Assembly: GCA_018882935.1 (NCBI GenBank)
Contig: VERA01000011.1
Location: forward strand, 1-49,034
Reading direction: 5' to 3'
DNA from: Burkholderiaceae bacterium
GTDB lineage: Bacteria; Pseudomonadota; Gammaproteobacteria; Burkholderiales; Burkholderiaceae_D
DNA length: 49,034 nt
The notes beneath the pieces were generated by a model. The model did no database searches. It had not been told where the DNA came from and saw only the letters and a program-made list of their open reading frames with translations. This document shows, piece after piece, positions 1 to 49,034 of the stretch; positions within the stretch are counted from its first letter, which is position 1; every line of letters begins with the position of its first letter. The translations under genes and the position numbers were made by a program.

Positions 1-2068
1 CTGCCGCAACCCCGCCCGCGGACACGATCTTGAACAGGCCGGTATCGCACGTGCGAACGACGTGCGTGCCGCCGCACAGCTCGGTAGACGACCCGATACC
101 AAGCACACGCACCACATCGCCATATTTTTCGCCGAACAAAGCCATCGCGCCTGCCTTGATCGCATCGTCATAGCCCATGTGCTGCGCGGACGTCGCCGCG
201 TTGCTTAAAATCTCGTGATTTACCAAGGCCTCGATGCGACGAATTTCATCGGCAGTGAGCGGTGCGTTATGGCTGAAGTCGAAGCGGGTTTTATCTTTAT
301 CAACCAACGAGCCTTTTTGCATCACATGCCCACCGAGCACCACACGCAGCGCTTTGTGCATCAGGTGCGTCGCTGAGTGATTACGCATGGTCGCCGCACG
401 CACTTGCGCATCCACCTTGGTAGATACCGCATCGCCCACCAACAAAGCGCCGCTCAGCAATTTGCCGTGATGCCCGAACACCTCGGGCTGAATTTTTTGG
501 GTATCGGCCACCTCGAATGCGGCGTGATTGGTCTCGATTAGCCCCACATCGCCGGCCTGACCGCCAGATTCAGCATAAAACGGCGTCGTGTCGAGCACGA
601 CCATGGCCTGCTGGCCCGCCTCAACACGCTGCACCGAAACGCCATCCACAAACAAGGCCAGCACCTTGCCGTGATCAGCCAGTTTTTCGTAACCGGTGAA
701 CGCAGTCTTCGGGCCGCTGTATTCAACAGTGGCCGCCATCTCGAACTTGCCTGCGGCGCGCGCAACGGATTTCTGCTTTTCCATCGCCGTATGAAAACCA
801 TCCTCGTCGAGGATGACATCGCGCTCACGGCAAATATCTGCAGTCAGATCAAGCGGAAAACCGTAAGTATCATAGAGCGTAAAAGCGGTTTTGCCATCGA
901 GACGGCCCGGGTCTTTCGCCAGTGCCGCCTCGAGGATTTTCATGCCGTTATCGAGCGTCTCACCGAAACGCTCTTCCTCTTGCTTGAGCACCATCATCAC
1001 GCGCTCTGCAGCCTCAGCCAACTCGGGGTAAGCCTCGCCCATTTCCTTCACTAGATCAGGCACCAATTTGTAGAAGAAGGGTTTGTTCTGACCGAGCTTG
1101 TTACCGTGTCGCAGCGCTCGGCGCACGATACGGCGCAGCACATAAGCACGACCCTCGCTGCCAGGGACGACACCATCGGTGACCAGGAAGGCACACGCAC
1201 GAATGTGGTCGGCGATAACGCGCAATGAGGCATTACTTAGATCGTTGATGCCAGTTTCGCGTGCTGCTGCGCGTATCAGGCGATCAAACAGATCGATCTC
1301 GTAGTTGCTGTGTACATGCTGTAGTACGGCCGCAAGTCGCTCCAGACCCATGCCGGTATCAACGCAGGGCGCAGGCAGCGGTGTCAGGGTGTATTCGCCG
1401 GTCGCAGGATCGAGCTGGCGATCGAACTGCATGAACACGTTATTCCAGATTTCAATATAGCGATCACCGTCTTGGTCGGCACTACCAGGCGGGCCACCCC
1501 AGATATCCGGGCCGTGATCAAAAAAGATTTCAGAACAGGGACCACACGGGCCGGTCTCGGCCATCTGCCAAAAATTATCAGAAGCATACGGCGCGCCCTT
1601 GTTGTCACCGATGCGCACCACGCGCTCTGGCGGCAGGCCGATAACCTTGGTCCAGATGTCGTAGGCCTCATCATCTGTCTGGTATACGGTGGCCCAGAGT
1701 TTTTCTTTTGGTAGTCCGTAGACCTCGGTCAGTAATTCATACGCCCAGACCAGTGATTCTTTTTTAAAGTAGTCACCAAACGACCAGTTACCCAGCATCT
1801 CGAAGAAGGTGTGGTGGCGCGCGGTGTAGCCGACATTCTCAAGATCATTGTGCTTGCCACCGGCGCGCAGACAACGCTGAACGGATGCGGCGCGCACGTA
1901 GTCGCGCTTCTCGGTGCCGAGGAACACGTCTTTGAATTGCACCATGCCCGAGTTGGTGAACAGCAGCGTCGGGTCATTGCCCGGCACCAGACTCGATGAA
2001 CGTACAACGGCATGTCCCTTCGATTCAAAGAAACGAAGAAATTTATCTCGGATGTCGGATGCTTTCAT
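1..2068 (-). CDS. alaS: Alanyl-tRNA synthetase, C-terminal end beyond the window
   Basis: Charges tRNA-Ala with alanine in the cytoplasm and clears mischarged Ser/Gly-tRNA. About 689 residues are visible, starting [10 protein letters not shown]. The class II catalytic core is clear: the [17 protein letters not shown] motif near residues 85-101 and GMGLER further on. The editing domain shows the HSATH metal-binding motif and, close to the window edge, CGGTH followed by a second cysteine. The full protein is normally about 870-880 residues, so the last part of the editing region and the C-Ala domain lie off the left edge. The frame is open throughout with no internal stop seen. The start ATG (complement of 2066-2068) fits the family N-terminus. 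It is followed on the same strand side by the phosphodiesterase gene, 92 bases upstream. Confidence 0.97.
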
Positions 2069-2160
2069 GATGCGTAATGAGGATGCGTTGCATTCGACGC
2101 AAGTACCGTCGAAAAGCTGCTGATTATACCCGCCGGGTGACGGACGCTCAGCGCGCCGCG

Positions 2161-2886
2161 CTAGTGGAAATCCGGTGCAATCAGGTCAAGACGGTCAGTG
2201 CAGATCGCGTCCACGCCCCAATCGAACAGCATGCGCGCCTGCCCGGGGTCATTCACGGTGTAACACATCAAGCCAAACCCGGCGCGCTTGACCGCCGCGG
2301 CCTGCGCCGCTGTCAGCAGATTGGCCTGCGCGTGTAATGAGACTGCACCAAGCTGACTGAGTTGCTCTTGCCAGTCGTGCGGGATTTGTTCGACCAGCAA
2401 GCCGCGCATACGATGCGGCGCCACCGCTTGTGCCGCCCGCAAGGCATCCACTGAAAACGACGACAGCAAAACTGCATCAGCCGGTAAACCCGCGCAGGCT
2501 TCGGCTACGCTGCGTCCGGTCGCTTGCTCGTGCCCTGGCAGCGGCTTGATCTCGACATTCATCCATAGCCCATGCTGCACACAAAACTGCGCCGCCTGCG
2601 TGAATAGTGGTACGCGCTCGCCGGCAAACTCGGGCGAGAACCATGCACCAGCATCGGCGGCGGTGAGCGACGCAAAAGTCTGATCAGCCACTGCGCCGCT
2701 GCCCGCTACCGTGCGACCCAGCTCGGTGTCATGCATCAGTACCAGCGTACCATCGATCAACATCATGACGTCAAATTCAACGCCGCGAAAACCATGCGCC
2801 AACCCGCAACGCAAAGCAGCCAGCGTATTTTCCGGTGCCAGTGTGCCGCCGCCGCGATGCGCAATGATCTTTGGGAATGACCACAT
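2161..2886 (-). CDS. ugpQ: Glycerophosphodiester phosphodiesterase (UgpQ type)
   Basis: Hydrolyses glycerophosphodiesters such as glycerophosphocholine to glycerol-3-phosphate and the alcohol. The 241-residue protein has the GDPD signature: HRGG near residue 10, APENT at about 17-21, the metal-binding VEFDV near 36-40 and the MHD motif near 51-53. A second block, NVEIKP near residue 110, supplies a further metal ligand. There is no signal peptide, so a cytoplasmic UgpQ-like enzyme is likelier than periplasmic GlpQ. The length is normal for UgpQ (about 245). It lies upstream of alaS on the same strand and is divergent from glnS. The substrate range is inferred from the family only. Confidence 0.9.
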
Positions 2887-2980
2887 CGACTAACTCCGTC
2901 CTTATTTATCACGCACCAAATTGAAAGGCGGCGCTACGGTAAAATGCGTGCTGAAATTTCACCCATTATCTTCCCTATCC

Positions 2981-4720
2981 ATGAGCAATGACAGCGGCAG
3001 CGGTGCACCTAGCGCACCGTCGAATTTTTTGCGCGGCATTATCGAGGCTGACCAGCACAGCGGTAAGTATGCCGGTCGGGTCGATCAACAAGGCGCCGCG
3101 CTCCCCAGCGTCATTACGCGCTTTCCGCCCGAGCCCAACGGCTATTTGCATATCGGTCATGCGAAATCCATTTGCCTGAATTTTGGTTTAGCGCGCGACT
3201 ATGGCGGTCGCTGCCATTTGCGCTTTGACGACACCAACCCCACCAAAGAAGAGCAGGAGTATGTCGACACTATTATCGATAGTGTCGAGTGGCTGGGTTT
3301 TTCATGGAAAGATGCCGAGGGCGAGCACAAGTATTTCGCAAGCGACCATTTTGATTTGATGTACGAGATGGCCGAGTGGCTAGTGAGTGCCGGCCATGCG
3401 TACGTAGATAGCCAAAGCGCGGAAGAGATGGCGGCTAATCGGGGTAGCTTCAGCGAACCGGGCAAGAACTCGCGCTTTCGTGATCGACCTGCTGAAGAGT
3501 CATTAGACCTGCTGCGAAAAATGAAGGCCGGCGTATTCAAAGATGGCGAGCATATTTTGCGCGCAAAAATTGATATGGCCTCGCCCAACATGAACATGCG
3601 CGATCCGGCGATTTATCGTATTCGTCACGCGCATCATCACCGTACCGGTGATACGTGGTGCATTTACCCGATGTACGACTACGCGCACCCGGTATCGGAT
3701 GCGATTGAGCGCGTCTCACACTCGATCTGTACGCTCGAATTTCAAGATCACCGGCCTTTTTATGACTGGATTCTGGCGCGCTTGGCCGAAGGCAGATTTT
3801 TCCCGCAGCCACTTCCCGAACAATTTGAATTCGCGCGGCTCAATCTCACCTACGCCATCACCAGTAAACGTAAGTTACTGCAGTTAGTCGAAGAAAAAAT
3901 CGTCGACGGCTGGGATGACCCGCGTATGCCGACGATTGTTGGCATACGCAGGCGTGGCTTCACACCTTCGGCGATACAACTGTTTGCTGAACGTATCGGT
4001 GTCGCTAAAGCCGATAGCTGGATCGACATGAGCGTGCTCGAAGGTGCGCTGCGTGATGATCTGGATCCGGTCGCGCCGCGCAGCGTGGCGGTGCTCAATC
4101 CGCTCAAGCTCATCATTGATAACTACCCCGAAGGCCACAGCGAGCCATGCAGCGCACCGGTGCATCCACATCATCCCGAGCGCGGCCAACGTCACTTCCC
4201 ACTTTCGCGTGAGTTATGGATAGAGCGAGACGATTTCATGGAAGTACCCAGCAAAGGCTACTTCCGGCTCTTTCCGGGTAACCGGGTACGCCTGCGTTAT
4301 GGCTTCGTCATTGAATGTACCGGCTGCGATAAAGATGCTGATGGCAACATCACTGCTGTGCATTGCACCTATTTTGCCGACAGCAAGAGCGGCACCGACG
4401 GCGCCAATAATTACAAGGTTAAAGGCAATATCCATTGGGTGTCTGCAGCGCATGCAGTCCCCGCCGAAGTACGGCTGTACGATCGCTTATTCAAAGACCC
4501 GCACCCCGATGCGGGCGGCAAAGACTTCAAGCAGGCACTCAACCCGGCGGCGAAAGTTGTGATACACGCCTACCTCGAACCTGGTGCCGAGCAAGCGAAG
4601 CCGGATGATCGTTTTCAGTTCGAGCGCCATGGCTATTTTGTTGCCGACCGGGTCGACTCTGCCCCCGGGCGCCCGGTCTTCAACCGTATCGTGACGCTGA
4701 AGGATAGCTGGGTCGGCTAA
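2981..4720 (+). CDS. glnS: Glutaminyl-tRNA synthetase
   Basis: Class Ic enzyme that attaches glutamine directly to tRNA-Gln. The HIGH motif is in PPEPNGYLHIGHAKS near residues 46-60, and the KMSKS-equivalent is ITSKRK. The block WDDPRMPTIVGIRRRG after it is diagnostic for GlnRS rather than GluRS. The two C-terminal beta-barrels that read the anticodon follow. I chose the ATG at 2981 (MSNDSGSG), giving 579 residues. The frame stays open upstream to 2921, but those 20 codons do not look like the family. No strong Shine-Dalgarno sequence precedes either start. The stop TAA abuts the next ORF, suggesting co-transcription. Having GlnRS implies the Gln-tRNA amidotransferase route is not needed for this tRNA. 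Confidence 0.97.
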   Translation: MSNDSGSGAPSAPSNFLRGIIEADQHSGKYAGRVDQQGAALPSVITRFPPEPNGYLHIGHAKSICLNFGLARDYGGRCHLRFDDTNPTKEEQEYVDTIIDSVEWLGFSWKDAEGEHKYFASDHFDLMYEMAEWLVSAGHAYVDSQSAEEMAANRGSFSEPGKNSRFRDRPAEESLDLLRKMKAGVFKDGEHILRAKIDMASPNMNMRDPAIYRIRHAHHHRTGDTWCIYPMYDYAHPVSDAIERVSHSICTLEFQDHRPFYDWILARLAEGRFFPQPLPEQFEFARLNLTYAITSKRKLLQLVEEKIVDGWDDPRMPTIVGIRRRGFTPSAIQLFAERIGVAKADSWIDMSVLEGALRDDLDPVAPRSVAVLNPLKLIIDNYPEGHSEPCSAPVHPHHPERGQRHFPLSRELWIERDDFMEVPSKGYFRLFPGNRVRLRYGFVIECTGCDKDADGNITAVHCTYFADSKSGTDGANNYKVKGNIHWVSAAHAVPAEVRLYDRLFKDPHPDAGGKDFKQALNPAAKVVIHAYLEPGAEQAKPDDRFQFERHGYFVADRVDSAPGRPVFNRIVTLKDSWVG

Positions 4721-6154
4721 ATGCCGGCCATTAAACAACGCATGACAACGCATAAGCTGGTCTTCGTTGACCTTGAAACCACGGGCGCCAACCCGGTGGT
4801 TGATCGCATTACGGAAATCGGGATCGTGGAAGTCGACAGCGAGGGCGTAGCCAATCGCTGGTCTACCCTTGTTAACCCCGGGTTGCCCATACCCGCCTTC
4901 ATTCAAAGCCTGACCGGCATTAGCAACGACATGGTGCGTACAGCGCCGACGTTTACTGAGTTGGCACCAGCGCTCTATGAGCGCCTGCAGGGTGCATTAT
5001 TCATCGCGCATAACGCGCGATTTGATTACGGTTTTCTACGCAATGCGTTTGACCAGCTTGGGCTCAGCTTCAAGCCGGATGTGTTGTGTACCGTGAAGCT
5101 GTCGCGTGCGCTGTATCCGCAGGAGCGCAAGCACAATCTCGACACCTTGGTCGCACGACATCAGTTGAAAGCAGATACGCGGCACCGCGCACTCGCCGAT
5201 GCGGATTTGCTGTGGCAGCTGTGGCAAAAACTGCGCGACACCTTTCCGGTTGAAACATTTGAAGCGGCGCTCGGCAAGCTGCTGCAGCGACCAAGCCTGC
5301 CATCGCACTTGCCGAGCAATGCGGTAGACGATATTCCGGATACGCCCGGCGTGTATCTGTTCTATGGCGAGAATGGCATACCGCTGTATGTGGGCAAAAG
5401 CGTGCGCTTGCGTCATCGTGTGCTGTCACACTTCAACGCCGACCATAAAGAATACAAAGAGATGCGGCTGTCGCAGCAGCTGCATCGTATTGAGGTGCGC
5501 AAGACTGCGGGCGAGATCGGCGCGCTGTTACTCGAAGCACGCTTGATCAAGGAACTGCAGCCGGTACATAACCGGCTACTGCGGCGGCAAGGTGATCTAT
5601 GCGCATGGCAGCTGCGCGAAAATGAACAAGGTCAGTTAATGCCAGTGCTCACCCACGCCAACGAGCAGGATTTTGGCCGTGCTGATCGTTTATTCGGGCT
5701 TTTCTCTGGCAAGCGCAAAGCCGAGAGTGCGTTACGGTCGCTCGCTGAATCACACCAACTCTGCCTGGTTCAGATCGGGCTGGAGCGCCGCAGCGGCACA
5801 CAGAAACCCTGCTTTAATTGGCAACTCAAGCAATGTAACGGCGTCTGCGTAGGCAAAGAACCGGAGTCGTTTCATCGCGCGCGCATGGAAGCCGCACTGG
5901 CCAAGTTACGCGTCGATACCTGGCCGTATGCAGAGGCCGTAGGAATCATCGAGCGCGGCACTGAACGCACCGATGTTCATGTTGTTAACAACTGGTGCTA
6001 TCTTGGCACTGCGCATAGCGACGATGAAGTGCATGATTTGCTGGAGCAATCACCCGCGCGGCCCGCATTCGACCTCGATACTTACAAAATTCTGCATCGT
6101 GCATTAGCAAACAAACAGCTTCCAGTCCGATTGCTACACCGGCAACATCGCTAA
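4721..6154 (+). CDS. DEDDh exonuclease fused to a Cho/UvrC-like GIY-YIG nuclease
   Basis: Two nuclease modules in one 477-residue chain. Residues about 10-175 are a DnaQ-like 3'-5' exonuclease with the DEDDh motifs: FVDLETTG (Exo I), HNARFDYGFL (Exo II) and HRALADAD (Exo III). Residues about 205-290 form a GIY-YIG domain (PGVYLFYGENGIPLYVGKS) like the UvrC N-terminus and E. coli Cho. A cysteine-containing segment, QLKQCNGVCVG, follows, as in Cho. This architecture is known in beta- and gammaproteobacteria and is often mislabelled as DNA polymerase III epsilon. A repair role (incision plus resection) is inferred. The ATG at 4721 directly follows the glnS stop; a second ATG at 4742 (MTTHKLVF) is equally plausible. 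Neither has a good ribosome-binding site. Confidence 0.88.
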   Translation: MPAIKQRMTTHKLVFVDLETTGANPVVDRITEIGIVEVDSEGVANRWSTLVNPGLPIPAFIQSLTGISNDMVRTAPTFTELAPALYERLQGALFIAHNARFDYGFLRNAFDQLGLSFKPDVLCTVKLSRALYPQERKHNLDTLVARHQLKADTRHRALADADLLWQLWQKLRDTFPVETFEAALGKLLQRPSLPSHLPSNAVDDIPDTPGVYLFYGENGIPLYVGKSVRLRHRVLSHFNADHKEYKEMRLSQQLHRIEVRKTAGEIGALLLEARLIKELQPVHNRLLRRQGDLCAWQLRENEQGQLMPVLTHANEQDFGRADRLFGLFSGKRKAESALRSLAESHQLCLVQIGLERRSGTQKPCFNWQLKQCNGVCVGKEPESFHRARMEAALAKLRVDTWPYAEAVGIIERGTERTDVHVVNNWCYLGTAHSDDEVHDLLEQSPARPAFDLDTYKILHRALANKQLPVRLLHRQHR

Positions 6155-6459
6155 CGCACATGCAATCAGCGCATTTACGCTGCAACAATAGTCTTTGCTG
6201 AAATATAATCTCCGGTACGTAAGCGACCGAGTTACTGCCCCGGCCAAGCTACATCGACTGTGGGCCCAACCCGGCTTTCTACGCTACTCAAAGGTCAGCG
6301 CCACTGCACTCAACGGCAGTGTAGATTGAAGTTGACCCTAGTCAAAAATTTTCAGGTCGTGATTGCTAGCATGAAGCGCTTTGGTGTTCAGCTTCCGTAT
6401 TGCGCGCTCAGCACGATCGGTGAACGTTTTTTCATTGAAGGTCCCTACGGAGAACAATA
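6155..6459. other. Intergenic region upstream of phbA
   Basis: No convincing gene in these 305 bases; a short open frame at 6260-6460 has no coding character that I can see. A perfect TATAAT lies at 6205-6210, but only a poor -35 (TGCAAC, 6182-6187) sits at 17-base spacing. Two small inverted repeats are present: CACTGC/GCAGTG around 6302-6319, and TTGAC-CCTA-GTCAA at 6332-6345. The second could be a regulator site for the phb genes, but this is speculative. A good ribosome-binding site (GGAGA) precedes phbA. Confidence 0.45.
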
Positions 6460-7635
6460 ATGAGTGAAGTTGTTATCGTCGCCGCCGCGCGCACTGCGGT
6501 CGGAAAATTCGGCGGCACGATCGCCAAAACACCCGCTTCAGAACTCGGCGCACATGTGATCAAAGGTCTGGTCGCTAAAACAGGTATCGACCCCGCGTTG
6601 ATCAGTGAAGTGCTGATGGGTCAGGTGTTGACTGCCGGTGTGGGACAAAACGCCGCGCGTCAGGCGGTGATCAAAGCGGGTTTGCCGGATATGGTGCCTG
6701 CCATGACGATCAATAAAGTGTGCGGTAGCGGACTGAAAGCCACGCATCTTGCCGCACAAGCGATTTTGTGCGGTGATGCCGACATCGTGATCGCGGGTGG
6801 GCAGGAAAATATGAGCGCCTCGCCGCACGTACTGAATAACTCGCGTGATGGCTTTCGTATGGGCGATACCAAGCTGGTCGACACCATGATTGTTGACGGG
6901 CTATGGGATGTCTATAACCAGTACCACATGGGCATTACCGCAGAAAACGTCGCCAAGAAATTCAATGTCTCTCGCGCCGAGCAAGACGAGTTTGCAGTAG
7001 CCTCACAAAATAAAGCAGAAGCGGCGCAAAAAGCAGGCAAGTTCAACGATGAGATTCTGCCGTTTGAAATCGCCAGCAAAAAAGGCACCATCGTGTTTGA
7101 TAGCGATGAGTACATCAAAGCGGGAACGACGCTGGAATCTTTAGCCGGTTTACGTCCTGCCTTCAACAAAGAAGGCACTGTGACTGCTGGTAACGCCTCA
7201 GGTCTGAATGATGGCGCCGCCGCAGTAATGATGATGTCGGCACAAAAGGCGCAGCAATTGGGCTTAAAGCCACTGGCAAAAATCAAAGCCTATGCTTCTG
7301 CCGGTCTCGACCCCACCATCATGGGCATGGGTCCGGTACCCGCCAGCCAGCGCTGCTTGCAAAAAGCGGGTTGGACGCATAAAGATCTTGATCTGATGGA
7401 GATTAACGAAGCGTTTGCGGCGCAAGCGATTGCCGTTAACAAGGAAATGGGCTGGGACACCAGCAAGATCAATGTCAATGGCGGTGCGATTGCTATCGGA
7501 CACCCGATTGGTGCTTCGGGTTGTCGCGTGCTCGTGACCCTGATCCACGAGATGATCCGCCGTGATGTAAAGCGTGGCCTGGCCAGCCTCTGTATCGGCG
7601 GCGGCATGGGCGTGGCATTGGCAATCGAGCGCTGA
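6460..7635 (+). CDS. phbA: Acetyl-CoA C-acetyltransferase (beta-ketothiolase)
   Basis: Condenses two acetyl-CoA to acetoacetyl-CoA, the first step of poly-3-hydroxybutyrate synthesis, and can run in the thiolytic direction. The 391 residues match the biosynthetic thiolase length. Catalytic residues are in the expected places: the acylated Cys88 in NKVCGSG, His348 in GHPIGASG and Cys378 in LCIGGG. The start is supported by GGAGA about ten bases upstream. phbB follows after 40 bases with its own strong ribosome-binding site, so the two form an operon. No PHB synthase (phbC), phasin or phaR gene is present in this window, so the polymerase must be encoded elsewhere if PHB is made. Confidence 0.95.
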
Positions 7636-7675
7636 TCTGTCGGCGAACAAGCATCGCAAATAAAGGGAGAACAAC

Positions 7676-8416
7676 ATGAGCAGAGTGACACTGGTAACCG
7701 GCGGTATGGGCGGCCTCGGCGAGGCGATTTGCATCAAGATGGCCAACATGGGCTATGCGGTGGCGACTACCTACTCGCCCGGCAATACCAAAGCCGAAGC
7801 ATGGCTGACCGAGATGAAAGAAAAAGGCTACAACTTCCGCGCATACGCCTGCGATGTCGCCGATTTCGATGCAGCGCAGGCCTGTGTCGCACAAATCGTC
7901 AAAGACATGGGTCCGATCGATGTGCTGGTCAATAACGCCGGTATCACGCGTGACATGACCTTCAAGAAAATGGATAAGGTGAATTGGGACACGGTGATGA
8001 AGACCAACCTTGACTCCGTGTTCAACATGACCAAGCCGGTCTGCGATGGCATGGTTGAACGCGGCTGGGGCCGCATCATCAATATCTCGTCGGTCAACGG
8101 CCAGAAAGGTGCGTTTGGTCAGACCAATTACTCAGCCGCCAAAGCCGGTATGCACGGTTTCTCCAAAGCCTTGGCCTATGAAGTCGCACGCAAGGGTGTA
8201 ACAGTCAATACGATTTCACCCGGCTATATCGGCACCAAGATGGTCACTGCGATCGCTCCTGAAGTACTCGAGACCAAGATCCTTCCGCAAATCCCCATGG
8301 GTCGTCTTGGCAAGCCGGAAGAGGTCGCGGGTCTGGTGGCGTATCTTGCTTCGGAAGAGGCCGCGTTTGTCACCGGTGCCAATATCGCTATCAACGGCGG
8401 TCAGCACATGCAGTAA
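7676..8416 (+). CDS. phbB: Acetoacetyl-CoA reductase (NADPH-dependent SDR)
   Basis: Reduces acetoacetyl-CoA to (R)-3-hydroxybutyryl-CoA, the PHB monomer. A 246-residue short-chain dehydrogenase: nucleotide-binding TGGMGGLG near residues 8-15, NNAG near 86-89, and a catalytic Ser139-Tyr152-Lys156 triad (YSAAK). The phaB family is distinguished from FabG by its sequence around TRDMTFKKM and by the pairing with the thiolase gene upstream. The ribosome-binding site AAGGGAGAA is strong. A 12-base tandem duplication starts one base before the stop codon (see repeat entry). Confidence in the PhbB assignment is high because of operon context; FabG-like activity cannot be excluded from sequence alone. 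Confidence 0.94.
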   Translation: MSRVTLVTGGMGGLGEAICIKMANMGYAVATTYSPGNTKAEAWLTEMKEKGYNFRAYACDVADFDAAQACVAQIVKDMGPIDVLVNNAGITRDMTFKKMDKVNWDTVMKTNLDSVFNMTKPVCDGMVERGWGRIINISSVNGQKGAFGQTNYSAAKAGMHGFSKALAYEVARKGVTVNTISPGYIGTKMVTAIAPEVLETKILPQIPMGRLGKPEEVAGLVAYLASEEAAFVTGANIAINGGQHMQ

Positions 8417-8436
8417 GCATTGCGGTAAGCATTGCT
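8413..8436 (+). repeat. 12-base tandem duplication at the phbB stop codon
   Basis: GTAAGCATTGCG at 8413-8424 is followed at once by GTAAGCATTGCT at 8425-8436. The first copy contains the phbB TAA stop. It looks like a simple slippage duplication in the 3' untranslated region with no evident function. Confidence 0.7.
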
Positions 8437-8469
8437 GCAAGTTTTGCGCGTGGAACGGCACAAGCCGGG

Positions 8470-8498
8470 TTGTCGCTGGCAGGCAAATCAGCGATAAT
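8470..8498 (+). promoter_or_regulatory. Sigma-70 promoter for tRNA-Leu
   Basis: TTGTCG (8470-8475), a 17-base spacer, then GATAAT (8493-8498), each one or two changes from consensus. It is followed by GC-rich sequence, as expected for a stable-RNA discriminator. The predicted start is near 8505, about 30 bases before the tRNA. The spacing and position support the call; no experimental evidence is available. Confidence 0.6.
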
Positions 8499-8533
8499 CC
8501 GGCCCGCATTGCCGGCTTGTTCGGCGTGCATCT

Positions 8534-8618
8534 GCCTCGGTGGTGGAACTGGTAGACGCGCCGGACTCAAAATCCGGTTCCGAAAGGAGTGTCGGTTCGA
8601 TTCCGACCCGAGGCACCA
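8534..8618 (+). tRNA. tRNA-Leu (anticodon CAA)
   Basis: An 85-base class II tRNA. Acceptor stem GCCTCGG pairs with CCGAGGC, followed by discriminator A and an encoded CCA end. The anticodon arm is CCGGA-CTCAAAA-TCCGG, so the anticodon is CAA and reads UUG. The variable arm is long (about TTCCGAAAGGAGT), as in leucine tRNAs. The T arm is GTCGG-TTCGATT-CCGAC. It has no intron and stands alone between phbB and the membrane-protein pair, with its own promoter-like sequence upstream. Confidence 0.97.
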
Positions 8619-8663
8619 CCCTATTTCGCTGTAACCCTCTACGTAGTTTCTGATGCCGGCCAG

Positions 8664-9545
8664 TTACTTCGCTGGCTCTGGCGTGGCCGGCGCGGCCACT
8701 GATACGCTCACTGGCTCGATACCAGGCGATGCCTCACTGGATGCCGCCGCCGGTGCCGGCTCGGTAACTGCCGGGGATGCAGGCTCAGCCGTTGGCGTCG
8801 CCTCTGCCGCTGCGGCCGGCTCGGCAGAGGCTGGCTCAGCCGCTGCCGCCTCGGCAGCAGGCGCAGCAGCAGCAGACGGTGCTGCAGTTGTGTCAGCCGC
8901 TGCGTCTTTCGGTGGTTCTTCTTTACGCGGCGCAGGTGGCTTGGGATCGCGTCGCGACATCGCCATCATGACCGTTGCCAGCAGCGCCAGTACCGACATC
9001 ATGATGATGACGGAAATCGGTATCGCAACGATTAGCGCGAGGTAGGCGAATATCGCGATAATCACCAACGGTAGCAGCGCCAACTCAGCCACAAACACAA
9101 ACGGCGTGACGAACGCCGACATGAGCAAAATCAGGCTGACCCATTCGGTCGCAAAATCCCTGCTACCCATACCATGCGCCCCGTAGGCGAGAAACAGCAG
9201 CCCGATCGGGAACCGGACCCACCATTGTCCCCAGAAATGACGGCTTGCGCGCCGCGCATTACTCCAGTAGCGATATTTTTCTTCAAGCGCTTCGGGAGTC
9301 CATTCCCAGCGCTTGGATCTCACCAGATCAAGTCCGGAAGAAAACGTCCAAAACAAGACACCATAGAACCAGATCACTGCCGGTAACAACCAGCCGCGCT
9401 CACCCCCGCCATTACTAAAGGCATACTGAAATTGAACCAGCATCGGCGTGCCGAGCGTTACAAACGATGGAATCGCAGCCGCATGCACACGCTCCTGCAT
9501 GCTCACCGGCACCCAGTCTCCATTTACGCCAGGTTCTTTTTTCAT
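8664..9545 (-). CDS. Multispanning membrane protein with a long Ala/Pro/Glu-rich tail (unrecognised)
   Basis: I do not recognise this 293-residue protein. Residues about 1-205 hold several hydrophobic segments: around 25-45, 52-72, 110-127, and a long run from about 134 to 195 that could span two or three times. A basic turn (SRRDPKPPAPRKEEPPK) follows. The last 80-90 residues are a low-complexity tail almost entirely Ala, Pro, Glu, Ser and Thr, like the TonB- or periplasm-spanning linkers of envelope proteins, though its side of the membrane is unknown. It overlaps the upstream gene by four bases (ATGA), so the pair is translationally coupled. Function cannot be assigned. Confidence 0.75.
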   Translation of the reverse strand: MKKEPGVNGDWVPVSMQERVHAAAIPSFVTLGTPMLVQFQYAFSNGGGERGWLLPAVIWFYGVLFWTFSSGLDLVRSKRWEWTPEALEEKYRYWSNARRASRHFWGQWWVRFPIGLLFLAYGAHGMGSRDFATEWVSLILLMSAFVTPFVFVAELALLPLVIIAIFAYLALIVAIPISVIIMMSVLALLATVMMAMSRRDPKPPAPRKEEPPKDAAADTTAAPSAAAAPAAEAAAAEPASAEPAAAAEATPTAEPASPAVTEPAPAAASSEASPGIEPVSVSVAAPATPEPAK

Positions 9546-10180
9546 TGCGAAGGTGGATTCCTGAGAAAGCGTTTACGAATCTCGGATGCAGAGATCGCCA
9601 ACACAACAGCCAGCACGATCACCACGCCGATCGCTCCCGCCAAAGAGAACGTCTCGACCAGCCAACCGAGTAATGCCAATAGCAACACACCCGGGACAAC
9701 GATCAGCACCAACATCAGCGGCTCACTCCAGCACCACAAATTCAGCAGCGCAAGCAGTGCCACTGCGAACAACCAGTGCGCAGGTAATTGCAGCGCGTTC
9801 AAGACAATAGCCCAATAGAGCGCCGCAATCAGAGCGGTTGCCAGCGGCGCACGAATCAGCGGGCTTGCAGCCCAACGCCACTCCAGCGCGACGGGGATGT
9901 GGGAAACCGGGTTCGGCAGCGAGGGCACCACCAGCGCACTGTCGCGACGCCAGCGCCGCTGACCACGTTGCTCTCTCCAGCGGCGCCATAGCGTCGTCAG
10001 CACGACAATACCGAGCGTCAGCACACCAATCTCGACCCAATTGCGGACTAATCCCGTGATGTAGGCGATCACGGCAATAGTGATCAAGGCGCATGCGCTG
10101 AAAATCCGGCGAAGTCGGCGGCGCCCCGGAGATTCCGAGTTGCCTTCCCAGTTCGTTTCCTCGCCGCGCTGCTGCGTCAT
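9542..10180 (-). CDS. Multispanning membrane protein (unrecognised), coupled to the Ala-rich-tail protein
   Basis: A 212-residue protein I cannot name. It has a hydrophilic start (MTQQRGEE), then about two transmembrane segments at roughly 22-60, a basic loop with WRRWREQRGQRRWRR, and four or so further spans between about 105 and 200. It ends in a basic stretch (SEIRKRFLRNPPSQ). I preferred the ATG at 10178-10180 because AAGGG lies about nine bases upstream; a GTG eight codons earlier (10204) is the other option. The four-base overlap with the next gene argues that the two proteins act together, perhaps as a membrane complex. That is inference. Confidence 0.72.
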   Translation of the reverse strand: MTQQRGEETNWEGNSESPGRRRLRRIFSACALITIAVIAYITGLVRNWVEIGVLTLGIVVLTTLWRRWREQRGQRRWRRDSALVVPSLPNPVSHIPVALEWRWAASPLIRAPLATALIAALYWAIVLNALQLPAHWLFAVALLALLNLWCWSEPLMLVLIVVPGVLLLALLGWLVETFSLAGAIGVVIVLAVVLAISASEIRKRFLRNPPSQ

Positions 10181-10680
10181 CCGGTGCCCTTGCCATAAGC
10201 CCACCCGCAGGGCACTGACTTACGTGCTCGCGAGGCTGTTCGGTGTCGGGTCAGAATTCTAGCATTTTGATTCCAAAAGGAAACTTGTCATTCAAATTCG
10301 CACGCCGATTCGATAGCTGCGGGCGCCGATTCAGCAGCAGCATGATGAATGGCAAAGCCGCCTGGTGGTTGACGTAGATTGACCAGTAAAGACAGAAACC
10401 GTCTTTAACACCAAGAATTGTCACATGACGAACGCGAAAGCGATAAACGAACAGCGGATAAATCACCGTCGACTTCGACTTATCCCGCTTGAATTCGTTC
10501 GATCTCCCGTAGCAGCATCAAAGCTGCACACGAGGAAGCAGTAGTCGACCATAACAAATAACTCAAATTCGATAATCGAACTGCTGCTGTCTCCGCGAAT
10601 GGGTGGCACAAAGCTTGCCAAATTACGCGATCCACACCGTGGATTTATAGGCCATTCGTCATCTGAAAAAGGAGTCTCCA
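10181..10680. other. Pilin upstream region
   Basis: About 500 bases with lower GC than the neighbours and no convincing gene. Two short minus-strand frames (10251-10466 and 10463-10681) lack ribosome-binding sites and recognisable content. GCGCCGATTC-like words recur near 10300-10335. The recognisable element is the sigma-54 promoter at 10604-10619; enhancer-binding (PilR-type) sites would be expected upstream but I cannot point to them. Confidence 0.5.
10604..10619 (+). promoter_or_regulatory. Sigma-54 promoter of the pilin gene
   Basis: TGGCAC-N5-TTGCC matches the -24/-12 consensus (TGGCAC-N5-TTGCW) with the invariant GG and GC at the right spacing. Transcription would begin near 10630, leaving a leader of about 50 bases before the pilin ATG. 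Type IV pilin genes are commonly driven by RpoN with PilS/PilR, which agrees; those regulators are not in the window. Confidence 0.8.
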
Positions 10681-11151
10681 ATGAACAGCCCTGTTCGAAA
10701 ACACACTAGACCTGCGCAGCAAGGTTTCACGCTGATTGAATTGATGATTGTGGTTGCAATCATCGGTATTTTGGCTGCCGTTGGCATTCCTGCCTATCAG
10801 GACTACACCTCTCGCGCGCGTGTCGCCGAGGGACCAAGCCTGGCGACGCCGGCAATGACCGCATTAGGCATTGCGTGCAGCGACGGCACTTTAGCGCAGC
10901 GGGCAGCGGCACTTAGTCATGATGATTTGGGTCTACCCGCTGCCGGGCAAATAACCGGGCGCCACGTAGCGAGCATCACAGTCGCCGGTACCAGCGCAAC
11001 AACTGCAACAGTAACTGTCGCTTATAACGGCACCATTCCTAACGTCCCGGATGCAAGCACCGTTGTGTATACCGGCACATGCAACCAGGCAGGCGGCATG
11101 ACTTGGGGTGTGGCCGGCACCATACCTCCACGCTTCCTGCCAAAAGTCTGA
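10681..11151 (+). CDS. pilA: Type IV major pilin-like protein
   Basis: Structural subunit of a type IV pilus. The 156-residue prepilin has a 15-residue basic leader, then the PilD site [20 protein letters not shown] with Glu at +5 and the usual hydrophobic alpha1-N helix. The mature N-terminus continues [13 protein letters not shown], typical of PilA. The globular part is Thr/Val/Ala-rich and holds two cysteines (GIACSDG and TGTCNQ) that could form a D-region disulfide. AAAGGAG precedes the start and a sigma-54 promoter lies upstream. It is followed by a strong terminator, so it is monocistronic. Location next to sucD is common in betaproteobacteria. Minor pilin status cannot be ruled out, but promoter and layout favour the major subunit. 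Confidence 0.88.
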
Positions 11152-11239
11152 TGATGCAGGATACCTCTTTGGTTAGTGCCAGCTACCTTGGCAAAAAAAT
11201 GGATATCAAGTAGCGTCACACTCATCGCTGCAGAATCAA

Positions 11240-11269
11240 AAGGGGAGCCTGGGCTCCCCTTCTTTTTTT
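11240..11269 (+). terminator. Rho-independent terminator after pilA
   Basis: AAGGGGAGC and GCTCCCCTT form a stem of about nine pairs around a CTGG loop (11240-11261), followed by C and seven T. It sits about 90 bases past the pilin stop. It is nearly symmetrical, so it could also limit minus-strand read-through from sucD. Confidence 0.9.
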
Positions 11270-11341
11270 ACACTGCTTTTTGGTTTTGGTATTTTCTATT
11301 TAGATGGTTTTCTGTTTCATGAAGGCAGGAGCAGCTTTACA

Positions 11342-12223
11342 TCACAACATCGCTTTCAGCAAACGACCCATCTCGGAGGGGTTACGCGTGACCTTGATGC
11401 CGCATGCCTCCATGATTTGCAGCTTAGCTTCCGCGGTGTCGGCACCGCCCGAGATCAATGCACCGGCGTGACCCATCCGCTTGCCCGGTGGCGCGGTCAC
11501 GCCTGCAATAAAGCCGACTACAGGCTTTTTCATGTGGTCTTTGATCCAATACGATGCATTCGCCTCGTCCGGGCCGCCAATCTCGCCGATCATGATCACG
11601 GCGTCGGTATCAGGATCGTCATTAAACATTTGCATAATGTCGATATGCTTCAAACCATTGATCGGATCACCGCCAATTCCCACAGCAGATGATTGCCCCA
11701 AACCGAGCGCAGTTAACTGACCAACAGCTTCATACGTCAGCGTACCGGAGCGTGACACCACACCGATGCGACCTTTCTTGTGAATATGGCCTGGCATAAT
11801 GCCGATCTTGATCTCATCGGGAGTAATCAGGCCTGGGCAGTTCGGACCCAGTAACAAGGTCTTGCTACCTGCTTTGCGCATCTTGTCTTTGAGTGCGAGC
11901 ATATCGCGCACCGGAATGCCCTCGGTAATACAAATTGTCAAATCTAAGTCTGCCTCGACCGCTTCCCAAATCGCATCTGCGGCGCCAGCAGGCGGCACGT
12001 AGATCACGGAAACTGTGGCGCCAGTCGCCTGCTTGGCTTCTCGCACGTTGGCGAAAATCGGAATGCCTTCGAAATCCTCGCCGGCTTTTTTCGGATTGAC
12101 GCCAGCGACAAAGCACTGCTTGCCATTGGCATAGTCACGGCACATGCGCGTATGAAATTGCCCAGTCTTGCCGGTGATACCCTGCGTAATTACCTTGGTG
12201 TGTTGGTTGATCAGGATCGACAT
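11342..12223 (-). CDS. sucD: Succinyl-CoA synthetase alpha subunit
   Basis: Catalytic subunit of the TCA-cycle enzyme that interconverts succinyl-CoA and succinate with formation of ATP or GTP. The start MSILINQHTKVITQGITGKTG is canonical and is preceded by GAGGA. The open frame extends 40 codons further, overlapping the end of sucC, but that extension is not SucD. The 293-residue length matches E. coli (289). The CoA-binding Rossmann fold is followed by the phosphohistidine loop GHAGALISGGADTAEAK near the C-terminus, which carries the active-site His. The gene lies 22 bases after sucC in one operon. Confidence 0.97.
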   Translation of the reverse strand: MSILINQHTKVITQGITGKTGQFHTRMCRDYANGKQCFVAGVNPKKAGEDFEGIPIFANVREAKQATGATVSVIYVPPAGAADAIWEAVEADLDLTICITEGIPVRDMLALKDKMRKAGSKTLLLGPNCPGLITPDEIKIGIMPGHIHKKGRIGVVSRSGTLTYEAVGQLTALGLGQSSAVGIGGDPINGLKHIDIMQMFNDDPDTDAVIMIGEIGGPDEANASYWIKDHMKKPVVGFIAGVTAPPGKRMGHAGALISGGADTAEAKLQIMEACGIKVTRNPSEMGRLLKAML

Positions 12224-12245
12224 TGCGATGCTTCCTCGTGATGGA

Positions 12246-13409
12246 TTATGCGTTGGCCGCGGCAACAACTTTTTTCGCTGCCTCTTCCATAGTGTCTGCA
12301 GAGATAATCGGCAAGCCTGAGTCCGCCAGCATTTTTTTGCCAAGGTCTTCGTTTGTGCCCTTCATACGTACGACCAGCGGTACCGATAACTTGACGGCGC
12401 GTGAGGCAGTGACCACACCCTCAGCGATCACATCGCAGCGCATGATGCCGCCAAAAATATTCACCAGAATCGCTTTCAGCCCGGGATGCTGCAGCATGAT
12501 CTTGAAAGCTTCGGTTACTTTTTCTGCAGTTGCGCCACCGCCGACATCAAGAAAGTTCGCAGGTTCACCGTCGAACAATTTGATGGTATCCATGGTGGCC
12601 ATCGCCAAACCGGCACCGTTTACCAGGCAGCCGATATTGCCATCAAGCGAGATGTACGCCAGATCATGCTTGGACGCCTCAATCTCAGCCGGGTCTTCTT
12701 CGTCCAGATCACGATACGCCATGATCTCAGGATGACGGAATAAAGCGTTGGCATCAAAATTGAATTTCGCATCAAGCGCAATGACTCTGCCATCACCGGT
12801 GAGTATCAGTGGATTGATCTCGGCAAGCGAGGCGTCGGTCTCCCAATACGCTTTATATAATCCTTGAAGCAAGGTTCTGGCTTGTGCGATAGACGCAGCC
12901 GGCACACCGATTTTGGCAGCGATGTCATCAGCCTCTGCATCTTTAAGACCCGTAGTCGGGTCGATCGCTATTTTGTGAATTTTTTCCGGATGGGATGCGG
13001 CGACTTCTTCAATGTCCATGCCGCCCTCGCTTGATGCCATCAGCACCACACGCTGTGAGACGCGGTCGGTCACCATCGACACATACAGCTCTTTTTTTAT
13101 GTCGGCACCCTCTTCAATGAGAAGCCGCCGAACCTTCTGACCTGCGGGCCCGGTCTGGTGCGTGACCAATTGCATGCCGAGGATACTGCTTGCGTACTGA
13201 CGCACCTCGTCCAGAGATTTTGCGACTTTTACCCCGCCACCCTTGCCGCGTCCGCCGGCATGAATCTGAGCCTTCACTACCCAGACAGCGCCACCCAACG
13301 TCTGCGCCGCGGAGACCGCTTCTTCCACACTCATGCATGGGATTCCGCGCGGTACTGCAACGCCATACTTATTCAGGATTTCTTTACCTTGGTACTCATG
13401 AATCTTCAT
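12246..13409 (-). CDS. sucC: Succinyl-CoA synthetase beta subunit (ADP-forming type)
   Basis: ATP-grasp subunit that binds nucleotide and, with SucD, makes succinyl-CoA or succinate in the TCA cycle. The 387 residues begin [22 protein letters not shown] and show the ATP-grasp glycine-rich [14 protein letters not shown] near residues 46-59. The C-terminal ligase domain has [17 protein letters not shown]. The length matches E. coli SucC (388). AAAGGA lies somewhat far upstream (about 13 bases) of the start. It is the first gene of the sucCD pair, 43 bases after the DUF2889 gene on the same strand. Confidence 0.97.
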
Positions 13410-13452
13410 ACCGCATGTCCTTTGAAGCCGATCGATAAGAATCTTGGAGGTA

Positions 13453-14025
13453 TCAGGATGGATCGTGTGGCTTTATCACCCACCTGGGGTAGTACTTGGC
13501 CACTGCGGGTCCATCGCGTCGCAATGCCCGGCAACGATCCAATTGAAACGGCGGCTGACTTTGCTCGTCGTCGGGCTGACCATCTCGGGTTGGGACCACG
13601 TCACCAGCAAAAGCCTGAATGGTGGCGGTCGGCAAGATGCCGGCAAGCTCGGTCAGGTGGGTACATCCACCGATGCCGCCAAGTCGCTCGCGCAGCGCAT
13701 GCCGAAAGCCTCTTGCCAAATTTAGCCCGATCAATTGACGGTATACCTCGGGAAAGCTGTCGCAATGTCCGGGATAAGGCGTCGCATCTGAGGCGGCAAC
13801 CGCATCAACAATGTTCAGCGCGGTATCGACCGTCACCCGTAGCCATAAATCATGTACTGGCTCACCTGCGGCGCGACTGCCTGAGGCAAGTACGATAGGC
13901 CGAGGCTTGGTATCGGTCAGACGGGCTTCGATATCCCACAAACCGTCATCGCGCTCGAATGCCTGCGCGGACATACTGCGCAAATGCCGCGTCGTACGAG
14001 AGGATTTGGGGGCAGGCAAAGGCAT
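13453..14025 (-). CDS. DUF2889 family protein
   Basis: A 190-residue protein of unknown function that regularly sits between recX and sucC in betaproteobacteria, which supports the call. Family features are the [14 protein letters not shown] block near residues 27-40, [12 protein letters not shown] near 56-67 and the GCTHLTEL motif near 120-127. Cys and His residues in that motif and in the CDSFPEVY region could bind a metal, but this is a guess. No signal peptide or membrane segment is seen. The C-terminal 30 residues are Pro/Asp/Gln-rich. The start is the ATG at 14023-14025; no clear ribosome-binding site precedes it. Confidence 0.82.
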
Positions 14026-14194
14026 AGAGGCGAGGCGCAGCGGCTGGCACTGGCGCGCTCAAATTCAATTGGAAAATTTGCCGCAGTTTCCGCAAAGCGA
14101 AGCGCTTTTGCAGAGCATTAAAACCGTGCAAGTTTAACATGGCGCTGCGCCGGTTAGCGCAGATTGGGCGCAGTATGCGCCGCGTGTGTGGGCT

Positions 14195-14659
14195 TTATCC
14201 ATCGGCGCCATCTCGCTGAGCGGCACGGCGCATCACGGCACGAATCGCGGTGTAGGAAAAGCCGCGTTGTTGCAGAAACCGCTGCTGACGGGCGACATCG
14301 GCCGGGTTATCCGCTGCAACGCCAAACTTCCGCTGCCAAATTAGCCAAGCACGCTCATCCTCGTCCGACAGTAGTTGTTGTTTCACCTCAACCACAAGAC
14401 CCTCGTCCAGACCGTGGCTGTGTAATTCGGACAGCACGCGCGCATTACCGAAACGAGCCGCACGTCGGTGCGCAAGCGACTCTGCAAATCGCGACTGCGA
14501 CAAAAATTTTTGTGCTTCTAACCAATCAAGCACAGCGTTGATATCGTCACCCTCTTCGGCATGGCGCATCAGCTTGCGTGCCAGCTCTTGTCGGCTGTGC
14601 TCACGCGCCGAGAGGTAACGTAAAGCACGCGCTTTCAGGCTCGGCTTATTGGTCGGCAT
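14195..14659 (-). CDS. recX: Regulatory protein RecX
   Basis: Binds RecA and caps filament growth. The 154-residue start at [20 protein letters not shown] fits the family; the frame runs 29 codons further upstream through the recA terminator region, which I treat as non-coding. Tandem three-helix RecX repeats are visible: [12 protein letters not shown] near residues 22-33 and [16 protein letters not shown] near 60-75. The position just after recA on the same strand is the classic arrangement. A hairpin between the two would reduce RecX relative to RecA. Confidence 0.92.
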
Positions 14660-14704
14660 GACCGTAGCAGCAGTGAGCAGCCTGCTGAAAGGAAGGGGAA
14701 TAAA

Positions 14705-14753
14705 GAACACAAAACAAATCGGGCGAGGCCAGCTGCCTGACCTCACCCGATTT
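14705..14753 (-). terminator. Hairpin between recA and recX (attenuator or terminator)
   Basis: On the minus strand AAATCGGGTGAGG and CCTCGCCCGATTT pair over 13 positions (one G-U) around a 12-base loop (14716-14753), then GTTTTGTGTTCTTT follows. It begins about 45 bases after the recA stop. Partial termination here would lower recX expression, as known between recA and recX in other bacteria. Confidence 0.7.
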
Positions 14754-14796
14754 AATCAAGAACAGATGTTGCAACTGAAACGGTAACTGAATCGAA

Positions 14797-15891
14797 TCAC
14801 TCTTCCGCTGCAGCTTTCGCCTTACGCCCGCTAGCGGTGGGCGTCTCTGTTGCCGTTGGCGGTAGGGTCTGTGCAGGCGGTAATTCAGGTACGCCGAGGT
14901 GGGCGCGAACCTTGTTTTCGATCTCCCGCGCCAACTCTGGTCGCTCTTTCAGATAAGTACGTGCGTTATCTTTGCCTTGACCAATACGCTCACCGTTGTA
15001 ACTGTACCAGGCACCCGATTTATCAACAATCTTGGCTTCCACGCCGAGATCGATGATCTCACCTTCGCGCGAGGTGCCTTCACCGTACAGAATATCGAAG
15101 TGCGCTTCTCTGAATGGCGGCGCGACCTTATTCTTTACAACCTTGACCTTGGTCTCGTTGCCGATCACTTCATCAGCGGACTTGATAGAGCCGGTACGGC
15201 GAATGTCCATGCGCACCGAGGCATAAAACTTCAGCGCGTTACCACCGGTGGTGGTCTCTGGATTACCGAACATGACGCCAATTTTCATGCGGATCTGGTT
15301 GATGAAAATCACCATGGTATTGGTGCGGCTGATGGAGCCGGTCAGCTTGCGTAGCGCTTGCGACATCAGGCGCGCCTGCAAACCGGGCAGCGAATCGCCC
15401 ATATCGCCCTCGATTTCGGCACGTGGCGTCAGCGCTGCCACCGAGTCGATCACCACCAGATCAACCGCGCCGGAACGAACCAGCGCATCGGTAATCTCGA
15501 GCGCCTGCTCACCGGTATCCGGTTGGGAGATCAGCAAGTCCTCAAGATTGACACCCAGCTTTTGCGCGTACACCGTGTCGAGCGCGTGCTCGGCGTCGAT
15601 AAAGGCACAGGTCCCGCCAAGCTTTTGCATTTCAGCGATAACTTGCAGGGTCATGGTGGTTTTACCGGAAGATTCCGGACCATAAATCTCGATCACCCGA
15701 CCGCGCGGCAAGCCGCCCACACCCAAGGCGACATCCAGCCCGAGCGAGCCGGTGGATACCACCTGCACTTCCTCGGCAACCGCGCCATCCATGCGCATGA
15801 CCGAGCCCTTGCCGAACTGCTTTTCGATCTGCGCCAGCGCTGCGCCCAGCGCCTTGGCCTTCTCGGTATTCCCTAATTTCTTGTCGTCCAT
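14797..15891 (-). CDS. recA: Recombinase RecA
   Basis: Strand-exchange ATPase and co-protease for LexA self-cleavage. The 364 residues from [19 protein letters not shown] are a standard RecA; the open frame continues 66 codons upstream, but that covers the promoter and LexA box and is not coding. Walker A is GPESSGKTT, Walker B the [10 protein letters not shown] block, and the L2 region lies around [20 protein letters not shown]. The acidic/Ala-rich C-terminal tail with prolines is typical. It is transcribed toward recX and divergent from a response regulator gene. A consensus LexA box overlaps the likely promoter, so it is SOS-inducible. Confidence 0.98.
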
Positions 15892-15924
15892 GCTTGCTCT
15901 CTCAGTGCGGTGGAAACTGGACAG

Positions 15925-15944
15925 TACTGTATAAAACTCCAGTA
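15925..15944 (-). promoter_or_regulatory. LexA (SOS) box of recA
   Basis: TACTGTATAAAACTCCAGTA has the CTG-N10-CAG core and flanking TA of the proteobacterial SOS box. On the minus strand a TTGCAC -35-like word and a TATACA/TACAGT -10 lie across it, about 35 bases before the recA start, so bound LexA would block polymerase. A lexA gene is not in the window. Confidence 0.88.
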
Positions 15945-16094
15945 GAAAGTGCAAGCAAATTTTTCCTGAGCTTATCGGATTGGCAAGAGCCTCCAAATCT
16001 CGCGACTCTGCTTGGTTGCTGGCAACTTCCAAACCCAATAGACTGAGCCACGCAGATACTGATTCGATATCTTTACCGACCCTTTGCAACCGCT

Positions 16095-16799
16095 ATGCGC
16101 ATCCTGCTTGCCGAAGATGACAGTGTGCTGGCCGATGGACTGACGCGCTCGCTACGACAGTCCGGCTATGTCACCGACTGCGTCAATAACGGCGAGGCGG
16201 CCGACAGCGCGTTGTCGACACAAGATTTCGATTTGCTGATTCTCGATCTGGATCTGCCAAAAATGCCGGGGCTCGAGGTGCTTCGGCGCTTGCGTGCGCG
16301 TGAGTCGCTGTTACCCGTATTGATTTTGACTGCGAACGACTCGGTCGATCAGCGCGTGAAAGGGCTCGACCTTGGTGCCGACGACTACATGGCCAAGCCA
16401 TTCGCGCTGTCAGAGCTCGAGGCGCGCGTCAGGGCGTTGACCCGTCGTGGCGTCGGCGGTGGTCCGACCGTGATCCGGCACGGCCCGCTGTCATTCGATC
16501 AAGTAGGCCGCATCGCCTACCTCAATGATCAAATGATTGACCTTTCCGCCCGCGAGCTCGGCTTGCTTGAAGTACTGCTGAAGCGCAGCGGTCGTCTGGT
16601 ATCAAAAGAGCAGCTGGTCGATCACCTGTGCGAGTGGGGCGAGGAAGTCAGCAACAATGCAATCGAGGTTTATGTGCACAGACTGCGCAAGAAAATCGAA
16701 AGCGACGGTGTTCGTATCGCCACCGTGCGCGGCCTCGGCTACTGCCTGGAAAAATTCAATGCCGCCACGCTAGCGGCGAATGACACTGGCCACGCCTGA
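16095..16799 (+). CDS. OmpR-family response regulator (TctD/QseB-like)
   Basis: DNA-binding output protein of a two-component system. The 234 residues hold a receiver domain at about 1-115, with the acidic pocket Glu7-Asp8-Asp9, phosphoacceptor Asp51 (LILDLDLP) and Lys100 (MAKPF). A winged-helix Trans_Reg_C domain follows at about 128-222 (LSARELGLLEVLL, EVYVHRLRKKIE, TVRGLGYCLE). The kinase gene begins eight bases after its stop. Context with the DUF4212/SSS symporter downstream suggests it controls organic-acid uptake, though that is inferred from the operon only. It is divergent from recA, sharing about 200 bases of control region. Confidence 0.93.
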   Translation: MRILLAEDDSVLADGLTRSLRQSGYVTDCVNNGEAADSALSTQDFDLLILDLDLPKMPGLEVLRRLRARESLLPVLILTANDSVDQRVKGLDLGADDYMAKPFALSELEARVRALTRRGVGGGPTVIRHGPLSFDQVGRIAYLNDQMIDLSARELGLLEVLLKRSGRLVSKEQLVDHLCEWGEEVSNNAIEVYVHRLRKKIESDGVRIATVRGLGYCLEKFNAATLAANDTGHA

Positions 16800-16807
16800 A
16801 TCGCACC

Positions 16808-18322
16808 GTGCAAGCCGATCAGGCGAAAGCGCCCGTCGCGCACACTACACCGGCAACCAAGCAGCAGGCCAGTCCGCGCTCTCTGTTCGGCGACATCCTC
16901 GATTGGTTACTCATGCCGCTACTGTTGCTGTGGCCGCTCTCGATTGGCGTCACCTATCTGGCTGCAAAATCGATCGCTAACGAACCATTTGATCGCTCGC
17001 TGGAAGATCGCGTTACCGTACTCGCGCAGCAAGTGAAAGAGATGAACGGTGAGCTCAGCGCGCAGTTACCTTTCGCAGCGCGCGACATACTACGCGCTGA
17101 TGATGTTGATAATGTTTACTTTCATATCAGCGGACCAAAGCATGAGTTGATTGCAGGTGATAGCGACGTTCCATTACCAGAGGACGAGGAAGCGCCAGTA
17201 CCATGGGCAGTCATGATGCGCGATGCGCAGATGCGAAATGCCGAGGTGCGCATTGCATACACTTACGTAAATCTGCAGCCTGGCAGCAACCCCGAGCAAG
17301 CTGCTGCGGCACCGCGCTATGCGCTGGTGCAAATGGCCGAGACCACCGAGAAGCGGCGCATTCTCGCCAACCAAATTATCAAGGGCGTGATACTGCCAGA
17401 ATTCATTATTCTGCCGATCGCGATTGCATTGTTATGGTTTGCACTGTCGCGCGGCTTGTCGCCCTTAACTACGCTACAAGAAAGTATTCGTGCGCGGCGA
17501 CCCGATGATTTATCACCCATCGACTCGCGCAGTGTGCCCGAAGAAATCTCGCCATTGGTACGCTCGTTAAACGAGATGCTGGCGCGACTGGCGCAGAGCA
17601 TTCAGTCGCAAAAGCGATTTATCGCTGACGCCGCCCATCAGATGAAAACACCCCTCGCGGGAATGCGCATGCAATCCGAGCTGGCGCTGCGTCAAGATGC
17701 ACGCGAAGAGATTCAGCGCTCGCTGGAGCAACTCGCGAAAAGCTCGGCCTCAGCGACCCGCCTGGTCAATCAGCTTCTGGCGCTTGCGCGCGCTGAGAAT
17801 GATTCACCGCACTCAACACCGCTGCAAAGTATTGAGTTAGCGCTGCTGGCACGCAGTACGGTGCACGATTGGTTTGGTATCGCACAAGCACGCGAGATCG
17901 ACTTGGGATTCGAGGCGGATGAGCCGAATCTTGTCATCAATGGCAACGCAACCATGCTGCGTGAGCTGCTGAATAACTTGATCGACAATGCACTGCGCTA
18001 CACGCAGTCGCATGGTAGCGTGACAGTCAGAGTCCGTCGCGATCAGCCGCGTGCCTTGGCAATTATCGAAGTAGAAGACAATGGTCCGGGTATTGCAGCA
18101 TCCGAGCGCGATTTGGTATTTGATCGCTTTTACCGAATCCTTGGCAGCGAGAGCGAAGGCAGCGGTTTGGGCCTGGCCATTGTGCGTGAGATCGCGCTAC
18201 GGCATGATGCCGAGGTTGATATCTTCAACAACCCGCGCAGCTCAGACCCGCGATTTCCGGGGAGTCTTTTCCGTATCAGCTTTCGATTACCTACCAAAGC
18301 CACGGGCGATTACAGCGAATGA
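16808..18322 (+). CDS. Sensor histidine kinase (TctE/QseC-like)
   Basis: Inner-membrane sensor partner of the preceding regulator, 504 residues. A first membrane segment lies near residues 33-53, a periplasmic domain resembling the two-component sensor kinase N-terminal family at about 55-190, and a second segment near 193-213. The HisKA box has His277 in FIADAAHQMKTPLAG. The ATPase domain shows NNLIDNALRYT (N box), VEDNGPGI (G1) and GSGLGLAIVREI (G2). The start is a GTG with no obvious ribosome-binding site. The stop overlaps the DUF4212 gene by four bases, making coupling with the transporter very likely. The ligand is unknown; an organic acid such as acetate is a reasonable guess. Confidence 0.92.
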   Translation: MQADQAKAPVAHTTPATKQQASPRSLFGDILDWLLMPLLLLWPLSIGVTYLAAKSIANEPFDRSLEDRVTVLAQQVKEMNGELSAQLPFAARDILRADDVDNVYFHISGPKHELIAGDSDVPLPEDEEAPVPWAVMMRDAQMRNAEVRIAYTYVNLQPGSNPEQAAAAPRYALVQMAETTEKRRILANQIIKGVILPEFIILPIAIALLWFALSRGLSPLTTLQESIRARRPDDLSPIDSRSVPEEISPLVRSLNEMLARLAQSIQSQKRFIADAAHQMKTPLAGMRMQSELALRQDAREEIQRSLEQLAKSSASATRLVNQLLALARAENDSPHSTPLQSIELALLARSTVHDWFGIAQAREIDLGFEADEPNLVINGNATMLRELLNNLIDNALRYTQSHGSVTVRVRRDQPRALAIIEVEDNGPGIAASERDLVFDRFYRILGSESEGSGLGLAIVREIALRHDAEVDIFNNPRSSDPRFPGSLFRISFRLPTKATGDYSE

Positions 18323-18579
18323 GTAGCGGCCATGAACATCGCTGGCGCAGGGTGCAAGCGCTGACGCTTGGCCTGCTGGTGATCTGGTTGCTAACCACCA
18401 TCGCGGTCGTGGTATTTGCGCGCCCGCTATCCACGATATCGCTCTGGGGCTGGCCGCTGCACTATTACTTCGCCTCGCAAGGTGCGACCTTGGTCTATCT
18501 TGCGATTGTCGGCATCTACGCCTGGGTCATGCAAAGAATTGAGGCAAGCGAACATCGCCCCACCGAGCATGAGCGCTGA
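18319..18579 (+). CDS. DUF4212 small subunit of a sodium:solute symporter
   Basis: An 86-residue inner-membrane protein with two transmembrane helices (about 14-36 and 44-70) separated by a short WGWPLHYYFASQG turn, the DUF4212 signature. Members are the small partner of the VC_2705-type sodium:solute symporters. It overlaps the sensor kinase upstream by four bases and the large symporter subunit downstream by eleven, so all three are translationally coupled. Its exact role (assembly or gating) is not known. Confidence 0.9.
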   Translation: MSSGHEHRWRRVQALTLGLLVIWLLTTIAVVVFARPLSTISLWGWPLHYYFASQGATLVYLAIVGIYAWVMQRIEASEHRPTEHER

Positions 18580-20605
18580 TCTATTGTCTCGCCCGCTGCG
18601 GCGCTATTTCTGGTTGTACACCGCAGGCTTCTGCGCGCTGCTCGCTTCACTCGCTATTCTCGAGCATGAAGGTTTTCCGCGCTTCTGGTTGGGGTACTTG
18701 TTCTTGTTCACCACGATCGTGGTGTACGCGGCAATCGGTGTGTTCAGTCGTACCTCGGATCTCGATGAATACTATGTTGCCGGCCGGCGCATCCCGCCCG
18801 TATTCAATGGCATGGCGACTGCGGCAGACTGGATCTCTACCGCGAGTTTCATCGGACTAGCGGGTGGCTTGTACCTGCACGGTTTCGATGGCCTGGCCTA
18901 TATCCTCGGCTGGACCGGCGGCTTTTGCCTGATCGCGCTACTGATTGCGCCCTACTTGCGGCGCTTGGGTCAGTATACGGTGCCGGATTACCTGGCAGCA
19001 CGCTACGCTGGCACCGACGGCGCAGGCGCAGTGCGCGCGATTGCTGTAATCGCTACGCTGATCATTTCTTTTACCTATGTGGTGGCGCAAATCTATGGCG
19101 TCGGCCTGATCACTTCGCGCTTTACCGGGATTGATTTTTCGGTGGGTATTTTTCTGGGCTTGGCGAGCATTTTAGTGTGCTCGTTTCTGGGTGGCATGCG
19201 CGCGATCACCTGGACCCAAATCGCACAGTATGTAATCGTGATCATTGCGTTCATGATCCCGGTATCCTGGCTGGCACTCAAGCAAACCGGCATACCGCTG
19301 CCGCAAATTGCCTATGGCACTGCACTTGAACGGCTCGCCAAGCAAGAACAGTCGCTCACTGAGAAAGACAGTGAGCAACAAGTACGCAAGATGTATCTGA
19401 AGCGCGCACAATTACTTGAAGCGAAAATCGCATCACTGCCAAGTTCGTGGAACGCAGGACGCGCCGAGGCGCGCAAACGATTACAAGAACTGCAAACCAG
19501 TAACGCCTCGCTCATCGACATCAAAGCAGCAAATCGCGCATTAGCCGACTACCCCAAAAGCCCGGACGCCGCGCGTCGGTTGTGGGAAAGACAGCGCGAA
19601 GAGGCCTTGGCGCGAGCACAACCGCTACAGCCGCATGCGCAAGCATTTGCCGGTAGTGCGCAAGTCTCATCAGACATTCAACGTAATAATTTTCTGGCGC
19701 TGGTATTCTGTTTGATGCTCGGTACTGCTGCTTTACCGCATGTACTGGTGCGCTCTTCCACTACGCGTTCAGTACCAGAGGCGCGCAGCTCAGTATTTTG
19801 GGCGCTTGCATTTATTTTGTTGCTCTACACCGCGCTACCTGCGCTGGCGGTGCTGGTCAAGTACGAAATCATTACTACTTTGGTGGGAAGCGACTATGCG
19901 AATTTGCCGTCGTGGGTGAGTTACTGGGCTGGCATCGATCGTGACAAGCCGATGATCAGCATTAGCGATATCAATGCCGACGGCTTGGTGCAGTTCGGCG
20001 AAATACTGATCGACGGCGACATGATTGTGTTGGCCACTCCGGAAATCGCCGGGCTGCCGTATGTGATGTCAGCACTGATCGCCGCAGGTGCATTGGCCGC
20101 AGCCTTATCCACTGCCGATGGCTTGCTACTGACGATTGCCAGCGCGCTCTCGCATGACACCTATTTCAAGATGATCAACCCAAGAGCCTCGCCGCAGCGC
20201 CGCGTGACCGCCTCCAAACTTCTGCTGCTAGTGGTCGCACTGCTGGCGGCGTATGTGGCGTCATTTCGCTCGGGCGATATTCTGTCGATGGTGAGTGCCG
20301 CGTTCTCACTGGCGGCCTCAACACTATTTCCTGCACTGGTTTTGGGCATTTTCTGGAAACGCGCGAACCAACAAGGGGCAATCGCCGGTATGTTGGTCGG
20401 ATTCTTGGTGTGCGTGATCTATTTGGTGCAAACCAGTCCGACGTTTGGCGGCAGCGCGGCTAATCAGTGGTTTCACATTGCATCGGTATCGGCGGGTATC
20501 TTCGGCGTGCCCGCAGGCTTCACCGCGATGGTGATCGTCACCCTACTGACGCCGGCGCCGAGCGAACGGCAAATGGCGATGCTCGATCAACTACGCTCAC
20601 CCTGA
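18569..20605 (+). CDS. Sodium:solute symporter large subunit (VC_2705 subfamily)
   Basis: A 678-residue SSS-family transporter, probably for acetate or a related monocarboxylate. The start MSADLLSRPLRRYFW at 18569 lies inside the end of the DUF4212 gene; the frame is open further upstream but out of family. About 13 membrane spans are visible, with SSS signatures such as DEYYVAGRRIPPVFNGMATAADWIS near residues 66-90. A long hydrophilic, coiled-coil-like insert (about 255-370, rich in Lys, Glu, Arg and Gln) splits the membrane core and is usual for this subfamily. The downstream Anbu cluster begins within 30-70 bases, so read-through into it is possible. Substrate is inferred from family context only. 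Confidence 0.9.
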   Translation: MSADLLSRPLRRYFWLYTAGFCALLASLAILEHEGFPRFWLGYLFLFTTIVVYAAIGVFSRTSDLDEYYVAGRRIPPVFNGMATAADWISTASFIGLAGGLYLHGFDGLAYILGWTGGFCLIALLIAPYLRRLGQYTVPDYLAARYAGTDGAGAVRAIAVIATLIISFTYVVAQIYGVGLITSRFTGIDFSVGIFLGLASILVCSFLGGMRAITWTQIAQYVIVIIAFMIPVSWLALKQTGIPLPQIAYGTALERLAKQEQSLTEKDSEQQVRKMYLKRAQLLEAKIASLPSSWNAGRAEARKRLQELQTSNASLIDIKAANRALADYPKSPDAARRLWERQREEALARAQPLQPHAQAFAGSAQVSSDIQRNNFLALVFCLMLGTAALPHVLVRSSTTRSVPEARSSVFWALAFILLLYTALPALAVLVKYEIITTLVGSDYANLPSWVSYWAGIDRDKPMISISDINADGLVQFGEILIDGDMIVLATPEIAGLPYVMSALIAAGALAAALSTADGLLLTIASALSHDTYFKMINPRASPQRRVTASKLLLLVVALLAAYVASFRSGDILSMVSAAFSLAASTLFPALVLGIFWKRANQQGAIAGMLVGFLVCVIYLVQTSPTFGGSAANQWFHIASVSAGIFGVPAGFTAMVIVTLLTPAPSERQMAMLDQLRSP

Positions 20606-20671
20606 ATCGCAGTTCATTGGCATGCTTCTTGATTGTCCGACCCGACTATTCATGATCAGGGTGCGGCGGCA

Positions 20672-22087
20672 ATGGCCGGGTTTTTCAACGAGATGTTTGA
20701 TGACAGCGGCGCAATAACGCGTTCGCACTATGAGGGCTTTGACCGCTGGTTATCTGAGCAGCCGGCTGATATCGTCGCGCGCAAACGCGTAGAAGCCGAT
20801 CTGATGTTTCGCCGCGTCGGTATTACTTTCGCTGTTTACGGCAGCGAAGCAGGCACTGAACGTCTGATCCCCTTCGATATTATTCCTCGCATCATCCCCG
20901 CTGCCGAATGGGAGACGCTGCATCAGGGCCTGCGCCAGCGCGTGCAAGCGCTTAATCTGTTCATCCACGATATCTATCACGAACAAACCATCGTTAGTGC
21001 TGGCGTGATACCGGCTGAGCAAGTGTTTCGAAATGCGCAGTACCGGCCCGAGATGCAGGGCATCACTGTACCGAGTGATATCTATGCACACATCGCCGGC
21101 ATCGATATTGTGCGCGCGGGTGAAGGTGAATTCTACGTACTTGAAGATAACTTGCGTGTGCCCTCCGGCGTTTCATACATGCTGGAAGACCGCAAGATGA
21201 TGATGCGCCTGTTTCCTGAATTATTCGCGCGTCACAAAGTAGCACCGGTCGCGCATTACCCTGATCTACTGCTCGATATGCTGCGCTCGGTTGCCCCGCA
21301 AGGCGTGGACGACCCCACCGTGGTGTTGATGACGCCGGGGATGTACAACTCGGCATATTTCGAGCATGCGTTTCTGGCGCAGCAGATGGGAATAGAACTG
21401 GTCGAGGGGCAAGATCTTTTTGTGGATGACGGCTATGTCTTCATGCGTACTACGCGCGGGCCTCAGCGTGTTGATGTGATCTATCGACGCATCGACGATG
21501 ACTTTCTTGATCCGCTGGTATTTCGATCAGATTCATCACTTGGTGTGCCGGGGCTGCTGTCGGTATACCGAGCCGGCCGTGTCACGCTATCGAATGCTAT
21601 CGGCACCGGCGTTGCCGATGATAAGTCGATCTACCCCTTCGTCCCCGACATGATTCGTTTCTATCTGTCGGAAGAACCGATTCTGAATAACGTACCGACC
21701 TGGCAGTGCAGAAAAAAAGATGATCTGCAGTACACCCTTGATCATCTGGATCAACTGGTCGTGAAAGAGGTCCATGGCGCAGGTGGCTACGGCATGCTGG
21801 TTGGCCCTGCATCGACACGCGCTGAGATTGCCGATTTTCGGCAACGACTGATCACCAAGCCCGAGGGCTATATCGCCCAGCCAACGCTTGCGCTATCTGT
21901 TTGCCCGACCTATGTTGAGTCAGGGATTGCGCCGCGCCATATCGATTTACGCCCGTTTGTCTTATCCGGCAAAACCGTCACTATGGTGCCGGGTGGCCTC
22001 ACCCGCGTGGCGCTGAAAGAAGGCTCGTTGGTCGTTAACTCTTCACAAGGTGGTGGCACCAAAGACACTTGGGTATTGGAGCGATGA
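20672..22087 (+). CDS. Circularly permuted ATP-grasp protein (Anbu cluster)
   Basis: A carboxylate-amine ligase-like enzyme of the circularly permuted ATP-grasp type 2 family (formerly DUF404/DUF407), 471 residues from the ATG at 20672. A TTG at 20633 would add 13 residues. The family blocks YRPEMQGI, EFYVLEDNLRVPSGVSYM and VDVIYRRIDDDFLDPL are present, as are ATP-binding residues in VVKEVHGAGGYGM. In Anbu operons this ligase is proposed to add a peptide-like tag; the substrate is unknown. It is the first gene of the four-gene cluster. Its TGA stop lies one base before the ATG of a duplicated fragment of the next gene, which shows where that gene originally began. Confidence 0.92.
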   Translation: MAGFFNEMFDDSGAITRSHYEGFDRWLSEQPADIVARKRVEADLMFRRVGITFAVYGSEAGTERLIPFDIIPRIIPAAEWETLHQGLRQRVQALNLFIHDIYHEQTIVSAGVIPAEQVFRNAQYRPEMQGITVPSDIYAHIAGIDIVRAGEGEFYVLEDNLRVPSGVSYMLEDRKMMMRLFPELFARHKVAPVAHYPDLLLDMLRSVAPQGVDDPTVVLMTPGMYNSAYFEHAFLAQQMGIELVEGQDLFVDDGYVFMRTTRGPQRVDVIYRRIDDDFLDPLVFRSDSSLGVPGLLSVYRAGRVTLSNAIGTGVADDKSIYPFVPDMIRFYLSEEPILNNVPTWQCRKKDDLQYTLDHLDQLVVKEVHGAGGYGMLVGPASTRAEIADFRQRLITKPEGYIAQPTLALSVCPTYVESGIAPRHIDLRPFVLSGKTVTMVPGGLTRVALKEGSLVVNSSQGGGTKDTWVLER

Positions 22088-22088
22088 C

Positions 22089-22283
22089 ATGCTAAGCCGC
22101 ACAGCCGATCATTTATTCTGGATGGCCCGTTACACAGAGCGCGCAGACAATCGCGCTTGCGCGATTGCGGCGCAGGCTAACGTGAGCAAAGCGAACGTTA
22201 AGGGCGGAAAGCCCGGCCGAAGCCAAAACACAGCCGGCGGTGTTTGCTGCGCGCCTTCATTGATAGGTGATGCAACATGCTAA
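22089..22283 (+). pseudogene. Duplicated 5' fragment of the alpha-E gene
   Basis: The first 59 bases (22089-22147) copy the beginning of the intact alpha-E gene at 22277-22335 with only two silent differences; both encode MLSRTADHLFWMARYTERA. After that the frame runs into unrelated, palindrome-rich DNA and stops at 22283, giving 64 residues with a Cys-, Gly- and Lys-rich end. Because the fragment begins one base after the ATP-grasp stop, it is probably the original start of the alpha-E gene, separated from the body by an insertion carrying a duplicated start. It may still be translated and could affect coupling to the real gene; no function is implied. Confidence 0.85.
22148..22276. repeat. 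Palindrome-rich insert between the two alpha-E starts
   Basis: 129 bases flanked by the 59-base direct repeats. It contains CAATCGCGC-TT-GCGCGATTG (22148-22167, nine-base arms), TAACGT...ACGTTA (22178-22200), GGGC...GCCC (22202-22214) and AAACAC...GTGTTT (22226-22245). The density of hairpins and the TGAGCAAAGCGAACGTTA word resemble small intergenic repeat elements, but I cannot name a family. Confidence 0.6.
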
Positions 22284-23221
22284 GCCGTACAGCTGATCAT
22301 TTATTCTGGATGGCCCGTTACACAGAGCGCGCAGAAAACACCGCGCGCATGCTCGATGTAAACATCCAGACACAACTGCTACCGCAGTCCGTTGAAGCTG
22401 CAGAACAAAGTTGGCGGGCTTTGCTGGGTATTTCTGAGTTACTGCCCGCTTTCGACGCTAAATACGGTATTTTGAGTCGTAAAGATGTACTCGATTTCAT
22501 GGTCTGCGATCCCGCCAACCCGTCGTCGATCGTCTCATGCCTGACAAGCGCCCGTGAAAACGCACGTGCCGTGCGCGGCACCCTCACCACCGAAGTGTGG
22601 GAAACCCAAAATACAACCTTTCTGGAAATGGCGACGCTGCTTGATGACGGTATGCTGGAACGCGAACCGTCAGAATTTTTTGAGTGGGTCAAGCACCGTT
22701 CGCACTTATCGCGCGGGGTCACGATAGGCACCATGCTGAAAGATGAGGCGTTTTATTTCATCCGTCTGGGTACATTTTTAGAGCGCGCTGACAATACGGC
22801 TCGGCTACTCGACGTAAAGTTTCATGGTGCCGATGGTGAACAGCGCACGGCGAGCGAGATGGATTACTACCACTGGGCTGCTGTACTGCGCTCGGTGTCG
22901 GCGTTCGAGACCTATCGTAAAACTTACCGGGATGTGATCACACCCGAGCGCGTTGCTGAATTACTTATTCTGCGCGGAGAAATGCCGCGTTCGTTAATGG
23001 CTTGCTTGAGCGAGGTCGTCGATAATCTGGCCCAAGTACGCAATGACGTCTCACGTGAGACCGAGCGCTTTGCAGGACGCTTACACGCGGGCTTACGCTT
23101 CAACAGTATCGACGACATCATGCAGCGCGGTCTGCATGACTACTTGACCGAGTTTCTCGAGCAAGTGTACGAGCTAGGTAACCGGGTCAGCCGCGACTTT
23201 CTGGTACCCTTGGTGGCATGA
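22277..23221 (+). CDS. Alpha-E domain protein (DUF403, Anbu cluster)
   Basis: A 314-residue, all-helical alpha-E protein (formerly DUF403), a constant partner of circularly permuted ATP-grasp and Anbu genes. Recognisable blocks are LSRTADHLFWMARYTERAENTARMLDV at the N-terminus, the internal echo FLERADNTARLLDVKFH near residue 170, and a C-terminal helix ending NRVSRDFLVPLVA. Its biochemical role is unknown; genetic linkage suggests it binds or presents the tagged substrate. The gene overlaps the transglutaminase gene by four bases. The spacing to the upstream ATP-grasp gene is enlarged by an insert carrying a duplicate of the first 59 bases. Confidence 0.92.
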   Translation: MLSRTADHLFWMARYTERAENTARMLDVNIQTQLLPQSVEAAEQSWRALLGISELLPAFDAKYGILSRKDVLDFMVCDPANPSSIVSCLTSARENARAVRGTLTTEVWETQNTTFLEMATLLDDGMLEREPSEFFEWVKHRSHLSRGVTIGTMLKDEAFYFIRLGTFLERADNTARLLDVKFHGADGEQRTASEMDYYHWAAVLRSVSAFETYRKTYRDVITPERVAELLILRGEMPRSLMACLSEVVDNLAQVRNDVSRETERFAGRLHAGLRFNSIDDIMQRGLHDYLTEFLEQVYELGNRVSRDFLVPLVA

Positions 23222-24033
23222 GTTCTCGTACGCTCTCGATACATCATCAGACGGTGTATCGCTACGAATTGCCCGCGGTGTATTCGATACAGCGCTTGCA
23301 CATGACGCCTAGAGCCGAGCCCTTGCAACGCACGCTGGACTGGGCCATCACCACGCCGGGAAAGCGACGTTCAACGCAGGATGCCTTCGGCAACGCTGGC
23401 GACGTCATCACCTTATCTACGCCGCACAAAGAGGTGCGGATTATCGCTATCGGTAATGTCGAAATACAAGCGCCTGTTGAAGGGCGTATCACCGACAGCA
23501 TGCGGCTGCCGATACCGGTGTTTACTGTACCTACCCGCCTGACCGAGCCCACAGCGGCGATTCATGCGTTTGCTGCAAAGTATGTGTCTTCAACCAAAGC
23601 CACCACAGCACAGGTACTTGAACTCGCCGCAGCGATACGCCAAGCGGTCGATTACCAGTCAGGCGCAACCGCGACGTCCAGCAGTGCCGATGACGCGCTT
23701 CGACTTGGGCTGGGCGTTTGTCAGGATCATGCGCATCTATTCATCGCCTGCTGTCATAGCGTCAGCCTGCCGGTACGATACGTCTCAGGCTATATTTATC
23801 CCGGAGAAGTGGAGCACAGTGCCAGCCATGCCTGGGTCGATGTCTGGGTAGAAGATGCTGATTACAGCGGCTGGGTCAGTATTGATGTTACCCACGCGTG
23901 TCTACAAACGGCGGACTACTGCCGGCTAGCGGTGGGCAGAGATTATGAATCGGTCGCGCCGGTGCGCGGCATGCGTCGCGGCGGTAGTGGTGAGCAGATG
24001 ATCGTGCACGTCGATGTCACACGAAGAAAGTGA
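23218..24033 (+). CDS. Transglutaminase-like cysteine peptidase (Anbu cluster)
   Basis: A bacterial transglutaminase-like protein with the catalytic triad Cys168 (GVCQDHAHLF), His204 (SHAWVDVW) and Asp223 (SIDVTH). An N-terminal beta-rich domain of about 80 residues (LSIHHQTVYRYELPA, QDAFGNAGDVI) precedes the core, as in the bact_transglu_N family. No signal peptide is present, so it is cytoplasmic. Such proteins may cleave or form isopeptide bonds; in Anbu operons the reaction is not established. It overlaps the alpha-E gene by four bases and is followed nine bases later by the Anbu gene with a good ribosome-binding site (GAAGGTGA region). Confidence 0.92.
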   Translation: MSSRTLSIHHQTVYRYELPAVYSIQRLHMTPRAEPLQRTLDWAITTPGKRRSTQDAFGNAGDVITLSTPHKEVRIIAIGNVEIQAPVEGRITDSMRLPIPVFTVPTRLTEPTAAIHAFAAKYVSSTKATTAQVLELAAAIRQAVDYQSGATATSSSADDALRLGLGVCQDHAHLFIACCHSVSLPVRYVSGYIYPGEVEHSASHAWVDVWVEDADYSGWVSIDVTHACLQTADYCRLAVGRDYESVAPVRGMRRGGSGEQMIVHVDVTRRK

Positions 24034-24042
24034 GAAGGTGAA

Positions 24043-24921
24043 ATGACCTATTGCGTAGCAATGCGGCTGAACGCGGGCTTGGTATTCTTGTCAGACTCGC
24101 GCACCAATGCCGGTGTTGACCACATTGGGACCTTTCGCAAGCTATCGGTATTTGAAAACCCCGGCGACCGAATGATGGTGTTGATGACGGCAGGGAATCT
24201 TTCGATTTCTCAGTCGATTCGTCAGACTGTCGCCGAGTATTTATCCGCAGACGGTACAAGTATCTGGAGCGCTTCATCGATGTATGAAGCAGCGCAGATT
24301 GTTGGTGATGCGATTCGTTCGGTACATAAGCGTGATGCGAAATCACTCGAGCAATTCGGTATCGACTTCAATGTAAGCATGATTTTTGGTGGACAGATCA
24401 AAGGCGAGCGTTGTCGGCTGTTCCAGATGTACGCGGCAGGTAACTTCATAGAATCACACGACGAAAATCCCTACTTCCAAATTGGTGAAGCAAAGTACGG
24501 CAAGCCGATTATTGATCGGGTCATCACTCCGACCACGCCGCTGGATGAGGCCGCCAAGTGCGCGCTGGTATCGATGGATTCAACCCTGCGCTCAAATATC
24601 TCGGTTGGTTTTCCGCTGGATCTGCTGGTGTATGAAAAAGATGCCTTATCGGTGGGCCGCTTTGTGACGGTGGACGAACGTAATCAGTATTTTCAGATGA
24701 TCCGTTCAACCTGGGGCCAGCAGTTGAAGCACGTGTTTGAAGGCATCCCCGATCCGGTGTGGAATGCCGCGCTGAACACCGAAACCAATGTGCTGTCGAG
24801 CGCGGCCAATCACAATCAGCCTGTTCGCGTGCAGCCGCCTAACACCGTGGCCAAGGGTGAAACCAAGGCGACGCAGCTGCAGACCTTGGCACAACAAGAT
24901 CAACGCGGTCAGCCGCAGTAG
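24043..24921 (+). CDS. anbu: Proteasome-type peptidase Anbu (bacterial 20S-like)
   Basis: Ntn-hydrolase of the proteasome beta/HslV superfamily, the ancestral beta-subunit (Anbu) group. After removal of Met1 the protein starts TYCVAMRLNAGLVFLSDSRTNAG, giving Thr2 as nucleophile with Asp18 and Lys33 in the expected positions. The core runs to about residue 245. The remaining 45-50 residues are a Gln-, Ala- and Asn-rich tail (ending QQDQRGQPQ) that looks disordered and is longer than usual. Anbu forms open helical rings, and a peptidase role is uncertain. It closes the four-gene cluster with the ATP-grasp, alpha-E and transglutaminase genes, and converges on purM with 19 bases between stops. 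Confidence 0.94.
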   Translation: MTYCVAMRLNAGLVFLSDSRTNAGVDHIGTFRKLSVFENPGDRMMVLMTAGNLSISQSIRQTVAEYLSADGTSIWSASSMYEAAQIVGDAIRSVHKRDAKSLEQFGIDFNVSMIFGGQIKGERCRLFQMYAAGNFIESHDENPYFQIGEAKYGKPIIDRVITPTTPLDEAAKCALVSMDSTLRSNISVGFPLDLLVYEKDALSVGRFVTVDERNQYFQMIRSTWGQQLKHVFEGIPDPVWNAALNTETNVLSSAANHNQPVRVQPPNTVAKGETKATQLQTLAQQDQRGQPQ

Positions 24922-24940
24922 CGGCAAGGGTGGCAGTGGA

Positions 24941-25984
24941 TCAGATGACGATGGTTTGCGGCTCGTCGCCTTGGCGTTCGCGAATCACACCGATGCGATT
25001 CACGGTTTCACCCAAGCGTTTGAGTTCAGCCTCGGCAGCATCTGCGTTTTCTTTCGACACAATCACGGTCATACCGATACCGCAGTTGAAAACGCGGTGC
25101 ATCTCGTCATCAGCAACGCCACCATGCTGCTGCAACCATGTAAACAAAGGCGGCATGGTCCAAGCATCGCGATGCAACTCCGCCGTCAGATGCGGCTGCA
25201 ACACACGCGGAATATTCTCGACCAATCCGCCCCCGGTGATGTGTACTAAACCGTGCACTTCGATCGTACTCATCAGCGACAGCAAGGGCTTGACATAGAT
25301 ACGTGTCGGTGCGAGCAGCGCGTCAGCCAGTGGCCGGCCATGGAAATCAGCGTTCAAATCCGGCTTGGCCACCTCGAGAATTTTACGTACCAGCGAATAG
25401 CCATTCGAATGTGCACCGGACGACGCCAGCCCGAGCACGACATCACCGGGTGCAATCTTGCGCCCATCGATGATCTTTGATTTTTCAACCGCACCAACAG
25501 CAAAGCCAGCGAGGTCGTACTCGCCGTCCGGATACATGCTCGGCATCTCGGCGGTTTCACCACCAATCAGTGCGCAGCCCGCTTGCTCGCAGCCCTGCGC
25601 GATACCTTTGATGACATCCGTTGCAGCCGCCACATCCAGCCGGCCGCAGGCAAAATAATCCAGAAAGAACAAGGGCTCGGCGCCCTGGACCAGAATGTCA
25701 TTGACACTCATCGCGACCAGATCAATGCCGACCGTGTCATGGCGGTTGAGATGAAACGCCAGCTTCAGCTTGGTGCCGACACCATCGGTACCCGCCACCA
25801 GCACCGGCTCTTTGAACTTCTTGCTGACTTCAAATAGCGCACCGAAGCCACCAATACCGGCCAGTACGCCCTCGCGCATGGTGCGCTTGGCAAAGGGCTT
25901 GATCGCTTCGACCAATGCATCGCCGGCGTCAATGTCAACACCTGCATCGCGATAAGAGAGTGAAACCTTGGAAGGGGAAGACAT
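24941..25984 (-). CDS. purM: Phosphoribosylformylglycinamidine cyclo-ligase (AIR synthetase)
   Basis: Fifth step of purine synthesis: ATP-dependent ring closure of FGAM to AIR. I start at [22 protein letters not shown] (complement of 25982-25984), giving 347 residues, matching E. coli PurM (345). The frame is open for 47 more codons but these do not fit. Landmarks are GFGALFEV, the [11 protein letters not shown] phosphate-binding motif near residues 60-70, GGETAEMP near 143-150 and [13 protein letters not shown] near 245. It is divergent from the AI-2E permease gene with about 110 bases between, and is not part of a purine operon here. Confidence 0.96.
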
Positions 25985-26092
25985 AAAAGGATAGGCGGGA
26001 TAGGCTGAGGAAACGGTAGAATCAGTGCTTGCCCTGATGACAAGAACTGTGGGGCCCACCATTTTATCAAACCAGCCCCGCCAATCGCGCCA

Positions 26093-27160
26093 ATGAACCC
26101 CCTGATCGGGCCCGAATCCCGCCAAAATCTGCTGTGGTTTTCGATCAGTCTTGGCTTTCTTGCCCTGCTGTGGCTACTGACCCCGGTGCTGACACCTTTT
26201 GTGGCGGCTTTTATCATCGGCTATGTGCTGAATCCTGGCGTCGACTGGATGCACCAGCGTGGCTTGCCCAGGGTCTTGGCGGTACTTCTGGCCATGCTGT
26301 CGGTGTTCGTCGTGGTCACGGCACTGGCGCTGATTGTGCTGCCGATACTGGCCGAGGAGTTACCTGTCTTGCGCGAGCGACTGCCTGTCTTGTTGTCGCG
26401 CATGGACGCTGCTTTTGGTCCGACGCTGCGGCAGTGGGGTATTGGTGGTCGGCTAGACCTGATCGCGCTGCAAAAAGCAATTGCCGCCAAGCTCGCTGCC
26501 GGTGACGGCTCTGCAACCGCCTTGCTGAACTGGCTGCGCATCGGCGGCGGCGCGTTAATCGCCTGGATAGGCACGCTGTTTCTGATACCGATTGTTTTGT
26601 TCTACTTGCTTCTGGATTGGCATCGTGTAATCCGGCGTATTGGCGAGACTGTGCCGCGACGGTGGTCAGCGCTGGTGGCTGAGATGGCGGTAGAAACCGA
26701 TGCTCTGCTGGCGCAATATCTGCGCGGGCAATTGCTGGTGATGTTTCTGCTGGCCGCGTATTACTCGATTGCGCTGACGATTGCCGGGTTCGATGTTGCG
26801 CTACCGGTGGGTATGCTGACAGGCTTGCTGGTGTTTATTCCGTATGTGGGCTTCGGGCTTGGGCTGGTACTGGCGATCATCGCCGCCTTATTGCAATTTA
26901 GTGCCTGGGACGGTTTGATTGCCGTCGCTGTTATTTACGGCCTCGGCCAGTTTCTGGAAAGTTTCCTGCTTACCCCTCGATTGGTAGGCGAGCGGATCGG
27001 CTTGCATCCGCTGGTCGTTATCTTCGCGCTGCTCGCGTTTGGCCAGCTATTTGGGTTTGTTGGTGTGCTGTTGGCGTTGCCCGCGTCGGCGATTCTGTCG
27101 GTTGCTTTCGGGCGTTTGCGGCGTCACTACCTGAGCAGCCATTTTTATAATCAGCCATGA
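26093..27160 (+). CDS. AI-2E family transporter (PerM-like permease)
   Basis: A 355-residue inner-membrane protein with about seven or eight transmembrane helices and the central hydrophilic domain of the AI-2E/PerM family. Characteristic segments are [17 protein letters not shown] near residues 40-55, [21 protein letters not shown] near 245-265 and [38 protein letters not shown] near 290-330. The family name overstates function: few members export autoinducer-2 and many are Na+/H+ antiporters or unknown. It is the first gene of a coupled run with hda (overlap ATGA), an arrangement conserved in betaproteobacteria next to purM. Confidence 0.9.
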
Positions 27161-27843
27161 AGCAATTACTGCTCGATTGGGGTGCGACACGGCCACAGAC
27201 ACTGGAAAACTTTGTGGTCGCGAAAAATCAGGAGCTGGCTTCGGTATTGCGCCATATTTCCCAAACCGCTGCAGCTGGCCGAACTGCCCAGCAAGTACTC
27301 ATCTGGGGCGAAGCGGGCGCGGGTAAATCACATCTGCTGCGCGCGCTTGGTATGCATCCCGCTGCGATATTGCTGACACCCTCAAGCCCAGCCGAGAGTT
27401 TGCAGTGGTCGGCAGACTATCTGCTTTATCTGATCGATGACTGCGATCGGCTGAACCCTGCTCAACAGCAAGCCCTGTTTCATCTGATTAATCAGGTACG
27501 CGATAATGGTGGTGTCCTGGTAGCTACGGCAAAGCAAGCCCCGCTGCAGCTGGACTTGCGCGAGGATTTACGAACACGCTTAGGCTGGGGCTTGGTGTAC
27601 CAGGTTCACGGTTTGTCGGATGAAGAGAAGATCGATGCACTTAGTCAATCTGCGGCAGCACGCGGCTTGTCACTGTCAGCAGGTGTGGTGCCTTACCTGC
27701 TGACTCATTTCCGGCGAGATATGCAGTCACTATCCACTATGCTTGATGCACTTGATCGCTACTCGCTCGAGACCCAGCGCCCGATTACGCTACCGCTGCT
27801 ACGCGAACTACTGCAAACCAGCGACTACACGACTCAACCATGA
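27157..27843 (+). CDS. hda: DnaA-homologue regulator Hda (RIDA)
   Basis: A 228-residue AAA+ protein related to DnaA domain III that works with the sliding clamp to convert DnaA-ATP to DnaA-ADP. Visible are the N-terminal clamp-binding-like KQLLLDW, Walker A GEAGAGKSHLL near residues 51-61, Walker B LLYLIDDCDRL near 88-98 and the arginine finger region DLRTRLGWGL near 130. It lacks the DnaA DNA-binding domain IV. Overlap by four bases with both the permease upstream and the HAD gene downstream supports translation coupling. Confidence 0.93.
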   Translation: MKQLLLDWGATRPQTLENFVVAKNQELASVLRHISQTAAAGRTAQQVLIWGEAGAGKSHLLRALGMHPAAILLTPSSPAESLQWSADYLLYLIDDCDRLNPAQQQALFHLINQVRDNGGVLVATAKQAPLQLDLREDLRTRLGWGLVYQVHGLSDEEKIDALSQSAAARGLSLSAGVVPYLLTHFRRDMQSLSTMLDALDRYSLETQRPITLPLLRELLQTSDYTTQP

Positions 27844-28517
27844 ACCTCACGCTGTTTGACCTCGACAACACCTTGCTACCGATCGATTCCGACTACGAGT
27901 GGGGCCAATTCCTGTGTCGTGTAGGGGCGGTTGAGCGTGACGCATTCACCGCCCGTAATGATGCGTTCTATCAGCAGTATGTGGCGGGTACGCTCAACCC
28001 TGTGGAGTATCTCGAGTTTGCGTTCGGTACCTTGAAGCGTTTTCCGCGGCCACAGCTGGATGCTTGGCACGCACAATTCATGCAGGAAGTCATACAGCCT
28101 GCTATTCATGACAAGGCGCGTGATTTGGTGGAATCACACCGGCAGCAAGGCGATCTACTGGTCATCATCACTGCCACCAATCGCTTTGTTACCGGGCCGA
28201 TCGCGCACGCCTTCAAGGTCGAGCATCTGATCGCGGCTGAGCCCGAGATTAGCCCGGAGGGCGAGATTACCGGACGCCTGGTCGGTAACCCGCCGTTTGG
28301 CGCTGGTAAAGTCACTAATCTTCAGCAATGGCTGGGCTCGCTGGGTAAAACGCTGAGCGATTTTGAGCGCAGTACTTTTTATAGCGATTCGCAAAACGAT
28401 ATACCGTTGCTGTCTGCGGTAACGCATCCGGTTGCCACCAACCCGAACGCCGCGTTGGCGCGCCATGCCGAGCAGAATGGCTGGCCGATGATGCAACTAT
28501 TTCCGGCCGAGACATGA
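27840..28517 (+). CDS. HAD-superfamily phosphatase (HAD-IB, SerB-like)
   Basis: A 225-residue haloacid dehalogenase-type phosphatase. Motif I is FDLDNTLLPIDSD (nucleophile Asp7, acid Asp9), motif II is IITATNRF near residue 104, motif III includes Lys in GAGKVTNL near 157 and motif IV is YSDSQNDIPLL near 180. The subfamily IB cap and similarity to phosphoserine phosphatase are clear, but the physiological substrate is not known for the gene conserved between hda and pcnB. It overlaps both neighbours by four bases. Confidence 0.9.
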   Translation: MNLTLFDLDNTLLPIDSDYEWGQFLCRVGAVERDAFTARNDAFYQQYVAGTLNPVEYLEFAFGTLKRFPRPQLDAWHAQFMQEVIQPAIHDKARDLVESHRQQGDLLVIITATNRFVTGPIAHAFKVEHLIAAEPEISPEGEITGRLVGNPPFGAGKVTNLQQWLGSLGKTLSDFERSTFYSDSQNDIPLLSAVTHPVATNPNAALARHAEQNGWPMMQLFPAET

Positions 28518-29896
28518 TCAGACAATTGATTCGTCGAATCCTTGGTGCCGGGTCAGAGAGTGCCGGCAAGGTTAAGCCCAAGGTCTACGAAAAATCAGCG
28601 CACGGTATAGCGCTGAATGATGTCTCACCGAATGCGATGCGGGTGACTCAGACCTTGCAAGACGCCGGGTTCAAGGCCTTTATCGTTGGCGGCGCAGTAC
28701 GCGACCTGCTGCTGGGATTTCGCCCTAAAGATTTCGATGTTGCTACCAATGCCACCCCGGAAGAAGTCAAACGACTGTTCCGACGTGCTTTCATTATCGG
28801 TCGGCGTTTTCAAATCGTGCATGTGATGTTTGGTCAGGATTTGATCGAGGTAACGACATTTCGCGGCGCCTCAACCGATGAAGCGCCGAAAGATGCGCAC
28901 GGCCGCGTATTGCGTGATAACACCTTCGGCGAGCAGCATGAAGATGCCGAGCGCCGGGATTTCACCGTGAATGCGATGTATTACGACCCGGCGCGTGAGC
29001 AGGTGCTCGACTATCACGGCGGTATGAAAGATATTCGCAGCAAGACCCTGCGCATTATCGGCGTACCCGAGGCACGCTATCGCGAAGACCCGGTGCGTAT
29101 GCTGCGCGTGGTGCGTTTCGCAGCGAAACTTGGGTTCGCGATCGCGGCACCAACCCGCTCACCGATCAAGGTGATGGCACCGCTAATTAATAATGTACCC
29201 GCAGCACGTGTATTTGATGAAATGCTCAAGCTGCTGATGAGCGGGCATGCGATGGCCTGCTTGCATCAATTGCGCAAGCAGGGTCTGCACCATGGCTTGC
29301 TGCCCTTACTTGATGTGGTGTTAGAGCAGCCACTGGGTGAGCGTTTTGTCGCGCTGGCACTCAGCAATACCGATGAACGTGTGCGCGAAGGCAAGCCAGT
29401 ATCGCCCGGCTTCTTGTTCGCGTCGCTGCTGTGGCATCAAGTGCTAGAGCGATGGAATGCCTACAAGGCAGCGGGTGAGGCGCCGATTCCGGCCTTGCAT
29501 TTAGCTGCCGATGATGTGCTGGATGGTCAGACCGAGCAGTTGGCGATTCAGCGTCGCATCGCTACCGATATGCGCGACATTTGGGCTATGCAGCCACGCT
29601 TCGAGCGGCGCATCGGTAAGTCACCCTATAAATTACTTGAGCACCCGAGGCTGCGCGCTGGCTACGACTTTTTACTGCTGCGCTGTGCCTCGGGCGAACT
29701 TGATCCCGAGATTGGTGTTTGGTGGACAGAGTTCATGGCCGCTGATGGGCCTGAGCGAGAGGCACTACTGTCACGCAAGCCTGCAGAAACCGATCAGACG
29801 CCCAACAAGCGACGCCGACGGCGCGGTGGTCGCGGGCGTGGCAAAGCGGATTCAGAAGGCAGTACTGAGCTTCCTGTCAAAGGCGTTCTCGAATGA
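28514..29896 (+). CDS. pcnB: Poly(A) polymerase I
   Basis: Adds 3' poly(A) tails that promote RNA decay. The 460 residues have the class II nucleotidyltransferase signature FIVGGAVRDLLLGFRPKDFDVATNATP at about 56-82, the RRFQIVHVMF block and RRDFTVNAMYYDP near 152-164. The tail KRRRRRGGRGRGK is a basic RNA-binding end typical of PcnB rather than CCA-adding enzymes. It overlaps the HAD gene and folK by four bases each. Confidence 0.95.
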   Translation: MIRQLIRRILGAGSESAGKVKPKVYEKSAHGIALNDVSPNAMRVTQTLQDAGFKAFIVGGAVRDLLLGFRPKDFDVATNATPEEVKRLFRRAFIIGRRFQIVHVMFGQDLIEVTTFRGASTDEAPKDAHGRVLRDNTFGEQHEDAERRDFTVNAMYYDPAREQVLDYHGGMKDIRSKTLRIIGVPEARYREDPVRMLRVVRFAAKLGFAIAAPTRSPIKVMAPLINNVPAARVFDEMLKLLMSGHAMACLHQLRKQGLHHGLLPLLDVVLEQPLGERFVALALSNTDERVREGKPVSPGFLFASLLWHQVLERWNAYKAAGEAPIPALHLAADDVLDGQTEQLAIQRRIATDMRDIWAMQPRFERRIGKSPYKLLEHPRLRAGYDFLLLRCASGELDPEIGVWWTEFMAADGPEREALLSRKPAETDQTPNKRRRRRGGRGRGKADSEGSTELPVKGVLE

Positions 29897-30378
29897 GCGT
29901 AAGCGTGAACGCTTATATCGGCCTTGGCGCTAATCTGGGTGATGCTGCGGCATCGGTACGGGCTGCCATTCATCTACTCGGCGAACTACCCAATACGACG
30001 ATCGGCGGCTGCTCATCGCTTTACCGGAGCGCACCAATCGATGCAACGGGAGATGACTTTGTCAACGCTGCTGTGCAACTAGAAACCACGCTGGACGCGC
30101 ATACTCTGCTACGAGAATTACAGCGTATCGAGCACGATTTCGGTCGTGCCAGACCTTTTCGCAATGCGCCCCGAACGCTCGATCTGGACCTACTCGTGTT
30201 TGGTGATACCGTCATTCAGGATAAGGTACTGGAGGTACCTCACCCACGTATGGGTAACCGTGCCTTTGTGCTGTTGCCGTTGTACGAGCTAAACCCGCAA
30301 TTGGCCATCCCTGGCCTGGGACAGATCGAACCACTGCTTGCACATGTGCGTGATCAGTCGATTGAAAAATTGCCATAG
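29893..30378 (+). CDS. folK: 6-hydroxymethyl-7,8-dihydropterin pyrophosphokinase (HPPK)
   Basis: Transfers pyrophosphate from ATP to hydroxymethyldihydropterin in folate synthesis. The 161 residues begin MSVSVNAYIGLGANLGDA, with the family motifs SSLYRSAPI near 43-51, GRARPFRNAPRTLDLDLLVFGD near 84-105 (metal-binding DLD) and VPHPRMGNRAFVLLPL near 116-131. It overlaps pcnB by four bases. A repeat-rich gap of about 150 bases separates it from the deoxynucleoside kinase. Confidence 0.95.
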   Translation: MSVSVNAYIGLGANLGDAAASVRAAIHLLGELPNTTIGGCSSLYRSAPIDATGDDFVNAAVQLETTLDAHTLLRELQRIEHDFGRARPFRNAPRTLDLDLLVFGDTVIQDKVLEVPHPRMGNRAFVLLPLYELNPQLAIPGLGQIEPLLAHVRDQSIEKLP

Positions 30379-30406
30379 GCGCTCTGAGTCGCTAGCGCGC
30401 CTCGCC

Positions 30407-30508
30407 GGTTGCGGTTGAAGGTAACGGTTGAGGGTTGTGGTCGAGGGTTGCGGTTTCGGTTGAGGATTGTGGTTGTGGTTGAGGGTTGCGGGTAACGGTT
30501 GCGCCGGG
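30407..30508 (+). repeat. G/T-rich degenerate tandem repeat between folK and the kinase gene
   Basis: About 100 bases made almost only of G and T, in units of GGTTG plus GAGGGTTG, GTGGT or GTAACGGTTG variants (for example GGTAACGGTTGAGGGTTG and GGGTAACGGTTG recur). The complementary strand is C/A-rich. It could fold into two-tetrad G-quadruplexes in DNA or in the folK-kinase transcript. No coding role is apparent. Confidence 0.8.
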
Positions 30509-30529
30509 CATGTCGTATTATCGATCTCT

Positions 30530-31171
30530 ATGAGTTTGTCAAAATACCGATATATCGTTGTGGAAGGGCCGATCGGTGTCGGCAAGACCAGCCTCGCGCG
30601 TCGTATCGCTGCAGAGACCAGCGCGCAACCGCTGCTCGAGCAGCCCCAGGAAAATCCTTTCCTGGAGCGCTTTTACCGCGACTCGACCCGCTACGCGCTG
30701 CCGACGCAGATGTTCTTTCTGTTCCAGCGTATGCACCAGCTTCGCGACCTGGCGCAAACGGATCTGTTTTCGGCGCCGGTGGTATCTGACTTCCTGCTCG
30801 AGAAAGACCCAATTTTCGCAACACTGACACTGGCAGATGACGAGCTGAATCTTTACCGCCAGATGTTCGATCACCTGACGCAACAATCACCACGTCCCGA
30901 CTTGGTGATTTATTTGCAGGCCGCGCCATCGACGCTGGCCGAACGTATCCGGCGCAGGGGTATCCCGATGGAATCCGGCATATCAGAATCCTACCTGGAG
31001 CGCTTATGTGAAAGTTACAGCCGCTTCTTTCACCATTACGATACCTCGCCTTTACTGATGGTCAATGCCGAGCATCTCAATCCGATTGAGCGCAGTGATG
31101 ATTTTGCGCTGCTGTTAGAGCGTATTGCCGGTATGCGCGGAAAGCGTGAATTCTTCAATCGCGGAGAGTAA
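30530..31171 (+). CDS. Deoxynucleoside kinase
   Basis: Phosphorylates deoxyadenosine/deoxyguanosine or deoxycytidine for nucleotide salvage. The 213-residue form starts [22 protein letters not shown], with the P-loop at about residues 14-20, a DRY-like FLLEKDPIF segment near 87 and the LID arginines [14 protein letters not shown] near 137-150. The open frame extends 21 codons upstream into the repeat, which is not coding. The gene pairs with folK and panB in this class. It lacks a clear ribosome-binding site; TATTAT lies only nine bases before the ATG. Substrate preference cannot be read from sequence. Confidence 0.88.
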
Positions 31172-31173
31172 TC

Positions 31174-31989
31174 ATGTCGTACCCTGCCGGATCAGCATTA
31201 CCTAAAGTCACGCTTACATTGCTGGAAAAAATGCGCATTCGCGGTGAAAAAATCACCATGCTGACATGCTACGACGCCAGCTTTGCAGCGCTGATGGATC
31301 AGTGTGGTGTCGATACTTTGCTGATTGGTGACTCGATGGGTATGGTAGTGCAAGGACACAGCACGACCTTACCAGTCACACTCGACCATATCGCGTACCA
31401 CACCGACTGCGTAGCGCGCGGCGCGCGGCGGCCACTACTGATTGCTGATCTGCCGTTTGGCAGCTACCTCGGTACACAGCAGGCATTGGATAGCGCTGCC
31501 GTGCTGATGCGCGCAGGCGCCGAGATGGTGAAGCTTGAAGGTGGCTCATGGTTGGTGCCCACCGTACAAGCACTGGTCGAGCGGGGCATTCCGGTCTGCG
31601 CGCATCTCGGTCTGACGCCGCAATCAGTACATCAACTCGGGGGGTTCAGAGTACAGGCGCGTGATGAACAAGCTGCGCAACAGCTCATCGCTGATGCGCT
31701 TGCATTGCAAGATGCCGGCGCCGCCATGCTGGTGCTAGAAGCGATACCCGCCAAGTTGGCTGCCGAGGTGACCTCGACAGTGTCGATACCCACCATCGGC
31801 ATTGGCGCTGGTGTAGATTGCTCAGGCCAGGTACTGGTGATGCACGATATGATTGGGACGTTCCCTGGAAATCGCCCGAAGTTTGTGCGTGACTTCATGC
31901 ATGGACAGACCAGTGTCGCAGCGGCGATTCGCGCGTATGTTGACGCAGTAAAGCAGGGAAGCTTTCCTGCTGCGGAGCATAGTTTTTAA
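31174..31989 (+). CDS. panB: 3-methyl-2-oxobutanoate hydroxymethyltransferase (ketopantoate synthase)
   Basis: First committed step of pantothenate synthesis: hydroxymethyl transfer from methylene-THF to 2-oxoisovalerate. The 271 residues show [12 protein letters not shown] near 26-37, [13 protein letters not shown] near 49-61, KLEGG and [15 protein letters not shown] near 143-157, all PanB signatures. The length is normal (about 265). The gene follows the kinase by two bases. panC is often next in other species but is absent here; the next gene (carbonic anhydrase) is convergent. Confidence 0.96.
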
Positions 31990-32015
31990 ATAGTATAGCC
32001 GCGCAAGGTTTCAAA

Positions 32016-32684
32016 TCAGCGCTGATACTGCGCAAGTGATGCGCGTAGCTGCGGCACCAACTCATCCGCCGCGCTCACTGACATACCCAAATCTCTCACC
32101 AAGCCATCATCCAAACTGTAGACCCAGCCATGGATGGTCAGATCCTGGCCACGCTCCCACGCGTCCTGCGCTATCGTGGTCTGACACACATTAACGACTT
32201 GCTCGATCACGTTCAGCTCGCATAGGCGATTATGCCGCTGCTCATCCGGCATTGAATCCGGTAATAGATCGGCGTGCTTATGAAACACATCTTGCACATG
32301 CCGCAGCCAGTTATCGGCAAGGCCGACTCGCTTTCCAGCCATCGCACAGTGCACACCTGAGCAGCCGTAATGGCCCACAACCATGACATGCTTTACGCCG
32401 AGTAAATCAATCGCGAACTGCAGCACCGACAAGCTATTCAAGTCGGTATGCACCACAACATTCGCTACATTTCTATGCACAAAAAGCTCGCCCGGATCCA
32501 GCCCCACAATCGAGTTAGCGGGTACCCGGCTGTCAGAGCAACCAATCCAGAGATACTCTGGCGCTTGTTGCGATACCAAGTTGCTAAAAAATTGAGGGTC
32601 TTGCTCAAGCATCGACGCTGCCCATTGCCGGTTGTTTTCTACCAGCTGACCCAGCGCTTTATCAAATGGATTTTTGGTCGCCAT
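32016..32684 (-). CDS. can: Beta-class carbonic anhydrase
   Basis: Interconverts CO2 and bicarbonate in the cytoplasm. The 222 residues from MATKNPFDKALGQL show the zinc ligands Cys49, Asp51, His105 and Cys108 (CSDSRVP and HYGCSGV) and the Asp51-Arg53 dyad. GGGAAAAG precedes the start; a 21-codon upstream extension lacks support. It is convergent with panB and divergent from the DSF synthase. The control region upstream holds three 18-base tandem repeats. Assignment to Can (rather than CynT) is by similarity and lack of a cyn operon. Confidence 0.94.
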   Translation of the reverse strand: MATKNPFDKALGQLVENNRQWAASMLEQDPQFFSNLVSQQAPEYLWIGCSDSRVPANSIVGLDPGELFVHRNVANVVVHTDLNSLSVLQFAIDLLGVKHVMVVGHYGCSGVHCAMAGKRVGLADNWLRHVQDVFHKHADLLPDSMPDEQRHNRLCELNVIEQVVNVCQTTIAQDAWERGQDLTIHGWVYSLDDGLVRDLGMSVSAADELVPQLRASLAQYQR

Positions 32685-33109
32685 ACTTTTCCCGATCCTG
32701 ATTTTTTCGGCTGCTCGCCGAGTATGCCCTAAAAAGGCTACCGACAATACCCGACTGTGTTCTGCAGATGCGTGGTCGACTGTGCATGAATTGCCTGCTA
32801 GGCATGAATTGACTGCTGTGCATGAATTGTCTCGTGCTCATGCATTACCTTGTTTCGCGTACGCGCATCACGCCATATTTTCGACCTGCAACTTAACAAT
32901 TTTTATTTTTTAAGTAGCCAAAAATCGGATTTATACACAAGCAAAATTAGCTGTTCATAAAAAAACCTTAATAGCTATTCGATCACAGCGCGAACTTCCT
33001 AAACTGAGCTCGCGCTTGAAAACATTGAGCAAAACCAAACAGCATCGCTCAAAGTTCTAGGAAAAATCAAGCAGAGATGTTTGCAGCCCTACCAATCAAG
33101 GAGAACACC
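32685..33109. other. Divergent control region of can and rpfF
   Basis: About 425 bases, noticeably AT-rich between about 32880 and 33000. It holds the 18-base tandem repeats (32784-32837), and two inverted repeats upstream of rpfF: AGCGCGA...TCGCGCT (32987-33016) and TTGAGC...GCTCAA (33025-33052), each with a 16-base spacer. No clean sigma-70 promoter can be chosen; no gene is seen. Confidence 0.55.
32784..32837. repeat. Three 18-base tandem repeats upstream of can
   Basis: GCATGAATTGCCTGCTAG, GCATGAATTGACTGCTGT and GCATGAATTGTCTCGTGC follow one another without gaps at 32784, 32802 and 32820. The first ten bases are identical. A decayed fourth unit may precede them. They could be binding sites for a dimeric regulator of can, or a simple minisatellite. 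Confidence 0.85.
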
Positions 33110-34072
33110 ATGTTGATGACAACTGAAAAAGTCAGCTATGCAAAACGACTCTCTGATTCACCAGCATCGCCTGTCTGGCCTCGCCGAATGATGCAACAAG
33201 TTGATGTGAGCTACGACCCCCGCATGCGCGTACTCTGGACCTACATGAAGCCGATCGGCGTACCCTGCTTCAACCAAAATATGATTGAAGAGCTGCACCA
33301 TTTGTTTTCCGAGCTCCATTCCCATCAAGGGCATACCGTATGTGGTCATGAGTGGGTCGCGGTTGATTACTCTGTGATCGCCTCTCGCCGAGAAAGTGTA
33401 TTCAACCTTGGTGGCGATTTGATGCTGTTTCTTAATCTGATTCGAGAAAAAGACCGGGAGGGTTTGCTTAATTATGCGATGTATTGCATTGACGGCATCT
33501 ATTCGCGGGTACGAGGTTATGACGCATCCACCGTCACGATCTCGCTCGTTCAAGGTGATGCACTCGGTGGCGGATTTGAATTCGCGCTGGCAAGTGATGT
33601 CATCGTGGCGGAGGCAGGCACCCGGCTCGGCTTTCCAGAAATACTGTTTAACTTGTTTCCTGGCATGGGGGCCTACAGCTTTCTGGCTCGACGGATAGGC
33701 CCGCGCGATGCCGAGACCATGCTCCTGAGCGGTAATATCTATACTGCCGAAAAGCTTGCCGAGTTAGGAGTGGTTGATATCGTAGCGCCCGTAGGTGAAG
33801 GTGAGCGTTACGTGGAAAACTGGATACGCAAGCGTCATCACCAGCTTAATGGCTTGCGAACTATCTATGACTGCCGCAAACATGTGTGGCCGATATCTCA
33901 CCAGGAGCTTTCCGATATTGCAGTGATGTGGGTAGATGCTGCCTTAAAAATCCAAGATAAAGACTTACGTATGATGACGCGCCTGCTTAAGGCCCAAACC
34001 GTTCAGCATGCGCATTACCGGTACATGCAATCAGCCCAGCCTATCGAAGAGGCCGAGAGAATCGCCGCATAG
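33110..34072 (+). CDS. rpfF: DSF synthase (RpfF-like crotonase)
   Basis: Makes a diffusible signal factor, a cis-2-unsaturated fatty acid, from acyl-ACP by dehydratase plus thioesterase activity. The 320 residues form an enoyl-CoA hydratase fold. The two glutamates needed in RpfF are present 20 residues apart, Glu157 (GGGFEFALASD) and Glu177 (LGFPEILFNLFPGMGAYS), the same spacing as in Xanthomonas RpfF. I chose the ATG at 33110 because AAGGAG sits eight bases upstream; the frame also opens at 33077. The gene is convergent with a heme-oxygenase-like gene and an RpfC-like kinase, the usual rpf arrangement with an added gene. Chain length and branching of the signal are unknown. Confidence 0.9.
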   Translation: MLMTTEKVSYAKRLSDSPASPVWPRRMMQQVDVSYDPRMRVLWTYMKPIGVPCFNQNMIEELHHLFSELHSHQGHTVCGHEWVAVDYSVIASRRESVFNLGGDLMLFLNLIREKDREGLLNYAMYCIDGIYSRVRGYDASTVTISLVQGDALGGGFEFALASDVIVAEAGTRLGFPEILFNLFPGMGAYSFLARRIGPRDAETMLLSGNIYTAEKLAELGVVDIVAPVGEGERYVENWIRKRHHQLNGLRTIYDCRKHVWPISHQELSDIAVMWVDAALKIQDKDLRMMTRLLKAQTVQHAHYRYMQSAQPIEEAERIAA

Positions 34073-34180
34073 GTTTGCTTTGCTTTATTTGCGATACTCA
34101 GATTGCTTTCCAAACTTTGTCTTACTCGATTTGCTTGCCTAACTGTACGTAGTGCAGGTTGTCCATTAAATAGGGTAGGC

Positions 34181-34224
34181 CAGTCAGCGCCTGGAATTCT
34201 GTCATTGAGTTCCAGCGCTGACTG
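34181..34224. repeat. Long hairpin between rpfF and the oxidase-like gene
   Basis: CAGTCAGCGCCTGGAA and TTCCAGCGCTGACTG pair over 15 positions with one bulged C, around a 13-base loop. It sits between two convergent genes with no U-tract, so it may be a bidirectional barrier or RNA-stability element rather than a classic terminator. Confidence 0.7.
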
Positions 34225-34291
34225 ATCTCGACGCATAGTACTGCTGGCAATAATCGTACGGTGCTGCTTCCACACTAAAAATAACTTTGCT

Positions 34292-34939
34292 TTACGCCTT
34301 TGGAAGTGCACCAATCATTTGAGCGAGTAAGTAAAAATTCATGTTAATGCTCTCAATAATTTTTTCCTGCAACAGTGGCGCTTCGATTGACTGAATCAAG
34401 CCAATTAATTCAGCAAGATGATCATCGTCCAGGGTCGCATGTGAATCCAGGAACGTAAAGCCGCGCTCAATCGGGTGGTCAATAGCCTGGGCTACCGACT
34501 GCGCTACTTTGGCGCCATAGCCCGCAGAAGTGAGCTCGAGTACATAAATCATTCCAAGAACACAATGAGGATCGATTCGGTCGATCGCATAGTAGTTAAA
34601 GGCAAGCATGGCTTGTACCGGTGCACTGGGTCGTTGGTTCGGTACATTCGCTGAGGGATAATCCAGCTGATTCAGATCAGTCAGTACCATAGCCTCATGG
34701 CCCTGCTCCTCCGCAATATGCTCATACAGGTAATGTCGTAGTGATGAATGACGATCTGCGCATCGCCCCGCCGCGGTCGCCATTAACGGACAAAAGTTTG
34801 AAACGATAGGATAAAGTTGCAACATAAACTCGGTATACGAAGCCTTTGAATAACTACCACTGAGCATGGATCGTAACTGCGGTAGCGCTTCAATCTGAAG
34901 CCGGTGCCGTTCGGTTATTTGATTAAGTATGTTTTTCAT
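34292..34939 (-). CDS. Heme-oxygenase-like (probable non-heme diiron) oxidase in the DSF locus
   Basis: A 215-residue, all-helical protein of the iron-containing redox / heme-oxygenase-like fold. Metal ligand candidates are Glu78 and His81 (AEEQGHE), Glu135 (VLELTSAG), and His167, Asp171 and His174 (HATLDDDH). This carboxylate/histidine pattern resembles diiron oxidases of this fold (UndA, CADD, SznF group) rather than true heme oxygenases. The closest function is unknown. It lies between the RpfF-like synthase and the RpfC-like sensor, on the sensor's strand and 97 bases after its stop. Since relatives such as UndA use medium-chain fatty acids, it may modify or destroy the DSF signal; that is a hypothesis. 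GGAGA precedes the start. Confidence 0.75.
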   Translation of the reverse strand: MKNILNQITERHRLQIEALPQLRSMLSGSYSKASYTEFMLQLYPIVSNFCPLMATAAGRCADRHSSLRHYLYEHIAEEQGHEAMVLTDLNQLDYPSANVPNQRPSAPVQAMLAFNYYAIDRIDPHCVLGMIYVLELTSAGYGAKVAQSVAQAIDHPIERGFTFLDSHATLDDDHLAELIGLIQSIEAPLLQEKIIESINMNFYLLAQMIGALPKA

Positions 34940-35036
34940 TGATGAATATCTCCGGTGGGGTTGTGGATATCCATCTTGTCTCGAAAAATTACGCGCATCT
35001 GACAGGACTCGCTCATGTGCGATTGCCCAACCACCA

Positions 35037-37811
35037 TCAAGACACGGTTAGCCGCTGACTGCCTCGGCTCTGCTCGTATAACATCAGTTCGGTCCGAAGT
35101 TGCTGAAAATGCGACTCAAGCTGCCGGTGTATCTCTACGTTTCTTTCCAATAGCTGCTCATCCGATAATTTCTCAAGCTGGGTACAAAACTGCTTTAGCG
35201 CATCAGCGCCGATACTGAGTGCGGCACCACGTAAGGCATGAATGGAGGATGCGACATGTCCAAAGTCAGATCGTCGCAAGCTATTGCCGACATTACCAAT
35301 CAAGCGCTCACCTTCCTCGATAAACTCGGTAATAAGCTCGCTCACAAATGCCGGATCTTGGCTCATCGTCTCTAAATTACCCAGCTTATTCAGATCCAAA
35401 ACCCGCGGCGTGGCAACTGCATTAGCGCGTGAATCGTTACCTATCCGTTCGGAAATAAGCTTATCGGGGGCCAGATTGGATATGTCAGCTGTCATTGGCT
35501 CGGACATCGATGCTGAATGATGAGGTGATTTAGCGGGTTCATTGAACGAAGATTCCTTATCGTGGCTCTTGTCATGATCACGGCGGCTTCGCACCAAGTC
35601 ATCGAGGGTTTTTAAAAACTTTGCAACCTCGATTGGCTTTGAAATAAAAGCATCTGCACCGGCCTCGAAGCTCTCCTCGCGGGCGTCTTGTGTGACGCTC
35701 GCTGAAAAGATGATGATAGGCGTCTTGGCGACAACACCACCCATCATTCTGCAAAAACGTACCACCTCAGTTCCCGGGAGCTTCGGCATATTCATATCGA
35801 TGACCATGGCATCGAAGTGCCGGGAAGTGATGATGTCAAGCGCCTCTTCACCATCATTGGCCAATACACAGTGATGACCAGCGCGTTGTAATATTTTTTG
35901 TAAAACTTTGCGGTTTGTTGGATTATCTTCAACGATCAATATAGATAAACCATCACGATCAGCTTGATACGGCCTGTCTGCTGTTTCGTCAAAAGCAAAC
36001 GAATTACCATTACTGACAGCGGGTACTGCTACTGAGCTGGTATGACGTAATCTGGCCTCGGGTATCAATGCAGCCGATTGCGCATGAAGTAGATGCCGCA
36101 GATGATCCAGGCTGAATAACAAGGGCAATACCGTAAAGCACCCTAATTGTTCAGCAAGACAGCTTGCCTCATCCATCGATAGATCTGCGGTCGGCACCAT
36201 AACCAAGATCAACGAGCCATCAATGTCGTACTGCATAAGCCGCCGAACAGCCTCAGTCATCCAGGCGCGATAAGATTGACCGTCGCTGTGGCTAATCGTA
36301 GATACACGCAAAAAAATCATGGAGATCGGTGCGCCATGCAAGCGCGCTTGCGTCAAAACCGACTCTGCCTCATCCAGATCGCGCACGGTTCGCGGTAGTA
36401 CTTTGCCCAGAAAAGCCAGATCCTTGGCCAGCCGCCAGCAAGCCCCCTCAGGGTCAATAATCATGCTCGGGGCACGGCTGAGCAGGCAGGTGTCGTCGAT
36501 GGCTAACACTCGACCAAACCCAAGCTCAAACCAAAATTCCGTGCCTACCCCGGGACGGCTTCGAAGGCCAATGCGGCCACCCATCAGCTCGACCAGCTGC
36601 TTGCAAATTGTTGTTCCCAACCCCGTACCACCGTACTTCCTTGCGGTGGCACTGTCTGCCTGCGTGAAACTCTCAAAGATCTGGCCTTGTACCGGCTCCG
36701 GAATGCCGATACCGGTATCTTCAATCGCAAAATACAGCTCGGCACTCTCTGCACGCAGCGTATGTACGCGAACCCTCAGCGCGATAGTGCCTTGCTCGGT
36801 AAATTTGACGGCATTGCCCAGCAAATTAATGAGTATTTGCCGCAGGTGATGGGGGTCTCCGCGCAATAGCGGGGGAACATGACAATCAATTTGCCGTATC
36901 AGACGCACTGCTTTCGGATCAATGCGGTAGCTAAATACCGTTAATATATTTTCTATTAACGCATAAAGATCGAACTCGACTTGCTCGACACCCATTTTCC
37001 CGGCTTCTATTTTTGAGAAATCAAGCACGTCTTCAATTTGAGATAGCATCAGCTGCGACGTCGTCGTCATGCAGTCGAGCATGTCACGCTGCTCGCGATC
37101 GATCTTGGTACTTTTCAGTAGATCGACCATACCAATAATTGCGTTCAGCGGTGTACGCAACTCATGGCTGACGGCACAGATGAATTGGCGCTTTGCCAGG
37201 TTGGCGCTGTTGGCCTGGTCCAAGGCGGCGAATAATCGCCCGACCAGCAAATTGAAGTACATCGAGATCAACAACGTGCCGAGCCAAAGACCGATTGAAA
37301 GATTTTTTTCGGCAGCCCAGTAAGGTTCGATCCAAATCACAATGCCGAACCCGATTTGCGTAAACAGCAGCGATATCAGTAAATATTTTTGCCCGAAGCG
37401 AAAGCCATTACCAATAATTATCCAGAGATATAGAAAGTACAGTGGCGCGGCATGCACGCCACCAACCGTGAGCAACAGCGTCAGTGCGCCGGTATCCAAC
37501 AAAATAGCGAATGCGCGGCGAATCGGTACCTCTGTTGGCTTGAGCATAATGCTCACGCAAATCGATACAGAGGCAAATAAGAAAAAGGCGACCACCAACC
37601 AGAGATCAATACTCAGCTTGGGTGTCGCCATTTTTATCGAGTCGCTGATGTACTCGAAGTAGTACATCAGCATCGCGCCGATCAAAATCCTTACGACGGA
37701 TTGTTCGAGCTCGCTGTTACGTCGACCTTTGTGGTAAAGCACCACTGCTTGCCAACAACGACGCAGGGGCTTGCTCAGCACTGGCAGTGCGCTTGCTTCT
37801 TGCATCACCAT
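35037..37811 (-). CDS. rpfC: RpfC-like hybrid sensor kinase (DSF receptor)
   Basis: 924-residue inner-membrane hybrid kinase. About five to six transmembrane helices occupy residues 40-195, with the N-terminal NSELEQSVVRILIGAM segment resembling RpfC. His216 is in the HisKA box (AVSHELRTPLNAIIG). The ATPase domain shows NAVKFTEQG, IEDTGIGIP and GGTGLG near 333-400. A receiver domain at about 621-740 has Asp672 (MVIDMNMP) and Lys725. A C-terminal HPt domain carries His858 (SSIHALRGAAL). An extra region at about 435-590 looks like a degenerate receiver and makes it longer than Xanthomonas RpfC. No RpfG is nearby. The ATG at 37811 is chosen; a second Met lies two codons on. Confidence 0.88.
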   Translation of the reverse strand: MVMQEASALPVLSKPLRRCWQAVVLYHKGRRNSELEQSVVRILIGAMLMYYFEYISDSIKMATPKLSIDLWLVVAFFLFASVSICVSIMLKPTEVPIRRAFAILLDTGALTLLLTVGGVHAAPLYFLYLWIIIGNGFRFGQKYLLISLLFTQIGFGIVIWIEPYWAAEKNLSIGLWLGTLLISMYFNLLVGRLFAALDQANSANLAKRQFICAVSHELRTPLNAIIGMVDLLKSTKIDREQRDMLDCMTTTSQLMLSQIEDVLDFSKIEAGKMGVEQVEFDLYALIENILTVFSYRIDPKAVRLIRQIDCHVPPLLRGDPHHLRQILINLLGNAVKFTEQGTIALRVRVHTLRAESAELYFAIEDTGIGIPEPVQGQIFESFTQADSATARKYGGTGLGTTICKQLVELMGGRIGLRSRPGVGTEFWFELGFGRVLAIDDTCLLSRAPSMIIDPEGACWRLAKDLAFLGKVLPRTVRDLDEAESVLTQARLHGAPISMIFLRVSTISHSDGQSYRAWMTEAVRRLMQYDIDGSLILVMVPTADLSMDEASCLAEQLGCFTVLPLLFSLDHLRHLLHAQSAALIPEARLRHTSSVAVPAVSNGNSFAFDETADRPYQADRDGLSILIVEDNPTNRKVLQKILQRAGHHCVLANDGEEALDIITSRHFDAMVIDMNMPKLPGTEVVRFCRMMGGVVAKTPIIIFSASVTQDAREESFEAGADAFISKPIEVAKFLKTLDDLVRSRRDHDKSHDKESSFNEPAKSPHHSASMSEPMTADISNLAPDKLISERIGNDSRANAVATPRVLDLNKLGNLETMSQDPAFVSELITEFIEEGERLIGNVGNSLRRSDFGHVASSIHALRGAALSIGADALKQFCTQLEKLSDEQLLERNVEIHRQLESHFQQLRTELMLYEQSRGSQRLTVS

Positions 37812-37933
37812 GGTTGAAACCTAGGATGACTAAGGAAGCGGCCAGTCTATCGCTCGAGATCAGGAATCTCGCGTTGTAATTGAAATGTGCACATCTCTAT
37901 GCAGATTGCGCAACATGCGAGCAAGGGCCTCGC

Positions 37934-39064
37934 TTACTCGAAGAACTCCTTGACCTTATCCATCCAGCTCTTGCTCTGCGGGCTGTGCTTGGCACCACCC
38001 TCGGTAGTGAGTTGATCAAACTCACGCAGCAGGTCTTTTTGTCTGTCGGTGAGCTTGACCGGCGTCTCTACCACGACATGACAAAACAGATCGCCAGGAA
38101 ATCCGGAGCGCACGCCCTTGATGCCTTTGCTGCGCAAGCGGAAAGTTTTGCCGCTTTGTGTACCTTCAGGCACGCTGAACGACACCTTACCCGATAGCGT
38201 TGGTACCTCGATCTCGCCTCCGAGCGCGGCTTTGGCAAACGAGATCGGCATCTCACAGTGCAGATCATCACCGTCGCGCTGAAACACCCCATGCTGCTTG
38301 ATATGGATCTCGACATACAAGTCGCCGGGAGGGCCGCCGTTCATACCAGGCTCACCATTACCGGTCGAGCGAATCCGCATACCGTCATCAATACCGGCCG
38401 GGATTTTTACTTCGAGTGTTTTGTTGCGCTTGACGCGGCCTGAACCGGCACACGGGTTACAGGGATCGGGAATTACCTTACCCGAGCCATGACACTTCGG
38501 ACAGGTTTGCTGAATGCTGAAGAAACCTTGCTGCATGCGTACCTGACCGTGGCCACCGCAGGTAGCGCAGGTGGTGGGCGAGGTACCCGGCTTTGCGCCA
38601 GATCCGTGACAGGTCTCGCACTCGTCCCATGACGGTACGCGGATGGTGGTCTCGAAACCATTCGCTGCCTGCTCGAGTGTGATGTCGAGGTTGTAGCGAA
38701 GATCAGCACCGCGGTACACCTGCGGTCCACCGCGCTGACGGCCACCGCCACCAAAAATATCGCCGAAGATATCGCCGAAGGCATCAGAAAAACCACCACC
38801 GAAGCCCGCACCCGCGCCGCCTGCACCACCAACATTCGGGTCGACACCGGCATGACCAAAGCGGTCATAGGCCTCGCGCTTTTGCGGATCAGACAGCATC
38901 TCGTAGGCCTCTTTCGCCTCTTTGAATTTATCTTCCGCTTGCTTGCTATCCGGGTTACGGTCCGGATGGTATTTCATGGCGAGCTTACGATAGGCCTTCT
39001 TGATTTCTTCGTCCGAAGCGTTCTTCGCTACACCGAGCGTTTCGTAAAAATCGCGTTTTGCCAT
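37934..39064 (-). CDS. dnaJ: Chaperone DnaJ
   Basis: Hsp40 co-chaperone that stimulates DnaK ATPase and binds unfolded protein. The 376 residues show the J domain at about 1-70 with HPD in YHPDRNPDS, a Gly-rich linker at about 75-110, and four CxxCxGxG-type zinc motifs ([32 protein letters not shown]) near 145-215. C-terminal substrate-binding domains follow. It is type I DnaJ. It is downstream of dnaK on the same strand but separated by a terminator-like hairpin, so some transcripts may stop before it. Confidence 0.97.
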
Positions 39065-39111
39065 GGTTGAATATCCTGACTACGATCGGACAGGGCAAAG
39101 CCTGTCCAAGC

Positions 39112-39140
39112 AAAAAACCGGGCGGAACAAAACGCCCCGA
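39112..39140 (-). terminator. Terminator-like hairpin between dnaK and dnaJ
   Basis: On the minus strand CGGGGCG and CCGCCCG form a GC-rich stem with a TTTTGTT loop, then GTTTTTTG follows (39112-39140). It lies about 40 bases after the dnaK stop. A second hairpin, GGACAGG...CCTGTCC, is about 20 bases further along. The pair may reduce dnaJ expression relative to dnaK. Confidence 0.6.
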
Positions 39141-39180
39141 CCCGGCATAAGCAACACAGCCTCGCTGCGCGCAGTGGTAA

Positions 39181-41127
39181 TTACTTGTCCTTCACTTCCT
39201 TGAAGTCGGCATCCACAACATCATCCTGCGCCGCTTTCGCACTTGCGCCGGCAGTCGCCGCCTCAGGCGCTGCCGCGCCCGCGCCTGCTGCTGCCTGCTG
39301 CGCCTGCATATCGGCATACATTTTTTCGCCGAGTTTTTGCGCCGCCGTCGACAAGGCCTCGATCTTGGCATCGATCGCTACTTTATCGGCACCCTTCAAG
39401 GTTTCTTCCAGTTCTTTAATCGCTGCCTCAATCTTTTCTTTCTCACCCGAGTCGAGCTTGTCACCATGCTCGGTGAGTGCTTTCTTGGTTGAGTGCACTA
39501 AAGCGTCGCCTTGGTTATGCGACTCGGCGAGTTCCTTCAAGCGATTATCTTCAGCAGCATTAGCTTCGGCATCACGCACCATACGCTGAATCTCATCTTC
39601 CGTCAGGCCTGAATTTGCCTTGATGGTGATTTTGTTTTCTTTGCCAGTTGCTTTATCTTTGGCCGACACATGCAAGATGCCGTTGGCGTCAATATCGAAA
39701 GTTACTTCGATCTGTGGCATGCCACGCTGAGACGGCGGAATGCCTTCCAGGTTGAACTCTCCGAGTGCTTTGTTACCCGAAGCCATCTCACGCTCGCCTT
39801 GATACACCTTAATGGTTACCGCTGGCTGATTATCTTCTGCCGTCGAGAACACCTGACTGAACTTGGTCGGGATGGTGGTGTTCTTCTTGATCATCTTGGT
39901 CATCACGCCGCCCAAGGTCTCGATACCCAGCGACAGTGGCGTGACATCCAGCAACAGCAAATCTTTGCGATCGCCCGACAGCACTGCGCCTTGAATCGCC
40001 GCACCGACCGCAACTGCCTCGTCAGGATTGACATCTTTGCGCGGCTCTTTGCCGAAGAACTCCTTGACCTTCTCCTGCACCTTCGGCATGCGGCTCTGAC
40101 CACCGACTAAAATGACATCGTCGATATCAGCCACTTTGACACCGGCATCGTTGATCGCGATGCGGCAAGGCTCAATGGTTTTCGAGATCAAGTCTTCAAC
40201 CAAAGACTCCAGCTTGGCACGCGTAATCTTCAGCGTAAGGTGCACCGGCGCCCCATTCGCCATGGCGATGTAAGGCTCGTTAATTTCGGTTTGCTGCGAT
40301 GAAGACAGCTCGATCTTGGCACGCTCGGCTGATGCCTTGATACGCTGTAGCGCGATCGGATCTTTCGCTAAATCGAGGCCGTTGATTTTTTTAAACTCTT
40401 CAATGATGTGATCGATCAGGCGCTGATCGAAATCTTCGCCACCAAGGAAGGTGTCTCCATTCGTGGAGAGCACTTCGAACTGCATCTCGCCATCAACATC
40501 GGCGATCTCGATGATCGACACATCGAAAGTACCACCACCGAGGTCATACACCGCGATCTTGCGATCACCTTTACCGGACTTATCAAGACCAAATGCCAAA
40601 GCAGCGGCGGTCGGCTCATTGATGATGCGCTTGACATCCAGACCGGCAATACGACCTGCATCTTTAGTCGCCTGACGCTGCGCATCATTGAAGTACGCCG
40701 GCACCGTGATCACGGCCTCGGTGACTTCCTCGCCGAGATAATCCTCAGCAGTTTTTTTCATCTTGCGCAGAACCTCTGCGGACACTTGCGGCGGCGCCAG
40801 GCGCTTGTCACGCGCGAGCACCCACGCGTCACCGTTATCGGCCTTCACAATTTCATACGGCATCAGGCCAATATCTTTCTGCACTTCCTTTTCTTCAAAC
40901 TTGCGACCGATCAAACGCTTGACCGCAAACAGCGTGTTCGTTGGGTTGGTGACCGCCTGACGCTTTGCCGGGGCGCCAACCAGAATCTCGCCATCGTCCT
41001 GGTAAGCAATGATGGAAGGCGTGGTGCGCGCACCCTCGGAGTTCTCGATCACTTTCGGCTGGTTGCCCTCCATGATCGCAACACAGGAGTTGGTAGTCCC
41101 GAGGTCAATGCCGATGACTTTACTCAT
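39181..41127 (-). CDS. dnaK: Chaperone DnaK (Hsp70)
   Basis: ATP-driven chaperone. The 648 residues begin [21 protein letters not shown] and show the phosphate and adenosine motifs [11 protein letters not shown] near 195-205 and [13 protein letters not shown] near 342-354. The substrate-binding domain spans about 390-510 and the helical lid follows. The C-terminus has an Ala-rich linker and ends [11 protein letters not shown], the EEVD-like acidic tail of proteobacterial DnaK. The order grpE-dnaK-dnaJ is normal. grpE ends 74 bases upstream. Confidence 0.98.
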
Positions 41128-41201
41128 GATGGAAATTCCTTATGAATCTGAAACAGTTTAGATACTGAATGTTTTCTGATATGCGGTAAGCACATTAATT
41201 T

Positions 41202-41792
41202 TCAAGCAGCCTGCGACACAGTCACGAGTGCCGGGCGCAGCAGGCGATCAGAGATCATGTAGCCCTTCTGCAGTACGCTGACAATCGTATTGGCCTCCTG
41301 CTCGGCCGGCACCATTGAAATCGCCTGGTGCTTCATCGGATCGAGTTTCTCGCCCGGCTGCGGGTTCACCTCTACCAGACGATGCTTATCAAACGCCGCG
41401 ACCAATTGCTTAAGGGTCATATCGACCCCTTCTTTTAAAGAATCTATGGAAGGCGTCTCAACTTTCAGCGCCATTTCCAGACTGTCCTTCACCGGCAGCA
41501 ATGACTCGGCAAACGACTCGATAGCAAACTTGTGCGCCTTCGCAATGTCTTCCTGCGCGCGACGCCGCGTGTTATCGGCTTCTGCTTTGGCGCGCAGATA
41601 CGCATCCTGCATCTCGGCCAGCTTGCTCTGCGCCTCGACCAGCTGGGCAGTGAGCACGCCACCCACGCCAAGGGTCTCATCATGCAAACCAACTGCCTCC
41701 GGCGCGCCGTGCGCAGTATGCGGTGTTTCAGCCGCCGCATCCGGCGCCGGCTGGGCCTCTTCCGGATTCGGCCGATGTTCGCCTTGGGTCAT
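41202..41792 (-). CDS. grpE: Nucleotide exchange factor GrpE
   Basis: Releases ADP from DnaK. The 196-residue start at [15 protein letters not shown] is supported by GGAG upstream; ten further codons of open frame are not family-like. An acidic, Pro-rich, disordered N-terminus (to about 45) precedes the long dimer-forming helix ([24 protein letters not shown]), then the C-terminal beta domain with [20 protein letters not shown] near 140-160. It is the first gene of grpE-dnaK-dnaJ and carries a consensus sigma-32 promoter. Confidence 0.96.
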
Positions 41793-41835
41793 AAAATCTC
41801 CAGTAAATACATAGACTTGCAAAGCACTGCCGGAG

Positions 41836-41863
41836 ATATGGGGATAATGTGGAACTTTTCAAG
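41836..41863 (-). promoter_or_regulatory. Sigma-32 (heat-shock) promoter of grpE
   Basis: On the minus strand CTTGAAA (41857-41863), 13 bases, then CCCCATAT (41836-41843): an essentially perfect RpoH promoter. Transcription would start about 30-40 bases before the grpE ATG. The -35 overlaps the first unit of the repeat cluster that extends to hemH. Confidence 0.9.
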
Positions 41864-42041
41864 GCAAGATGCCGGCAACGCCGCCAGCGGGCTGATTAAA
41901 GAATTACGGGAGGATGCCGGCAATACCGCCAGCGGCCCGATAAATTAAAGTGAACCTGGCTGGGTTGGGTCGGTGGCCGGGCGGCAGCATCGCAGACAGT
42001 ACAAGACGTACGGCAAGATGCTGCCAACACCGCCAGCGACC
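41863..42041. repeat. Interspersed repeats between hemH and grpE
   Basis: Three related units, all with GATGCYGSCAAYRCCGCCAGCG: 41863-41892, 41908-41937 and 42011-42041. A degenerate fourth is inverted at 41966-41992. They resemble a local short intergenic repeat family. They do not code for anything I recognise. Confidence 0.8.
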
Positions 42042-42057
42042 CAACCAGCCAGGTTCT
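41950..42057 (-). terminator. Large imperfect hairpin at the end of hemH
   Basis: GAACCTGGCTGGGTTGGGTCG at the left and CGACCCAACCAGCCAGGTTC at the right pair over about 20 bases; with the inner repeat the arms reach about 40 bases (one bulge, several mismatches). The right arm touches the hemH stop codon. No long U-tract follows, so it is a likely transcript-end or stability structure rather than a textbook terminator. Confidence 0.6.
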
Positions 42058-43162
42058 AGTCGAGAGCGCCAAGGGCGAGTGCTTGCCCCCTTCCAATGTC
42101 CGCATCTGCTTGCCGCGCTTGTTGCTGCTCGGACGTTGCTGCTACCGGCCAGCCGCTGCTGTGGGCTTCAATCAGGGCCGCCATCGCTGAGATCCAGCTG
42201 GGTGACTCATTCAGGCAGGGGATGTAATGGAAGCTCTTGCCACCGGCAGCGATGAAATCTTCTTTCGCTTCCATCGCTATTTCTTCGAGCGTCTCAAGGC
42301 AGTCGCTGGTAAAACCCGGGCAAATCAAATCTACCCGGCCCACGCCGCTGCCTGCAAGCTGCTCCAGCGTTGGCGCAGTGTAGGGTTGTAGCCACTCGGC
42401 ACGACCAAAGCGCGACTGAAATGTGACCACATAATCGCTCTTGGCAATGCCCAAACGCTCAGCCAGCAAGCGCGCGGTTTTGTGGCACTCGCAGTGATAC
42501 GGGTCGCCTAGCAATAATGTTCTTTTCGGTACCCCATGAAAACTCATCACGAGCTTGTCGGGGCGGCCGTGCTGTGCCCAGTGCACTCGTACCGTGTCTG
42601 CCAGTGCATCGATATAGCCGGGGTCATCGTGGTAGTGGCGAATCAGGCGCAGCTCGGGGACGTTGCGCACTTTCGATAAGTGCTGAAACAAGGCATCGAA
42701 CACCGATGCGGTGGTGGTGCCGGAGTACTGCGGGTAGGCGGGCAACACCAATATGCGGTCACACCCTTGCGCTCTCAGTTGCTCGAGCACATCCGGGATC
42801 GAAGGGCTACCGTAGCGCATACCGTAGGCCACCTGAATTGAGAGCGAGCGGCGACTTAATTCGGCTTGCAGCGCATGCGCCTGCTGCTCTGTGTGCAGCT
42901 TGAGCGGTGAGCCTTCGGCGGTCCAGATGGACGCGTATTTATGGGCTGACTGCCGCGAACGAAACGGCAAGATGATGCCGTTCAAGATGAACCACCATAT
43001 CACTCGCGGAATTTCTACTACACGCGGATCTGACAAAAACTCTTTGAGGTAAGCACGCACCGCCTCTGGTGTTGGTGCGTCGGGCGTACCTAAATTGGCG
43101 AGAATAACGCCCACCTTGCCCACAGTACCGTGCCGGTAGCTTGGTTCAGTGTTAAAACCCAT
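42056..43162 (-). CDS. hemH: Ferrochelatase
   Basis: Inserts Fe2+ into protoporphyrin IX, the last step of heme synthesis. The 368-residue protein has the family start ([33 protein letters not shown], about 17-49), the active-site MSFHGVPKR with the catalytic His near 206-214, and [17 protein letters not shown] near 280-296. It has a Cys/His-containing [13 protein letters not shown] segment. It lies downstream of recN after a 124-base gap that contains a perfect GC hairpin. The C-terminal 30 residues are Gln/Ala-rich and probably disordered. Confidence 0.96.
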
Positions 43163-43243
43163 TAGAAATACCTTTCTGTTGTTCGTCGTCGCGCAAGCGG
43201 TGTGCTACTGCGGCGCGGGTCGAGCTTTTATCGCGCGAGTTGC

Positions 43244-43262
43244 CGGGCGCCGCCGGCGCCCG
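43244..43262. repeat. GC palindrome between recN and hemH
   Basis: CGGGCGCC-GCC-GGCGCCCG, eight perfect pairs around a three-base loop, in the 124-base gap after recN. No T-run follows on the minus strand, so it is not a classic terminator. Confidence 0.6.
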
Positions 43263-43286
43263 CTGCACATCAAGATCAAGAAAATC

Positions 43287-44945
43287 CTAGGAGGCCAGCA
43301 GCTCTCTGGCGTGCTTGCGCGTGGTTGCGGTTATCTCAAGGCCGCCGAGCATACGCGCAATTTCTTCGACGCGCTCGGCGCCGGCCAGCGGCGCGATCCG
43401 TGACACCGTTCGGCCATCGCCGGCGGCGCCCTTGCTGACCTGAAAATGCTGCGAGGCCTGGCTGGCCACCTGCGGCAGATGGGTTACGCATAGCACCTGC
43501 CGCTCTTGTCCAAGTTTGCGCAGCAGCCGCCCAACCACTTCGGCCACGGCACCGCCAATGCCGCTATCGACTTCGTCAAAGATCAAGGTTGGGGTCGCGG
43601 TTGCGCTGGAGGCGATCACCGAAATCGCGAGTGAGATTCGGGCCAGTTCGCCGCCTGACGCTACTTTCGCCAGCGGGCGCGGTGTGGTACCCGCGTGCCC
43701 GGCCACTAAAAACTCGACCTGCTCGAGACCCTGCGCTGAGGCTTCGCAGGTGTTTAGCGCGATCTCGAAACGACCACCGCTCATGGAAAGATCTTGCATG
43801 GCACTCGTTACTGCCGCTGATAGCGATTTGGCGGCTGCAGCGCGAGCCTTCGATAGCTGCTTGGCACTCGCCTGATACGACTCGGCGAGTTGTTTCTCGA
43901 GCGCAGATAGCGCCTCAATATCGGTTGCGCTGGACAGCTGCTGCAAGCGAGCAGAAAGCTGTTCGAATTCTCGTGGCAATTCCTCCGGCGCGACATGAAA
44001 TTTACGCGCAGTGGAGTGCAACGACTCCATTCTCGATTCGACTACACGCAATCGTGCCGGATCTAACTCGATACGGCCGAGGTAATCGTTCAAGGCATAC
44101 ACCGCCTCTTGCAGCTGAATACGCGCCGGCTCGAGTGCGTCGATGACAGGCTTCAGCTTGTCATCAATATCGACCAACTTACCCAGCCGCTGCTCGACGC
44201 TAATGAGCTGCGACAGCATGGGTGCGGAATCGGATTCCGAGAGCATGTCGAGCGCCTGCTGCGCACCCTCGATCAGACTGGCGGCATGTGACAGCCGGCT
44301 GTGCTCACTGCACACGTCAGCCCACTCGCCCGGCTGCGGCGACAGCTTCTGCAATTCACTCACTTGCCACTCAAGTCGCTCACGCTCCAGCAGCGCCTGC
44401 TTGGTGTCACGCTCGAATTCTTCTCGCTGCCGCGTGACTGCGCGCCACTGCTTGAAGGCGGCGCCGACTTCTTTCACCTTGTCGTGTAATCCGGCGTGGG
44501 CATCCAGCAGCTGACGCTGCGCGTCAGCGCGCAGCAGCGACTGGTGAGCGTGCTGACCATGAATATCGACCAGCATCTCGCCCAGCTCGCGCAGTTGCGT
44601 TATGGTGACGGTGACACCATTAATGAAGGCTTTCGATTTGCCGGTGTTATCAATCACACGCCGCAGCAGCAGCGAGCTTTCTTCGATATCAAATGCATGC
44701 TCGCTTAACCAGTTTTGTAATGAGGCATCCAGCTCGCCGCCAAACTCAGCCACGATATCGGCTCGGGTAGCGCCCTCGCGTACCACGCTGGCGTCCGCAC
44801 GACCACCCAGGGCTAGCGTGAGCGCATCAATCAGAATGGATTTACCCGCGCCGGTTTCGCCGGTGAATACCGTGAAACCCGACGACAGATCAAGTTCGAC
44901 AAAGTCGACAATGACAAAGTCACGAATAGCGAGCGCGCGCAGCAT
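43287..44945 (-). CDS. recN: DNA repair protein RecN
   Basis: SMC-like ATPase acting early in double-strand break repair. The 552 residues have Walker A FTGETGAGKSILIDAL near 27-42, a long coiled-coil middle region (about 150-370) and a C-terminal head with the signature KVASGGELARISLA near 430 and Walker B LIFDEVDSGIGG near 460. It lies 22 bases after nadK on the same strand. No LexA box is visible in that small gap, so it probably depends on upstream transcription. Confidence 0.96.
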   Translation of the reverse strand: MLRALAIRDFVIVDFVELDLSSGFTVFTGETGAGKSILIDALTLALGGRADASVVREGATRADIVAEFGGELDASLQNWLSEHAFDIEESSLLLRRVIDNTGKSKAFINGVTVTITQLRELGEMLVDIHGQHAHQSLLRADAQRQLLDAHAGLHDKVKEVGAAFKQWRAVTRQREEFERDTKQALLERERLEWQVSELQKLSPQPGEWADVCSEHSRLSHAASLIEGAQQALDMLSESDSAPMLSQLISVEQRLGKLVDIDDKLKPVIDALEPARIQLQEAVYALNDYLGRIELDPARLRVVESRMESLHSTARKFHVAPEELPREFEQLSARLQQLSSATDIEALSALEKQLAESYQASAKQLSKARAAAAKSLSAAVTSAMQDLSMSGGRFEIALNTCEASAQGLEQVEFLVAGHAGTTPRPLAKVASGGELARISLAISVIASSATATPTLIFDEVDSGIGGAVAEVVGRLLRKLGQERQVLCVTHLPQVASQASQHFQVSKGAAGDGRTVSRIAPLAGAERVEEIARMLGGLEITATTRKHARELLAS

Positions 44946-44967
44946 CGTCGAAGCGAAAGTAAAAACG

Positions 44968-45867
44968 CTATTTTAATTGACCGGAGGTCGATGGGTACTC
45001 GTTCCAGTGCAACTTCTCGCGCAGCGTATCGAAATAACTCCAACCCAGCGGATGCAGAAAGGTCACGGTATAGCGCGAACGTTTCAGCACAACGCGATCA
45101 TGCACCTGCAAGGTGATGACCGACTGCATATCAAAGTTCACACTACAGTCGCGACCACTGGATAGCTCGATCTCGATCTCGCGATCATCCGACAATACGA
45201 TAGGCCGATTGGAAAGTGCGTGCGGCGCGATCGGCACCATCACTATCCCGCCCAGCTGCGGCTGCAGAATCGGGCCGCCCGCCGCCAGCGCATAAGCGGT
45301 CGAGCCAGTCGGGGTAGAAACAATCAGGCCGTCGGAGCGCTGGTTGTACATGAAGTGCCCGTCCACCGTCACCCGCAGCTCGATCATGCCGGCGCCGGTA
45401 CCGCGCGCAACCACCACATCATTGAACGCCAAGCCCTGAAAGCCGGGTTGGCCCTCCCGGATCACGGTGCCCTCAAGCAAACTGCGCTGTTCCGACTCGA
45501 CCCGACCGTCCAGCATGTCACCCAGCACCGGCAACATTCGCTCGGCCGGTATGTCGGTCATGAAACCAAGGCGCCCCTGGTTGACGCCGATCAGCGGCAC
45601 CCGATACGGCGCCAATTGCCGCGCAATGCCAAGCATAGTGCCGTCGCCGCCAACCACGATCGCGAGTTGCGCCTGCGCCCCGATCTGCTCAGGCGTGAGC
45701 GACTGCGTGGCCGGACGCCCCAGATCCACTGCCGTGGCAGACTCGAACACGACGCGGTGCCCGCGCTGCTCCAAAAAAAACGCAAGCGACAGCAAATCCT
45801 CGACCGCTGGTGGGTCACCATGCTTGCCGATAATTGCGATTGTGGGAAAGGCAGGCGGTGTCGACAT
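44968..45867 (-). CDS. nadK: NAD kinase
   Basis: Phosphorylates NAD to NADP. The 299 residues contain the family motifs [13 protein letters not shown] near 71-83 (GGDGT), [13 protein letters not shown] near 98-110 and the NAD-binding [17 protein letters not shown] near 184-200. The length is typical (about 295). It is divergent from hrcA with 67 bases between and the first gene of the minus-strand nadK-recN unit. Confidence 0.97.
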
Positions 45868-45934
45868 GCTGTCGATTAGACCATAATTGCACTCGACTCT
45901 GGAATCATGCGTCTACGCCCGATAGAATAAGCTC

Positions 45935-46948
45935 ATGCAACTCGATAATCGCGCACAAACGCTGCTCAAAGCCCTGGTTGAACGTTATATCTCCGATGGC
46001 CAACCGGTGGGCTCGCGGGCCCTGGCGCGAATCTCCGGCTTGGATCTGTCGCCGGCCACCATCCGCAACATCATGTCGGATCTTGAAGAGCTCGGTCTGG
46101 TCGCCAGCCCGCACACCTCGGCAGGACGAATACCGACACCACGCGGCTACCGATTGTTCGTTGACAGCTTGCTCACCGTGCAAGCGATTGATGAGAGCAC
46201 GGTCGAGTCCAAGCTGCACGCAGGTGTATCGGCACAAAAAACGATTGCCAGCGCCGCGCAAGTGCTGTCGCAGCTGTCCCAGTTTGCAGGCGTAGTGCTC
46301 GCGCCTCGGCGCGAAGGTACCTTTCAGCAAATCGAGTTCTTGCGGCTGTCCGAGAAACGTATTCTGCTGGTGATTGTGGCGCCGAATGGCGATGTGCAAA
46401 ACCGGCTACTGCTGACCACACACGACTACTCGCCCTCCGAGCTGGTGCAAGCCGCGAATTACATCAATCAACACTACGCCGGATTACCGTTTGACGAAGT
46501 TCGTATCAAGCTCAACGATGAGTTACGTCAGCTACGCGATGACATCACGCAGCTGATGCAAGCGGCTGTCGAAGCCGGTAGCGATGCAATGAATGAAGGC
46601 GAAGACGAAGTCGTCATCTCCGGCGAGCGCAACTTGCTGTCGGTGTCGGAGTTGGCATCGAATATGGGCTCGCTGCGCAAGATGTTTGATCTGTTCGATC
46701 AAAAAACCAGTCTGGCAGCCTTACTCGATACCTCCAGCAAAGCAAGCGGCGTGCAAATTTTTATTGGCGGCGAGTCAACATTAGTGCCGCTCGATGAGAT
46801 GAGCATCGTCACCGCACCTTATGAATCGAATGGCCGGATCGTTGGCACGCTGGGCGTTATTGGGCCAACCCGAATGGCGTATGAGCGCGTGATTCCGATT
46901 GTCGACATCACGGCGCGCCTGCTATCAAACGCCCTGTCGCATCCTTAA
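45935..46948 (+). CDS. hrcA: Heat-inducible transcription repressor HrcA
   Basis: Represses class I heat-shock genes through CIRCE operators. The 337 residues show the N-terminal winged helix ([47 protein letters not shown], about 9-55) and the conserved [16 protein letters not shown], then GAF-like and insert domains and the C-terminal [17 protein letters not shown] region. No CIRCE sequence is seen in this window, including before grpE and dnaK, so its targets (probably groESL) are elsewhere. It converges on fur. Confidence 0.95.
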
Positions 46949-46982
46949 GCTCGACGTTATGCGCTGCTATCGCGCGGCGCAG

Positions 46983-47417
46983 CTATCGGCTGTTACGGTG
47001 CGGGCAATCCTCTTTGGTGCAGTTGCCGTAAAGTGAGAGCGCGTGCTCTGCCAGCTTGAAGCCACGCTCGGCCGCGATATTGTGCTGACGTTTTTCGATT
47101 TCCTCATCAAAAAACTCTTCTACCAAGCCGCAATCGAGGCAAACCAAGTGGTCATGATGCGCGCCAAGGTTAAGCTCGAACACCGCCTTGCCCGATTCAA
47201 AGTGGTTGCGTGACAGCAGACCCGCTTGTTCGAACTGCGTCAGCACGCGGTAGACGGTTGCCAGTCCGACATCAAGGTTTTCTGCCAACAGCTGCTTGTA
47301 GACGTCTTCCGCCGATAAATGCCGAACCACGCTGCACTGGAAAATTTCCAGAATCTTCAGCCGGGGTAGCGTGGCTTTCAGACCGCTCGATTTCAGATCG
47401 GGAGTGTGATGCGGCAT
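46983..47417 (-). CDS. fur: Ferric uptake regulator Fur
   Basis: Fe2+-dependent repressor. The 144 residues have the winged-helix N-terminus ([33 protein letters not shown]), the His-rich metal site [18 protein letters not shown] near 88-106 and the structural zinc cysteines CTKEDCPH at the end. The start [12 protein letters not shown] is the first ATG. It is divergent from bamE by 74 bases, a widespread proteobacterial layout. No clear Fur box is visible in the gap. Confidence 0.97.
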
Positions 47418-47491
47418 GATTTATCGGTGAGTAGCGTGAACTGCCTTATCATATAGTGTTTCGCGTTCGACGCTATTTTAACTTCCTCACC

Positions 47492-47962
47492 ATGCCACAG
47501 CTGTTCGTCCACCTGCCCCGCCGTCACGCTGCTGCGATGATCGTATTGCCTTTATTGCTCTGCGGCTGTGTCAGCAAATTATTCAGCGCTGGCGACCAAG
47601 CGCCCGAGACAGCCCCTGCCGGTGTTACTCAGCGGGTGCAACAAAGCAAATTATTTGGTGTGCTGCCTGTCTACCGACCCGATACGCAGCAAGGCAACTT
47701 CATCTCGAAAGAGCAGGTGGCGCAGCTTCAGGTCGGCATGACACCTGCGCAAGTGCGCTTCCTGCTCGGTACGCCATTATTGAACGATGTATTTCACCCT
47801 GAACGCTGGGACTATCCTTTCCTGCTCAAGCGCGGTGACGGCACGGTCACGACCAGCCACGTGGTGGTGCACTTTAAAGAGGGACGGGTCTCGCGGTTCG
47901 AGGGCGCCGAACTCCCCAACGAAAAAGAATACTTGCAGCTGATCGCTGCGCCCAAGAAATAA
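47492..47962 (+). CDS. bamE: Outer membrane assembly lipoprotein BamE (SmpA/OmlA)
   Basis: Component of the BAM complex that inserts beta-barrel proteins. The 156-residue form starts [14 protein letters not shown], giving a signal peptide and lipobox LLCGC with Cys26 as the lipidation site. Two alternatives exist: a GTG at 47456 and an ATG at 47537. The SmpA/OmlA domain has the [29 protein letters not shown] block near 80-108. The gene precedes dapB by 17 bases. The lipobox has Cys at -2, unusual but tolerated. Confidence 0.93.
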
Positions 47963-47979
47963 GGCTGACCAAAACCCCC

Positions 47980-48786
47980 ATGAAACCACTGAAGATTGCA
48001 GTGGCCGGTGCTTCCGGCCGCATGGGCCGCATGCTGATCGAGGCCATCGAGTCTGACCCCGACACCCAACTCAGCGGTGCGCTGGATATTGCGGGCGCAC
48101 CAGGCCTGGGGGCTGATGCCGGCAGTGCGATGGGGCGCACGCTCGGCGTAACGATCGAGTCAGCGTTTGAGCGTGGTCTTGCGAACGCCGAATTTCTGAT
48201 TGATTTCACTCGCCCAGCCGGTACCTTGGCGCATCTGTCGTACTGCGCAGCGCACGGTATCAAGATGATTATTGGCACTACCGGTTTTGATGATGCCGGC
48301 AAGGCAGCAATCGAAGCGGCAGCGGAGCGCACTGCCATTGTGTTCGCGCCCAACATGAGCGTTGGCGTGAATGTCACCATGAAGCTGCTCGAGCTGGCTG
48401 CCAAGAGCTTCTCGCACGGATACGACATAGAAATCATCGAAGCGCACCACCGCCATAAAGTCGATGCGCCTTCAGGTACTGCCCTGAAAATGGGTGAGGT
48501 GGTGGCCAACGCACTTGGCCGCGACCTGAAACAGGTGGGTGTATTCGCCCGCGAGGGCGTGACCGGCGAGCGCGACCCCTCGTCAATTGGTTTCGCCACC
48601 ATCCGCGGCGGTGACATCGTCGGTGATCACACGGTACTTTTTGCAGGCATTGGTGAGCGCATCGAGATCACGCACAAGTCGTCGAGCCGCGTGACCTATG
48701 CGCACGGCAGCCTGCGCGCCGCTCGCTTCCTGCAGCACAAAGCCACTGGCCTGTATGACATGCAGGACGTGCTCGGTCTGCGCTGA
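47980..48786 (+). CDS. dapB: 4-hydroxy-tetrahydrodipicolinate reductase
   Basis: NAD(P)H-dependent step of lysine and diaminopimelate synthesis. The 268 residues show the nucleotide-binding [16 protein letters not shown] near 6-21, the [12 protein letters not shown] segment near 77-88 and the signature [20 protein letters not shown] near 152-171 with catalytic His and Lys. The length matches E. coli (273). It follows bamE closely, so they are likely co-transcribed. Confidence 0.97.
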
Positions 48787-48806
48787 GCCGCAGCCGGAGC
48801 TTTGCC

Positions 48807-49034
48807 GTGCCGAGCATGAGGCCGTCCGCGCTTGCCGTTGCTATCGCGCTACATGGGGTATTGATCGCCTTTGTATTGTCAGGCGCGCTGGAGAAGCCGC
48901 ATACCGAGGTGGAGCCGCCGCCGCCCGACCACTCGTTCATGGCGCTGCTGCACCGGCCCGACTTCATCCTGACGCCGCACGTGGCCTGGGCCAGCGACGA
49001 GGCGGTGCAGACGCTCGCCGATCAGCTGATCGAC
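48807..49034 (+). CDS. TonB-like start joined to a D-2-hydroxyacid dehydrogenase-like end, cut by window edge
   Basis: The 76 visible codons (GTG at 48807, seven bases after GGAG; ATG at 48816 is an alternative) begin with a short cytoplasmic end and one transmembrane helix (LAVAIALHGVLIAFVLSG), then KPHTEVEPPPP, like TonB. From EPPPPDH onward the residues match the C-terminal region of D-2-hydroxyacid (glycerate) dehydrogenases: DFILTPHVAWASDEA and LADQLID, where His in TPHVAW is the catalytic histidine in that family. The switch occurs inside a run of CCG/CCC proline codons shared by both parents. A true gene fusion of this kind would be unusual; a sequence join is likelier. Frame is open to the window end. 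Confidence 0.55.
   Translation, partial: MPSMRPSALAVAIALHGVLIAFVLSGALEKPHTEVEPPPPDHSFMALLHRPDFILTPHVAWASDEAVQTLADQLID

What the first reader, a model, noticed from the sequence alone, without database searches (positions are those of the whole stretch)
33110..37811. A putative diiron oxidase inside a DSF quorum-sensing locus
Between an RpfF-like DSF synthase and an RpfC-like sensor lies a 215-residue heme-oxygenase-fold protein with a full set of candidate carboxylate/histidine iron ligands (Glu78, His81, Glu135, His167, Asp171, His174). Some enzymes of this fold use medium-chain fatty acids (UndA makes 1-alkenes). DSF signals are medium-chain unsaturated fatty acids, so the protein could modify, degrade or tune the signal, or sense it. 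No RpfG phosphodiesterase is nearby, so the output branch may differ from Xanthomonas. Classic rpf loci known to me do not carry this gene here. Function is inferred.
Basis: partly seen in the sequence, partly recalled or inferred. Interest (0 to 1): 0.8.

Follow-up and report, generated by a model that had tools for sequence, protein, structure and literature searches.

The report
Oxidase partner of DSF signal synthase
A small putative iron-dependent oxidase sits beside the enzyme that makes a bacterial fatty-acid signal, stays beside it in almost every close relative found and is fused to it in a few, so these bacteria probably make or adjust an oxidised version of a known signal.

Summary
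Window 34292-34939(-) encodes a 215-aa heme-oxygenase-like diiron oxidase (HDO) with a full 3-His/3-carboxylate set, between an RpfF-like DSF synthase (33077-34072, +) and an RpfC-like hybrid kinase (35037-37811, -).

The link is conserved. A genome-collection scan by HDO sequence alone kept 80 of 94 related loci; 79 of 80 carry rpfF with the HDO, and the exception ends at a contig edge. These HDOs form one clade (quick tree, SH-aLRT 100) apart from 28 HDOs not beside rpfF. Gene order varies; in 30 of 46 same-strand pairs an rpfF ATG overlaps the HDO stop. In four loci RpfF and HDO are one polypeptide. A few loci add a fatty-acid hydroxylase or desaturase-like protein. Most rpfF genes lack the HDO: 6 of 54 rpfF-bearing genomes sampled have it.

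Best reading: the HDO oxidises the fatty acid that RpfF releases, a third component of the DSF circuit. The missing RpfG looks like a lineage-specific loss. Ten searches of open-licence papers listed no description.

The parts
33077..34072 (+). RpfF-like DSF synthase (crotonase family), 331 aa; catalytic-type Glu168 and Glu188
   Evidence: PRK08788 349.6 bits over cut-off 177; RpfF equivalog 234.4 bits, below cut-off 550; PDB RpfF 3m6m E 2.3e-54, 7zq7 E 2e-59
34073..34291 (.). 219-bp spacer between the convergent stop codons of rpfF and the HDO gene; no terminator-like site listed inside it
   Evidence: coordinates
34292..34939 (-). Heme-oxygenase-like diiron oxidase (HDO), 215 aa, predicted ligands Glu78, His81, Glu135, His167, Asp171, His174
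34940..35036 (-). 97-bp spacer between the rpfC-like stop and the HDO start, same strand; one transcription unit is inferred, not shown
   Evidence: coordinates
35037..37811 (-). RpfC-like hybrid sensor kinase, 924 aa: five hydrophobic segments, HisKA, HATPase_c, REC, Hpt
   Evidence: (REC matches RpfC REC 3m6m_D E 9.6e-24)

Best explanation
The HDO is the third, oxidative component of a DSF-type quorum-sensing circuit. RpfF dehydrates a 3-hydroxyacyl-ACP and releases a free cis-2 medium-chain fatty acid (established for RpfF elsewhere; not tested for this protein). The HDO binds that acid, probably through its carboxylate on one iron as UndA binds lauric acid, activates O2 and oxidises the chain near the head group (desaturation, hydroxylation or a further step). 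The oxidised fatty acid, not plain cis-2-enoic acid, would then be the signal that the neighbouring kinase reads. Shown here: gene identity, complete ligand set, near-obligate linkage to rpfF within this HDO clade, varied gene orders, likely translational coupling and natural RpfF-HDO fusions. Inferred: metal content, substrate, reaction, and that the product is the signal.
For: 79 of 80 loci found by HDO sequence alone hold rpfF, 78 within 500 bp or in one frame. Linked HDOs are one clade in a quick tree, SH-aLRT 100, 87 rows against 28 unlinked. Adjacency persists in convergent (34), HDO>RpfF (46) and RpfF>HDO (5) orders among 86 loci, one having no rpfF in view. In 30 of 46 HDO>RpfF pairs an in-frame rpfF ATG overlaps the HDO stop. 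Four proteins of 628-688 aa join RpfF, a linker and HDO in one frame; both Pfam families exceed cut-off in 4 of 4, pairs are 48-56% identical, and the linkers hold no stop while the other two forward frames do. Ligands kept in 85-86 of 86, RpfF glutamates in 83 of 83. FA_hydroxylase lies between rpfC and HDO in 5 of 80 loci plus L038; a desaturase-family protein follows rpfF in L032, and a 100% match to it in L115. Profile matches to UndA E 9e-6 and MboA E 2e-7. Precedent: an AHL circuit in Mesorhizobium needs a linked additional gene to make its signal (PMC10470506, abstract and section list seen).
Against: No chemistry, metal analysis or structure. In the window and 34 of 86 relatives HDO and rpfF are convergent, so not co-transcribed there. 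Most rpfF genes do without it: 6 of 54 rpfF-bearing genomes have the linked HDO, so it is not needed to make a DSF. No kinase match in 16 of 80 loci, some of them short contigs. UndA's Trp190, reported near the cluster, corresponds by spacing to window Phe163, Phe in 86 of 86, so UndA's exact reaction is doubtful. The fatty-acid hydroxylase and desaturase-like genes occur in only a few loci. Signal turnover would give much the same genetics.
Confidence: 0.52

Rival explanations
1. Signal turnover: the HDO oxidatively destroys or decarboxylates the DSF to reset the circuit or set a threshold.
For: HDO chemistry includes UndA decarboxylation of medium-chain fatty acids (PMC13108848 passages); in the window the HDO is on the strand of the sensor gene, not of rpfF.
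Against: Degradation fits poorly with likely translational coupling (30 of 46) and with fusion of maker and destroyer in one polypeptide.
Confidence: 0.17
2. Oxygen or iron sensor: the diiron protein binds or modulates RpfF, so that signal output depends on O2 or iron without making a new molecule.
For: A solved entry, 3m6m, holds RpfF together with the RpfC REC domain; that this binding controls RpfF is recalled. The fusion would hold such a regulator in place.
Against: All ligands are kept and the characterised HDOs in the review passages are enzymes; extra fatty-acid enzymes in some loci argue for chemistry.
Confidence: 0.12
3. Precursor supply: the HDO oxidises a fatty acid or acyl chain before RpfF, changing which chain RpfF converts.
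For: An acyl-chain enzyme can occupy the slot: a beta-ketoacyl synthase sits between rpfC and rpfF in one HDO-less relative, L163.
Against: In substrate-bound 3H/3C HDO structures the substrate ligates Fe1, for UndA and MboA through a carboxylate; that suits RpfF's free-acid product better than an ACP-bound precursor.
Confidence: 0.1
4. The HDO is a self-sacrificing p-aminobenzoate synthase (CADD/NePabS type), near folK by chance or for folate supply.
For: The window genome and three HDO-linked genomes (G065, G103, G271) give only one, TrpE-sized, hit to the pabB model; folK (name recalled) lies about 4 kb away. The family profile reaches NePabS and CADD at E 1e-4 to 3e-4.
Against: The position aligned with the sacrificial Lys152/Lys159 is Lys in 0 of 86 linked HDOs; the window has a Lys one residue before it, not kept in the clade (residues from PMC11965152 passages). 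A NePabS query hits none of the six linked HDOs at E 0.001. G141 and G264 have the linked HDO and a second, PabB-sized hit.
Confidence: 0.03
5. Passive neighbour: an unrelated gene that hitchhikes beside rpfF.
For: None found beyond the fact that most rpfF loci lack it.
Against: Near-universal linkage through several gene orders, and natural fusions.
Confidence: 0.02

Closest known systems
UndA, medium-chain fatty-acid decarboxylase (HDO; PDB 4wwj, 6p5q)
   Same: Fold family, 3H/3C ligands at matching places, a plausible medium-chain acid substrate
   Different: Remote similarity (profile E 9e-6); Trp190 replaced by Phe163 in 86 of 86; the HDO review has no occurrence of 'rpf', 'quorum' or 'diffusible'
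RpfF-RpfC-RpfG DSF circuit
   Same: RpfF-like synthase and RpfC-like kinase, with an RpfG-like match beside rpfC in 21 of 80 relatives
   Different: Added HDO between or beside them, sometimes fused to RpfF; no RpfG or HD_5 match in the window genome; RpfF below the NCBIfam RpfF equivalog cut-off
MboA, mangotoxin acetylenase (HDO; PDB 9ypi)
   Same: HDO that removes hydrogens from its substrate; profile E 2e-7
   Different: Acts on a peptide and uses a redox partner, MboB; none recognised here, though none was searched for by name
Mesorhizobium R1-I1-crotonase three-component AHL circuit
   Same: A third, linked gene is required for the unusual acyl chain of the signal (PMC10470506 abstract)
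   Different: AHL signal and a crotonase, no diiron enzyme
PDB 3dde (uncharacterised heme-oxygenase-fold protein)
   Same: Closest solved structure, profile E 1.8e-22
   Different: Titled as of unknown function; its gene neighbourhood was not examined here

Membership tests
Heme-oxygenase-like diiron oxidases (HDO) | Haem_oxygenas_2 sequence family | tested here: met
   60.1 bits against cut-off 28.9
Heme-oxygenase-like diiron oxidases (HDO) | Three His and three carboxylate ligands | tested here: met
   motif from PMC13108848 passages
Heme-oxygenase-like diiron oxidases (HDO) | Seven-helix fold with assembled metal site | not testable with these tools
   structure prediction switched off
Heme-oxygenase-like diiron oxidases (HDO) | Bound iron and O2-dependent turnover | not testable with these tools
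   needs purified protein
UndA decarboxylases | UndA Trp190 near the cluster | tested here: not met
   the residue four before the first His of the H-x3-D-x2-H motif is Phe in 86 of 86 linked HDOs; W190
CADD/NePabS pABA synthases | Sacrificial lysine | tested here: not met
   0 of 86 at the aligned position
RpfF DSF synthases | Crotonase family with both catalytic Glu (Glu141/Glu161 in Xanthomonas) | tested here: met
   window Glu168 and Glu188, 83 of 83 linked; numbering from PMC9864630 passages
RpfF DSF synthases | NCBIfam RpfF equivalog cut-off | tested here: not met
   234.4 bits against 550; passes PRK08788 at 349.6 against 177
RpfF DSF synthases | Makes cis-2 fatty acids | not testable with these tools
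   needs expression and LC-MS
RpfC DSF sensors | Five-TM input, HisKA, HATPase, REC, Hpt | tested here: met
   (hydropathy count); REC like 3m6m_D; the five-TM layout of RpfC is recalled
RpfC DSF sensors | Binds DSF | not testable with these tools
   needs a binding or reporter assay
Rpf DSF pathway | RpfG (REC-HD-GYP) output | tested here: not met
   none in G000; RpfG-like match beside rpfC in 21 of 80 relatives

The most novel reading that the evidence does not exclude
RpfF and HDO together are a two-step signal synthase, in some lineages a single bifunctional enzyme, that makes a new class of DSF-derived signal. One concrete form: the HDO abstracts the weak allylic C4 hydrogen of the cis-2-enoic acid; a 4-hydroxy cis-2-enoic acid would close by itself to a gamma-butenolide, which the trans isomer could not do. 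That would explain why the cis product of RpfF is the partner and would link DSF signalling to butenolide-type signals.
Probability: 0.12. Interest if true: 0.9.

Novelty: new variant of a known kind. Interest (0 to 1): 0.72.

Why it matters
DSF signals are treated as the direct product of RpfF. A dedicated oxidase that travels with rpfF, and is fused to it in some lineages, would mean that many environmental Betaproteobacteria and some Alphaproteobacteria use a chemically different, O2- and iron-dependent signal that current DSF assays could miss or misname. It also suggests a substrate class for an HDO clade with no assigned function that I could find; the 2026 review says only about a dozen HDOs have been functionally validated. 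The fused proteins are compact targets for testing it.

Tried and rejected
pABA synthase: tested because the window genome showed a single chorismate-binding enzyme. Disfavoured by the missing lysine, by no hit of a NePabS query to the linked HDOs, and because G141 and G264 carry a PabB-sized second hit as well. The NePabS query's hit in G000 (L186) reads as PqqC behind a PqqB-like frame, by recalled sequence features only. Why four linked genomes show no PabB is unexplained.

Promoter and terminator scan: 4 and 5 sites against shuffled means of 6.7 and 5.5, uninformative.

Trees: both are quick searches. The HDO tree carries a long-branch warning (L034, L057). Linked RpfFs are not one clade (4 changes of label), so I cannot say whether the HDO was gained several times or lost. 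Two short RpfF fragments (L078, L102) were dropped before that tree, and L059 has no RpfF. The unlinked RpfFs came from the best hits of one query, so unlinked kin of the Sphaerotilaceae type were not sampled. The 28 unlinked HDOs were 24 hits that had loci (its remaining, weaker hits were not used) plus 4 plasmid loci; several of their genomes are fragmented, and where an rpfF exists it is on another contig or, in G005, about 296 kb away.

Wider flanks were read for 21 rpfF loci without an HDO (20 and L046), not for every rpfF.

Neighbourhood clustering gave mainly what look like local chromosomal landmarks; the ORF caller is crude in GC-rich DNA and L111 was skipped. Plasmids: no RpfF-HDO fusion, 0 of 824 matching records cover 80% of the fused query.

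Literature: searches listed no description of an HDO with rpfF. I saw listings and starts of abstracts only (15 of 248 papers, 6 of 8, 10 of 65, 10 of 27), plus passages of PMC13108848, PMC13185094, PMC11965152, PMC9864630 and PMC4504480 and the outline of PMC10470506. The library holds open-licence PMC papers only, and the Annual Review on these enzymes was not held.

Arrangement by longest ORF misplaced L091, L096 and L124; one search corrects this.
Full report
What is there. The window is one whole contig (C90) of a 2.74-Mb genome assembly in 158 contigs, 98.67% complete. Gene order at the site: panB (+), a carbonic anhydrase-like gene (-), rpfF-like (33077-34072, +), HDO (34292-34939, -), rpfC-like (35037-37811, -), dnaJ (-), dnaK (-) (names of the flanking genes recalled from their sequences). 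The HDO matches Pfam Haem_oxygenas_2 (E 3e-16) and no NCBIfam model at E 0.001. RpfF matches PRK08788 strongly and solved RpfF structures at E 2e-54, but scores 234.4 bits against a cut-off of 550 for the NCBIfam RpfF equivalog. RpfC has the HisKA-HATPase-REC-Hpt layout with five hydrophobic segments, and its REC resembles the RpfC REC of 3m6m.

The metal site. Glu78, His81, Glu135, His167 and His174 are present in 86 of 86 RpfF-linked relatives (82 different sequences); Asp171 in 85 of 86, Glu in the other. The profile alignment to UndA places them on chain residues Glu103, His106, Glu161, His196, Asp200 and His203, two above the published numbering that I recall. This is the 3H/3C set described for HDOs in PMC13108848 (passages seen).

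Is the association real? In 300 genomes of the order, 51 have an HDO homologue at E 1e-5. The five best besides the window's own (34-53% identity) all lie next to rpfF. None of the other HDO matches has an rpfF (E 1e-30) close by: where the genome has one, it is on another contig or, in G005, about 296 kb away; several of these assemblies are fragmented. I then aligned six rpfF-adjacent HDOs and scanned one genome each of 84,980 species by HDO sequence only: 117 pattern matches, 94 relatives, best 80 kept. Of those 80, 79 have rpfF in the locus: 78 within 500 bp or joined in one frame, one about 2 kb away (L060); the miss, L059, ends about 320 bases after the HDO. The seeds were all rpfF-linked, so this describes one clade and not all HDOs. 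A quick tree puts the 87 linked HDOs, window included, on one side of a branch with SH-aLRT 100, against 28 unlinked ones; it warns of long branches (L034, L057). Twelve positions separate the two groups, among them Leu42, Phe49, Tyr72 and Phe163.

Gene orders. Among 86 loci (6 plus 80, with four pairs whose HDO is identical): 34 convergent as in the window, 46 HDO then rpfF on one strand, 5 rpfF then HDO, 1 without rpfF in view. In 30 of the 46 an in-frame ATG of rpfF overlaps the HDO stop codon; that it is the true start is inferred. A kinase match is in 64 of 80 loci, within 4 kb in 60, and in none of the other 16, some of which are short contigs. In the two Sphaerotilaceae-type loci tested (L094, L119) the kinase is a shorter HK-REC protein on the opposite strand.

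Fusions. In L082, L083, L084 and L090 (two records titled Alphaproteobacteria, two only Proteobacteria; the four group together in the HDO tree) RpfF, a linker of 112-165 residues and the HDO form one open frame of 628-688 codons. Pfam finds both families above cut-off in all four. The four are 48-56% identical to each other, and the linker has no stop in frame while the other two forward frames have 1 to 20 stops. In a fifth, L081 (Inquilinus), the genes are separate, rpfF first. This is the strongest sign that the two proteins act in one process.

Other enzymes at the locus. A fatty-acid hydroxylase lies between rpfC and the HDO in 5 of 80 loci and in L038; the family (PF04116) was confirmed for L038 and L061. 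On the Methylibium petroleiphilum plasmid (L032) the operon continues with a protein annotated ferritin that best matches FA_desaturase_2 (E 8e-8, 32.0 bits over cut-off 22.7); L115 holds a 100% match to it. In one HDO-less relative, L163, a beta-ketoacyl synthase sits between rpfC and rpfF.

What speaks against a general role. Of 54 rpfF-bearing genomes in the order sample, only 6 have the linked HDO. Of 21 unlinked rpfF loci read with wider flanks, none has an HDO match, 8 have an RpfC-like kinase and 7 of those an RpfG-like match. So the HDO is an add-on to an otherwise known cassette.

RpfG. An RpfG query found only weak receiver-domain matches in the window genome, and the HD_5 model none; none either in G300-G303, the genomes of L047-L050, whose completeness is not given. 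The other eight linked genomes tested have 2-8 HD_5 matches each. An RpfG-like match is beside rpfC in 21 of 80 loci, and Noviherbaspirillum L052 and L053 have REC-EAL instead. The window genome keeps GGDEF proteins, 6 matches. The loss looks like a lineage matter.

Mechanism. Shown: the genes, the ligand set, the linkage, the gene orders and the fusions. Established elsewhere: RpfF makes cis-2-acyl-ACP and releases a free acid (PMC9864630 passages); UndA binds lauric acid through its carboxylate at Fe1; HDO reactions include decarboxylation, desaturation and acetylenation. Inferred: the HDO oxidises the acid that RpfF releases and the product is the signal. Which reaction is open; C4 oxidation giving a butenolide is a speculation kept as the novel case.

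Novelty. Ten literature searches listed no account of an HDO with rpfF; I saw listings, starts of abstracts and some passages, and the library holds only open-licence papers. The 2026 HDO review contains no 'rpf', 'quorum' or 'diffusible'. A three-component circuit with a linked enzyme needed for the signal's acyl chain is known for an AHL system (PMC10470506, abstract and section list), so the principle has precedent; the enzyme class and the DSF setting appear new.

Noticed in passing
L082:1994-3880, L083:8516-10582, L084:8690-10582, L090:2269-4296: Natural RpfF-linker-HDO fusion proteins in assemblies titled Alphaproteobacteria (two) or Proteobacteria (two).
   Followed up: yes
L033, L034, L035, L036: HDOs of the unlinked group sit in a recurring cluster on plasmids: gene annotated thermostable hemolysin, AMP-binding enzyme, HDO, short-chain dehydrogenase; in L034 the AMP-binding enzyme and HDO are fused.
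   Followed up: partly
L032:7968-10520; L115:9968-12517: The HDO, rpfF and desaturase-like genes of Methylibium plasmid RPME01 find 100% matches in Piscinibacter sp. MQ-18, suggesting a mobile cassette.
   Followed up: partly
genomes G000, G065, G103, G271: Only one, TrpE-sized, hit to the pabB model, so the source of p-aminobenzoate is unclear.
   Followed up: partly
window 34292-41127: The rpfC-like and HDO genes lie directly behind dnaK-dnaJ on the same strand, also in L048; heat-shock read-through is conceivable.
   Followed up: no
L163:7874-9142: A beta-ketoacyl synthase occupies the rpfC-rpfF slot in an HDO-less relative.
   Followed up: no
L052:6526-7752, L053:6488-7714: REC-EAL regulator upstream of rpfC in place of RpfG in Noviherbaspirillum.
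   Followed up: no
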